DNA from: a bacterium
Lineage (GTDB): Bacteria; JAMCPX01
Assembly (NCBI GenBank): GCA_021787665.1
Contig: JAJYLN010000024.1
Coordinates: 1-34,976 of the forward strand
Reading direction: 5' to 3'
DNA: 34,976 bases
The translations under genes were made by a program, and so were the position numbers. The notes beneath the pieces were generated by a model. That model did no database searches. It was not told the DNA's origin and was given only the letters and a program-made list of their open reading frames with translations. Shown here one piece after another: positions 1 to 34,976 of this stretch (position 1 is the stretch's first letter; each line of letters starts with the position of its first letter).

Positions 1-132
1 GCTGACCCACCTACTCGGTACCTTCCGACAATAGGATGCATAGTTGCCTGCTTTCGCAAACCGTTCTATCGGCCCTGTCTCAAGCATGATCGTTAATCCA
101 AGCACCTTGCCAACACCGTGTATCGTTGTAGC
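1..132 (-). pseudogene. IS110-family transposase fragment (C-terminal Transposase_20 region), cut by window edge
   Basis: Read on the minus strand, an open frame from about 132 down to 1 gives a segment like the C-terminal half of IS110/IS116 transposases: a helix-hairpin-helix type start (IHGVGKVLGLTIM), then LETGPIERF and the family signature AGNYASYCRKV. Upstream of the homology (about 133-190) the same frame stays open but shows no transposase-like sequence and no plausible start, so the 5' part of the gene is missing. The 3' part runs off the window and may be intact. It lies immediately downstream of a tRNA pair. I see a truncated insertion-sequence remnant; a recombination scar or chimeric copy is the alternative. 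Confidence 0.7.
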
Positions 133-195
133 AAAAACGGTAGCAGGGCAAGTAGAGGGAGGGCACGAAGGTGTCTAACTACTTGAAATCTAAAA

Positions 196-266
196 AGGCG
201 GCATCCGGATTTGAACCGGAGATAACGGTTTTGCAGACCGCTGCCTTACCACTTGGCTATGCCGCC
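196..266 (-). tRNA. tRNA-Cys (anticodon GCA)
   Basis: The minus strand folds as a cloverleaf with acceptor arm GGCGGCA/TGCCGCC, a D arm, an anticodon stem CGGTC/AACCG-like with loop CTGCAAA (anticodon GCA), and a T arm with GGTTCAAATCC. The base after the acceptor stem is U, the discriminator expected for tRNA-Cys. CCA is not encoded. It follows tRNA-Gly on the same strand after 14 bases, so the two are probably cotranscribed. Confidence 0.96.
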
Positions 267-280
267 GAAGAAAATAAATA

Positions 281-353
281 AGCGGGCGATGGGATTTGAA
301 CCCACGACTTTCGCCTTGGCAAGGCGACGTTCTAGCCACTGAACTACACCCGC
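281..353 (-). tRNA. tRNA-Gly (anticodon GCC)
   Basis: The minus strand gives acceptor arm GCGGGTG/CGCCCGC, D arm with AGTGG, anticodon stem CGCCT/AGGCG with loop containing GCC, and T arm GTGGGTTCAAATCCCAT. The discriminator is U. CCA is not encoded. It is the first of a Gly-Cys tRNA pair. The upstream gap to nadB (354-426) contains a TATACT hexamer just before the tRNA, but no convincing -35 at the right distance. Confidence 0.96.
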
Positions 354-426
354 TCGATAGTATATTTCCTTACCTGGAATAATTGAGAAAGTCAAGCCAG
401 CGAGACCCGTGTGTCCCGGCGGGCCC

Positions 427-2034
427 TCACGGCTTTTTGATGACTGTGTCCTTCAGCCACACGGCGTCGTCCTTGTGTGGGCAGTCAATGTTGTAATGGA
501 TGCCCCTCGATTCCCGGCGCATCTGTGCACACCGTATCGCGAGTTCCGCAACCGTTGCTATATTGCGCAGCTCGAGCACGTCCCTGTTGACCTTGAAGTG
601 CCAGTAATACTCGTTGATCTCTTCCCGGATCATCTCGATGCGTCTCCTCGCGCGCACCAACCGCTTGTCAGACCGCACGATGCCGACATAGTTCCACATG
701 AGCCTCCTAATCTCGTCCCAGTTGTGCGAGACGACGACCATCTCGTCGCTGTCGACCGCGTTGCCGGACGTCCAGGAAGGTGTCGTTTCGTAGGGTAGCG
801 TGTCTCCGAGGTAAGGCTCGGTTATCTGTGCCACCCTGTTGGCGAAGACGAGCCCCTCGATGAGGCTGTTGGACGCGAGCCTGTTGGCGCCGTGCAGGCC
901 TGTACACGCCGTCTCGCCAATCGCGAACAGTCCGCGTATGTCCGTCCTGCCGTCAAGGTCTGTTACGACGCCTCCGCACGTGTAGTGTGCAGCCGGGACT
1001 ACGGGTATCGGCTGCACCGTCATATCGATGCCGTATTTCAGCAGCGTATTGTAGATGTGGGGGAACCTCTTCCTGGTAAATTCCCGGTCCAGATGTGTTA
1101 CATCGAGCAGGGCGTGTTCATCGCCGGACTTCTTCAGCTCGCTGTCGATCGCACGTGCCACGATGTCCCTCGGGGCGAGCTCCTTCATGGGATGGTATGC
1201 CGCCATGAAGGGAGTGCCGTCCTTTCTCTTCAGTATACCGCCCTCGCCCCGCACGGACTCCGAAATCAGGAACGACTTTGCCTCCGGATGATAGAGGCAG
1301 GTGGGATGGAACTGGATGAACTCCATGTTCGCTATCGAGGCGCCTGCCCTGTATGCCATTGCGATGCCGTCCCCGGTCTCGGTGTCCGGGTTGCTCGTGT
1401 AGAGATAGACCTTGCCGGCCCCGCCGGTTGCGAGGATGACGACCTTAGCCAGCACCGTCTCGACTTCCCCGGTTAGGGTGTTGAGAACATAGGCCCCGAG
1501 TACCCTGTCCTGCGTCTTTCCTGTACCGAGTACCTTGTTGATCGTTATGAGGTCGATAGCCATGCGGTGATCCGAGACCCGTATACCTCTGTCCTCAGCG
1601 GCATGCATGAGCGACACCTCTATTTCCCTTCCGGTCAGGTCGTCGGCGTGCAGTATCCTGCGCTTGGTGTGGCCACCCTCCCTGGTGAGGTCAAAGACGA
1701 TGTCATTGTCGATCGGGTCCTGCGCCTTGCTGAAATGCACCCCGAGGTCGATGAGCTCCCTGATACGGTTCGGTGCGTCTCTGACCACGACGCCTACGGC
1801 GTTTGTGTGGCACAGCCCGTCCCCGGCGATCATGGTGTCGTTGATATGCTCCTCGAAGCTGTCCTCCGAGGAAAACACCGATGCGATTCCTCCCTGAGCG
1901 TAGTATGTGGCTGACTCATACTTGTCCAGCTTGTTGATGATCATAAGCCTTCCGAGCTTGTGGGACTTTATGGCATAGTACAGTCCGGATACGCCACTGC
2001 CTATCACGAGTATATCGGTTTCCACCACGGTCAT
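427..2034 (-). CDS. nadB: L-aspartate oxidase (quinolinate synthesis, NAD pathway)
   Basis: NadB oxidises L-aspartate to iminoaspartate with FAD, the first step of de novo NAD synthesis; NadA then makes quinolinate. The product is 535 residues, close to the usual 530-540. Visible are the FAD-binding GSGVSG at residues 12-17, the AQGGIA segment near 46, the SVRGEGG and LAPRDIVARAID stretches of the fumarate-reductase/NadB flavoprotein family, a FATGG-type ATGGAGK, and the C-terminal GETACTGLHGANRLASNSL. The frame is open 132 codons further upstream, but this start is chosen because GGAG lies 6-8 bases before the ATG and the homology begins at once. A strong promoter sits 41 bases upstream. nadA and nadC are not in the window. 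Confidence 0.96.
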   Translation of the reverse strand: MTVVETDILVIGSGVSGLYYAIKSHKLGRLMIINKLDKYESATYYAQGGIASVFSSEDSFEEHINDTMIAGDGLCHTNAVGVVVRDAPNRIRELIDLGVHFSKAQDPIDNDIVFDLTREGGHTKRRILHADDLTGREIEVSLMHAAEDRGIRVSDHRMAIDLITINKVLGTGKTQDRVLGAYVLNTLTGEVETVLAKVVILATGGAGKVYLYTSNPDTETGDGIAMAYRAGASIANMEFIQFHPTCLYHPEAKSFLISESVRGEGGILKRKDGTPFMAAYHPMKELAPRDIVARAIDSELKKSGDEHALLDVTHLDREFTRKRFPHIYNTLLKYGIDMTVQPIPVVPAAHYTCGGVVTDLDGRTDIRGLFAIGETACTGLHGANRLASNSLIEGLVFANRVAQITEPYLGDTLPYETTPSWTSGNAVDSDEMVVVSHNWDEIRRLMWNYVGIVRSDKRLVRARRRIEMIREEINEYYWHFKVNRDVLELRNIATVAELAIRCAQMRRESRGIHYNIDCPHKDDAVWLKDTVIKKP

Positions 2035-2074
2035 ACTGTCTCCTTCTGTGAGCACGGTCGTTCTTCGCTTCGCG

Positions 2075-2102
2075 ATTGTATAACGGCAGCGGTGCATGTC
2101 AA
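2075..2102 (-). promoter_or_regulatory. sigma70-type promoter for nadB
   Basis: On the minus strand TTGACA (2102-2097) is followed after 16 bases by TACAAT (2080-2075). Both hexamers are near consensus. The start codon of nadB lies about 40 bases downstream, which gives a short leader. No operator repeat was recognised. Confidence 0.75.
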
Positions 2103-2176
2103 GGACATACAAAAATCTCTTTCTTTTCTGTCCATAATCTTCTATACAGCGTGAATCTGGAACTAAGGAGACCATT

Positions 2177-3346
2177 ATGCCATTCAAATACGCTGACCGG
2201 CTTGGCAAGCTGCCGGAATACCTGTTCGCGGAGCTCGACAGGATCAAGTCTGCGCACATCGCCAGGGGAGAAGACATCATCGATCTCGGGGTGGGAGATC
2301 CGGACACCCCTACACCGCAGGAGGTGGTGGAAGCACTGATATCTTCGTCCCGGGACCCGGCTAACCATACGTATCCTTCGTATTCCGGTATGGACAGGTT
2401 CAGACAGGCAGCGGCAGCATGGTTCAACAAGAGGTTTGACGTGGGACTCGATTATAGGAAGCAGATAGTGTCCCTGATAGGATCGAAGGAAGGCATTGCG
2501 CACTTGCCTCTCGCGTTCGTGGATCCCGGAGACACGGTGCTCTACACCGAGCCCGGCTACCCGGTATACTACGCCTCCACCGTGTTCGCCGGAGGGGTAC
2601 CCTATGCGCTCCCCCTGCTGCCGGAGAACAGCTTTTTGCCGGACCTCGATGCGGTCCCGGACAAAGTACTCGAAAAGGCGAAGATGCTGTTCATCAACTA
2701 TCCCAACAACCCCACGTCCGCGACCGCGGACAGTACGTTCTTCAAGAAGGTCATAGGCTTTGCGAAGGAACACCGTATTATCGTCGCCCACGACGCCGCA
2801 TACTCCGAGATCTATTTCGGCGAGAAGACGCACTCCATCCTCGAGTACCCCGGGGCGCAGGATGTCGCGATAGAGTTCCATTCTCTTTCCAAAACCTTCA
2901 GTATGACGGGGTGGCGGATAGGCTTTGCGTGCGGGAACGAGGGGCTCGTGGCAGGGCTCGGCCGGGTAAAGACCAACATAGATTCAGGGGTCTTTCAGGC
3001 CGTGCAGTGGGCGGGCATAGAGGCGCTGTCGCTCTCCGACAGGCTTACCGGACCGCTACGGGAACTGTACCGGCAGCGCGTCCGTATCGTTACATCGTCT
3101 TTATCGAAGGCCGGTCTGGAGCCGTTCAACGGTAACTCCACATTCTATGTTTGGACGAAGCTGCCGGCCGGTGTCGACTCCGTATCGTTTACGGAGGCCC
3201 TGATAGAGCGTGCCGGCGTCGTGGTCTCTCCCGGTATCGGGTTCGGGCCATCAGGCAGGAATTACTTCCGGATTTCCGTCACGAACAGCGATGACCGTAT
3301 CACGGAGGCCTGCGAGAGGATCGCAAAGGTCATACGGGCCCTATAA
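2177..3346 (+). CDS. dapL: LL-diaminopimelate aminotransferase
   Basis: A class I/II PLP-dependent aminotransferase of 389 residues that converts tetrahydrodipicolinate to LL-diaminopimelate in one step, for lysine and peptidoglycan. Fold-type I marks are visible: LGVGDPDTPTP near 37-47, the NYPNNPT turn at 174-180, the aspartate that binds the pyridine nitrogen in AHDAAYSE (205), SLSKTFSMTGWRIGF with the Schiff-base lysine at 239, and a C-terminal arginine in NYFRIS. The start has AAGGAG 6 bases upstream. It is divergent from nadB across 142 bases and ends 9 bases before the convergent FHA gene. A related aspartate or alanine aminotransferase role is possible, but length and motifs fit DapL best. 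Confidence 0.85.
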   Translation: MPFKYADRLGKLPEYLFAELDRIKSAHIARGEDIIDLGVGDPDTPTPQEVVEALISSSRDPANHTYPSYSGMDRFRQAAAAWFNKRFDVGLDYRKQIVSLIGSKEGIAHLPLAFVDPGDTVLYTEPGYPVYYASTVFAGGVPYALPLLPENSFLPDLDAVPDKVLEKAKMLFINYPNNPTSATADSTFFKKVIGFAKEHRIIVAHDAAYSEIYFGEKTHSILEYPGAQDVAIEFHSLSKTFSMTGWRIGFACGNEGLVAGLGRVKTNIDSGVFQAVQWAGIEALSLSDRLTGPLRELYRQRVRIVTSSLSKAGLEPFNGNSTFYVWTKLPAGVDSVSFTEALIERAGVVVSPGIGFGPSGRNYFRISVTNSDDRITEACERIAKVIRAL

Positions 3347-3355
3347 CCTTCCACA

Positions 3356-3874
3356 CTACAGGTCCACGACCCTGAACTTCAGCTTGGTATTGCCAACGGT
3401 GATAATGTCGCCGTTCTTTATCTTGGTGCTCGTGACGCGCTGGCCGTTGATGTAGGTCCCGTTCGTACTCGCAAGGTCCCGTATGAAGTAGGTGTCCCTC
3501 GACCACGTCTCGACGACAGCGTGCTTTTTTGAGATATTGATATCGTCTATAATCAGGTCACCGTCCGTTCTCCCTATGACGACCCTTCCACTGAGGAACT
3601 CGAATACGGTGCCTTTTTTCGTCCCGTCAATGATGTCGAGGTAAACCTTTTGCTTGTAGGGCAGCTTGAACTCCACGTCGTCCGGCCTCTCTATCCATGT
3701 GGTGCCCTCAAGGGAAGATCCCTCCTTCAAGAGGATGGTGTTACCCTGGGCCTGCACCGCCCCGGGGGCAGCGTCCGGAGGCACGGTCTCCTTGCACGAC
3801 GGACAGACGATTCCTGCTTTGCCGGCAGCGGTGGCCTCGAAGCTGTTGTTACAGTGTGGACATCGTATGAGCAT
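3356..3874 (-). CDS. Zinc-ribbon plus FHA-domain protein
   Basis: A 172-residue protein that begins with a zinc-finger/MJ0042-like ribbon (CPHC at 5-8, CPSC at 24-27). A linker of about 60 residues follows, then a forkhead-associated domain from about 77 to the end with GRTDGDLIIDD, SKKHAVVE and the STNGTYINGQRV signature. FHA domains bind phosphothreonine. The gene is 6 bases downstream of a Ser/Thr kinase stop codon, and its Shine-Dalgarno (AGAGGTGAT) overlaps the end of the kinase gene. I infer that it reads out phosphorylation made by that kinase. Last gene of a leftward run that starts at 8554. Confidence 0.9.
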   Translation of the reverse strand: MLIRCPHCNNSFEATAAGKAGIVCPSCKETVPPDAAPGAVQAQGNTILLKEGSSLEGTTWIERPDDVEFKLPYKQKVYLDIIDGTKKGTVFEFLSGRVVIGRTDGDLIIDDINISKKHAVVETWSRDTYFIRDLASTNGTYINGQRVTSTKIKNGDIITVGNTKLKFRVVDL

Positions 3875-3880
3875 ATAATA

Positions 3881-4885
3881 TCACCTCTTTTGTCTTTTGT
3901 TAAAATGGTGCTTCCTGAAATTTGAAGTGGCTTCTTCCATGATCGTGTCCACGTTCGATATCTCCGAAAGCACGTTCCTTTTGGCCGGCGTCAGATCCGT
4001 TTCGGAAGGCCCTGAGCCATCCGCGCCAGCTCCGCGTTGTGCGAAGCGAACATCCCGTTCCTTTCCTCTTGCGTCAGCCTGAACAAGGGAGCCTACGACG
4101 TCCGCTGCCTTTTTATAGCGCTCATTGGGGTCTTTGGAAAGGGTTTTCAGCAGTACCCCATCGATGTGGAGCGTCAGCGATGGATTATAGAAGCTCGGGG
4201 GCTTCGGCTCTTCGTTCAATATCTTGTACGTCACGGCGTGCGGAGTACTGGCAGCGAACGGCTTCTCTCCGGCGAGCATATAGTAAAGTATGATGCCGAA
4301 CGAGAAGATGTCCGTAGTGCCGTCGATGTGGCCCCCGAGGATCTGCTCCGGAGACATGAACGAGGGGGAGCCTATGATTGCGGAGTCCTGCGTGGACGAT
4401 GCGTCGAGCACCCGTGCGATACCGAAATCGGTTATCTTCGCGACGTGCTCTTTCGTGATGAGGATGTTGTCGGGCTTGATGTCCCTGTGGACGATGCCCA
4501 TCGTATGGGCGTAGTCGATGCCGAGCGCTACACCGCTCATGATAGGGTGGAGTTCCCTCAGATCGAACTTCTGCTTCTTCTTCCTCAAGGATTCGAGAGA
4601 CTCGCCTTCGACAAGTTCCATGACGACGAACGGCAGCGTCTCTTCCCCGTAGTCATAGATCGTTACGATGTTCTGGTGGTTCAGCCTGCCCGCAGACCGT
4701 ACCTCGACCAGCATCCTCTTGGTCAGCTCCTCTCTCCGAACGGCATCCAGCGAATTTGCGATATCTATGGTCTTGAGCGCAACATCACGGTTGATCACAG
4801 GGTCGTGGGCGAGGTATACGACACCCATTGCGCCCCTGCCGATCTCCTTTTCTATTTCGTATCTTGAAATCTTTCTAACCGTCAT
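3881..4885 (-). CDS. Hanks-type serine/threonine protein kinase
   Basis: The kinase domain spans about residues 8-270 of 334: glycine loop IGRGAMGVVY (15-24), VALK lysine at 38, HRDIKPDN (133-140), DFG (153-155), and SPSFMSPEQ in the activation segment. All catalytic residues are present. No transmembrane helix or PASTA/sensor domain is seen; the tail of about 65 residues is polar and basic, so this is a soluble kinase. It precedes and almost touches the FHA gene and follows def after 117 bases. The start has only a weak ribosome site (GCAGGG), but the protein family start fits. Confidence 0.92.
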   Translation of the reverse strand: MTVRKISRYEIEKEIGRGAMGVVYLAHDPVINRDVALKTIDIANSLDAVRREELTKRMLVEVRSAGRLNHQNIVTIYDYGEETLPFVVMELVEGESLESLRKKKQKFDLRELHPIMSGVALGIDYAHTMGIVHRDIKPDNILITKEHVAKITDFGIARVLDASSTQDSAIIGSPSFMSPEQILGGHIDGTTDIFSFGIILYYMLAGEKPFAASTPHAVTYKILNEEPKPPSFYNPSLTLHIDGVLLKTLSKDPNERYKKAADVVGSLVQADARGKERDVRFAQRGAGADGSGPSETDLTPAKRNVLSEISNVDTIMEEATSNFRKHHFNKRQKR

Positions 4886-5002
4886 GGTACCCTGCGACTA
4901 TAGTACCTTTAACCTCCACCCATGTCAATCGTTGGGGATCTTGCCCACGGCGGTACAGCGGGCAGATCTGGTGCAGGGAAATCTCCGGCAGGGGCCTGCC
5001 AG

Positions 5003-5521
5003 TCAGGGCTTCGGACCGGCAGCAGCATCGCCCTTTTTCAGGGACTTCAGGTATGCCTCTCGCTTCAGGAGGGACGCATGATCCAACAGCGTGACTCCGC
5101 CGAGGTGGTCCATCTCGTGCTGTATCACGGTCGCGAGCAGCTCCCTCGCCTCCAGGATCAGCTCCTTGCCTTTCCTGTCGTAACCCTTTATGACGAGACG
5201 TGCGGACCTGTTGACGTTGATACGGAACCCCGGGAGGCTGAGGCAGCCTTCCTCTATCGAGGACTCTCCGTCCGATTCGATGATGACCGGGTTTATGACC
5301 GCGATGACCAGTCTCTTCTCGCCCTCCGAAGGCACGTCCGCTACAAAGAGCGCTTGGCTGTTGCCCACCTGGGTGGCTGCAAGACCCACGCCGGAAGCGG
5401 AGTGCATGGTCTCGTTCATATCGTCGATCAGTCTTTGCAGCGTGCCGTCGATATCCTTCACCGCAGCGGCCTTCTTTTTGAGTATACCCTCCGGGTAGGT
5501 ACGTATCCTCAGCAGGGACAT
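5003..5521 (-). CDS. def: Peptide deformylase
   Basis: Removes the N-formyl group from nascent proteins using a metal, usually Fe2+. The 172-residue protein has all three family motifs: GVGLAATQVG (44-53), EGCLSLPG (91-98, metal-binding Cys93) and QHEMDHL (134-140, metal ligands H135 and H139, catalytic E136). The start ATG overlaps the stop of the upstream PATAN/TPR gene as ATGA, so translation is probably coupled. A housekeeping gene inside a signalling run is unusual; fmt, the usual partner, is not here. Confidence 0.95.
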   Translation of the reverse strand: MSLLRIRTYPEGILKKKAAAVKDIDGTLQRLIDDMNETMHSASGVGLAATQVGNSQALFVADVPSEGEKRLVIAVINPVIIESDGESSIEEGCLSLPGFRINVNRSARLVIKGYDRKGKELILEARELLATVIQHEMDHLGGVTLLDHASLLKREAYLKSLKKGDAAAGPKP

Positions 5522-6927
5522 CAGGCCACCCTGTCGAGCAGATCAAGCTGCTTCTTTGACTCTTTATGCTCCGGGTTATGGACGAGCGCCTTGAGGAAGT
5601 AGCCACGTGCAGTCTTGTAGTCTTCCTTGTTCTTGTAGATGACGCCGAGATAGTAGTAATTCCGGGCTTCTGCGGTGTTGAGCTCGATGGCCTTCAGGAA
5701 GAGCTTTTCCGCGACCCCGATGTCCACGGCATGCCCTTCAAAGCCCATGCTCTCCAGAATGGCCTGGGCGGTATAGTACTCCGAGATGGATGGGTCGTTG
5801 GCGATTGCACTCTTGAAGGCCATGTACGCCTCCTTGTAGTTTCTGTCGTTGACGAAGGCCTTTCCTTTCTCGAAGCTCTCCCTCGCGAGAATGGGATCGC
5901 TCTCGGTGAACAGCACGCTCTTGTCCTGATCGTTTATCTCATTGATGTATTTTTCCCTCGTGGAATCTTTATAGAGAACCGTGAATGCCTCGAGTATGTT
6001 GTTGTACAGTTTCAGCGCCAGCGGCTTTATTTCCTTGAGCCCTGCATCGGCAAACTTGTCCGGGTTGTATTTCTTTGATAGCGAGGTGAACGCCGAGAGG
6101 ATCTGTTCCTTGGAGGCACTGCTGTCGAGGCCGAGCTTTTCGAAGAGGTTCATCGTGGAGAACTGGTCGAGCTTCTGCTCGATCTCGGACATCAGTGACG
6201 AGGTCGCGACAGTCTCCTTCTTTTCTTCCCCCTGAATGACGAAGCCGAGAAGCTTGAGCAGGGCCACGGTCTGGATGGCCCTCAGCTCTCCCATGCCCGT
6301 ATCTGCTATAATCTCGTTGAGCGTTCTGGTGCCGTTCATGAAGTTGTACGCCTTTTCACCGTCCGTGCCCTTGATGATGCTCAGGTCGTCTCCCATGCCG
6401 GACGCTGTCATAAGAACGGTGTTCGCAGAGCCTATGGTCTCCTTCAGCTTGTCCGGGCTCAGCTTTCTCTTGATGCCCTCGATCATCAGTGTCCACATGC
6501 TCAGGTCCAGGGTTATGACCTCATTGCTGAAATGGGCGTTCTCTATGAAGTTGTACTCAGCGTCGTCGAGCTCGAATATCGAGTAGATAATCTCCGAGAC
6601 CTGCTTGATGACGAGATCGAAGAGCTGCTCCGGGGTGATAATACCCATGTTGACAAGGACTGTCCCGAGCCTGTTACCGGTCTTCATGACCTCCTTGAGG
6701 GCCGTATCGAGCTGCTCCTCCGTGACCAGGCCCAGCCTCAGGACCATTGCCCCCATTCTGTCTGACGGGGAGTTGGAGGCCGAGAAGATGGGCTTTCCCT
6801 TGGACACGTAGACTATCTTAACCTCAGTGCCGTTTGTAAGCCGGAGTATGCCGGTCGACTTGCCGGTGTAGAGGTTCATGAGGAGCTTCAGAAACGATAT
6901 GTCTTTTAATCTGCCTTTTTCAATCAT
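5521..6927 (-). CDS. PATAN/DUF4388, MshEN-like, J-like and TPR multidomain protein
   Basis: A 468-residue cytoplasmic protein. The N-terminus (about 1-95: GRLKDISFLKLLMNLY, TGILRL) matches DUF4388/PATAN. Residues about 60-115 carry two short repeats (RMGAMVLRLGLVTEEQLDTAL and RLGTVLVNMGIITPEQL) typical of the MshEN/GspE-N fold. Around 254-320 lies a DnaJ-like segment (LFEKLGLDSSASKEQILSAF) in which the HPD motif reads NPD (KKYNPDKF). Residues about 345-465 form TPR helices. Such combinations occur in signalling proteins of delta-proteobacteria and relatives. The NPD change argues against canonical DnaK stimulation. It is 29 bases after the preceding gene and overlaps def. Confidence 0.85.
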   Translation of the reverse strand: MIEKGRLKDISFLKLLMNLYTGKSTGILRLTNGTEVKIVYVSKGKPIFSASNSPSDRMGAMVLRLGLVTEEQLDTALKEVMKTGNRLGTVLVNMGIITPEQLFDLVIKQVSEIIYSIFELDDAEYNFIENAHFSNEVITLDLSMWTLMIEGIKRKLSPDKLKETIGSANTVLMTASGMGDDLSIIKGTDGEKAYNFMNGTRTLNEIIADTGMGELRAIQTVALLKLLGFVIQGEEKKETVATSSLMSEIEQKLDQFSTMNLFEKLGLDSSASKEQILSAFTSLSKKYNPDKFADAGLKEIKPLALKLYNNILEAFTVLYKDSTREKYINEINDQDKSVLFTESDPILARESFEKGKAFVNDRNYKEAYMAFKSAIANDPSISEYYTAQAILESMGFEGHAVDIGVAEKLFLKAIELNTAEARNYYYLGVIYKNKEDYKTARGYFLKALVHNPEHKESKKQLDLLDRVA

Positions 6928-6956
6928 CCTCTAAATAATAAGCACAGCTCCGCAAT

Positions 6957-7397
6957 CTATTCAATAGTTATTCTCTTGATTCTCTTACCCTTATGCTGTT
7001 TCCGTTTTCCGGACGCGACCTCCTTTATAGCCCACAAAAGCTGCACGCGCGGGTCTGAGGAGTCATTCCTGTCCAGCTTTGCAAGCTCGTCATCCACGAT
7101 GCCGTTGATCAGATAAAGAATCTCGCTGGCGTCGGCCGGCGTTCCGCCGGAACGGAGCGGCTCTATGAGTCTGGTGATGATCACGTTCAGCATCATCTGC
7201 ATCACCGTGAGAAGCGACGACAGAGACGAAGCGGCCGGTGAGTCATCGGGCCCTTCGATTACCTGCTTGATGAATTCCAGCAGCTCGTTGAGTGCCAGGA
7301 CGTTCTCCCTGTTCGCGGTCAGGAAGTGGTACTTCGCGGACTCCAGCGATCGGGCCGCCCCGGACGACAGTCCCTTGTTTGTGCTCGTGCTCTTCAT
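6957..7397 (-). CDS. Small unknown protein coupled to ArsA-HSP20
   Basis: I do not recognise this 146-residue protein. It is mostly helical-looking, with hydrophobic heptad-like stretches around residues 35-85 (NVLALNELLEFIKQVI and LLTVMQMMLNVIITRLIEPL) and a very basic tail (GKRKQHKGKRIKRITIE). No signal peptide or clear transmembrane helix is seen. The start is the ATG at 7397, because it overlaps the arsA stop codon as ATGA; the frame is open upstream only inside arsA. The tight coupling suggests a partner of the ATPase. It may be an oligomerising helper; this is inference only. Confidence 0.75.
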   Translation of the reverse strand: MKSTSTNKGLSSGAARSLESAKYHFLTANRENVLALNELLEFIKQVIEGPDDSPAASSLSSLLTVMQMMLNVIITRLIEPLRSGGTPADASEILYLINGIVDDELAKLDRNDSSDPRVQLLWAIKEVASGKRKQHKGKRIKRITIE

Positions 7398-8554
7398 ACG
7401 AAGGAGATCTTCAGCCAGTCGGCTTCTGTCGTTGCTTCTTTTATCTGCCGCGTCTGCAGCGCTCTGGGCAGGGTTAGGTTCCGCTGGAAGTTCTTTATCT
7501 TTATTATGAGCTCGTCTCCGCTCGTGAGCAGGGAAATGTCTTCCTTGTTTACGCCGGGGAGCTTTATCATGAGCATGAAGCTGTCTCCCTTCTTGGTTAT
7601 CTTTAGCGGCGGTTCCCTGTTGAAGCACGTCGTGGGGTCCGCGTCTTCGAACAGTCCGCTGGCAAATTTTGACAGGGCGTCGATACCGACCATTTCCCGG
7701 TCGTACAGGATGGATTTGAATATCGGCGTCCCGTGGAAGAGGCGGGTGATGTGCTTTATGTGCTTACTCTGTATATCAAGCCAGTTGGACAGGTAGGACT
7801 CATTCACTTCCTGCGGGTAAATCTTGTTCACTACCACCGCATCCACGGTAAACCCGAACATGTTCAAATAGGTGTAGGCGCGCTGGGACTCGTTGATGAC
7901 CATCTTCTCCGGGTTTACCACGAGCCGGATCGTGGTCGTACGGTTGTCCAGCAACAGCTCTTTGATCTTGATCATCTTCCGATAAATCTGCTCTATCGAG
8001 GCGTACACATCGTCCTTGGGGAACGGTATCCGGGTGAGCTTCTCCGCAGCGGGTCGTACGATCTTCGCAATCTTTCTGCCGATGTTGAAGAATTTGTCCA
8101 TGTACCACTGAAATATCTCGGGGAAGCTCAGGAGCCTTATGGTGCTGGCCGTCGGGGCGCAGTCGATAATGGCCGTGTCATAGTCCCCTGCTTGCTGGAA
8201 CTCGAGCAGCTTGAGCAGGCTGAACAGCTCCTCCATGCCCGGCAGTGTGGCGAGCTCTTCCGCCATGACTTCGTCCAGCCCCTGGCTCTCGAGGAGGAGC
8301 TTTATGTACGACTCTATCCTGCCCCAGTTGTTGGTTATCTCCCTGTAGACATCGATCTCCTGGCCGTAGAGGCCATGACCAAGCTCCCTGGTTTTGCTGC
8401 CTATCTGCGTGGCGAACGCATCGGACAGGCTGTGTGCTGGGTCGGTGCTGAGCACGACGGTCCTGTGACCCAGCTCTGATGCCCTGAGCGCTGTGGCAGC
8501 GGACACCGTCGTTTTGCCGACGCCGCCCTTGCCTGTGTAAAGTATCACGCGCAT
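7394..8554 (-). CDS. ArsA/Get3-family ATPase with C-terminal HSP20-like domain
   Basis: A deviant-Walker ATPase of 386 residues: the P-loop GKGGVGKTT (8-16) carries the ArsA/Get3 signature lysine, followed by STDPAHSLSDAF and IIDCAPTASTIRLLSFP. The C-terminal 70 residues (from about 318: LKITKKGDSFMLMIKLPGVNKEDISLL) form an ArsA_HSP20 domain of the kind seen in bacterial and plant ArsA-like proteins. No arsB, arsR or arsD is nearby and the metal-binding cysteines of arsenite ArsA are not evident. A role as a client-protein or membrane-protein targeting ATPase is therefore more likely than arsenic export. No clear Shine-Dalgarno precedes the start. First gene of the leftward run. Confidence 0.88.
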   Translation of the reverse strand: MRVILYTGKGGVGKTTVSAATALRASELGHRTVVLSTDPAHSLSDAFATQIGSKTRELGHGLYGQEIDVYREITNNWGRIESYIKLLLESQGLDEVMAEELATLPGMEELFSLLKLLEFQQAGDYDTAIIDCAPTASTIRLLSFPEIFQWYMDKFFNIGRKIAKIVRPAAEKLTRIPFPKDDVYASIEQIYRKMIKIKELLLDNRTTTIRLVVNPEKMVINESQRAYTYLNMFGFTVDAVVVNKIYPQEVNESYLSNWLDIQSKHIKHITRLFHGTPIFKSILYDREMVGIDALSKFASGLFEDADPTTCFNREPPLKITKKGDSFMLMIKLPGVNKEDISLLTSGDELIIKIKNFQRNLTLPRALQTRQIKEATTEADWLKISFV

Positions 8555-8642
8555 ACGTATACACTAAGATTTTTAAACTCCGTGGTCAATGAGAATGTTC
8601 ATAATCCGCATACCACGCTTCCCTCGGTCCGGGACCGTCTGC

Positions 8643-9737
8643 CTACCGTTGGACAAAGTGCCTGTCCCTCACCTGCCAGATGACGTAGGGGCTGTGTGCG
8701 ACGTCTCCCTTGCTATCGAAACGGATCGCACCGAGCGCCGTGTCAAAGGTGTGGGCATGGAGGTACGAGACGAGCTTTCCGGGGACCGTTGTCTGTGCGC
8801 CCTTTATCGCGTCCAGCAGGATGTTCATCGCTACGTAGGCATAGATGGAGTAGGGCCCCGGCTCGCCGTAAAGCTTCCTGTAGCTTTCGATAAATGGTCG
8901 TGCTGCCGGGACGCTGCCGATGTCCGGGCCAAACGTGGCGTATACACCGTCGGCAGCGCTGCCGGCTATGTTGACGAACTCCGGGCCCATGATACCGTCC
9001 CCGCTCATAAACACCGCATGTATACCGAGCTGCCTCGCCTGTTTTACCAGCAGACCCGCCTCCGGGAACACCCCCCCGTAGTAGATTAGGTCGGGTTTCT
9101 TTGACTTGACGTCCGTGAGTACTGCCCTGAAGTCCTTGTCGCCCTGGATGATAGAGCCGTCGTAGACGGTCCTGCAGGTGCTGCTGAGATGGCTCCTGAA
9201 TTCGTCTGCAAGCCCCTGGCCGTAGGTCGTTCTGTCTTGAATGATGGCTATCCTCGATAGCTTGAGGTCCCTGCACACAAAGTCGGCGGCGACCTTTCCC
9301 TGCTGGTCATCCCTCCCGCAGACGCGGAACACGTCATTGAAGCCCTGCTCGGTGAGCTGCGGGTTTGTGGAGCCGTGGGAGATCATAGGGATGCCGGCGC
9401 GGTGATAGACGGCGGACGCCGGGATCGAGCAGTTGCTGTTGAAGTGCCCAATGACGCCGACCACGCCGTCCGAGACGAGCCTGTTCGCAACGGCAACGGC
9501 CTGCCGAGGATCGTGCTGATCGTCCTCTACGACTGCCTCTATCTTTTTCCCGAGGACACCGCCGCTCCTGTTCCACTCCTGCACGGCGAGCTCTGCGCCC
9601 CTCCTCTCGTCTCTGCCAAAGACGGACTGATCGCCGGTCATCGGACCTGCAACGCCTATCCTGATGATGTTCGATTTGTGCGTGCAGGATTGCATGCAGC
9701 CGAAGGACAGGATTATTATCATGAGTCTTCTGAACAT
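8643..9737 (-). CDS. Branched-chain amino-acid type (LivJ/LivK) periplasmic binding lipoprotein
   Basis: A 364-residue type I periplasmic binding protein (Peripla_BP_6). The N-terminus is a short hydrophobic signal with cysteines at 14 and 18 (LSFGCMQSC), consistent with lipidation. The mature part has IRIGVAGPMTGDQSVFG, AVQEWNRSGGVLGKKIE, a VVGVIGHFNSNCSIPA segment and SHGSTNPQLTE, as in Liv/urea/amide receptors. The start is firm, with GGAGGAGG 6 bases upstream. No permease or ATPase genes adjoin it, so it is an orphan receptor that may serve a transporter elsewhere. The ligand cannot be deduced. Confidence 0.92.
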   Translation of the reverse strand: MFRRLMIIILSFGCMQSCTHKSNIIRIGVAGPMTGDQSVFGRDERRGAELAVQEWNRSGGVLGKKIEAVVEDDQHDPRQAVAVANRLVSDGVVGVIGHFNSNCSIPASAVYHRAGIPMISHGSTNPQLTEQGFNDVFRVCGRDDQQGKVAADFVCRDLKLSRIAIIQDRTTYGQGLADEFRSHLSSTCRTVYDGSIIQGDKDFRAVLTDVKSKKPDLIYYGGVFPEAGLLVKQARQLGIHAVFMSGDGIMGPEFVNIAGSAADGVYATFGPDIGSVPAARPFIESYRKLYGEPGPYSIYAYVAMNILLDAIKGAQTTVPGKLVSYLHAHTFDTALGAIRFDSKGDVAHSPYVIWQVRDRHFVQR

Positions 9738-9758
9738 AGAGACCTCCTCCGGATCCCA

Positions 9759-9787
9759 CGTTTACGGATTAAAGTACAAATAGTCAA
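9759..9787 (-). promoter_or_regulatory. Possible promoter for the LivJ-type gene
   Basis: On the minus strand TTGACT (9787-9782) is 17 bases from TAAACG (9764-9759). The -35 is good and the -10 weak (3 of 6). It lies 22 bases before the start codon. The rest of the 273-base divergent gap (9788-10010) includes an AT-rich block at 9866-9955 likely to hold promoter elements for the rightward gene, without a clear pair of hexamers. Confidence 0.35.
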
Positions 9788-9982
9788 GCGGGGACCGCTG
9801 TAAGACCTGTCGCAGCAGGAAGCGAGCAGCCCTTTGCGATACGGGCGTGGTTCCTCAACACAGGCAAAAAATGGTTAAAATTAAACTATTATTGTGATCC
9901 GTTCGGCTTTGTGGTAAAAATACCTTATAAATTAATATATTCTTTTTGTCATTTGTGGTACACTATGTGCACTATGACAGTA

Positions 9983-10010
9983 TAGGAGGGCTTTTCTGTA
10001 AAGCCGTTAT
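9983..10010 (+). promoter_or_regulatory. Ribosome binding site with hairpin spacer before the GGDEF gene
   Basis: The best Shine-Dalgarno, TAGGAG (9983-9988), is 22 bases from the ATG, too far for direct use. Between them GGCTTT (9989-9994) and AAAGCC (10000-10005) form a 6-bp stem with a 5-base loop. Folding it out leaves 5 bases between GGAG and ATG, an ideal spacing. An in-frame stop at 9999-10001 rules out an upstream start. Confidence 0.5.
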
Positions 10011-10940
10011 ATGACACGCAGTATTTTGATTATCGATGATTCGCAGCAGGTGCGTAGCGAGATGAAGGACGCACTCGAGAAGGCCGGACTGTTTGATGCG
10101 TTTTACGAGGCGGGCGATGGAATCAAGGGCTTCAGGATGATGCTCACCAGCCCGCCGGACCTCGTCATATGCGACCTCATGATGCCGGATTTCGACGGCT
10201 TTAAGTTCCTGCGGCTGAAGACCGCGCGCCACGATTTCGATAATATCCCGGTCCTGATCGTTACCGGCAGGGACAATGTCAACGACAAGATCCGCGGGCT
10301 CGAGGAAGGGGCCCAGGATTACGTCCTGAAGCCGTTCAACCCCCTGGAGTTTGTCGCACGGGTGAAATCGCACCTCAGGATAAAGATCCTTCAGGACGAA
10401 CTGAAGCACGTGAACGAGAAGCTGGAGACGCTCTCGAACACCGATGCCCTGACGGAGCTCTATAACAGACGGTATTTCATGAACATACTCAAGAGCGAGT
10501 TCGAGAGGTCCAAGCGCTACAGCAGGGCGCTTTCCCTGCTCATGATAGATATAGACTTCTTCAAGTCCATCAACGACCGGTGCGGACACCTTGCGGGCGA
10601 TAAGGTATTGATCATGGTATCGAGGGTGCTGAAGACTGGCCTGAGGAAGATAGATACCTGTTCGAGGTACGGGGGGGACGAGTTTATTACGATGCTCCCG
10701 GAGACCGAGATGGCCGGGGCGCTCAGCGTTGCGAACAGATACCTCGGTCAGATGCACGAGCAGGATATCTTCGATTTCTGTGACGGTCTGCAGGAGGTGA
10801 CGCTCTCCATAGGCTTAGTGTGCCTGCCCGACGAAAGCATCAAGACGATGGACGATCTGCTCACACGCGTCGACGATGCTCTCTACAAGGCAAAGAACGG
10901 CGGGAGGAACAGGGTCGCCGTATCCAGGGGACCCGGGTAG
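10011..10940 (+). CDS. Response regulator with GGDEF diguanylate cyclase output (PleD-like)
   Basis: Residues 1-120 are a receiver domain: acidic pair D9/D10, phospho-acceptor D55 (ICDLMMPDFDG), T in VTGRD and K in YVLKPF. A short linking helix follows, then a GGDEF domain from about 140 to 305 with SNTDALTELYNRRYF, IDIDFFKSIND and an intact YGGDEF. An RxxD inhibitory site (RKID) lies five residues before GGDEF, so product inhibition is expected. The enzyme makes cyclic di-GMP on phosphorylation. No cognate histidine kinase is adjacent. Start choice is discussed under the hairpin ribosome site. Confidence 0.95.
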   Translation: MTRSILIIDDSQQVRSEMKDALEKAGLFDAFYEAGDGIKGFRMMLTSPPDLVICDLMMPDFDGFKFLRLKTARHDFDNIPVLIVTGRDNVNDKIRGLEEGAQDYVLKPFNPLEFVARVKSHLRIKILQDELKHVNEKLETLSNTDALTELYNRRYFMNILKSEFERSKRYSRALSLLMIDIDFFKSINDRCGHLAGDKVLIMVSRVLKTGLRKIDTCSRYGGDEFITMLPETEMAGALSVANRYLGQMHEQDIFDFCDGLQEVTLSIGLVCLPDESIKTMDDLLTRVDDALYKAKNGGRNRVAVSRGPG

Positions 10941-11015
10941 AAGCCCCCTGCCTTCTACGGCCCAAGCCTGCGATCCACAAAGTCATCCTGACCCGGCCCT
11001 CAGCGTCCTGTTCCC

Positions 11016-11080
11016 GTCGCCTTTGACAAAGGGAGGCGGGGTTACACCCGCAAGTTCCCCTCGCAGCCGGGGATGTATTA
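11016..11080. repeat. Possible remnant of a dispersed intergenic repeat
   Basis: The stretch CCTTTGACAAAGGGAGG contains the near-palindrome CCTTTG-A-CAAAGG, and GC-rich short inverted segments follow (CGGGGTTACACCCG). This resembles the CCCCTTTGACAAAGGGG-type short repeats scattered through many intergenic regions in these bacterial groups. Only one copy is visible in the window, so the repeat status is inference. Confidence 0.3.
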
Positions 11081-11106
11081 TTCAAGGTACAAACCTCCAT
11101 GTCGGG

Positions 11107-11135
11107 TTGACAAGGATAGACCCGCTCTATATAGT
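11107..11135 (+). promoter_or_regulatory. sigma70-type promoter for kdsA-kdsD
   Basis: TTGACA (11107-11112), a spacer of exactly 17 bases and TATAGT (11130-11135) form a near-consensus promoter. The kdsA ATG follows 17 bases after the -10, so the leader is very short (about 10 bases), in line with the weak Shine-Dalgarno there. Confidence 0.8.
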
Positions 11136-11152
11136 ACGGGTGAGCGAGAACC

Positions 11153-11986
11153 ATGGATTCGAGGGTTAGAACTATAGCTATAGATGGACTGAAGATCGGG
11201 GGCAATAACGGTATTGTCCTGATAGCGGGCCCGTGCGTTATTGAGAGTGAAGCGAGCGCTTTTGGCATTGCCGGGGAGCTGAAGGCTATTACTTCCCGGC
11301 TGGGGATCGGTCTGATATTCAAGGCATCGTACGACAAGGCGAACAGGACCTCGCTCGGATCGTTCAGGGGGCCGGGCATAAAGAAGGGCCTCGAGATTCT
11401 GGCGGGAGTGCGGGAGAAGTACGCGGTCCCGGTGATCTCCGACGTCCACAGCACCGAGCAGATTGGGCCGGCGTCGCAGGTCCTCGACGTCATACAGATA
11501 CCCGCGTTCCTCAGCAGGCAGACGGACCTGCTCGTTTCGGCCGGGGAGACCGGAAAGGTCGTCAATATAAAGAAGGGACAGTTCATGGCTCCGTGGGACA
11601 TACGACACGCGATCAACAAGGTAGAGTCTACCGGCAACCATAAGATCATCGTTACCGAGCGCGGCTATACCTTTGGCTACAACATGCTCGTGAACGACTT
11701 CCGCGTGATTCCTATCATGAGGGACTTTGGCTACCCGGTCGTGTTCGATGCTACACACAGCGTCCAGCTCCCCTCGGCAAGAGGCGATGTCTCGGGCGGA
11801 CAAAGGCAGTACATCGAGATGCTTGCGAAGGCCGGAGCAGCCGTGGGGATAGACGGGCTCTTTCTGGAGGTGCACCCGCAGCCCGATACGGCCCTGAGCG
11901 ACAGCGCCAATACCCTGCAGCTGGATAGGCTCGAGAGTCTGCTGAAGACCATAAAGGTGATAGATGAGGTCATCAAGAAAGATTGA
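11153..11986 (+). CDS. kdsA: 3-deoxy-8-phosphooctulonate synthase (Kdo-8-phosphate synthase)
   Basis: Condenses phosphoenolpyruvate with D-arabinose 5-phosphate to Kdo-8-phosphate for lipopolysaccharide inner core. The 277-residue protein shows the family's IAGPCVIES, IFKASYDKANRTS, GPGIKKGL, ISDVHS, IQIPAFLSRQTDL, NIKKGQFMAPWD, FDATHSVQLP and the terminal LFLEVHPQPDTALSD. The cysteine in AGPCVIES suggests the metal-dependent class, though E. coli-type enzymes are metal-free and the assignment needs more positions. An in-frame stop 12 bases upstream fixes the ATG. It overlaps kdsD by 23 bases. Confidence 0.97.
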   Translation: MDSRVRTIAIDGLKIGGNNGIVLIAGPCVIESEASAFGIAGELKAITSRLGIGLIFKASYDKANRTSLGSFRGPGIKKGLEILAGVREKYAVPVISDVHSTEQIGPASQVLDVIQIPAFLSRQTDLLVSAGETGKVVNIKKGQFMAPWDIRHAINKVESTGNHKIIVTERGYTFGYNMLVNDFRVIPIMRDFGYPVVFDATHSVQLPSARGDVSGGQRQYIEMLAKAGAAVGIDGLFLEVHPQPDTALSDSANTLQLDRLESLLKTIKVIDEVIKKD

Positions 11987-12950
11987 CGTCGTAAGGGAGG
12001 CGAAAAAGGTCCTGCGGATAGAGTCCGGAGCGATCGGCAGGCTCACGGGCCGGATCGGCAGGGAGTTCGTGGAGGCGGTGAACGTCATCCTCGCTACGAG
12101 GGGCAAGGTAGTGGTGACGGGCATCGGCAAGTCCGGGCTCGTGGGACAGAAGATAGCTTCGACCATGGCAAGCACCGGTACGCCTGCCTATTATCTCCAT
12201 CCGTCGGAGGGCGCGCACGGCGACCTCGGCATTCTGGGTAAGGACGACATCGTTGTCGCCCTGTCCAATAGCGGGGAGTCGGAGGAGGTATTGAGGATCG
12301 TCCCGTTCGTGAAGAGGCTCGGCATAAAGCTCATAGCGATCGTAGGTACGAGGACCTCGACGCTTGCGAAGGGCGCGGATATCGTCATCCATGTTCCTGT
12401 AGAGAAGGAGGCATGCCCGTTCGGGCTTGCGCCCACGGCGAGCACGACAGCGGAGTTAGCGGTGGGCGATGCCCTTGCCGTGACGCTCCTTCTCAGGCGG
12501 GGGTTTACCAAGGACGACTTCGCCCTCTTCCATCCCGGCGGAACGATCGGGAAAAAGCTGCTGACCAGAATCGAAGACCTCATGCATACCGGGGCAAGCA
12601 TGCCCTCCGTGTACAGGGACACGAAGATGAAGGACGTGCTGATGGAGATAACCTCGAAGCGCATGGGGCTCGCCGGGGTCTACGACAGGAAGGGCAGGCT
12701 CGCCGGCGTCATAACGGACGGAGACCTCAGGAGGGCGCTCGAGAAGTATACCAACCTCCTCGAGAAGAAGGCCTCGGACATCATGACGCTCAATCCCAAG
12801 CGCATAGAGAAACACTCGCTCGCAGTCAAAGCGCTTAATATCATGGAGACCTTCTCCATTACCTCGCTGTTCGTTACCGAAAACGGCGATAAGGACAGGC
12901 CTATCGGCGTTGTCCACCTCCACGACATACTCAAGGCTGGGATCGTGTAA
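11964..12950 (+). CDS. kdsD: D-arabinose-5-phosphate isomerase (KpsF/GutQ/KdsD family)
   Basis: Makes arabinose 5-phosphate, the substrate of KdsA, from ribulose 5-phosphate. Residues about 35-175 form a SIS domain (TGIGKSGLVGQKIASTMASTGTPA, HPSEGAHGDLG, ALSNSGESEE), and two CBS domains follow from about 205 to 328. The start lies inside kdsA with AAAGGTGATAG before ATG, so translation is coupled to kdsA. kdsC, the phosphatase usually next in line, is absent here. Confidence 0.94.
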   Translation: MRSSRKIDVVREAKKVLRIESGAIGRLTGRIGREFVEAVNVILATRGKVVVTGIGKSGLVGQKIASTMASTGTPAYYLHPSEGAHGDLGILGKDDIVVALSNSGESEEVLRIVPFVKRLGIKLIAIVGTRTSTLAKGADIVIHVPVEKEACPFGLAPTASTTAELAVGDALAVTLLLRRGFTKDDFALFHPGGTIGKKLLTRIEDLMHTGASMPSVYRDTKMKDVLMEITSKRMGLAGVYDRKGRLAGVITDGDLRRALEKYTNLLEKKASDIMTLNPKRIEKHSLAVKALNIMETFSITSLFVTENGDKDRPIGVVHLHDILKAGIV

Positions 12951-12980
12951 GGTGAGGTTCCCCACCGCGCAGGGGACGTC

Positions 12981-13478
12981 CTATCCGGCTTTCCTGTACT
13001 CTTTATCCTTGTGGAGGGACCGGAGCGTCTTGATCGCCTCCTCGATGTGTCTCCTCGGCATGAACTGGGAAGAAAAAATGTGCCTGACTATCCCATTCAT
13101 GTCGATGACGTACGTCGCTCTTCCCGGCAGTAGGCCGAAGGTCTTCTGCACTCCGTAGAGCTTCCTGACAGCGCCATCTTCATCGCTGAGGAGCACAAAG
13201 GGTAACTTGTTGCGCTCCGCGAACATCGCGTGTGACTCTTTCGTGTCCGAGCTGATACCTATCACCTCGGCATCCTGGTCCTCAAACGCCTGATAGCTGT
13301 CCCGGAACGAACACGCCTCATCCGTGCATCCGGGTGAGAAGTCTTTCGGGTAGAAGTACAACACGATGTCCTTCTTCCCGATGAAGTCTTTCAGGCTAAC
13401 CTTCTCGCCGGACCGCGAGTTCAGCGTAAAATCAGGGGCCCTGTCTCCGACGCTTACTTTTCTTGTCTTCGATGCCAT
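12981..13478 (-). CDS. bcp: Thiol peroxidase, Bcp/PrxQ type peroxiredoxin
   Basis: Reduces hydrogen peroxide and organic peroxides with thioredoxin. The 165-residue protein has DRAPDFTL, VLYFYPKDFSPGCTDEACSFRD with the peroxidatic cysteine in GCT and a resolving cysteine five residues later, and LLSDEDGAVRKLYGV. The start at 13478 has GGAGGTG 6 bases upstream; an in-frame ATG at 13550 lacks a site. It is convergent with kdsD across 30 bases. Confidence 0.95.
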   Translation of the reverse strand: MASKTRKVSVGDRAPDFTLNSRSGEKVSLKDFIGKKDIVLYFYPKDFSPGCTDEACSFRDSYQAFEDQDAEVIGISSDTKESHAMFAERNKLPFVLLSDEDGAVRKLYGVQKTFGLLPGRATYVIDMNGIVRHIFSSQFMPRRHIEEAIKTLRSLHKDKEYRKAG

Positions 13479-13610
13479 AGAGCACCTCCTTTTATTTCGC
13501 TGCTCATAGGGGCCACGGTCGTGGCCGGGCACAGGCTCCGGAGATTTCAACGGGGCGCGGCGCAGTCATGAGCTGGCCCGTAGGCGTTTTATTAAGGTAG
13601 GTACGGTGTG

Positions 13611-14183
13611 TCAGTAGTCAATACCTTTCTGGGGCTCGATGCCGCTGCGATAGGCGTGCTTGATCTCGTTTACCTCAGATACGGTGTGTGCCCTTTCGAT
13701 GACCTCCGGGGCGGCGTCCCTGCCCGTGAGGATAAGGTGCAGGGGCCCTGGTTTGCTGTCGATTAGGCCGAGCACCTGCGGCAGGTCAACGAGCCGCAGG
13801 CTCAGCGCGTTGTTGATCTCGTCGAGGATGAGGATGTCGAACTTCCCGGACAGCATCTTCTCCCGCGCAAGCCCGATGGCGTCCTGCGCGTTCGCCCTGT
13901 GCTCCTCGTACGGGTAGGGGTTCCCCATGATACCGCAGAAGCCCTTGCCCGTGAGGTGCATCTCCACGTTCGGGGCGAGCCTTTTGATGCCGTCCATCTC
14001 GCCGGAGTACATATCGCCCTTCATGAACTGGATGATGCATACCCGCATATCGTACCCGGTGGCCCTCAGTGCCATGCCGAGCGCTGAAGAGGTCTTGCCC
14101 TTGCCGTTGCCGGTAATCACGACGATCAGACCGACCTTTTTCTTCGGCTCCAGTCTCTGCAATGCCACGGCTTCCATACTCAT
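13611..14183 (-). CDS. cobO: Cob(I)alamin (corrinoid) adenosyltransferase, CobO/BtuR type
   Basis: Transfers the adenosyl group of ATP to the cobalt of corrinoids, for B12 synthesis or salvage. The 190-residue protein has the family P-loop GNGKGKTSSALG (from 25), CIIQFMKGD, LILDEINNAL and LILTGRDAAPEVIERA. Two start codons two residues apart (14183 and 14177) are possible; neither has a good Shine-Dalgarno. No other cobalamin genes are in the window, which favours a salvage role. Confidence 0.94.
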   Translation of the reverse strand: MSMEAVALQRLEPKKKVGLIVVITGNGKGKTSSALGMALRATGYDMRVCIIQFMKGDMYSGEMDGIKRLAPNVEMHLTGKGFCGIMGNPYPYEEHRANAQDAIGLAREKMLSGKFDILILDEINNALSLRLVDLPQVLGLIDSKPGPLHLILTGRDAAPEVIERAHTVSEVNEIKHAYRSGIEPQKGIDY

Positions 14184-14198
14184 AGTATAGTCATTGAA

Positions 14199-14363
14199 AT
14201 GAAAAACAATGCAGAAAGTTCATTTCAACCACTCAAAAAGACAGTGAAAATATACGACCATACAAGAATTCCTCACGTGGCGAAAAAGAACCAGACTTCC
14301 TATCAGAAGATGATAAAACAGCTCATCGACTGGTACACTTCCCATTATCAAAAAAGTGCGTGA
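14199..14363 (+). CDS. Possible 54-residue CopG/BrnA-like antitoxin remnant
   Basis: An ATG-initiated frame of 54 codons whose second half (TSYQKMIKQLIDWYTSHYQK) resembles the YQxLIxxLLxxY helix at the C-terminus of many ribbon-helix-helix antitoxins (BrnA/CopG kind). The N-terminal half lacks an obvious beta-strand consensus. No Shine-Dalgarno is present and only 15 bases separate it from the divergent cobO start. It lies near a decayed hicAB pair. It could be a chance frame. Confidence 0.3.
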   Translation: MKNNAESSFQPLKKTVKIYDHTRIPHVAKKNQTSYQKMIKQLIDWYTSHYQKSA

Positions 14364-14532
14364 ACATACGATACAAATTCTTTCAGTATAGGGCATCAAA
14401 AAAATAAAGCCATGCGGAGGGTTTCGCTTAGTATTGCAACAAGTCTTGACGGCGGTTGAGCACGAGCGGCACGAGCTCCACTTTTCAAAGAGCTTAACGT
14501 TCTGTGGTCACGTAACGGGGTTTACTGAATAG
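14364..14532. other. Non-coding stretch before hicB
   Basis: About 170 bases between the small frame and the 3' end of hicB. I see no gene, no strong hairpin with a T tract and no clear promoter pair. Base composition is more AT-rich than in the neighbours, as in decayed or transferred DNA. Confidence 0.4.
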
Positions 14533-14733
14533 CTACCTATGCGGCAAAGGAACGGGTCTCCGAATAGGATCTCCATCTTCCTGCAATCCGCGCACGTGCA
14601 TTTCCATAGCTTCATGCATATTCTTTTCTGTTTCCTCGCGGGTACTGCCCGTGGCAACGCAACCGGGCAAATCCGGTGAATATGCTGAGTAGTTGCCGTC
14701 CGCTTTTTCAATAACTATCAGGAAACGATACAT
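14533..14733 (-). CDS. hicB: HicB-family antitoxin
   Basis: A 66-residue protein matching short HicB antitoxins: YRFLIVIEKADGNYSAYSPDLPGCVATG is the partial RNase-H-like fold, followed by a helix with EETEKNMHEAMEMHVRGL and EDGDPI. HicB normally binds and inhibits HicA and represses the operon. The usual C-terminal tail after the PIPxP turn is short and unlike the family (RRPVPLPHR), so the end may be altered by a frameshift. GGAGG lies upstream of the ATG, inside the hicA remnant. Confidence 0.8.
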   Translation of the reverse strand: MYRFLIVIEKADGNYSAYSPDLPGCVATGSTREETEKNMHEAMEMHVRGLQEDGDPIRRPVPLPHR

Positions 14734-14734
14734 C

Positions 14735-14929
14735 TTACTCTACCTCCGTTACTTTTGCCTGTTTCATGATACTATGTCATGTCCCCTGTGCTACAACATC
14801 GTTTGGATGTCCTGCGATCGTTACACGCCCGGTCGTTATAGTATGTTCATAATAGCTATGGGTGCCCTTTGGCGTAAGTAAATACCAGCCATCCGATTCA
14901 ATCAATTTTATAACATCACGGACCCTCAT
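14735..14929 (-). pseudogene. hicA: HicA-family mRNA interferase toxin with internal stop
   Basis: On the minus strand ATG at 14929 opens a HicA protein: VRDVIKLIESDGWYL, KGTHSYYEH with the conserved active-site histidine, and GRVTIAGHPNDVVAQGT. A TGA at 14779-14777 then stops it after 50 residues. The same frame continues past the TGA with HSIMKQAKVTEVE to a TAA at 14735, and this matches the normal HicA ending (xSILKQAG). One base change therefore removes the last helix. The downstream hicB start follows the TAA after one base, as in intact hicAB operons. The 50-residue product is probably inactive or weak. Confidence 0.75.
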
Positions 14930-14944
14930 GTAAGGTAATCCTGT

Positions 14945-15817
14945 TCATGTTAAGCATGCAATCTCTGCAAAGTTTTCGCCCAGCAGCCTTTTTTGCACGC
15001 CCTTGTCAGGGAACAGTCTCTCTATTCTTTTCTTTATAAATCCGTAATCGAATTTCCCGTCTTGTCCGTAAAACCCGAACGGACCGTCCGTTCCGAACAC
15101 GCAGCGCTCTACCCCCAGATACACAACCGCATCCCTTGTTATCCTGTCGCCCACGTAGCTCGTCTGGGAAAGGTCCACGTACACATTCTTGTTGTCTTTA
15201 ATCTTCTTCCAGGTCTCCCGATACGCCGGAAAGCCTGCGTGTGCGAGTATAATCTTCAACCCGGGCACTACTTTTAAAAGACTGGAGAAATCCCCTTCTT
15301 CACCGAACCCGACATGGATAAGCAGGGGCCTACCGGCCTTTGCAAGCCCGCTTGCAACAGGCGCAAGATCCACGGGCCTATAGCGGTGCCAGAAGGAGTG
15401 CGCCTTGATGCCTATCGCGCCCGGCATATTTTCCCACCGCTCATATTCCTTCACCGGGTCGTTCTTACCTTTCGGGTTCACGAATATCCAGCCGAAAAAC
15501 CTGCCGGGGTGTCTCTTCACGGCATCGAAGACCGGCCCGTTGTCCGGGTCCTTGTCAATCGCATAGGCCTTGCCGAGTAAGATGATGTCGCCCTGAGCAT
15601 TGAAGTTGGCAACAAGGGACTTGCCTATGCCCCGCATGCTTTTATGTGTTAAAAGGAACTGTAAAAGTCCCACCAGAAAGGTCGAAGGCTCCTTAAAGGG
15701 CTCGACCATGCCTGCCATAAGCGCCACCTTATCGACCCCGCTTGCCTCCATCCTGCTCAACAGCTCGTCTGTCTTCAGCAGGCGCTCCTCAAGATGATAG
15801 TGACAGTCGATGATCAT
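14945..15817 (-). CDS. Amidohydrolase-like TIM-barrel protein (amidohydro_2)
   Basis: A 290-residue protein with the layout of metal-dependent hydrolases/decarboxylases of the amidohydrolase_2 group: HxH near the N-terminus (DCHYHLEE, H6 and H8), a histidine in LLIHVGFGEEG, another in IILAHAGFPAYRE, and the final aspartate in VFGTDGPFG. The substrate is not evident. The start at 15817 has AGGAGGTG 5 bases upstream; the frame extends 24 codons further without a site. It is followed after 15 bases by the hicA remnant on the same strand. The 128 bases before sufD hold no recognisable element except a weak 6-bp hairpin. Confidence 0.85.
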   Translation of the reverse strand: MIIDCHYHLEERLLKTDELLSRMEASGVDKVALMAGMVEPFKEPSTFLVGLLQFLLTHKSMRGIGKSLVANFNAQGDIILLGKAYAIDKDPDNGPVFDAVKRHPGRFFGWIFVNPKGKNDPVKEYERWENMPGAIGIKAHSFWHRYRPVDLAPVASGLAKAGRPLLIHVGFGEEGDFSSLLKVVPGLKIILAHAGFPAYRETWKKIKDNKNVYVDLSQTSYVGDRITRDAVVYLGVERCVFGTDGPFGFYGQDGKFDYGFIKKRIERLFPDKGVQKRLLGENFAEIACLT

Positions 15818-15945
15818 ACAGCACCTCCTGTATCCGGATGCCTCAAGTATACAGCAAACGGTCCTGACAGGCAATTCAAGAGGAACCAAAAAATCTCATG
15901 GTCCAATAAGGACGTTTGCGTCCTGTCAGGCTGGGGGAAAGGGGA

Positions 15946-17106
15946 TCAGGTGGGCAGCAGGGCCTGGAGCAGGCTCATAGGCCTGTGGTGCAGGAGCGAG
16001 GATAAAAAGCCCTCGGTGATCAGCCGTTCGGCTTCCTTGTGGGGTATGCCCCTGCTCTTCAGGTAGAACAGTGCCTCCTCGTCGACCATGCCGGAGCTGG
16101 CACTGTGGGAGGCAACGACGTCATCCTCATCTATCCAGAGGCTCGGAATGCCGTTGAACTTCGCTTGCTCCCCGAGCAGGATGGACTTCTCGGTCTGCTC
16201 CACCTTTGCCCGTTTCGAGCCTGATGCTATGTGCGTCAGGGCCCGGTAGATCACCTTCGCCTGGTTGAGCACTGCGGCACGTATCATCACGGACGTGACG
16301 GTATCCGGAGCAGCGTGGAAGGTCTCGTAGGAGATATCCTTCTGCGACTCTCCCACGCCGGTGATCACGCCTGTCATTCTGCTCTCAGCGTGCGCCCCGA
16401 CGAGCAGGGAACGCGTGCTCATGGCTACGTCCGACTCGCCGATGTCGATGTTGTACCAGTCTACCGAGGCACCTTCCGCCACGCTGGCCTGCTTGATAGC
16501 GGTATAGAAGGCGCCCTTCATAGACCTGTTCAGGGTGACGTACTCGAGCCGCGAGCCGCTGCCTGCATAGACCTCAGCGTTGTCCGCGATCAGGTCCGTC
16601 CCGCGGCCTTCGACGATCCGCAACAGAACCAGATGTACGCCGGGGCCGAGTACGATGAGATCGTGATGCACGAGCAGGCCGCTCTCCTGGTCTGCCTTCA
16701 CCAGCCCGACGATAGGCCCCCCGGGGCTATCGTTTGCGTGGATGGAAAATCCGCGCGCGTACGCCCTGTCCATCCGCAGATAGGACTCGTCCATCGCATG
16801 GAACTTGCCCCTTCCCTGCGTATCGAGCCTCAGCAGGTCGAAGACCCCGGGCGGCACGTGCCTGTTAGCGGCGTCGATTTCTTCCACGGACAGCGCTGCA
16901 GAATTGACGATGCCCTCATGGGAAAGAGAGCCGTCTATGTCGGCGATGACCTGTCTGCTGCCGAGCTTCTCCGCGATGTCTCTGCTATAGGCAGCACGGA
17001 CCGGGGGCTTTGCCCCGGCAAGGATATTGAGTGCGTCAGGACTGATGGTTTTTGTGCTGAGTCTTTTCCAAGCAGGCAGGGAGATGCCGGTGGCGCTGGT
17101 GCTCAT
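15946..17106 (-). CDS. sufD: SufD-type FeS cluster assembly scaffold subunit
   Basis: A 386-residue member of the SufB/SufD beta-helix family. It ends with the typical EDDVVASHSASSGMVDEEALFYLKSRGI segment, which includes the SHSASSG region with a histidine conserved in SufD. SufD pairs with SufB on the SufBC2D complex. The start lies 4 bases after the sufB stop. It has a shorter similarity to E. coli SufD than sufB has to its own orthologue, but position and the C-terminal motif support the call. Confidence 0.9.
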   Translation of the reverse strand: MSTSATGISLPAWKRLSTKTISPDALNILAGAKPPVRAAYSRDIAEKLGSRQVIADIDGSLSHEGIVNSAALSVEEIDAANRHVPPGVFDLLRLDTQGRGKFHAMDESYLRMDRAYARGFSIHANDSPGGPIVGLVKADQESGLLVHHDLIVLGPGVHLVLLRIVEGRGTDLIADNAEVYAGSGSRLEYVTLNRSMKGAFYTAIKQASVAEGASVDWYNIDIGESDVAMSTRSLLVGAHAESRMTGVITGVGESQKDISYETFHAAPDTVTSVMIRAAVLNQAKVIYRALTHIASGSKRAKVEQTEKSILLGEQAKFNGIPSLWIDEDDVVASHSASSGMVDEEALFYLKSRGIPHKEAERLITEGFLSSLLHHRPMSLLQALLPT

Positions 17107-17110
17107 GTCC

Positions 17111-18505
17111 TCAGGCGCCCTTCATCTCGAGCTGGATGAGCCTGTTCAGCTCGACCGCATAGCCCATCGGCAGCTCCTTGGCAACAGGCTCTATGAAGCC
17201 CCGGACGATAAGGGCAACGGCATCGTCACGCGATACGCCGCGGCTCATGAGGTAGAAGAGCTGCTCTTCGTCGATCCTGCCCACGGTGGCCTCGTGTCCC
17301 ACGGATGACTGCGGCGTGAACTGTTCGATGATGGGGATGGTGTCCACGCTGGACCTGTCATCGAGCATGAGGGACTGGCACTCGACGTGGGCCCGCGCGC
17401 CGGTCGCGTTGCCGGTTATCTTCACGAGCCCGCGGTACACGGACCTGCCGCCGTCCTTGCTGATGCTCTTCGCCGTGATACTCGCACTCGTGTCCGGCGC
17501 CATGAGTATGACTTTCGCGCCGGTATCCTTGTTCTGGCCCTTGCCCGCAAAGGCAATATTGAGGTGCTCTGCCCGTGCGCCCTTGCCCACCAAGAGGGAT
17601 GCAGGGTAGAGCATCGTGACGCCGCTCCCCAGGGAGCCACCGACCCATTCCATGATGCCGTTCTCGTATACGAGGGCGCGCTTGGTATTGAGGTTATAGA
17701 CGTCCGTGCTCCAGTTCTGTATCGTCGTGTACCTCGCCCGGGCGCCGTCTTTTACGAAAATTTCCACGACCGCGGAGTGCAGGGAACTGACGCTGTACCG
17801 CGGGGCCGTGCACCCTTCTATGTAGTGCACCTCCGCGCCCGGCTCTACGATGATCAGCGTGTGCTCGAACTGCCCGAAGGACCTGGTGTTCATCCTGAAG
17901 TAGGTCTGCAGGGGTATCTCGACCTTCACGCCCTTCGGAACGTACACGAAGCTGCCGCCGCTCCATACCGCCCCATGCAGGGCCGAGAACTTGTTATCGG
18001 TCGCCGGCACGCACTTCGTCATGAAGTACTCCTTCACGAGCTCCGGGTGCTCCCTGACCGCGGAGTCCATGTCTGTGAAGATCACCCCTTTGCTGTCCCA
18101 GGCCTTCTTGAGATTCGTGTAAACGGCTTCTGACTCGTATTGCGCCACGAGGCCGGCGAGGTACTTCTTCTCTGTCTCCGGGATCCCCAGCGCGTCGTAG
18201 GTCTTCTTTATGTCTTCCGGCACGTCCTCCCACCGCATTGCCTTGTAATCCTCCGGCCTTATGTAGAAGATGATCTCGTCGAAGTCGAGCCGCGAAAGGT
18301 CCGGCCCCCAGGTCGGCACAGGCTTGCCCAGGAAAATGCGGTACGACTCGAGCCTCTTCTCGAGCATCCATCCGGGCTCCTTCTTTTGCCCGGATATCTC
18401 CCGGATGATCTCCTCGTTGAGTCCTTTCCTTGCCCGGAACACGTACCTGGAGTCAGCGGGCTTGTCTATGATGCCTTCGGCCGGGTCTGTCACTGAAGCT
18501 CCCAC
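17111..18505 (-). CDS. sufB: SufB FeS cluster assembly scaffold subunit
   Basis: A 464-residue SufB, close to the family length. Marks include FDEIIFYIRPED, FSALHGAVWSGGSFVYVPKGV, EGCTAPRYSVSSLHSAVVEIFV with the cysteine in GCTAP, NWSTDVYNLNTKRA and the C-terminal GHEATVGRIDEEQLFYLMSRG. The start codon is a GTG at 18505, directly abutting the sufC stop (TGA then GTG), with a purine-rich GAGAGAGG upstream. It builds and transfers Fe-S clusters together with SufC and SufD. Confidence 0.97.
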   Translation of the reverse strand: MGASVTDPAEGIIDKPADSRYVFRARKGLNEEIIREISGQKKEPGWMLEKRLESYRIFLGKPVPTWGPDLSRLDFDEIIFYIRPEDYKAMRWEDVPEDIKKTYDALGIPETEKKYLAGLVAQYESEAVYTNLKKAWDSKGVIFTDMDSAVREHPELVKEYFMTKCVPATDNKFSALHGAVWSGGSFVYVPKGVKVEIPLQTYFRMNTRSFGQFEHTLIIVEPGAEVHYIEGCTAPRYSVSSLHSAVVEIFVKDGARARYTTIQNWSTDVYNLNTKRALVYENGIMEWVGGSLGSGVTMLYPASLLVGKGARAEHLNIAFAGKGQNKDTGAKVILMAPDTSASITAKSISKDGGRSVYRGLVKITGNATGARAHVECQSLMLDDRSSVDTIPIIEQFTPQSSVGHEATVGRIDEEQLFYLMSRGVSRDDAVALIVRGFIEPVAKELPMGYAVELNRLIQLEMKGA

Positions 18506-19246
18506 TCAAGCCTCTCTCACCCACTCGTAGCCCATCTTGTCGAGCTGCTGGGCGAGCTCATAGCCGCCGGACTTGACTATCCTGCCTCCGACCATGATGT
18601 GGACGAACCCGGGCTCGATGTACTCGAGCACGCGCTGATAGTGGGTTATCAGAAGGAGGGAGAGACGATCTTCATGGATGAGCCTGTTCACGCCCTCGGC
18701 CACGAGTCTCAGCGCGTCGATGTCCAGGCCTGAGTCTATCTCGTCGAGGACCGCGAGCTTGGGGACGAGTACGGCCATCTGCAGGACCTCGTTGCGTTTC
18801 TTTTCTCCGCCGGAAAAACCTTCGTTGAGGTACCGGTCAAGGAATGACTGCGGTATGGACATGGCCTCCGCCCTCTTGAGGAGCGCCCGGTGGAACGCGA
18901 GTATCGGGACGTCCTTCCTCTCCTTCGCTTCTGCCGCTGTCCTGAGGAAGTTCTCCACCGATACGCCGCTGACCTCCATGGGGTACTGGAAGCCGAGAAA
19001 AATGCCGAGACGAGCGCGCTCGTCAACCGGCATATGCAGTATCGAGGCACCGTTGAACCGTATGTCTCCGCCGGTCACCTTATACCTGGGATGTCCCATG
19101 ATTGCATAGGACAGCGTGGACTTGCCGGACCCGTTAGGGCCCATGAGGGCATGGACCTCCAGCGGATTTATGGTCAGGTCAAGACCATTGATAATCTTTT
19201 TGCCTTCTATCTCTACGTGCAGTGCCTCTATCTCGAGCAAGGGCAT
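18506..19246 (-). CDS. sufC: SufC ATPase of the Fe-S assembly complex
   Basis: A 246-residue ABC-type ATPase: Walker A GPNGSGKST, the Q-loop in FLGFQYPMEVSGV, signature LNEGFSGGEKKRNEVLQM and Walker B VLDEIDSGLDIDAL. The SGGEKKRNE signature followed by DSGLDIDAL is typical of SufC. The start at 19246 has GGAGG 5 bases upstream; an in-frame ATG at 19276 does not. First gene of sufCBD. No sufS, sufU/sufE or Rrf2-type regulator gene adjoins. Confidence 0.97.
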   Translation of the reverse strand: MPLLEIEALHVEIEGKKIINGLDLTINPLEVHALMGPNGSGKSTLSYAIMGHPRYKVTGGDIRFNGASILHMPVDERARLGIFLGFQYPMEVSGVSVENFLRTAAEAKERKDVPILAFHRALLKRAEAMSIPQSFLDRYLNEGFSGGEKKRNEVLQMAVLVPKLAVLDEIDSGLDIDALRLVAEGVNRLIHEDRLSLLLITHYQRVLEYIEPGFVHIMVGGRIVKSGGYELAQQLDKMGYEWVREA

Positions 19247-19265
19247 AGAACCTCCGACCTTTCGT

Positions 19266-19294
19266 ATGATAGTCATTTATTAAAAAGACTTCAA
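19266..19294 (-). promoter_or_regulatory. Likely promoter for sufCBD
   Basis: On the minus strand TTGAAG (19294-19289), a 17-base spacer and TATCAT (19271-19266) lie 20 bases before the sufC start. Both hexamers match consensus at 4 or 5 of 6 positions. The site sits between sufC and the preceding TPR gene, so suf can be expressed independently. Confidence 0.6.
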
Positions 19295-19318
19295 CAAGGC
19301 AAGGGCTTTTGTCAGGAC

Positions 19319-20215
19319 TTAGTTTATCTTCTTCAGCAGCGCTTCGGCCTTTGGCCGGTCCCACCACTGATAATGCGCCGGCCATGCCGGGTGCTTCTCG
19401 TCCAGGATGTCCTGGAGTTCCTTACGCGCCTGTGCCCTGTCCCCGTCTTTGAGCAGGGTATGTGCCAGGTCGATCCGTGCAAGCGTAAAGTGGGGATCGA
19501 TTTTCAGCGTCTCCTCCAGATAGCGTTTCGACGTAGCGAGGCTGCCGCCCACGAACCACGGCACCTCCCTGTAGAACAGTCCGAGACCGTCGAGGACCAA
19601 GGCGCTGTTCGGGGCGAGCTTCTGCGCCTCGAAGAGGTGGCTCTTTACGGGCTTGAGCATGATCATGGATTCCAGTATGCCCTTGAGCTGCGCTATGCGG
19701 CCGACGTTTGCGGCCCACCAGAACCAGCCATCCCACCTCCCCGGGGCGAGGTCTATGATCTGCTGTGCCGATGCCTTGCCCTGCTCGTAGGCTCGCAGCC
19801 TGTCACCGATGTGCTGACTGAATTCACCGAGGTTTGAATAGGACTCCGCGAGGATAACATACGCATCGACCTTGCCATCGATATTGTCCGGGTGCGCCTT
19901 GATATACTTCTCGCATAGCTGAACCGCCGTGTTGATATTTTCGATAGGGTCTGTCGCCATCTGGGAGATCCGGTACGCCTTCCTGAGTTCTGTGGAGACT
20001 GGCTCCCATAGCCTTTCCGGCTCGTTCTGGGTCGTCGACCAGTGGAGCTCGTCGCCCGCTGCAGGCGCTGCGTGTGCCAGGGATAAAGACCATGCCAGGA
20101 CAGCGCAGATCACTACCCATAGCGTTGGAGCTCTGTTTCTTCCCTTTTTCGATATGCCGGACATCAACGCCCCGTTTGCAGGTATACGCAAAGCGGCAAG
20201 CATACAGCCGATCAT
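19319..20215 (-). CDS. Secreted TPR protein (TatT-like), paralogue of the 25744 gene
   Basis: A 298-residue protein with a signal-like hydrophobic segment at about 30-48 (LWVVICAVLAWSLSLAHA), so it is probably exported. The rest is helical with TPR repeats: an AVQLCEKYIKAHPDN region, GRWDGWFWWAANVGRIAQLKGI, then FYREVPWFVGGSLATSKRYL and a repeat with ARKELQDIL. The pattern (WF/YW-A-N-GR..QLKG and PWxVGGS) resembles TRAP-associated TatT-like TPR proteins. The start at 20215 has AAGGAGGGG 5 bases upstream; a start at M18 would place the signal closer to the N-terminus. Its function is unknown. Confidence 0.82.
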   Translation of the reverse strand: MIGCMLAALRIPANGALMSGISKKGRNRAPTLWVVICAVLAWSLSLAHAAPAAGDELHWSTTQNEPERLWEPVSTELRKAYRISQMATDPIENINTAVQLCEKYIKAHPDNIDGKVDAYVILAESYSNLGEFSQHIGDRLRAYEQGKASAQQIIDLAPGRWDGWFWWAANVGRIAQLKGILESMIMLKPVKSHLFEAQKLAPNSALVLDGLGLFYREVPWFVGGSLATSKRYLEETLKIDPHFTLARIDLAHTLLKDGDRAQARKELQDILDEKHPAWPAHYQWWDRPKAEALLKKIN

Positions 20216-20398
20216 AGGGCCCCTCCTTTCTTTGCAGAAGTATACCCATAGTTCTCCTGTCAAGGCAAGAGGCCCCTTCCTTTGATATGCCCGGCATCGC
20301 CGAAAACGCTTTCCTTCAATGCTATCATTTCCGCTGATCACGTGTTGTATAAGAGCCTGCAAGAATCATGCGGCGGAGGCGGCTGCTACTGCGGCAAC

Positions 20399-20428
20399 TT
20401 GACAAAAAATGCAGGAATTGATTACATA
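20399..20428 (+). promoter_or_regulatory. Likely promoter of the epimerase-GMC-cytochrome operon
   Basis: TTGACA (20399-20404), an 18-base spacer and TACATA (20423-20428). The -35 is perfect and the -10 moderate. It lies in the 283-base divergent gap, 20 bases before a tiny frame with a strong ribosome site. Confidence 0.55.
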
Positions 20429-20448
20429 AACGCTGCGGAGGTAATTGT

Positions 20449-20481
20449 ATGACGGATATTTTTTCAAGGCTTTATAAGTAA
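20449..20481 (+). CDS. Possible 10-residue leader peptide
   Basis: GCGGAGG with a 7-base spacing precedes ATG at 20449, and the frame encodes MTDIFSRLYK followed by TAA, 17 bases before the epimerase ATG. The epimerase itself has only AGAGG at a long distance (12 bases), so ribosomes terminating here might reinitiate on it. No run of a single amino acid is present, so classical attenuation is not indicated. Chance cannot be excluded. Confidence 0.35.
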   Translation: MTDIFSRLYK

Positions 20482-20498
20482 AGAGGATAACGCCCACT

Positions 20499-21506
20499 AT
20501 GCCTTCAGGAAAACAAAGCAGGAAGCAACAAAAAAAGACGCAGAAGGTCGTCATAACCGGCGTCAATAGCTTTATCGGCTCCAACTTATCGAGGCGCCTG
20601 GCGAACGACCCGCGATACCAGCTCGTCATCATAGATATAAAGAAGCCGGACTTCCTCGAGAAGGGAGTTAAGTTCTATAAGATAGACATCACGGAGCCGA
20701 TGATAGACGGCGTGATCGCGGATATCCTGAAGAAGGAGGCCGTCGATATGGTGGTCCACCTCGCCTTTCTCTCCAGTCCTATCAAGAACACGACCCTGTC
20801 GCACGAGCTCGAGGTGATCGGCACCCTGAACATGATACACGCATCTTCAGCGATAAAGCTGAAGAAGTTCATTCTCAAGTCGACCACCATGGCGTACGGC
20901 GCAAACGCTACCAATCCGAACTTTATTACCGAGGAGCACCCCCTGAGAGCGGACCATGGCGTGGCATACCTGAGAGACAAGATGGAGGTGGAGCACATTG
21001 TCAGGAGATTCAGCGAGAAGAACCCCCGCACCGTCGTCACCGTCCTGCGGCCGTGTGCAACACTCGGCCCCACGATAAGGAACTTTCTGACGTCATACCT
21101 TGCGAGTCCTATCATCCTCACGATACTGGGGTTTGACCCGCTGTACCAGTTTGTACACGAGGAGGACGTCATCGATATGTTCAGGGTAGCCGTCGAGGGT
21201 GATTACCCCGGAGCGTTCAACATCGTGGGCAGGGGAGTCCTGCCGTTCAGCACCGTACTGAAGCTGTCCGGCAAGATAGGCATCCCGGCACCATACCCGA
21301 TTGCGTACTCGATAGTAAGCATGATGTGGTCTGCGGGCCTGCTGCCCGTGCCGCCGGTGTTCCTGAACTTCCTGAGATACTCGTGGCTTGCCGATGGAGC
21401 AAAGGCAAAGAAGATGATGAACTTCGAGTCACGCTATACAACGAAGGACACGCTGGAAAGCTTCATGGGCACACAGAGGCTGAGAGAGCTGAGGCTCGTC
21501 GAGTAA
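20499..21506 (+). CDS. NAD(P)-dependent epimerase/dehydratase (extended SDR)
   Basis: A 335-residue extended short-chain dehydrogenase: cofactor motif TGVNSFIG (20-27), a DIKKPDF acidic turn after the second strand, a KSTTMAYG serine/threonine region near 128 and catalytic Y157-x3-K161. The N-terminal 16 residues are strongly basic. Substrates of such proteins are nucleotide sugars, sterols or other hydrophobic alcohols/ketones. Next to an acyltransferase and a GMC oxidoreductase, a lipid-like or sterol-like substrate is possible (inference). An in-frame stop at 20475 fixes the ATG. It is 18 bases from the next gene. Confidence 0.9.
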   Translation: MPSGKQSRKQQKKTQKVVITGVNSFIGSNLSRRLANDPRYQLVIIDIKKPDFLEKGVKFYKIDITEPMIDGVIADILKKEAVDMVVHLAFLSSPIKNTTLSHELEVIGTLNMIHASSAIKLKKFILKSTTMAYGANATNPNFITEEHPLRADHGVAYLRDKMEVEHIVRRFSEKNPRTVVTVLRPCATLGPTIRNFLTSYLASPIILTILGFDPLYQFVHEEDVIDMFRVAVEGDYPGAFNIVGRGVLPFSTVLKLSGKIGIPAPYPIAYSIVSMMWSAGLLPVPPVFLNFLRYSWLADGAKAKKMMNFESRYTTKDTLESFMGTQRLRELRLVE

Positions 21507-21524
21507 CACAAGGAGGGGGGGACT

Positions 21525-22721
21525 ATGCCGAAAGAAAACACAACCATGCTGTCTACCGGGACAAAGGGCGCACCGCGTATAAAAGAGATAGTCGCGCCGG
21601 ATACGGCCATTACGGTACGTCCCGTCAAGTTGTCGCCGCAGACAAAAAAGGTCAGGGTCATCAACCTCAAGAAGCAGAGAAAGACGAAGCCGGAGCAGTA
21701 TGCTGTGGCGACTTCACGGGAGTTCTCCGCGCTGATGAAGGTCATCGAGGACAAGTTCGAAGAGCTCTCAAACAACTACGACGAGAAGTTCAAGTCCCTG
21801 ATAGGCGATATCAAGAAGGAGCGGCGGAGTATCGGCCGGGATTTCTTGTCGGGAACGGCGGAGAAGGCACGGAACTTTGCATCCCAGTTTTCCACGCAGA
21901 GGATCAAGGAGCAGATATCGAGCATCGCCATGTGGGCAACGTCCACCGAGGTCGACGAATTCGGTCTCGATCCGATCTTCACGGCGAAGGCAAAGCCGCT
22001 CTTCGATTTTCTCCACGATAAGTGGTGGAGGGTGGAGACCATCGGTGTGAACCACATACCCTCGACCGGACGTGCGCTGCTCGTCTCGAACCATTCCGGG
22101 GGCATACCTGTCGACGGCGCGATGATCGTGACCTCCATATTCAAGTCGCACCCGGCGCAGAGGTTTACCAGGCCGCTCGTAGAAGACTTTGCCTATTATA
22201 TGCCCTTCATCAACTCATTCCTTACGAAGACCGGTTCCGTGCGGGCATCGCAGGAGAATGCGGAGAGGCTGCTCGAGAGGGACCAACTCGTAGTGGTGTT
22301 CCCTGAAGGTCTGAAGGGCATCGGAAAGCCCTTCAAGTACCGTTATCAGCTCCAGCGGTTCGGTCGCGGAGGGTACATCAAGCTCGCGATGAGGACGCGT
22401 TCGCCCATCGTGCCGGTGGGGGTTGTGGGCGCGGAAGAGGCCTTCCCGATCATAGGGAGGATCGACTGGCTCGGCAAGCTCGTGGGTGCCCCGTATCTGC
22501 CGGTGACGCCCTTTTTCCCCTGGCTCGGTCCCCTCGGCGCGATACCGCTGCCGACGAAATGGTACATAGGGTACGGCGAGCCTGTTGACATGAGTAAGTA
22601 CGGCCCGGATGATGTAGAGGACGACATCCTGATAAACAGGCTTTCCGAGACGATAAGGGATCAGATCCAGGAAATACTGAAGGACTTGCTCAAGCATAGA
22701 AAATCCATCTTTTTCGGATAG
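21525..22721 (+). CDS. PlsC-like lysophospholipid acyltransferase
   Basis: A 398-residue protein. About 130 N-terminal residues are charged and partly coiled-coil-like (MKVIEDKFEELSNNYDEKFK). A PlsC domain follows with the block I variant SNHSGGIPVDGAM (H190, D197, an HX6D spacing used by a subgroup instead of HX4D), block III FPEG (259-262) and a later IVPVGVVGAEEAFP. The enzyme should transfer a fatty acyl chain to a glycerol-phosphate-like or other hydroxyl. Start preceded by AAGGAGGGGGG. It lies 7 bases before the GMC gene. Confidence 0.9.
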   Translation: MPKENTTMLSTGTKGAPRIKEIVAPDTAITVRPVKLSPQTKKVRVINLKKQRKTKPEQYAVATSREFSALMKVIEDKFEELSNNYDEKFKSLIGDIKKERRSIGRDFLSGTAEKARNFASQFSTQRIKEQISSIAMWATSTEVDEFGLDPIFTAKAKPLFDFLHDKWWRVETIGVNHIPSTGRALLVSNHSGGIPVDGAMIVTSIFKSHPAQRFTRPLVEDFAYYMPFINSFLTKTGSVRASQENAERLLERDQLVVVFPEGLKGIGKPFKYRYQLQRFGRGGYIKLAMRTRSPIVPVGVVGAEEAFPIIGRIDWLGKLVGAPYLPVTPFFPWLGPLGAIPLPTKWYIGYGEPVDMSKYGPDDVEDDILINRLSETIRDQIQEILKDLLKHRKSIFFG

Positions 22722-22728
22722 GCCGGCC

Positions 22729-24153
22729 ATGACGACCAGCTTCGATGCTGTGATCGTGGGTTCCGGGTTCGGTGGATCGATCCCGGCGCTGCGGCTTGCC
22801 CAGGCCGGCAAGAAGGTACTCGTGCTCGAGCAGGGCAGGGTCTATACGGAGACGGACTTCAAGCAGACCTGGGACCTCAAGTACCTTTCCAATATCATGA
22901 ATATCACCACGTCGGACGATTATGCCGTATTCTTCAGGTCCGGTATGGTGCTTGGCGGGGGCTCTGTCGTTTTCTCCGGGCTTATGAACAGGTCGCCTTC
23001 GGAGACCTTCCAGTTCGTCGATTACAACGGGTACAAGGTGTGGCCTGATGCCGTGAGCCGGCAGGTGCTCGACCCCTATTACGATAGGGTCGAGCAGATG
23101 ATGTCCGTGCGTCAGGCGACATGGGAAGAGGTCTCGAAGACGGGCGGCATGTTCGCCCAGCTCATGAACAATGCCGGGCTGACCTGCGACAGGGCGCGTT
23201 TCCCCTATATCAACTGCAGGGAGTGCGGCTTCTGTGAGGCAGGCTGCATCTACGGCGTAAAGCAGTCGCTCATGAAAAACTATATACCTCAGGCGCAGGA
23301 TGCCGGCGTCGAGTTCAGGACCGGATGCAGGGCGATGCAGATCATGCCGTCCGCTGCCGGGTACACGGTCCAGTATACCGGGCCCGACGATACGCTTACA
23401 TCCGTGCAAGGTACCGTTGTCATAATCGCAGCAGGCGCGATATACTCGCCGGAGCTTCTCCTGCGCTCGAAGCAGTATCTCCCAAGTCTTTCTGACCAGG
23501 TCGGCAAGAATTTCAACAACAACGGCGGCTTGCGGTTTGGCATCGAGCTGCCGGACGGGCTTCCCTCCATAGAATGCTATAAGGGAAGGGACAGTGCGGC
23601 CGTTATGACCTATGCGTACTGGCACGACTATGGTATCACCATAGAGGCAGGGACATCGCCTGCCGCGATATTCGCCATCGATATTCACAGGCCGGGCGAA
23701 TCCGGCTGGGGACTCGATTTCAAGCACTGGGCAAAGTCCGTGTACCCGTCGAAGCTGATCGTGGCAAATATCATGGGCCCCGTCACCGGCGAAGGCCTGG
23801 TGTATCTGAACAACGATATACCCGCCGTCAGTTTTCCTCTGACGAAGACCCTTGCCGATTACAGGGATAGAGTCATAGCACCCATCCAGGCGCTCACGAA
23901 GGCCAACAACGCGATCTTGCTCCAGACGATGGGCACCGGCTATATGTACTCCATAGACCACATGCTCGGCACGTGCAGGATAGGGGACGATCCGAGATAT
24001 TCACCAGCAGACCCCTATGGCCAGATACGAAATTATCCCGGTCTGTTCGTCTCGGACTCGAGCTCCCTGCCGTGCAGCACCGGCGTCAACCCGTCAACGA
24101 CGGTTGCGGCGAATGCAGAGCGGATAGCGGACTATATCGTGACAAACTGGTGA
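22729..24153 (+). CDS. GMC-family FAD oxidoreductase with CxxCxxCxxxC motif
   Basis: A 474-residue GMC flavoprotein: FAD-binding VGSGFGG (from 10), LEQGR at the end of the second strand, VLGGGSVVFSG, a VIIAAGAIYSPELLLRS block and the C-terminal HMLGTCRIG plus GVNPSTTVAANAERIADYI. The closest recognisable relatives are cholesterol-oxidase-like and long-chain-alcohol oxidase-like proteins. Cysteines 163, 166, 169 and 173 (CRECGFCEAGC) are spaced like a [4Fe-4S] ligand set. No signal peptide of its own is seen, so it could be exported as a complex with the Tat subunit that follows 6 bases later. Confidence 0.9.
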   Translation: MTTSFDAVIVGSGFGGSIPALRLAQAGKKVLVLEQGRVYTETDFKQTWDLKYLSNIMNITTSDDYAVFFRSGMVLGGGSVVFSGLMNRSPSETFQFVDYNGYKVWPDAVSRQVLDPYYDRVEQMMSVRQATWEEVSKTGGMFAQLMNNAGLTCDRARFPYINCRECGFCEAGCIYGVKQSLMKNYIPQAQDAGVEFRTGCRAMQIMPSAAGYTVQYTGPDDTLTSVQGTVVIIAAGAIYSPELLLRSKQYLPSLSDQVGKNFNNNGGLRFGIELPDGLPSIECYKGRDSAAVMTYAYWHDYGITIEAGTSPAAIFAIDIHRPGESGWGLDFKHWAKSVYPSKLIVANIMGPVTGEGLVYLNNDIPAVSFPLTKTLADYRDRVIAPIQALTKANNAILLQTMGTGYMYSIDHMLGTCRIGDDPRYSPADPYGQIRNYPGLFVSDSSSLPCSTGVNPSTTVAANAERIADYIVTNW

Positions 24154-24159
24154 TATACT

Positions 24160-24771
24160 ATGGGCATAGAAACATTTTTTAACCAGGTCGCCAGCAAGGA
24201 GTTGGACAGACGTGAGTTCTTTACGTGGGTCGTCAGGGCTTCCGTCATGGTATCCCTGTTCGGCCTGATAGACCAGATAAGTTGCGGCTTCGTGCCGGGG
24301 GCCTCGCAGCAGCCGTCCACCTGTATGCAGCCGATGACGGCCGACGAAAAAACCGTGTACGCCTTGTGCGACACGGTATTGCCGGGCATGGCCTCGGACC
24401 CGACGGGCGCGCCCGGTGCCGTCGACGTGTGCACCGTAGACCTTATGTACGACAAGTTCTATGGCATCGCCCAAGACCTGCCCCTGGTACTGCCCCTTAT
24501 CAATGCCGAAGCTCATAAAGAATACGGGAAGGACCTCTACGAACTGGACCTTGCCCAGAGGACTGCCGTTCTGAAAAACGTCGAAAAGATGCTTGGACTG
24601 GTGGGCCAAATATACATGTTCGTCAAGGGGCCGTTCTACATTGGCATTCTCAGCAGGGCCGGACTCGATTATATGGGTGACCCGGGGGCCAACCTCGGCT
24701 ATGTCAATCAAGATTTCAGCTTCTACAGGCCCATGTCGAAAGAGATGACGTCCGATGGGAACCTGCCGTGA
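24160..24771 (+). CDS. Gluconate 2-dehydrogenase subunit 3-like small subunit with Tat-like signal
   Basis: A 203-residue protein. It begins with a twin-arginine-like sequence (LDRREFFTW, R17-R18) followed by a hydrophobic stretch (about 24-42). The mature part has the MTADEKTVYALCDTVLPG block that marks the small subunit of periplasmic FAD dehydrogenases (gluconate, fructose, long-chain alcohol types). It lies between a GMC flavoprotein and a multiheme cytochrome, the three-part layout of gluconate dehydrogenase. Its likely task is to carry the flavoprotein through Tat and anchor it. The stop overlaps the first possible start of the next gene. Confidence 0.82.
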   Translation: MGIETFFNQVASKELDRREFFTWVVRASVMVSLFGLIDQISCGFVPGASQQPSTCMQPMTADEKTVYALCDTVLPGMASDPTGAPGAVDVCTVDLMYDKFYGIAQDLPLVLPLINAEAHKEYGKDLYELDLAQRTAVLKNVEKMLGLVGQIYMFVKGPFYIGILSRAGLDYMGDPGANLGYVNQDFSFYRPMSKEMTSDGNLP

Positions 24772-24782
24772 GAGGAGGGAAT

Positions 24783-25703
24783 GTGGGCAAAAGAAATGGG
24801 ATTGTTCGGTGCATCGGGGCCCTGCTCCTGGCGACCGGGGCTGGCTTTGCAGGCTGCCAGACCACCCGGACGGTGCAGTCGGGCTCGGTCAACTGCTATG
24901 ACTGCCACAACCCGGTCCAGTTGAGCATGACTGTCTCGGACGAGTCATCCGGCATCAAAGAATGGATGCAGGCCGGCGGCGCCGGGCTTGTCATGGTGCC
25001 TGCGTATAATCCACCCCCCCTTTTCCTGTATGAGTTGGCATGGCCCCGGAGGGGAAGACACAACTTCGATCTGAACACGGGTGACTGTGCTCCATGCCAC
25101 CCCGTGTACAACGGCGTGGAGAACCACAGCAACAGCGAGTATCCGGTACAGGTCCAGAAAGTTTTGTATATGGGCGGGGTTGACTGCGCGAACGGCTGTC
25201 ATCCGTGGCTCCGGGGCCCTGTCCACAGCACCGGCTTCCAATCGAATGCAGGCACGACGCCGACATACTATGGTACGCTCGACCCGTACACGCTGCTGAC
25301 CTCAGTTCAGACCGGCCATACGAGCATCTTTCTGTACGGCTTCAGGATAACGCAGGACGATGCTGATCTGGATATGCGTTATTTGAATGCCGGATGCGGG
25401 GGCTGCCATAACTGGGACGGTCCCCGGCACGGACACGTCGCCGAGTGTACCGACTGTCACGTCTTTGACCCGTCCATCACCGGTGGGCTGCACCAAAGCC
25501 ATATAGAAACCATCAGCGCCACCCAGGCGCAGGTCGACCCGGCCGATGCCGGCATGCCGGCTTGTGCGTACTGCCACGGGTTTTCTGACACCACCACCGG
25601 ACACGCCCTGTCGAATGCGTCCTGCTACAACTGCCACCTGAGCGGCCACCAGCCCATGGGCGCCGACCATATGCCGCAATTCTGGGACCCGAATGCTCCA
25701 TAG
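24783..25703 (+). CDS. Multiheme c-type cytochrome lipoprotein (six CXXCH, one CX3CH)
   Basis: A 306-residue protein with a signal sequence ending at a cysteine (GFAGC, C25) that suggests lipid anchoring. Canonical haem sites begin at C38, C102, C205, C222, C261 and C281 (CYDCH, CAPCH, CGGCH, CTDCH, CAYCH, CYNCH). A seventh, CANGCH at 135, has three residues between the cysteines. Several extra histidines could be axial ligands. It resembles octahaem/hexahaem electron-transfer proteins only in haem spacing; I do not recognise a named family. The GTG start at 24783 has AGGAGG 6 bases upstream; a GTG at 24768 overlaps the previous stop but lacks a site. I infer it takes electrons from the GMC dehydrogenase. 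Confidence 0.9.
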   Translation: MGKRNGIVRCIGALLLATGAGFAGCQTTRTVQSGSVNCYDCHNPVQLSMTVSDESSGIKEWMQAGGAGLVMVPAYNPPPLFLYELAWPRRGRHNFDLNTGDCAPCHPVYNGVENHSNSEYPVQVQKVLYMGGVDCANGCHPWLRGPVHSTGFQSNAGTTPTYYGTLDPYTLLTSVQTGHTSIFLYGFRITQDDADLDMRYLNAGCGGCHNWDGPRHGHVAECTDCHVFDPSITGGLHQSHIETISATQAQVDPADAGMPACAYCHGFSDTTTGHALSNASCYNCHLSGHQPMGADHMPQFWDPNAP

Positions 25704-25743
25704 AGCCCGCTGGTACCTGATCGGGCAAAAAGGAAGGGCCGTA

Positions 25744-26508
25744 ATGCGAAGGGACACGCTGATGAGGTTCTTGTTCGTCGCAGCGACGATCATCTCGATC
25801 TCGTTACCCCGCGATCTTTACGCCGTAACGCTCGGCGAGGCTGAGGGGACATTCAATAATTATGATAAAGACATCTCTAACCTCCGCAGGTCCATTTACA
25901 TGTTCGATCGGATCATCCGAGAGAGCAGGTCCCCGAAGGTCCTGTACAAGGCGTACTGGATGGAATCCAGGGCGTTTGCAGCGATGGGAGACCACCCGGC
26001 CCTTACCGGGACGGACGCAGTAAAGGACTACGAGACCGGGAAGGAGGCAGGCGCCGAGGCAATAAGGATCGACCGGAACGGTGAGAAGGGATATTTTTGG
26101 TACGCGGTGAACCTCGGCAAGCTCGGTCAGCTCAGGGGCGTGCTGCATGCCCTGTTCATGTTGCCGGAATTCGAGAAGGACATGGGCAGGGCGTACAGAA
26201 TCGATCCGAACGATCCCTGGGTCCTGGTGGCGTACGGCGCGCTGTACTATGAGCTGCCGTGGGTGGTAGGGGGCAGTGATGCGAGGGCGCTCGGCTATCT
26301 CAGAAAAGCGCTGGAACAGGAACCGGATTTCACCGTGTCCATGGTACTGATGGGCAAGGTCTACATACAGGAGGGGGAGTACGCCAAGGCAAAGGCCATT
26401 CTGGAAAAGGTCGTGCAGTATAAGACGCCGGCTTCGAGGGCAGACTGGGTAATGTCCGACAGTCCGACCGCACAGGTTCTCCTGAAATCGATAGATAAAA
26501 AACGGTAG
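25744..26508 (+). CDS. Secreted TPR protein (TatT-like), paralogue of the 19319 gene
   Basis: A 254-residue protein with a signal peptide (about 1-27, ending near LYA). Its helical repeats follow the same plan as the gene at 19319: GYFWYAVNLGKLGQLRGV matches GWFWWAANVGRIAQLKGI, and YYELPWVVGGSDARALGYL matches FYREVPWFVGGSLATSKRYL. Last gene of the epimerase-to-cytochrome operon, 40 bases after the cytochrome. The start at 25744 has AAGGAAGG upstream. TPR proteins of this kind may assemble or tether periplasmic partners (inference). Confidence 0.82.
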   Translation: MRRDTLMRFLFVAATIISISLPRDLYAVTLGEAEGTFNNYDKDISNLRRSIYMFDRIIRESRSPKVLYKAYWMESRAFAAMGDHPALTGTDAVKDYETGKEAGAEAIRIDRNGEKGYFWYAVNLGKLGQLRGVLHALFMLPEFEKDMGRAYRIDPNDPWVLVAYGALYYELPWVVGGSDARALGYLRKALEQEPDFTVSMVLMGKVYIQEGEYAKAKAILEKVVQYKTPASRADWVMSDSPTAQVLLKSIDKKR

Positions 26509-26661
26509 GTCGCATCGGGAAGGCAGCGAGACCCTTGACCTGCTGTTTTTGGCCCTCCAGGTGCGCATGAGGTTTGTTGTTATGCCGGCAGAGGCGTTTT
26601 TCGGCCGTTGAGTACGTCTTCAGAATGTACAGGGGCAGGATAGCAGGACTATCCTCATAAC

Positions 26662-26722
26662 CACCCGTATAGGAATGGGTGAAAACACGCAGTCTCTGTG
26701 CGGCCGTGGGTAAAAACACCCA
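26662..26722. promoter_or_regulatory. Two inverted-repeat motifs, possible operator pair
   Basis: In the 291-base gap 26509-26799, CACCC (26662-26666) and GGGTG (26677-26681) form an inverted repeat, and TGGGT (26707-26711) and ACCCA (26718-26722) form a second with opposite polarity, both next to AAAA runs (GGGTGAAAAC, GGGTAAAAAC). The centres are 43 bases apart, about four helical turns. A regulator of the following gene might bind here. No consensus promoter was found, and the rest of the gap shows no gene. Confidence 0.35.
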
Positions 26723-26799
26723 TACCTGCCAGTCGTCTATGCGCTTGTCCAGAGGTATCGCCGCGGTAAGCTGGCACGATTCCTGATTTATCTATACCC

Positions 26800-28002
26800 G
26801 TGGACAGTCGCTTCAAGCCTTTATTATTGCTCACGATGTTCTGGTGCCTTATGGTGCCTCTTCTTGGTTGGAGGGAAGGCCGTGAATGGGGCACGGTAGC
26901 TTTCTCCTCGCTGACTGCTTTTGTTTTTTTTGCTCTTGCCGCTATGATTGGGCGTGACAGGATGCCTGCAAAAATTCCTTGGTCTATGCTGGCTGCTGGT
27001 ATCGTGGGTGCGTGGCTCGCCGCATCTATACTGTACCCGAAGCTAGCGGCAGACGGACTCGCGGGGAGCGCCAAAATCCTCGGTCCCTTTTTTATCTACC
27101 CCGCCTTGTTTGTGCTTGCTCCAGATGAACGAGGCATGGAGGCGCTCACGTTAGTCGTTGCACTTACGGTCATTGTCATCGGCTCGGTCGATATTGCACA
27201 AACGGCGAGCCTTTTTCACTCCATACATTTTGATCCGTTCAGAACGACAGGCAAGACATCAGCCACCGGGCTGTCGGATGCGGGCGCAGAGTATATCGCA
27301 GGCGCCCTGCCTCTGCTCGTGAGCCAGTTTATCTTCGGTCAAAGGTTGCGGGACATCGTTGTCCTCAGCATCGCTATCATTGAAGGCGTTGTCTATGTCA
27401 TCGTTTCGCATTCGATGGCCTCGTGGGCCGCGGTAGTCCTTGCGGGCCTTGCAGGGATCTGTTTGCTTGCGTACGTGAGAAGAAGGAGAAAACTGAGAAT
27501 AAATCTGTCTCCTCTGTACATCGTGGGCATCGTACTTGCCGGAACCCTCCTGCTGTCCCTGATATCCAGCCAGACGCACAGCCTGATCGGGTCTGTCCTG
27601 TCCGTATTCGATGCCTGGCACCTCGGCAACAACAGCGAGTACGTCAGGATACTCACCACGATTGGTGTCCCTGGAATGCTGCTCTTTATAGGTTTGCTCG
27701 CTCTTATCGTGTATGGATTCTTGTCGGGTATAGAGAAGGCCGCAGCTGAGCACCTGCCCGTACTCGTGGGCGGACTCCTTGGCGTCGTCAGTTTGATCGT
27801 CATGGCCCTGTTCTCTTTTCCCTTCGGCGCACCCGGCACGGGCTTCTTGTTCTGGGTGTATGCCGGTATAGACGGCCTCTATTCGCCCGGCAGCCTTCGG
27901 GCACATCCCCCTCTCTGGAAGGCCCTGAGCTATGTGTTCGCAGTCCTGGGGCTTGCGGTGTTCTTTACGGCTTTTCGTATAGCGCTTGCCCGGGCCGAGT
28001 AG
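26800..28002 (+). CDS. Polytopic membrane protein, O-antigen ligase/polymerase-like
   Basis: About 400 residues with roughly ten hydrophobic helices. A long loop region before the last helices carries GNNSEYVRILTTIGVPGMLLFIGLL, similar to the HNxYLxxxxxxGxxGLxxF signature of Wzy/WaaL (O-antigen polymerase/ligase) proteins. No other glycan genes flank it, so the role is tentative. The GTG at 26800 has no ribosome site; an ATG at 26836 is an alternative start. It ends 7 bases from the convergent panD. Confidence 0.6.
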   Translation: MDSRFKPLLLLTMFWCLMVPLLGWREGREWGTVAFSSLTAFVFFALAAMIGRDRMPAKIPWSMLAAGIVGAWLAASILYPKLAADGLAGSAKILGPFFIYPALFVLAPDERGMEALTLVVALTVIVIGSVDIAQTASLFHSIHFDPFRTTGKTSATGLSDAGAEYIAGALPLLVSQFIFGQRLRDIVVLSIAIIEGVVYVIVSHSMASWAAVVLAGLAGICLLAYVRRRRKLRINLSPLYIVGIVLAGTLLLSLISSQTHSLIGSVLSVFDAWHLGNNSEYVRILTTIGVPGMLLFIGLLALIVYGFLSGIEKAAAEHLPVLVGGLLGVVSLIVMALFSFPFGAPGTGFLFWVYAGIDGLYSPGSLRAHPPLWKALSYVFAVLGLAVFFTAFRIALARAE

Positions 28003-28009
28003 TAGTGCC

Positions 28010-28393
28010 CTAGGCGACGACCTGCTGTGGAATGCCTTTCAGCCCCTTGATGTTGTTTCTGCCTTCCATGTAGACGATCCGGGGCGCGTAATCGGCAGGT
28101 ATCTCCTTCTCCGGCATATCGACGAAGCTCGCAATGATGACGATGTCCGATTTCTTGATCAGGTGCGCTGCTGCACCGTTCATACCGATGGTCCTCGAGC
28201 CCCTGGGGCCCTTTATCGCATAGGTCTCGAGCCTGTTGCCGTTGGTGACGTCCCATATCCTTACCATCTCGTACTCCGTTATATCGGTGAGCTCCATCAG
28301 TTCCTCATCGATGGTAATGCTGCCCTCATAATCCACGTTGGCCTGGGTGACCAGTGCCCGGTGGATCTTGGACTTGAGCATTGTCCTGTTCAT
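28010..28393 (-). CDS. panD: Aspartate 1-decarboxylase (pro-enzyme)
   Basis: Forms beta-alanine from aspartate for pantothenate. The 127-residue proenzyme has the self-cleavage site in DYEGSITID (the Gly-Ser bond gives the pyruvoyl group), the conserved LKSKIHRA opening, and NGAAAHL. The start at 28393 is preceded by GGGAGG and lies inside the 3' end of panC (68-base overlap). Confidence 0.96.
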   Translation of the reverse strand: MNRTMLKSKIHRALVTQANVDYEGSITIDEELMELTDITEYEMVRIWDVTNGNRLETYAIKGPRGSRTIGMNGAAAHLIKKSDIVIIASFVDMPEKEIPADYAPRIVYMEGRNNIKGLKGIPQQVVA

Positions 28394-29252
28394 TGTTCTT
28401 CCTCCCTGCAAAGTATTTCAAAGAGATGTTATCTATCAATCGTGTACTACCCACGTATGCCGCTACGACGATCCTGCTATGAGTCGATGCGACCGGCCGG
28501 GCAAGCAGCGTCTTTTCGTCGACGATTTCCACGTAGTCCACCTTCAAGCCGGCAGACGATATCTCGTCCCTGACCATACCGATGAGCGACACCGCGTTTG
28601 TATGCCCCTCGTTGAAGGCCGCTGCCGCTCCGCGCAGGCCCCTGGATATCGATGCTGCGCTCTTCCGCTGCGATGCCGTGAGATAGGTGTTCCTCGAGCT
28701 CATGGCAAGCCCGTCGGGTTCCCGTACCGTTGGTACCCCGATGATTGCCACGGCCATGTTCAAGTCCTCCACCATCCGCCGAATGATCGTAAGCTGCTGG
28801 AAGTCCTTTTCTCCGAACAGCGCCGCGTGCGGCATGACGATATTGAACAGCTTCAGCACGACCGTTGCAACGCCCCTGAAATGGCCGGGCCGTGTCCTGC
28901 CGCACAGGACTTCTGACATGCCGGCGACCTCCACGGAGGTCCGGAACGGCTCCGGGTACATGCCGGACGCATCCGGAAAGAACAGAACATCCGCTCCTGC
29001 ACCTTCGGCAAGCATTTTGTCCCTCTCAAGGTCCCTCGGATACCGTGCAAGGTCCTCCTCCGGCCCGAACTGCATGGGATTTACGAACAGGCTCATGACG
29101 AGTATATCGCCGAGCTGCCTGCCTTCCCTCAGCAGGCTGAGGTGGCCATCATGCAGAGAGCCCATCGTCGGTACGAGGGCTATACGTTTACCGTGAGCCC
29201 TCGTATCCATGGAAAGGCCCTGCATCTCGCTTGGAGAGGTTATGACCTTCAT
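28326..29252 (-). CDS. panC: Pantothenate synthetase with extended C-terminus
   Basis: Joins pantoate and beta-alanine with ATP. Family motifs are VPTMGSLHDGHLSL, VNPMQFGPEEDLARYPR, CGRTRPGHFRGVATVV, LFGEKDFQQL and the MSSRN signature. The protein is 308 residues; homologues usually end soon after the STRLIDN block, but here about 30 polar residues follow (KNNEQDNAQVQ), read through the start of panD. Start 5 bases after the panB stop. The extension looks like a by-product of the shifted stop rather than a domain. Confidence 0.95.
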   Translation of the reverse strand: MKVITSPSEMQGLSMDTRAHGKRIALVPTMGSLHDGHLSLLREGRQLGDILVMSLFVNPMQFGPEEDLARYPRDLERDKMLAEGAGADVLFFPDASGMYPEPFRTSVEVAGMSEVLCGRTRPGHFRGVATVVLKLFNIVMPHAALFGEKDFQQLTIIRRMVEDLNMAVAIIGVPTVREPDGLAMSSRNTYLTASQRKSAASISRGLRGAAAAFNEGHTNAVSLIGMVRDEISSAGLKVDYVEIVDEKTLLARPVASTHSRIVVAAYVGSTRLIDNISLKYFAGRKNNEQDNAQVQDPPGTGHPGQRGL

Positions 29253-29257
29253 CGTTC

Positions 29258-30064
29258 CTATTTGTAGGTGTGCTCCGGGCCCGGGAACACGCCTTCCTTG
29301 ACCTCCCTGATGTATTGCTGAACCGCCAGTACGGAAGTCTCCCTGAGATGCGCATACTGCTTTACGAAGGTGGGCTGCCTGTCTCCGCTCAGTCCGAGCA
29401 GGTCGTGGAACACGAGCACCTGTCCGCTCACTTCCCTGCCCGCGCCAATGCCGATGGTCGGTATGTGCAGCTTTGATGTAATCTCCGCCGCGAGGGTGCC
29501 TGGTACGCCCTCGAGGACGACCGCGAAAGCGCCAGCCTCTTCAACGGCAGCGGCATCCTGGATCAGGGCATCTCTGCCACGCTCGTCCCTGCCCTGGACC
29601 CTATAACCGCCCATCCTGTGTATGGACTGCGGCGTGAGCCCTATATGTCCCATGACGGGGATGTCCGCATTGACGATAGCCCGTATGACTTCCGCCATAT
29701 TCCTGCCGCCCTCCATCTTGACGGCCTCTGCGCCGCCCTCCTTGAGGAGCCTGCCGGCGTTCCGTATGGCGTCGCGCGATCCGGTCTGGTAAGAGAGAAA
29801 GGGCATGTCTGCGACAACGAGGCCGTATTCGACTGCCCTGACTACGGCCTTTGTGTGGTAGATAATCTCTTCGATGGTCACGGGCAGGGTAGTGTCGTAC
29901 CCGTTGATCACCATGCCCAGGGAGTCACCGATGAGGATGATCTCGATGCCTGCCTGGTCCGCTATTGCTGCGGATGGATAGTCGTACGCAGTGAGCATCG
30001 CCAGACGCTCGCCGGCGTCGTATGCCTTCGCAATACTCGGTAGGGTGACTTTTTTTCTTTCCAT
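29258..30064 (-). CDS. panB: 3-methyl-2-oxobutanoate hydroxymethyltransferase
   Basis: Adds a hydroxymethyl group from methylenetetrahydrofolate to ketoisovalerate to give ketopantoate. The 268-residue protein shows LTAYDYPSAAIADQAG, ILIGDSLGMV, DMPFLSY, VKMEGG and GHIGLTPQSIHRMGGYRVQGR, all typical of PanB. First gene of panBCD. Its Shine-Dalgarno GGAG is inside a terminator hairpin (see the leader entry). Confidence 0.97.
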   Translation of the reverse strand: MERKKVTLPSIAKAYDAGERLAMLTAYDYPSAAIADQAGIEIILIGDSLGMVINGYDTTLPVTIEEIIYHTKAVVRAVEYGLVVADMPFLSYQTGSRDAIRNAGRLLKEGGAEAVKMEGGRNMAEVIRAIVNADIPVMGHIGLTPQSIHRMGGYRVQGRDERGRDALIQDAAAVEEAGAFAVVLEGVPGTLAAEITSKLHIPTIGIGAGREVSGQVLVFHDLLGLSGDRQPTFVKQYAHLRETSVLAVQQYIREVKEGVFPGPEHTYK

Positions 30065-30096
30065 AAAAAAACTCCGGCCGAAACGGTCGGAGTTTT
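30065..30096 (-). terminator. Intrinsic terminator overlapping the panB ribosome site
   Basis: On the minus strand a 12-bp stem (CAAAs flanking; AAACTCCGACCG pairs with CGGCCGGAGTTT, one G-T) with a 3-base loop is followed by a run of seven T ending at the panB ATG. The 3' arm contains GGAG at 30075-30072, 7 bases from the ATG. When formed it would stop transcription and hide the ribosome site. A GGGAG upstream (30109-30105) can pair with the CTCC of the 5' arm as a short antiterminator. Confidence 0.75.
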
Positions 30097-30197
30097 CCAG
30101 AATGCTCCCTAGTATCTCCCCGTCTCGGTCTTTTACCCTACCTCAGAAGACCTCTCTTCCGGTGCAGGGTCCGTGGATCCAAGCGGATATATCCATG
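30065..30197 (-). promoter_or_regulatory. Structured leader of panBCD, candidate attenuator or pan-type RNA
   Basis: Between the promoter and the panB ATG lie about 130 bases of leader. An imperfect 13-bp hairpin occupies 30135-30170 (ACCCT/AGGGT, ACC/GGT and GAAGA/TCTTC with small bulges). GGTCTT and AAGACC on the minus strand (30052-30047 + 100 bases upstream scale, i.e. 30152-30147 and 30132-30127) form a competing stem that excludes it. A terminator follows directly before the ATG. Leaders of pan genes in some Firmicutes, Chloroflexi and delta-proteobacteria carry the 'pan' RNA motif, hairpins with bulged adenosines; I cannot confirm a match to its consensus. Confidence 0.5.
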
Positions 30198-30226
30198 ATA
30201 CTACACAGCGTTCTGTGCAAAGTCAA
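30198..30226 (-). promoter_or_regulatory. sigma70-type promoter for panBCD
   Basis: On the minus strand TTGACT (30226-30221), exactly 17 bases, then TAGTAT (30203-30198). It fires away from the lipoprotein gene end and toward panB, about 135 bases upstream of its start codon. Confidence 0.75.
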
Positions 30227-30242
30227 CACTATTTTAAGCGAT

Positions 30243-30268
30243 GCGGGGCGTTGCGAGCAACGCCCCGC
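30243..30268 (-). terminator. Strong hairpin after the lipoprotein gene
   Basis: GCGGGGCGTTG and CAACGCCCCGC form a perfect 11-bp stem with loop CGAG, 19 bases after the stop of the lipoprotein gene. No T tract follows on either strand, so it may need Rho or may act as an mRNA 3' stabiliser. It separates the lipoprotein transcript from the panB promoter. Confidence 0.55.
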
Positions 30269-30286
30269 GAGCGAATACTCAAAATG

Positions 30287-31966
30287 TTACCATACAGGCA
30301 TCGTCGGATTGGTGCCGGTAAGGTAGCTATAGATCCCGTACGCAGCGCCCGCAATAATCTTATTGAGGTTGTACGTGGTCGCCGGCACAAAGCTCTCTGT
30401 CCCAGATGCCGGGCACGATGTTGCAAGGGTACCGTCCGCGGCACCCTGCGGCTCACAGAACTCGAGCATCTGACTCAGATCGACCGAGAGCGCGCCATTG
30501 AACGATGGATCGCCGAATGAGACGTACGGGATCATCGCAGGAATAGTCACAGCGCATCCCGGACAGGTGAAGGAGTACTGCGGAGCTGTAATGCCGTCGC
30601 GCACGATGGCAGTAGTCCCGTCGGTGAAATGGCCGGTGTCGCCGGATCCATAATACCAGGGTAGGCCCGCTGCATTGGCCGGGGCGACCTCCGCCTCTAC
30701 CTGGAACTCGTCTGCAGGGTTCAGCGTCGGGTAGTAGTTCCTCAACGGCTGCGGATTGCTGAACAGCTTGTAGGGATCAGCAGCGATCACGTTGGTCTTG
30801 ATCGCCAGTGAGGGTATCACGGCATCGATGAGCACGTTGAGATCCTTCGGCTTCAACTGCGCCGGATCCTCGGAAGCGAGGTTGCCCCATACCATTCCCA
30901 TAAGCGACTGTACGGCCGGCACGATCTTGTTGCTGACGAAGAAGGGGACTGTGACCGTCCCGTCCGGCGAGACAAACATGCTCGTCCTCTGAGGGTCATG
31001 GGACGTCCATTGCGATACGCAGTTTTTGCCGGAAGCCTCGTCGGTGCAGCCGAACTTGAAAGTGTCCAGACCATCGACGATGCCGTCATCGTTCGCATCG
31101 GTATACGCCAGCACCTTTCGCGGATTCCCACTGTCCTTCACGAGCGCCTCAGGCAGGCCCTGTGCTTCTTGTATGGCGGCCGCCATATCGCTGCCTACCC
31201 TTGAGAAATAGTACGCGCCCGGCTTCGGCGCACGGTCCGTGAATGCGAGAAGGTCCTGACACTGGGCAAGCAGGCCGCCCGCGAACCGTACGGCACCGAG
31301 GGGGTCCTGTTTGAAGTTTGTGATTGCAGGGTTGTTGTAATTCGCGCTCACCCAGCGAATGACGCATGCTGCGTCATAGCTGTGAGCCGAAAGAGCGTCG
31401 ATAGTGGCCATCATGCTGTTGGACATGCTGCCGAGAACTCTCGCTTCTGCCGGCCCCCACTGGGTGCCGAGTGAGACCTTCATATCGATGCTGTTCTGGG
31501 TGCTACTGGCTGCGATTGACAGGTCCGGATGAAATTCGAGCGATAGCGTGGAGAGTGTGAACTCGCAGCTATTCGCTTCCACGACAGGCGTCCTCGATGC
31601 TATGTCGGTCAGGTCAGCAGTCAGTCCACTGAAGCTGTCCGCTATATCGTCGTCCAGCAGTCCGGATATCAGGTTGGTCACGACGGCCGTACCCTGATGG
31701 TCCACGACGTCCTGCATGTCTGCGAGGATGAGACACCACTGTGCGTTGCAGTTGTTCTTATCGAGGCTCAGTGCGGCCTGACATGAGCTTCTCGCTGTTG
31801 AAGGGTCGCTGTTGAGCAATGCATTGCTGCCCTGCTGTAAAAGGCCGAGCACCTTGGAATTCTGAGCTGAAGCGCCGTTGCCCGTATTACTCTGGCCGCA
31901 GCCGCCGATGACGATAGCGGAACCCATGAGTAACCCCGAGAAAAGAAAAAGTATCTTCTTATCCAT
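30287..31966 (-). CDS. Large unknown lipoprotein with a calcium-loop motif
   Basis: A 559-residue protein with a lipoprotein signal (lipobox IGGC, C23). The first part (about 38-85) looks like a TPR-type helical pair with cysteines. Residues 290-301 (DANDDGIVDGLD) form a DxNDDG loop like those of EF-hand, dockerin or thrombospondin type 3 calcium sites. Around it are several cysteines (FGCTDEASGKNC). The C-terminal part has CPGCAVTIP. I do not recognise a family and give no function. The start at 31966 has GGGAGG 8 bases upstream; an ATG two codons earlier is too close to that site. Confidence 0.85.
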   Translation of the reverse strand: MDKKILFLFSGLLMGSAIVIGGCGQSNTGNGASAQNSKVLGLLQQGSNALLNSDPSTARSSCQAALSLDKNNCNAQWCLILADMQDVVDHQGTAVVTNLISGLLDDDIADSFSGLTADLTDIASRTPVVEANSCEFTLSTLSLEFHPDLSIAASSTQNSIDMKVSLGTQWGPAEARVLGSMSNSMMATIDALSAHSYDAACVIRWVSANYNNPAITNFKQDPLGAVRFAGGLLAQCQDLLAFTDRAPKPGAYYFSRVGSDMAAAIQEAQGLPEALVKDSGNPRKVLAYTDANDDGIVDGLDTFKFGCTDEASGKNCVSQWTSHDPQRTSMFVSPDGTVTVPFFVSNKIVPAVQSLMGMVWGNLASEDPAQLKPKDLNVLIDAVIPSLAIKTNVIAADPYKLFSNPQPLRNYYPTLNPADEFQVEAEVAPANAAGLPWYYGSGDTGHFTDGTTAIVRDGITAPQYSFTCPGCAVTIPAMIPYVSFGDPSFNGALSVDLSQMLEFCEPQGAADGTLATSCPASGTESFVPATTYNLNKIIAGAAYGIYSYLTGTNPTMPVW

Positions 31967-32048
31967 ACCCATATCCTCCCTGCACTCACGCATAGCACAG
32001 GAAAGGTAAAAGTCAAGAAAATCGAGCAAAACGTGAAGGAGGGAAACC

Positions 32049-32198
32049 ATGCCTCTTTTTCCCGGAATGATTATGAATATACTCAATAAAGTATGGCTGT
32101 TGTTTACGAAGCGAAGCCAACAACAGACGAACTCATGGAGCTTTTTCCTTGTCGAGGGCTTCGATGAAAAGGCACCGGGAATCTTGTTCACCTGTTGA
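32049..32198 (+). CDS. Possible 49-residue protein before the second GMC module
   Basis: AAGGAGGG, 5 bases, then ATG at 32049 opens a frame of 49 codons ending in TGA at 32196. The product starts with a short hydrophobic segment (FPGMIMNILNKVWLLFT) and continues polar. It is 74 bases before the small GMC subunit start on the same strand. It is not recognised; the strong ribosome site is the main support. Confidence 0.35.
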   Translation: MPLFPGMIMNILNKVWLLFTKRSQQQTNSWSFFLVEGFDEKAPGILFTC

Positions 32199-32272
32199 CA
32201 GGAAAATGAAGGTGTGCGAAACCCATGATATCAGGTGAAAGGATTCTCTTTTATCTGAGGGAGGTTTGGGAC

Positions 32273-32659
32273 ATGTCATACAGAGAGGTCTTCAGGGCCG
32301 TTGCCGTTACCGTTGTACCGCGTGACAACGGATTTCCCACGGGCGCGGCTGATATCGACATGATGGCGGTCTTGCAGGACACGGTGCACGCGTTCGGCAA
32401 AAGGATCATACTCCTGCGCATCTTTTTCCACTTCATCGATGTCCTTCCCGTCGTTACCCTTTTCAGGCCGAGGCGGTTCAGGAACCTCTGCACGGAGGAC
32501 AGAGATGCCTTCCTGCGGAGGCTTGGCGAGAGCAGGTGGGGCATAAACAGGATGATCTTTCTTCTGATCAAGGCCATTATGGTGATGGTTTTCTACAGCT
32601 CTCCGGAGGCGGAGAGACAGATCGGATTGAAGAGCGGGTGTGCAGCGGGGGACCGGTGA
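32273..32659 (+). CDS. Small subunit-like protein of a GMC dehydrogenase (subunit 3 / long-chain alcohol oxidase N-terminal type)
   Basis: A 128-residue helical protein: REVFRAVAVTVVPRDNGFPTGAADIDM corresponds to the gluconate-dehydrogenase subunit 3 opening block, and the end (FLLIKAIMVMVFYSSPEAERQIGL) resembles the segment preceding the flavin domain in long-chain fatty alcohol oxidases, where both parts are one chain. No signal peptide is visible. The ATG at 32273 has GGGAGG 8 bases upstream; a longer start at 32225 has a poorer site. Its stop TGA overlaps the GTG start of the flavoprotein (GTGA), so the two are coupled. Confidence 0.72.
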   Translation: MSYREVFRAVAVTVVPRDNGFPTGAADIDMMAVLQDTVHAFGKRIILLRIFFHFIDVLPVVTLFRPRRFRNLCTEDRDAFLRRLGESRWGINRMIFLLIKAIMVMVFYSSPEAERQIGLKSGCAAGDR

Positions 32660-34149
32660 AGGAGATCAGGGAAAAGGCGGATGTCTGCGTTATTGGCTCC
32701 GGCGCCGGCGGGGCCGTGTGCGCTAAAGAGCTCCAGGAGGCCGGTCTATCCGTCGTCGTTATGGAGCAGGGCGGCGACTTCTCCAGGATCGATCCTGAAG
32801 AAGATCTTATTCAGGGCAGCATCAGGGTCCTGGCAAAGACCAGGGCATTCCGGGGCAATGTCGGCATGGGCAATCCCATGGTCCCCATTGCGTGGGGGAG
32901 CTCCGTGGGCGGGTCCACGGTGCTCAATACCGGGACATCGTGGCGGGTGCCGCAAAAGGTCCTCCGGGCATGGAGAGACGACCATGGACTCGAGGTGTTT
33001 ACCGACGATCATATCTCCAGGCTCTCTGAAAGGGTCGAAAAGTTCACCAGCATAGGACCCGTGTCGGACGACATCATGGGTATGAGCGGTAAGCTCATGC
33101 GGAAAGGGGTTGCCGCGCTCGGCTGGAGTGGCGGTCCGGTCAGGAGGAATGCCAGTGGGTGCAGGGGATGCGGGTCGTGTGTCGTGGGCTGTCCGTACGA
33201 CGCGAAGAAGGCCATGCACCTGAGCTACATCCCCCGGGCGATCGAGCTCGGCGCGAGGCTGCACAAGAAGACTCGCGCCGAAAAGGTGCTCATGCGGCGC
33301 CAGCGGGTAACCGGCGTGGAAGGCATACAGGTTGGCGAGGACGGCAGGAAGTGGAAGGTCACGGTAGAGGCGCGCGTCGTTATCGTCGCCGGCGGAGCCG
33401 TACCGAGCGCCGTGCTCCTGTTGAGGAACGGTATAGCCAACTCCAGCGGCCAGGTCGGGATGAACCTGAGGCTGCACCCGGGAGCGGTGGTTGGCGCGCT
33501 CTTCGACGAAGACGTCGAGTGCTGGAAGGGCGTCACGCAGAGCTACTACTGCGACGAGTTCCTCAGGGAAGGCATCATCATACTGGTCGGTGCGCTGCCT
33601 CCGCCGATCGGGGCGCTCATCGTGCCGGGCACGGGCGCAGCTCACAAGGGCTTCATGGCACGGTACCGGGGCTTTACGGATGCCGGTGCCCTGATCAGCG
33701 ATACGTCGAGTGGACGGGTCAGGGCAGTGGGGCACAACGCCCTGATAACCTATTCGCTTGCCGACACCGATGTCCAAAGGCTGAAGAAGGGGTTTTCCGC
33801 GCTCGTAAAGATCTATTTTGCTGCGGGCGCCCGGTACGTGTTCCCTCTCGTCCAGGGAGGCGCCGCGCTCGAGTCGATACGGCAGGCAGAGGAGTTCATC
33901 GAAAAACATATTGCACGCAACTCCCTGCTTACGGCCAGCCTGCACCCTATGGGTACGGCGCGGATGGGCCGGAACCCGGCGAGCTCGGTCGTGGACATGT
34001 TCCTGGAGTCGCACGATGTGAAGGGGCTTTTCGTGTGCGACGCGAGCGTGTTTCCTACTTCCATTGCGGTGAACCCGCAGGAATCCATCATGACTCTCGC
34101 GACACACGCGTCAGAGCATATCGCGGCCCACATGGAGGACTACTCCTGA
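32656..34149 (+). CDS. Second GMC-family FAD oxidoreductase, long-chain alcohol oxidase-like
   Basis: A 497-residue flavoprotein with GSGAGG (14-19), MEQGGDF, the GSSVGGSTVLNTGTSWRVP block, VIVAGGAVPSAVLLLRNG and a C-terminal HPMGTARMG plus AVNPQESIMTLATHASEHIA. These fit the fatty-alcohol oxidase branch of GMC. Cysteines 169, 172, 175 and 179 followed by proline (GCRGCGSCVVGCP) repeat the ferredoxin-like spacing found in the first GMC protein. The GTG start at 32656 overlaps the upstream stop. The frame is open 40 codons further up but only inside the small-subunit gene. Substrate not known. Confidence 0.9.
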   Translation: MKEIREKADVCVIGSGAGGAVCAKELQEAGLSVVVMEQGGDFSRIDPEEDLIQGSIRVLAKTRAFRGNVGMGNPMVPIAWGSSVGGSTVLNTGTSWRVPQKVLRAWRDDHGLEVFTDDHISRLSERVEKFTSIGPVSDDIMGMSGKLMRKGVAALGWSGGPVRRNASGCRGCGSCVVGCPYDAKKAMHLSYIPRAIELGARLHKKTRAEKVLMRRQRVTGVEGIQVGEDGRKWKVTVEARVVIVAGGAVPSAVLLLRNGIANSSGQVGMNLRLHPGAVVGALFDEDVECWKGVTQSYYCDEFLREGIIILVGALPPPIGALIVPGTGAAHKGFMARYRGFTDAGALISDTSSGRVRAVGHNALITYSLADTDVQRLKKGFSALVKIYFAAGARYVFPLVQGGAALESIRQAEEFIEKHIARNSLLTASLHPMGTARMGRNPASSVVDMFLESHDVKGLFVCDASVFPTSIAVNPQESIMTLATHASEHIAAHMEDYS

Positions 34150-34319
34150 TATGCCGTCGCAACGAATGAGGCAGGAAGATGGTCAGACAGTGGTGATAAA
34201 GCCTCTACTGCTTTTTCCTGTTCTGCCATATACGCCGGGAAGAAGTAGAGAGGGAGAAGGGTTTCGGGAGGCTTGCGATTACACTATAGCTGAAACGATG
34301 TCCTGTACCCTGCACCCGT

Positions 34320-34610
34320 TCAATAGATGGCGTAATATCTCGTTTTTCGGTGCTTCTTTTTATCGAGCTTCTTCATGAGCCCGCGCCGGTCATAGCTGAG
34401 ACGTCTGTCATAACCCGTTCTTTTATCGATGCCTGTCCTTCGTTCGGTGTCCTGGCGCCGGTCGGTGCCGGATCTTCTGTCGGAGGCAACTGCAACGGTT
34501 GCAACCCTCCTCCCGGAACCAGTTCTCCGATCGCTGCCGGAGCGCCTTTCAGGACTTGATCGCCTGTCCCTTTCTGATCTTTTTTTATCTCTCGGTGATT
34601 TCGATACCAT
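34320..34610 (-). CDS. Arg/Asp-repeat small basic protein
   Basis: A 96-residue protein built of degenerate repeats of about seven residues around a DRR core: ERRSGSDRR, SDRRSGTDRR, ERRTGIDKR, YDRRLSYDRRG. The ends are lysine-rich. Such RRxGxDRR strings occur in short proteins and linkers of gamma/delta-proteobacteria and Nitrospirae of unknown role. It is very basic, so nucleic-acid or membrane binding is possible. AAGGAGG 5 bases before the ATG makes it a real gene. It is convergent with the second GMC gene. Confidence 0.75.
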   Translation of the reverse strand: MVSKSPRDKKRSERDRRSSPERRSGSDRRTGSGRRVATVAVASDRRSGTDRRQDTERRTGIDKRTGYDRRLSYDRRGLMKKLDKKKHRKTRYYAIY

Positions 34611-34835
34611 AAGTTCCTCCTTGCTCAGGGCAATAGTACATAACCGCAGAAACAGTCAACCGTCTGCTGTGCGGGGTCCCGGTAATATCCTGAAATACTA
34701 CAGAAAGTGGATCAGGTACCGTATTCCTCCGATGGAGATCGATGTCGTTATTCCTCTGAAGTCCGCGCTACTGCCGATGGGCGAGATGCCCCTGAATACG
34801 GGTGAGCATACGCTCCTTGCCTGCGCCTGACCTGC
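34611..34835. other. Non-coding stretch without recognised features
   Basis: About 225 bases upstream of the repeat protein. Frames on both strands are short or shadow the neighbours, with no ribosome site or family likeness. The leftward promoter of the repeat protein should lie here, but I see no strong hexamer pair. Confidence 0.4.
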
Positions 34836-34976
34836 TCATCCGACTAATTTTAAGAAAGAGTCCTTGACGTCCCTGAACTGCTTCTTTATCGTGTCGGAGG
34901 CAGAGCGGGGCATGTCCTTTTTCAGCACGATCTCACCCAGTATCTGCTTCAACTGGGGGATCTTCTTCCATGTCGC
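34836..34976 (-). CDS. 3' end of an unidentified gene, cut by window edge
   Basis: On the minus strand an open frame enters from the right edge and stops with TGA at 34838-34836. The 46 visible residues are helical and lysine-rich (TWKKIPQLKQILGEIVLKK, SDTIKKQFRDVKDSFLKLVG). I do not recognise a family from this fragment. Confidence 0.6.
   Translation of the reverse strand, partial: ATWKKIPQLKQILGEIVLKKDMPRSASDTIKKQFRDVKDSFLKLVG

Follow-up and report, generated by a model that had tools for sequence, protein, structure and literature searches.

A conserved three-gene unit of a GMC flavoprotein, a Tat-type small subunit and a multihaem lipoprotein as a putative variant of heterotrimeric FAD dehydrogenases

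The window analysed here, the whole stretch of 34,976 nucleotides, is contig 11 of a 2.25-Mb genome that is 93% complete. Three genes follow one another on its forward strand: (i) a GMC flavoprotein of 474 aa, the putative catalytic subunit (22729–24153), (ii) a Tat small subunit of 203 aa from the gluconate 2-dehydrogenase subunit 3 family (24160–24771) and (iii) a c-type cytochrome lipoprotein with seven haem motifs, the putative electron-transfer subunit (24783–25703). The gap between the first two genes is 6 bp. With GTG 24783, preceded by AGGAGG, taken as the start of the cytochrome, the second and the third are 11 bp apart; the longest cytochrome ORF, from GTG 24768, overlaps the stop codon of the Tat gene. 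All three components named in an earlier note on this DNA, a GMC oxidoreductase, a Tat small subunit and a multihaem lipoprotein, are present.

The cytochrome carries six CXXCH motifs, CYDCH (site 1, 24894–24908), CAPCH (site 2, 25086–25100), CGGCH (site 4, 25395–25409), CTDCH (site 5, 25446–25460), CAYCH (site 6, 25563–25577) and CYNCH (site 7, 25623–25637), all on the forward strand. We shuffled the protein 20,000 times and obtained a mean of 0.05 CXXCH and a maximum of 2, compared with the six real sites, and every other ORF in the window has at most one. Between the second and the third CXXCH lies a conserved CX3CH motif, CANGCH (site 3, C140-C144-H145, 25185–25202, forward strand), whose C140, C144 and H145 are invariant in all 12 aligned cytochromes. 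In the Myxococcales orthologue L031 the same place is occupied by an ordinary CAGCH, which argues that the CX3CH site also holds a haem. The six CXXCH counted in the earlier note are thus real, but the haem sites number seven, the CX3CH having been missed. Of the twelve orthologues compared, only G004 lacks an intact set of seven, its site 1 being degenerate. Beyond the haem motifs, a further six histidines never vary (98, 120, 184, 221, 245 and 294, numbered on the 311-residue protein); they would suffice for bis-His ligation of the six haems common to all twelve. The protein has a lipobox, GFAGC. It scores 26.4 bits against Cytochrome_C7 (cut-off 24.8) and also matches c3-type Pfam families, and among Pfam families it matches no class I cytochrome c. 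By family match the cytochrome is of class III/c7 type, unlike the usual triheme subunit, a difference that had been proposed before and that these matches bear out. An AlphaFold model, made with eight orthologues, reached a pLDDT of 37.

The flavoprotein matches PF00732 with 82 bits and PF05199 with 44 bits, has no signal peptide of its own, and has orthologues in all genomes with the trio (46–84% identical). Its putative catalytic pair is formed by His411 (23959–23961, forward strand) and Asn454 (24088–24090, forward strand), which line up with the cholesterol oxidase motifs HPLGG and GVNP, respectively, and are both invariant in 12 sequences. It further contains the sequence Cys163-x2-Cys166-x2-Cys169-x3-Cys173 (23215–23247, forward strand), and all four cysteines of this CX2CX2CX3C motif are invariant in the 12 trio members compared. 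We built a profile of the cysteine region from five GMC proteins, which matches fructose dehydrogenase (FDH, E = 1e-7) and the Burkholderia glucose dehydrogenase (BcGDH, 3e-6). In this alignment, C163, C169 and C173 fall on C216, C222 and C226 of FDH, and C166 stands opposite an Asn. The cysteine region of a paralogue within the window, GMC2, likewise aligns on BcGDH 212–222. The multihaem subunit of BcGDH receives its electrons from a [3Fe-4S] cluster at the protein surface, which is bound by Cys212, Cys218 and Cys222 and lies 12–13 Å from the FAD (PMC6719666). Judged by the profile alignment, the site is homologous to structurally known Fe–S sites: the C-x5-C-x3-C pattern of heterotrimeric FAD dehydrogenases is there, together with the additional invariant C166. 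This spacing and the fourth cysteine lead us to predict a [4Fe-4S] cluster. The alignment of cholesterol oxidases, which have no cysteine cluster, begins only after this region. The identification of a GMC flavoprotein in the earlier note was correct, and the four-cysteine Fe–S motif had gone unnoticed.

The small subunit scores 26.3 bits against PF13618 (cut-off 23.4), a family matched by all 12 of the homologues scanned. Its twin-arginine stretch, DRREFF at residues 16–21 with RRxF at 17–20, contains R17 and R18, which are invariant among the homologues. Cys42 (24283–24285, forward strand) follows the Tat hydrophobic stretch and is a possible Tat-lipoprotein cysteine; it is invariant in the 12 cytochrome-partnered subunits and is missing from Bdellovibrionales homologues that have no cytochrome. 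An anchor of the Tat-lipoprotein type is only possible, since the subunits of G753 and G004 have a good lipobox at the position of Cys42 but no PROSITE lipobox is found in the protein of the window. A fold search with the model of the small subunit (pLDDT 69.5) against solved chains returned no significant match, nothing rising above noise, and the alignments of the Tat subunit and the cytochrome, used as profiles against solved structures, gave nothing useful.

Orthologues of the cytochrome were found in 14 genomes: in eight of the nine compared from the phylum of the window, all of one family; in G022, a vent MAG and the sole genome compared from its phylum; in two of the 195 genomes from the phylum to which the Myxococcales MAG G043 belongs; in G042; and in two genomes of a further family. 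Weak matches elsewhere (E about 1e-3 to 1e-5) reflect generic multihaem similarity and were left uncounted. GMC flavoprotein, Tat subunit and cytochrome lie on one strand and in the same order in all 13 genomes whose contig includes the upstream flank; the fourteenth genome, G001, stands outside this count because its contig ends inside the cytochrome. Nowhere among roughly 1,000 genomes scanned did we find the cytochrome away from the GMC–Tat pair, and no relatives of the Tat subunit or the cytochrome were found in plasmid and viral collections. The matrices of pairwise distances for the three proteins are correlated with one another (r = 0.96–0.97). Restricted to the eight most distant members, the correlation is 0.83–0.89, a value reached in 5 to 33 of 5,000 permutations. 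These correlations fit co-inheritance of the trio, and part of them may simply reflect how the genomes are related. Judged from gene content and order, the trio is genuine and constitutes one conserved unit. The three-part unit proposed earlier holds across distantly related bacteria, and the independent placement of the genes that was named as a refutation was looked for and was not seen for the cytochrome-bearing unit. An apparent GMC–Tat fusion in the Myxococcales locus L031, an ORF of 839 aa, was rejected: most of this ORF is read in a different frame from the GMC gene, which itself stops at a TGA ahead of the Tat gene.

Outside the three genes the surroundings vary. The epimerase and acyltransferase genes upstream were ruled out as parts of the unit, since the upstream genes differ among relatives and neither of the two stands beside the trio there; as a clue to a lipid or sterol-like substrate, for which they had been taken, they no longer serve. 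Downstream, a TPR protein (25693–26508, forward strand) also lies beside the cytochrome in G001, G007 and G008, where its orthologues are 58–71% identical, and was not found at the other trio loci; it would be an accessory component at most. A related TPR protein is encoded at 19319–20362 on the reverse strand, so that the two flank the run from the epimerase to the cytochrome on opposite strands. A large protein encoded at 30287–32191 (reverse strand) contains, within the N-terminal part, a stretch resembling a lipobox, and its orthologue near the trio in G001 is 84% identical over 335 residues.

GMC–Tat pairs also occur without the trio-type cytochrome, a group that the earlier reading of the trio had overlooked while its central point, the unit, stands. 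Such pairs are found in the genus of the window (L028 and L029) and in Bdellovibrionales (L033 and L035), so the GMC–Tat pair does not strictly depend on the cytochrome. L028 and L029 belong to isolate FK_Sedi_A_Bin.102, whose cytochrome match shares contig, coordinates and score with that of G001 from the same genus. Their GMC paralogues are 66–68% identical to the GMC of the window, compared with 53% for the trio GMC of G004, and this closer relation makes it likely that the cytochrome was lost after duplication. In G000, a GMC paralogue on contig C26 (L085, 68% identical to the GMC of the window) has no Tat gene beside it and shares its surroundings with the GMC–Tat pair of L028, and an orphan Tat small subunit on contig C13 (L013, 9702–10325; 56% identical) has no GMC beside it; its neighbours are thrS and the beginning of a patatin-like gene. 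Taken together, the pairs without cytochrome and the split paralogues of G000 suggest that the GMC–Tat core is modular and able to combine with other partners.

Further paralogues were noted in the same genome. GMC2 (32536–34149 of the window, forward strand) has CX2CX2CX3C as in the GMC of the trio and weak Fer4 profile matches, with neither a Tat subunit nor a cytochrome alongside. Two more Fe–S GMC paralogues lie at L086 (2345–4346) and L087 (3998–5881); one of them is preceded by a small-subunit-like protein of 148 aa that has no Tat signal, and the other has an N-terminal extension that, by eye, resembles a fused small subunit. Judged by eye only, these two are possibly cytoplasmic versions of the pair.

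The solved structures closest to the GMC flavoprotein are cholesterol oxidases (1coy, matched by the family profile at E = 3e-24). The score against the cholesterol oxidase equivalog NF058674 is 110 bits, far below the cut-off of 850. The hydrophobic alcohol suggested before as the substrate keeps its structural neighbour but does not reach this assignment, and it is only a lead.

We consider it probable that the three genes encode an exported heterotrimeric FAD dehydrogenase in which electrons pass from an alcohol-type substrate to FAD, to an Fe–S cluster and to the seven-haem lipoprotein. The GMC subunit would fold in the cytoplasm with its FAD and Fe–S cluster and would leave by the Tat route, carried along by the small subunit, as suggested by the family of the latter. 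Passenger export is the natural reading of a GMC protein that has no signal, with BcGDH as the precedent (PMC6719666). The resulting physical complex would sit in the periplasm or be anchored to the envelope. Outside the cytoplasm, the His/Asn pair and FAD would oxidise the alcohol-type substrate, and electrons would move from FAD to the surface cluster, predicted to be [4Fe-4S] in contrast to the [3Fe-4S] of glucose and fructose dehydrogenases, and from there to the separately exported seven-haem lipoprotein in place of the usual triheme cytochrome. A more specific version, a family of alcohol dehydrogenases in which the [4Fe-4S] GMC connects directly with a heptahaem lipoprotein of class III type in the outer membrane and carries electrons from an extracytoplasmic organic substrate into a multihaem chain, bypassing quinone, is tentative and in our view rather doubtful.

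Three other readings were weighed against the exported dehydrogenase. The GMC and Tat proteins may make up an exported enzyme complete in itself, such as an O2-using oxidase of the cholesterol oxidase type, with the cytochrome as a mere neighbour. That GMC–Tat pairs exist without cytochrome, and that oxygen-using cholesterol oxidases are the nearest solved structures, speaks for such an enzyme; we nevertheless regard it as quite unlikely, given that the cytochrome is never separated from the pair, that its divergence tracks that of the GMC protein and that the cholesterol oxidases lack the cysteine cluster. Operation in reverse, with the cytochrome supplying electrons and the GMC protein reducing a ketone or similar compound, appears very improbable: Fe–S and multihaem relays can run in either direction in principle, but the known GMC–Tat–cytochrome enzymes act as dehydrogenases, and the trio retains the His/Asn pair of the oxidative reaction.

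The remaining reading concerns the acceptor, and would have the trio feed a conduit for extracellular electron transfer directly, with the lipoprotein on the cell surface. A lipoprotein with class III-type multihaem character would suit this arrangement, but no MtrB/PioB outer-membrane porin was found in the nine genomes of the phylum, and no further multihaem gene lies next to the trio. An extracellular acceptor is not supported in the absence of an MtrB-type porin, the co-occurrence with porin–cytochrome genes proposed as a check did not materialise in these nine genomes, and we judge the conduit unlikely. In the same phylum, COX1 (haem-copper oxidase) is matched in eight of nine genomes, with no match in G000, and NrfD-type membrane subunits are present in all nine.

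Several known systems share parts of this architecture. Gluconate 2-dehydrogenase, also of three subunits, has a small subunit of the PF13618 family, a GMC flavoprotein and a cytochrome. That cytochrome is of the triheme class I type, unlike the cytochrome of the trio with its matches to Cytochrome_C7/c3 families, and we do not extend the likeness to gluconate as a substrate. Class I cholesterol oxidases from Streptomyces and Brevibacterium, the closest solved relatives of the GMC protein by sequence, are single-protein oxidases that use oxygen and, unlike the trio, have no cysteine cluster, small subunit or cytochrome. The combination of one atypical CX3CH with six CX2CH is not new, since it is present in ImcH, an inner-membrane cytochrome of Geobacter (PMC6295460). 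ImcH differs in having three transmembrane helices and partial similarity to NapC/NirT, in contrast to a lipoprotein paired with a flavoenzyme. A literature search, made without most subscription journals, found no GMC enzyme with a multihaem partner like that of the trio.

The closest working parallel is with BcGDH and the fructose dehydrogenase of Gluconobacter, which combine, as predicted for the trio, a GMC catalytic subunit, a small subunit as Tat hitchhiker, an Fe–S cluster at the homologous cysteine site and a separate c-type cytochrome subunit. These enzymes have three haems and a [3Fe-4S] cluster on three Cys, in contrast to seven haem motifs and a four-Cys site in the trio, and their small subunit belongs to a different Pfam family (FAD-SLDH). 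The trio has what defines heterotrimeric FAD dehydrogenases in its GMC protein with the His/Asn pair, its Fe–S cysteines and, by sequence family, its Tat small subunit, and departs from them in the cytochrome, which has seven haem motifs and is not triheme. As far as homology can tell, it is a variant of these dehydrogenases that shares their working principle and, at the key site, the ancestry of their catalytic subunit. If this is true, such a natural version with a seven-haem outlet and a probable [4Fe-4S] relay would show the GMC–Tat core to be a module able to accept unrelated cytochromes, and the trio would offer an electron source, open to testing, for uncultured bacteria of which little is known. 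Three-subunit FAD dehydrogenases have been studied for mediator-free glucose sensing, in which the cytochrome carries electrons to the electrode, and the trio is most likely a version of this biosensor-type enzyme with a different electron outlet.
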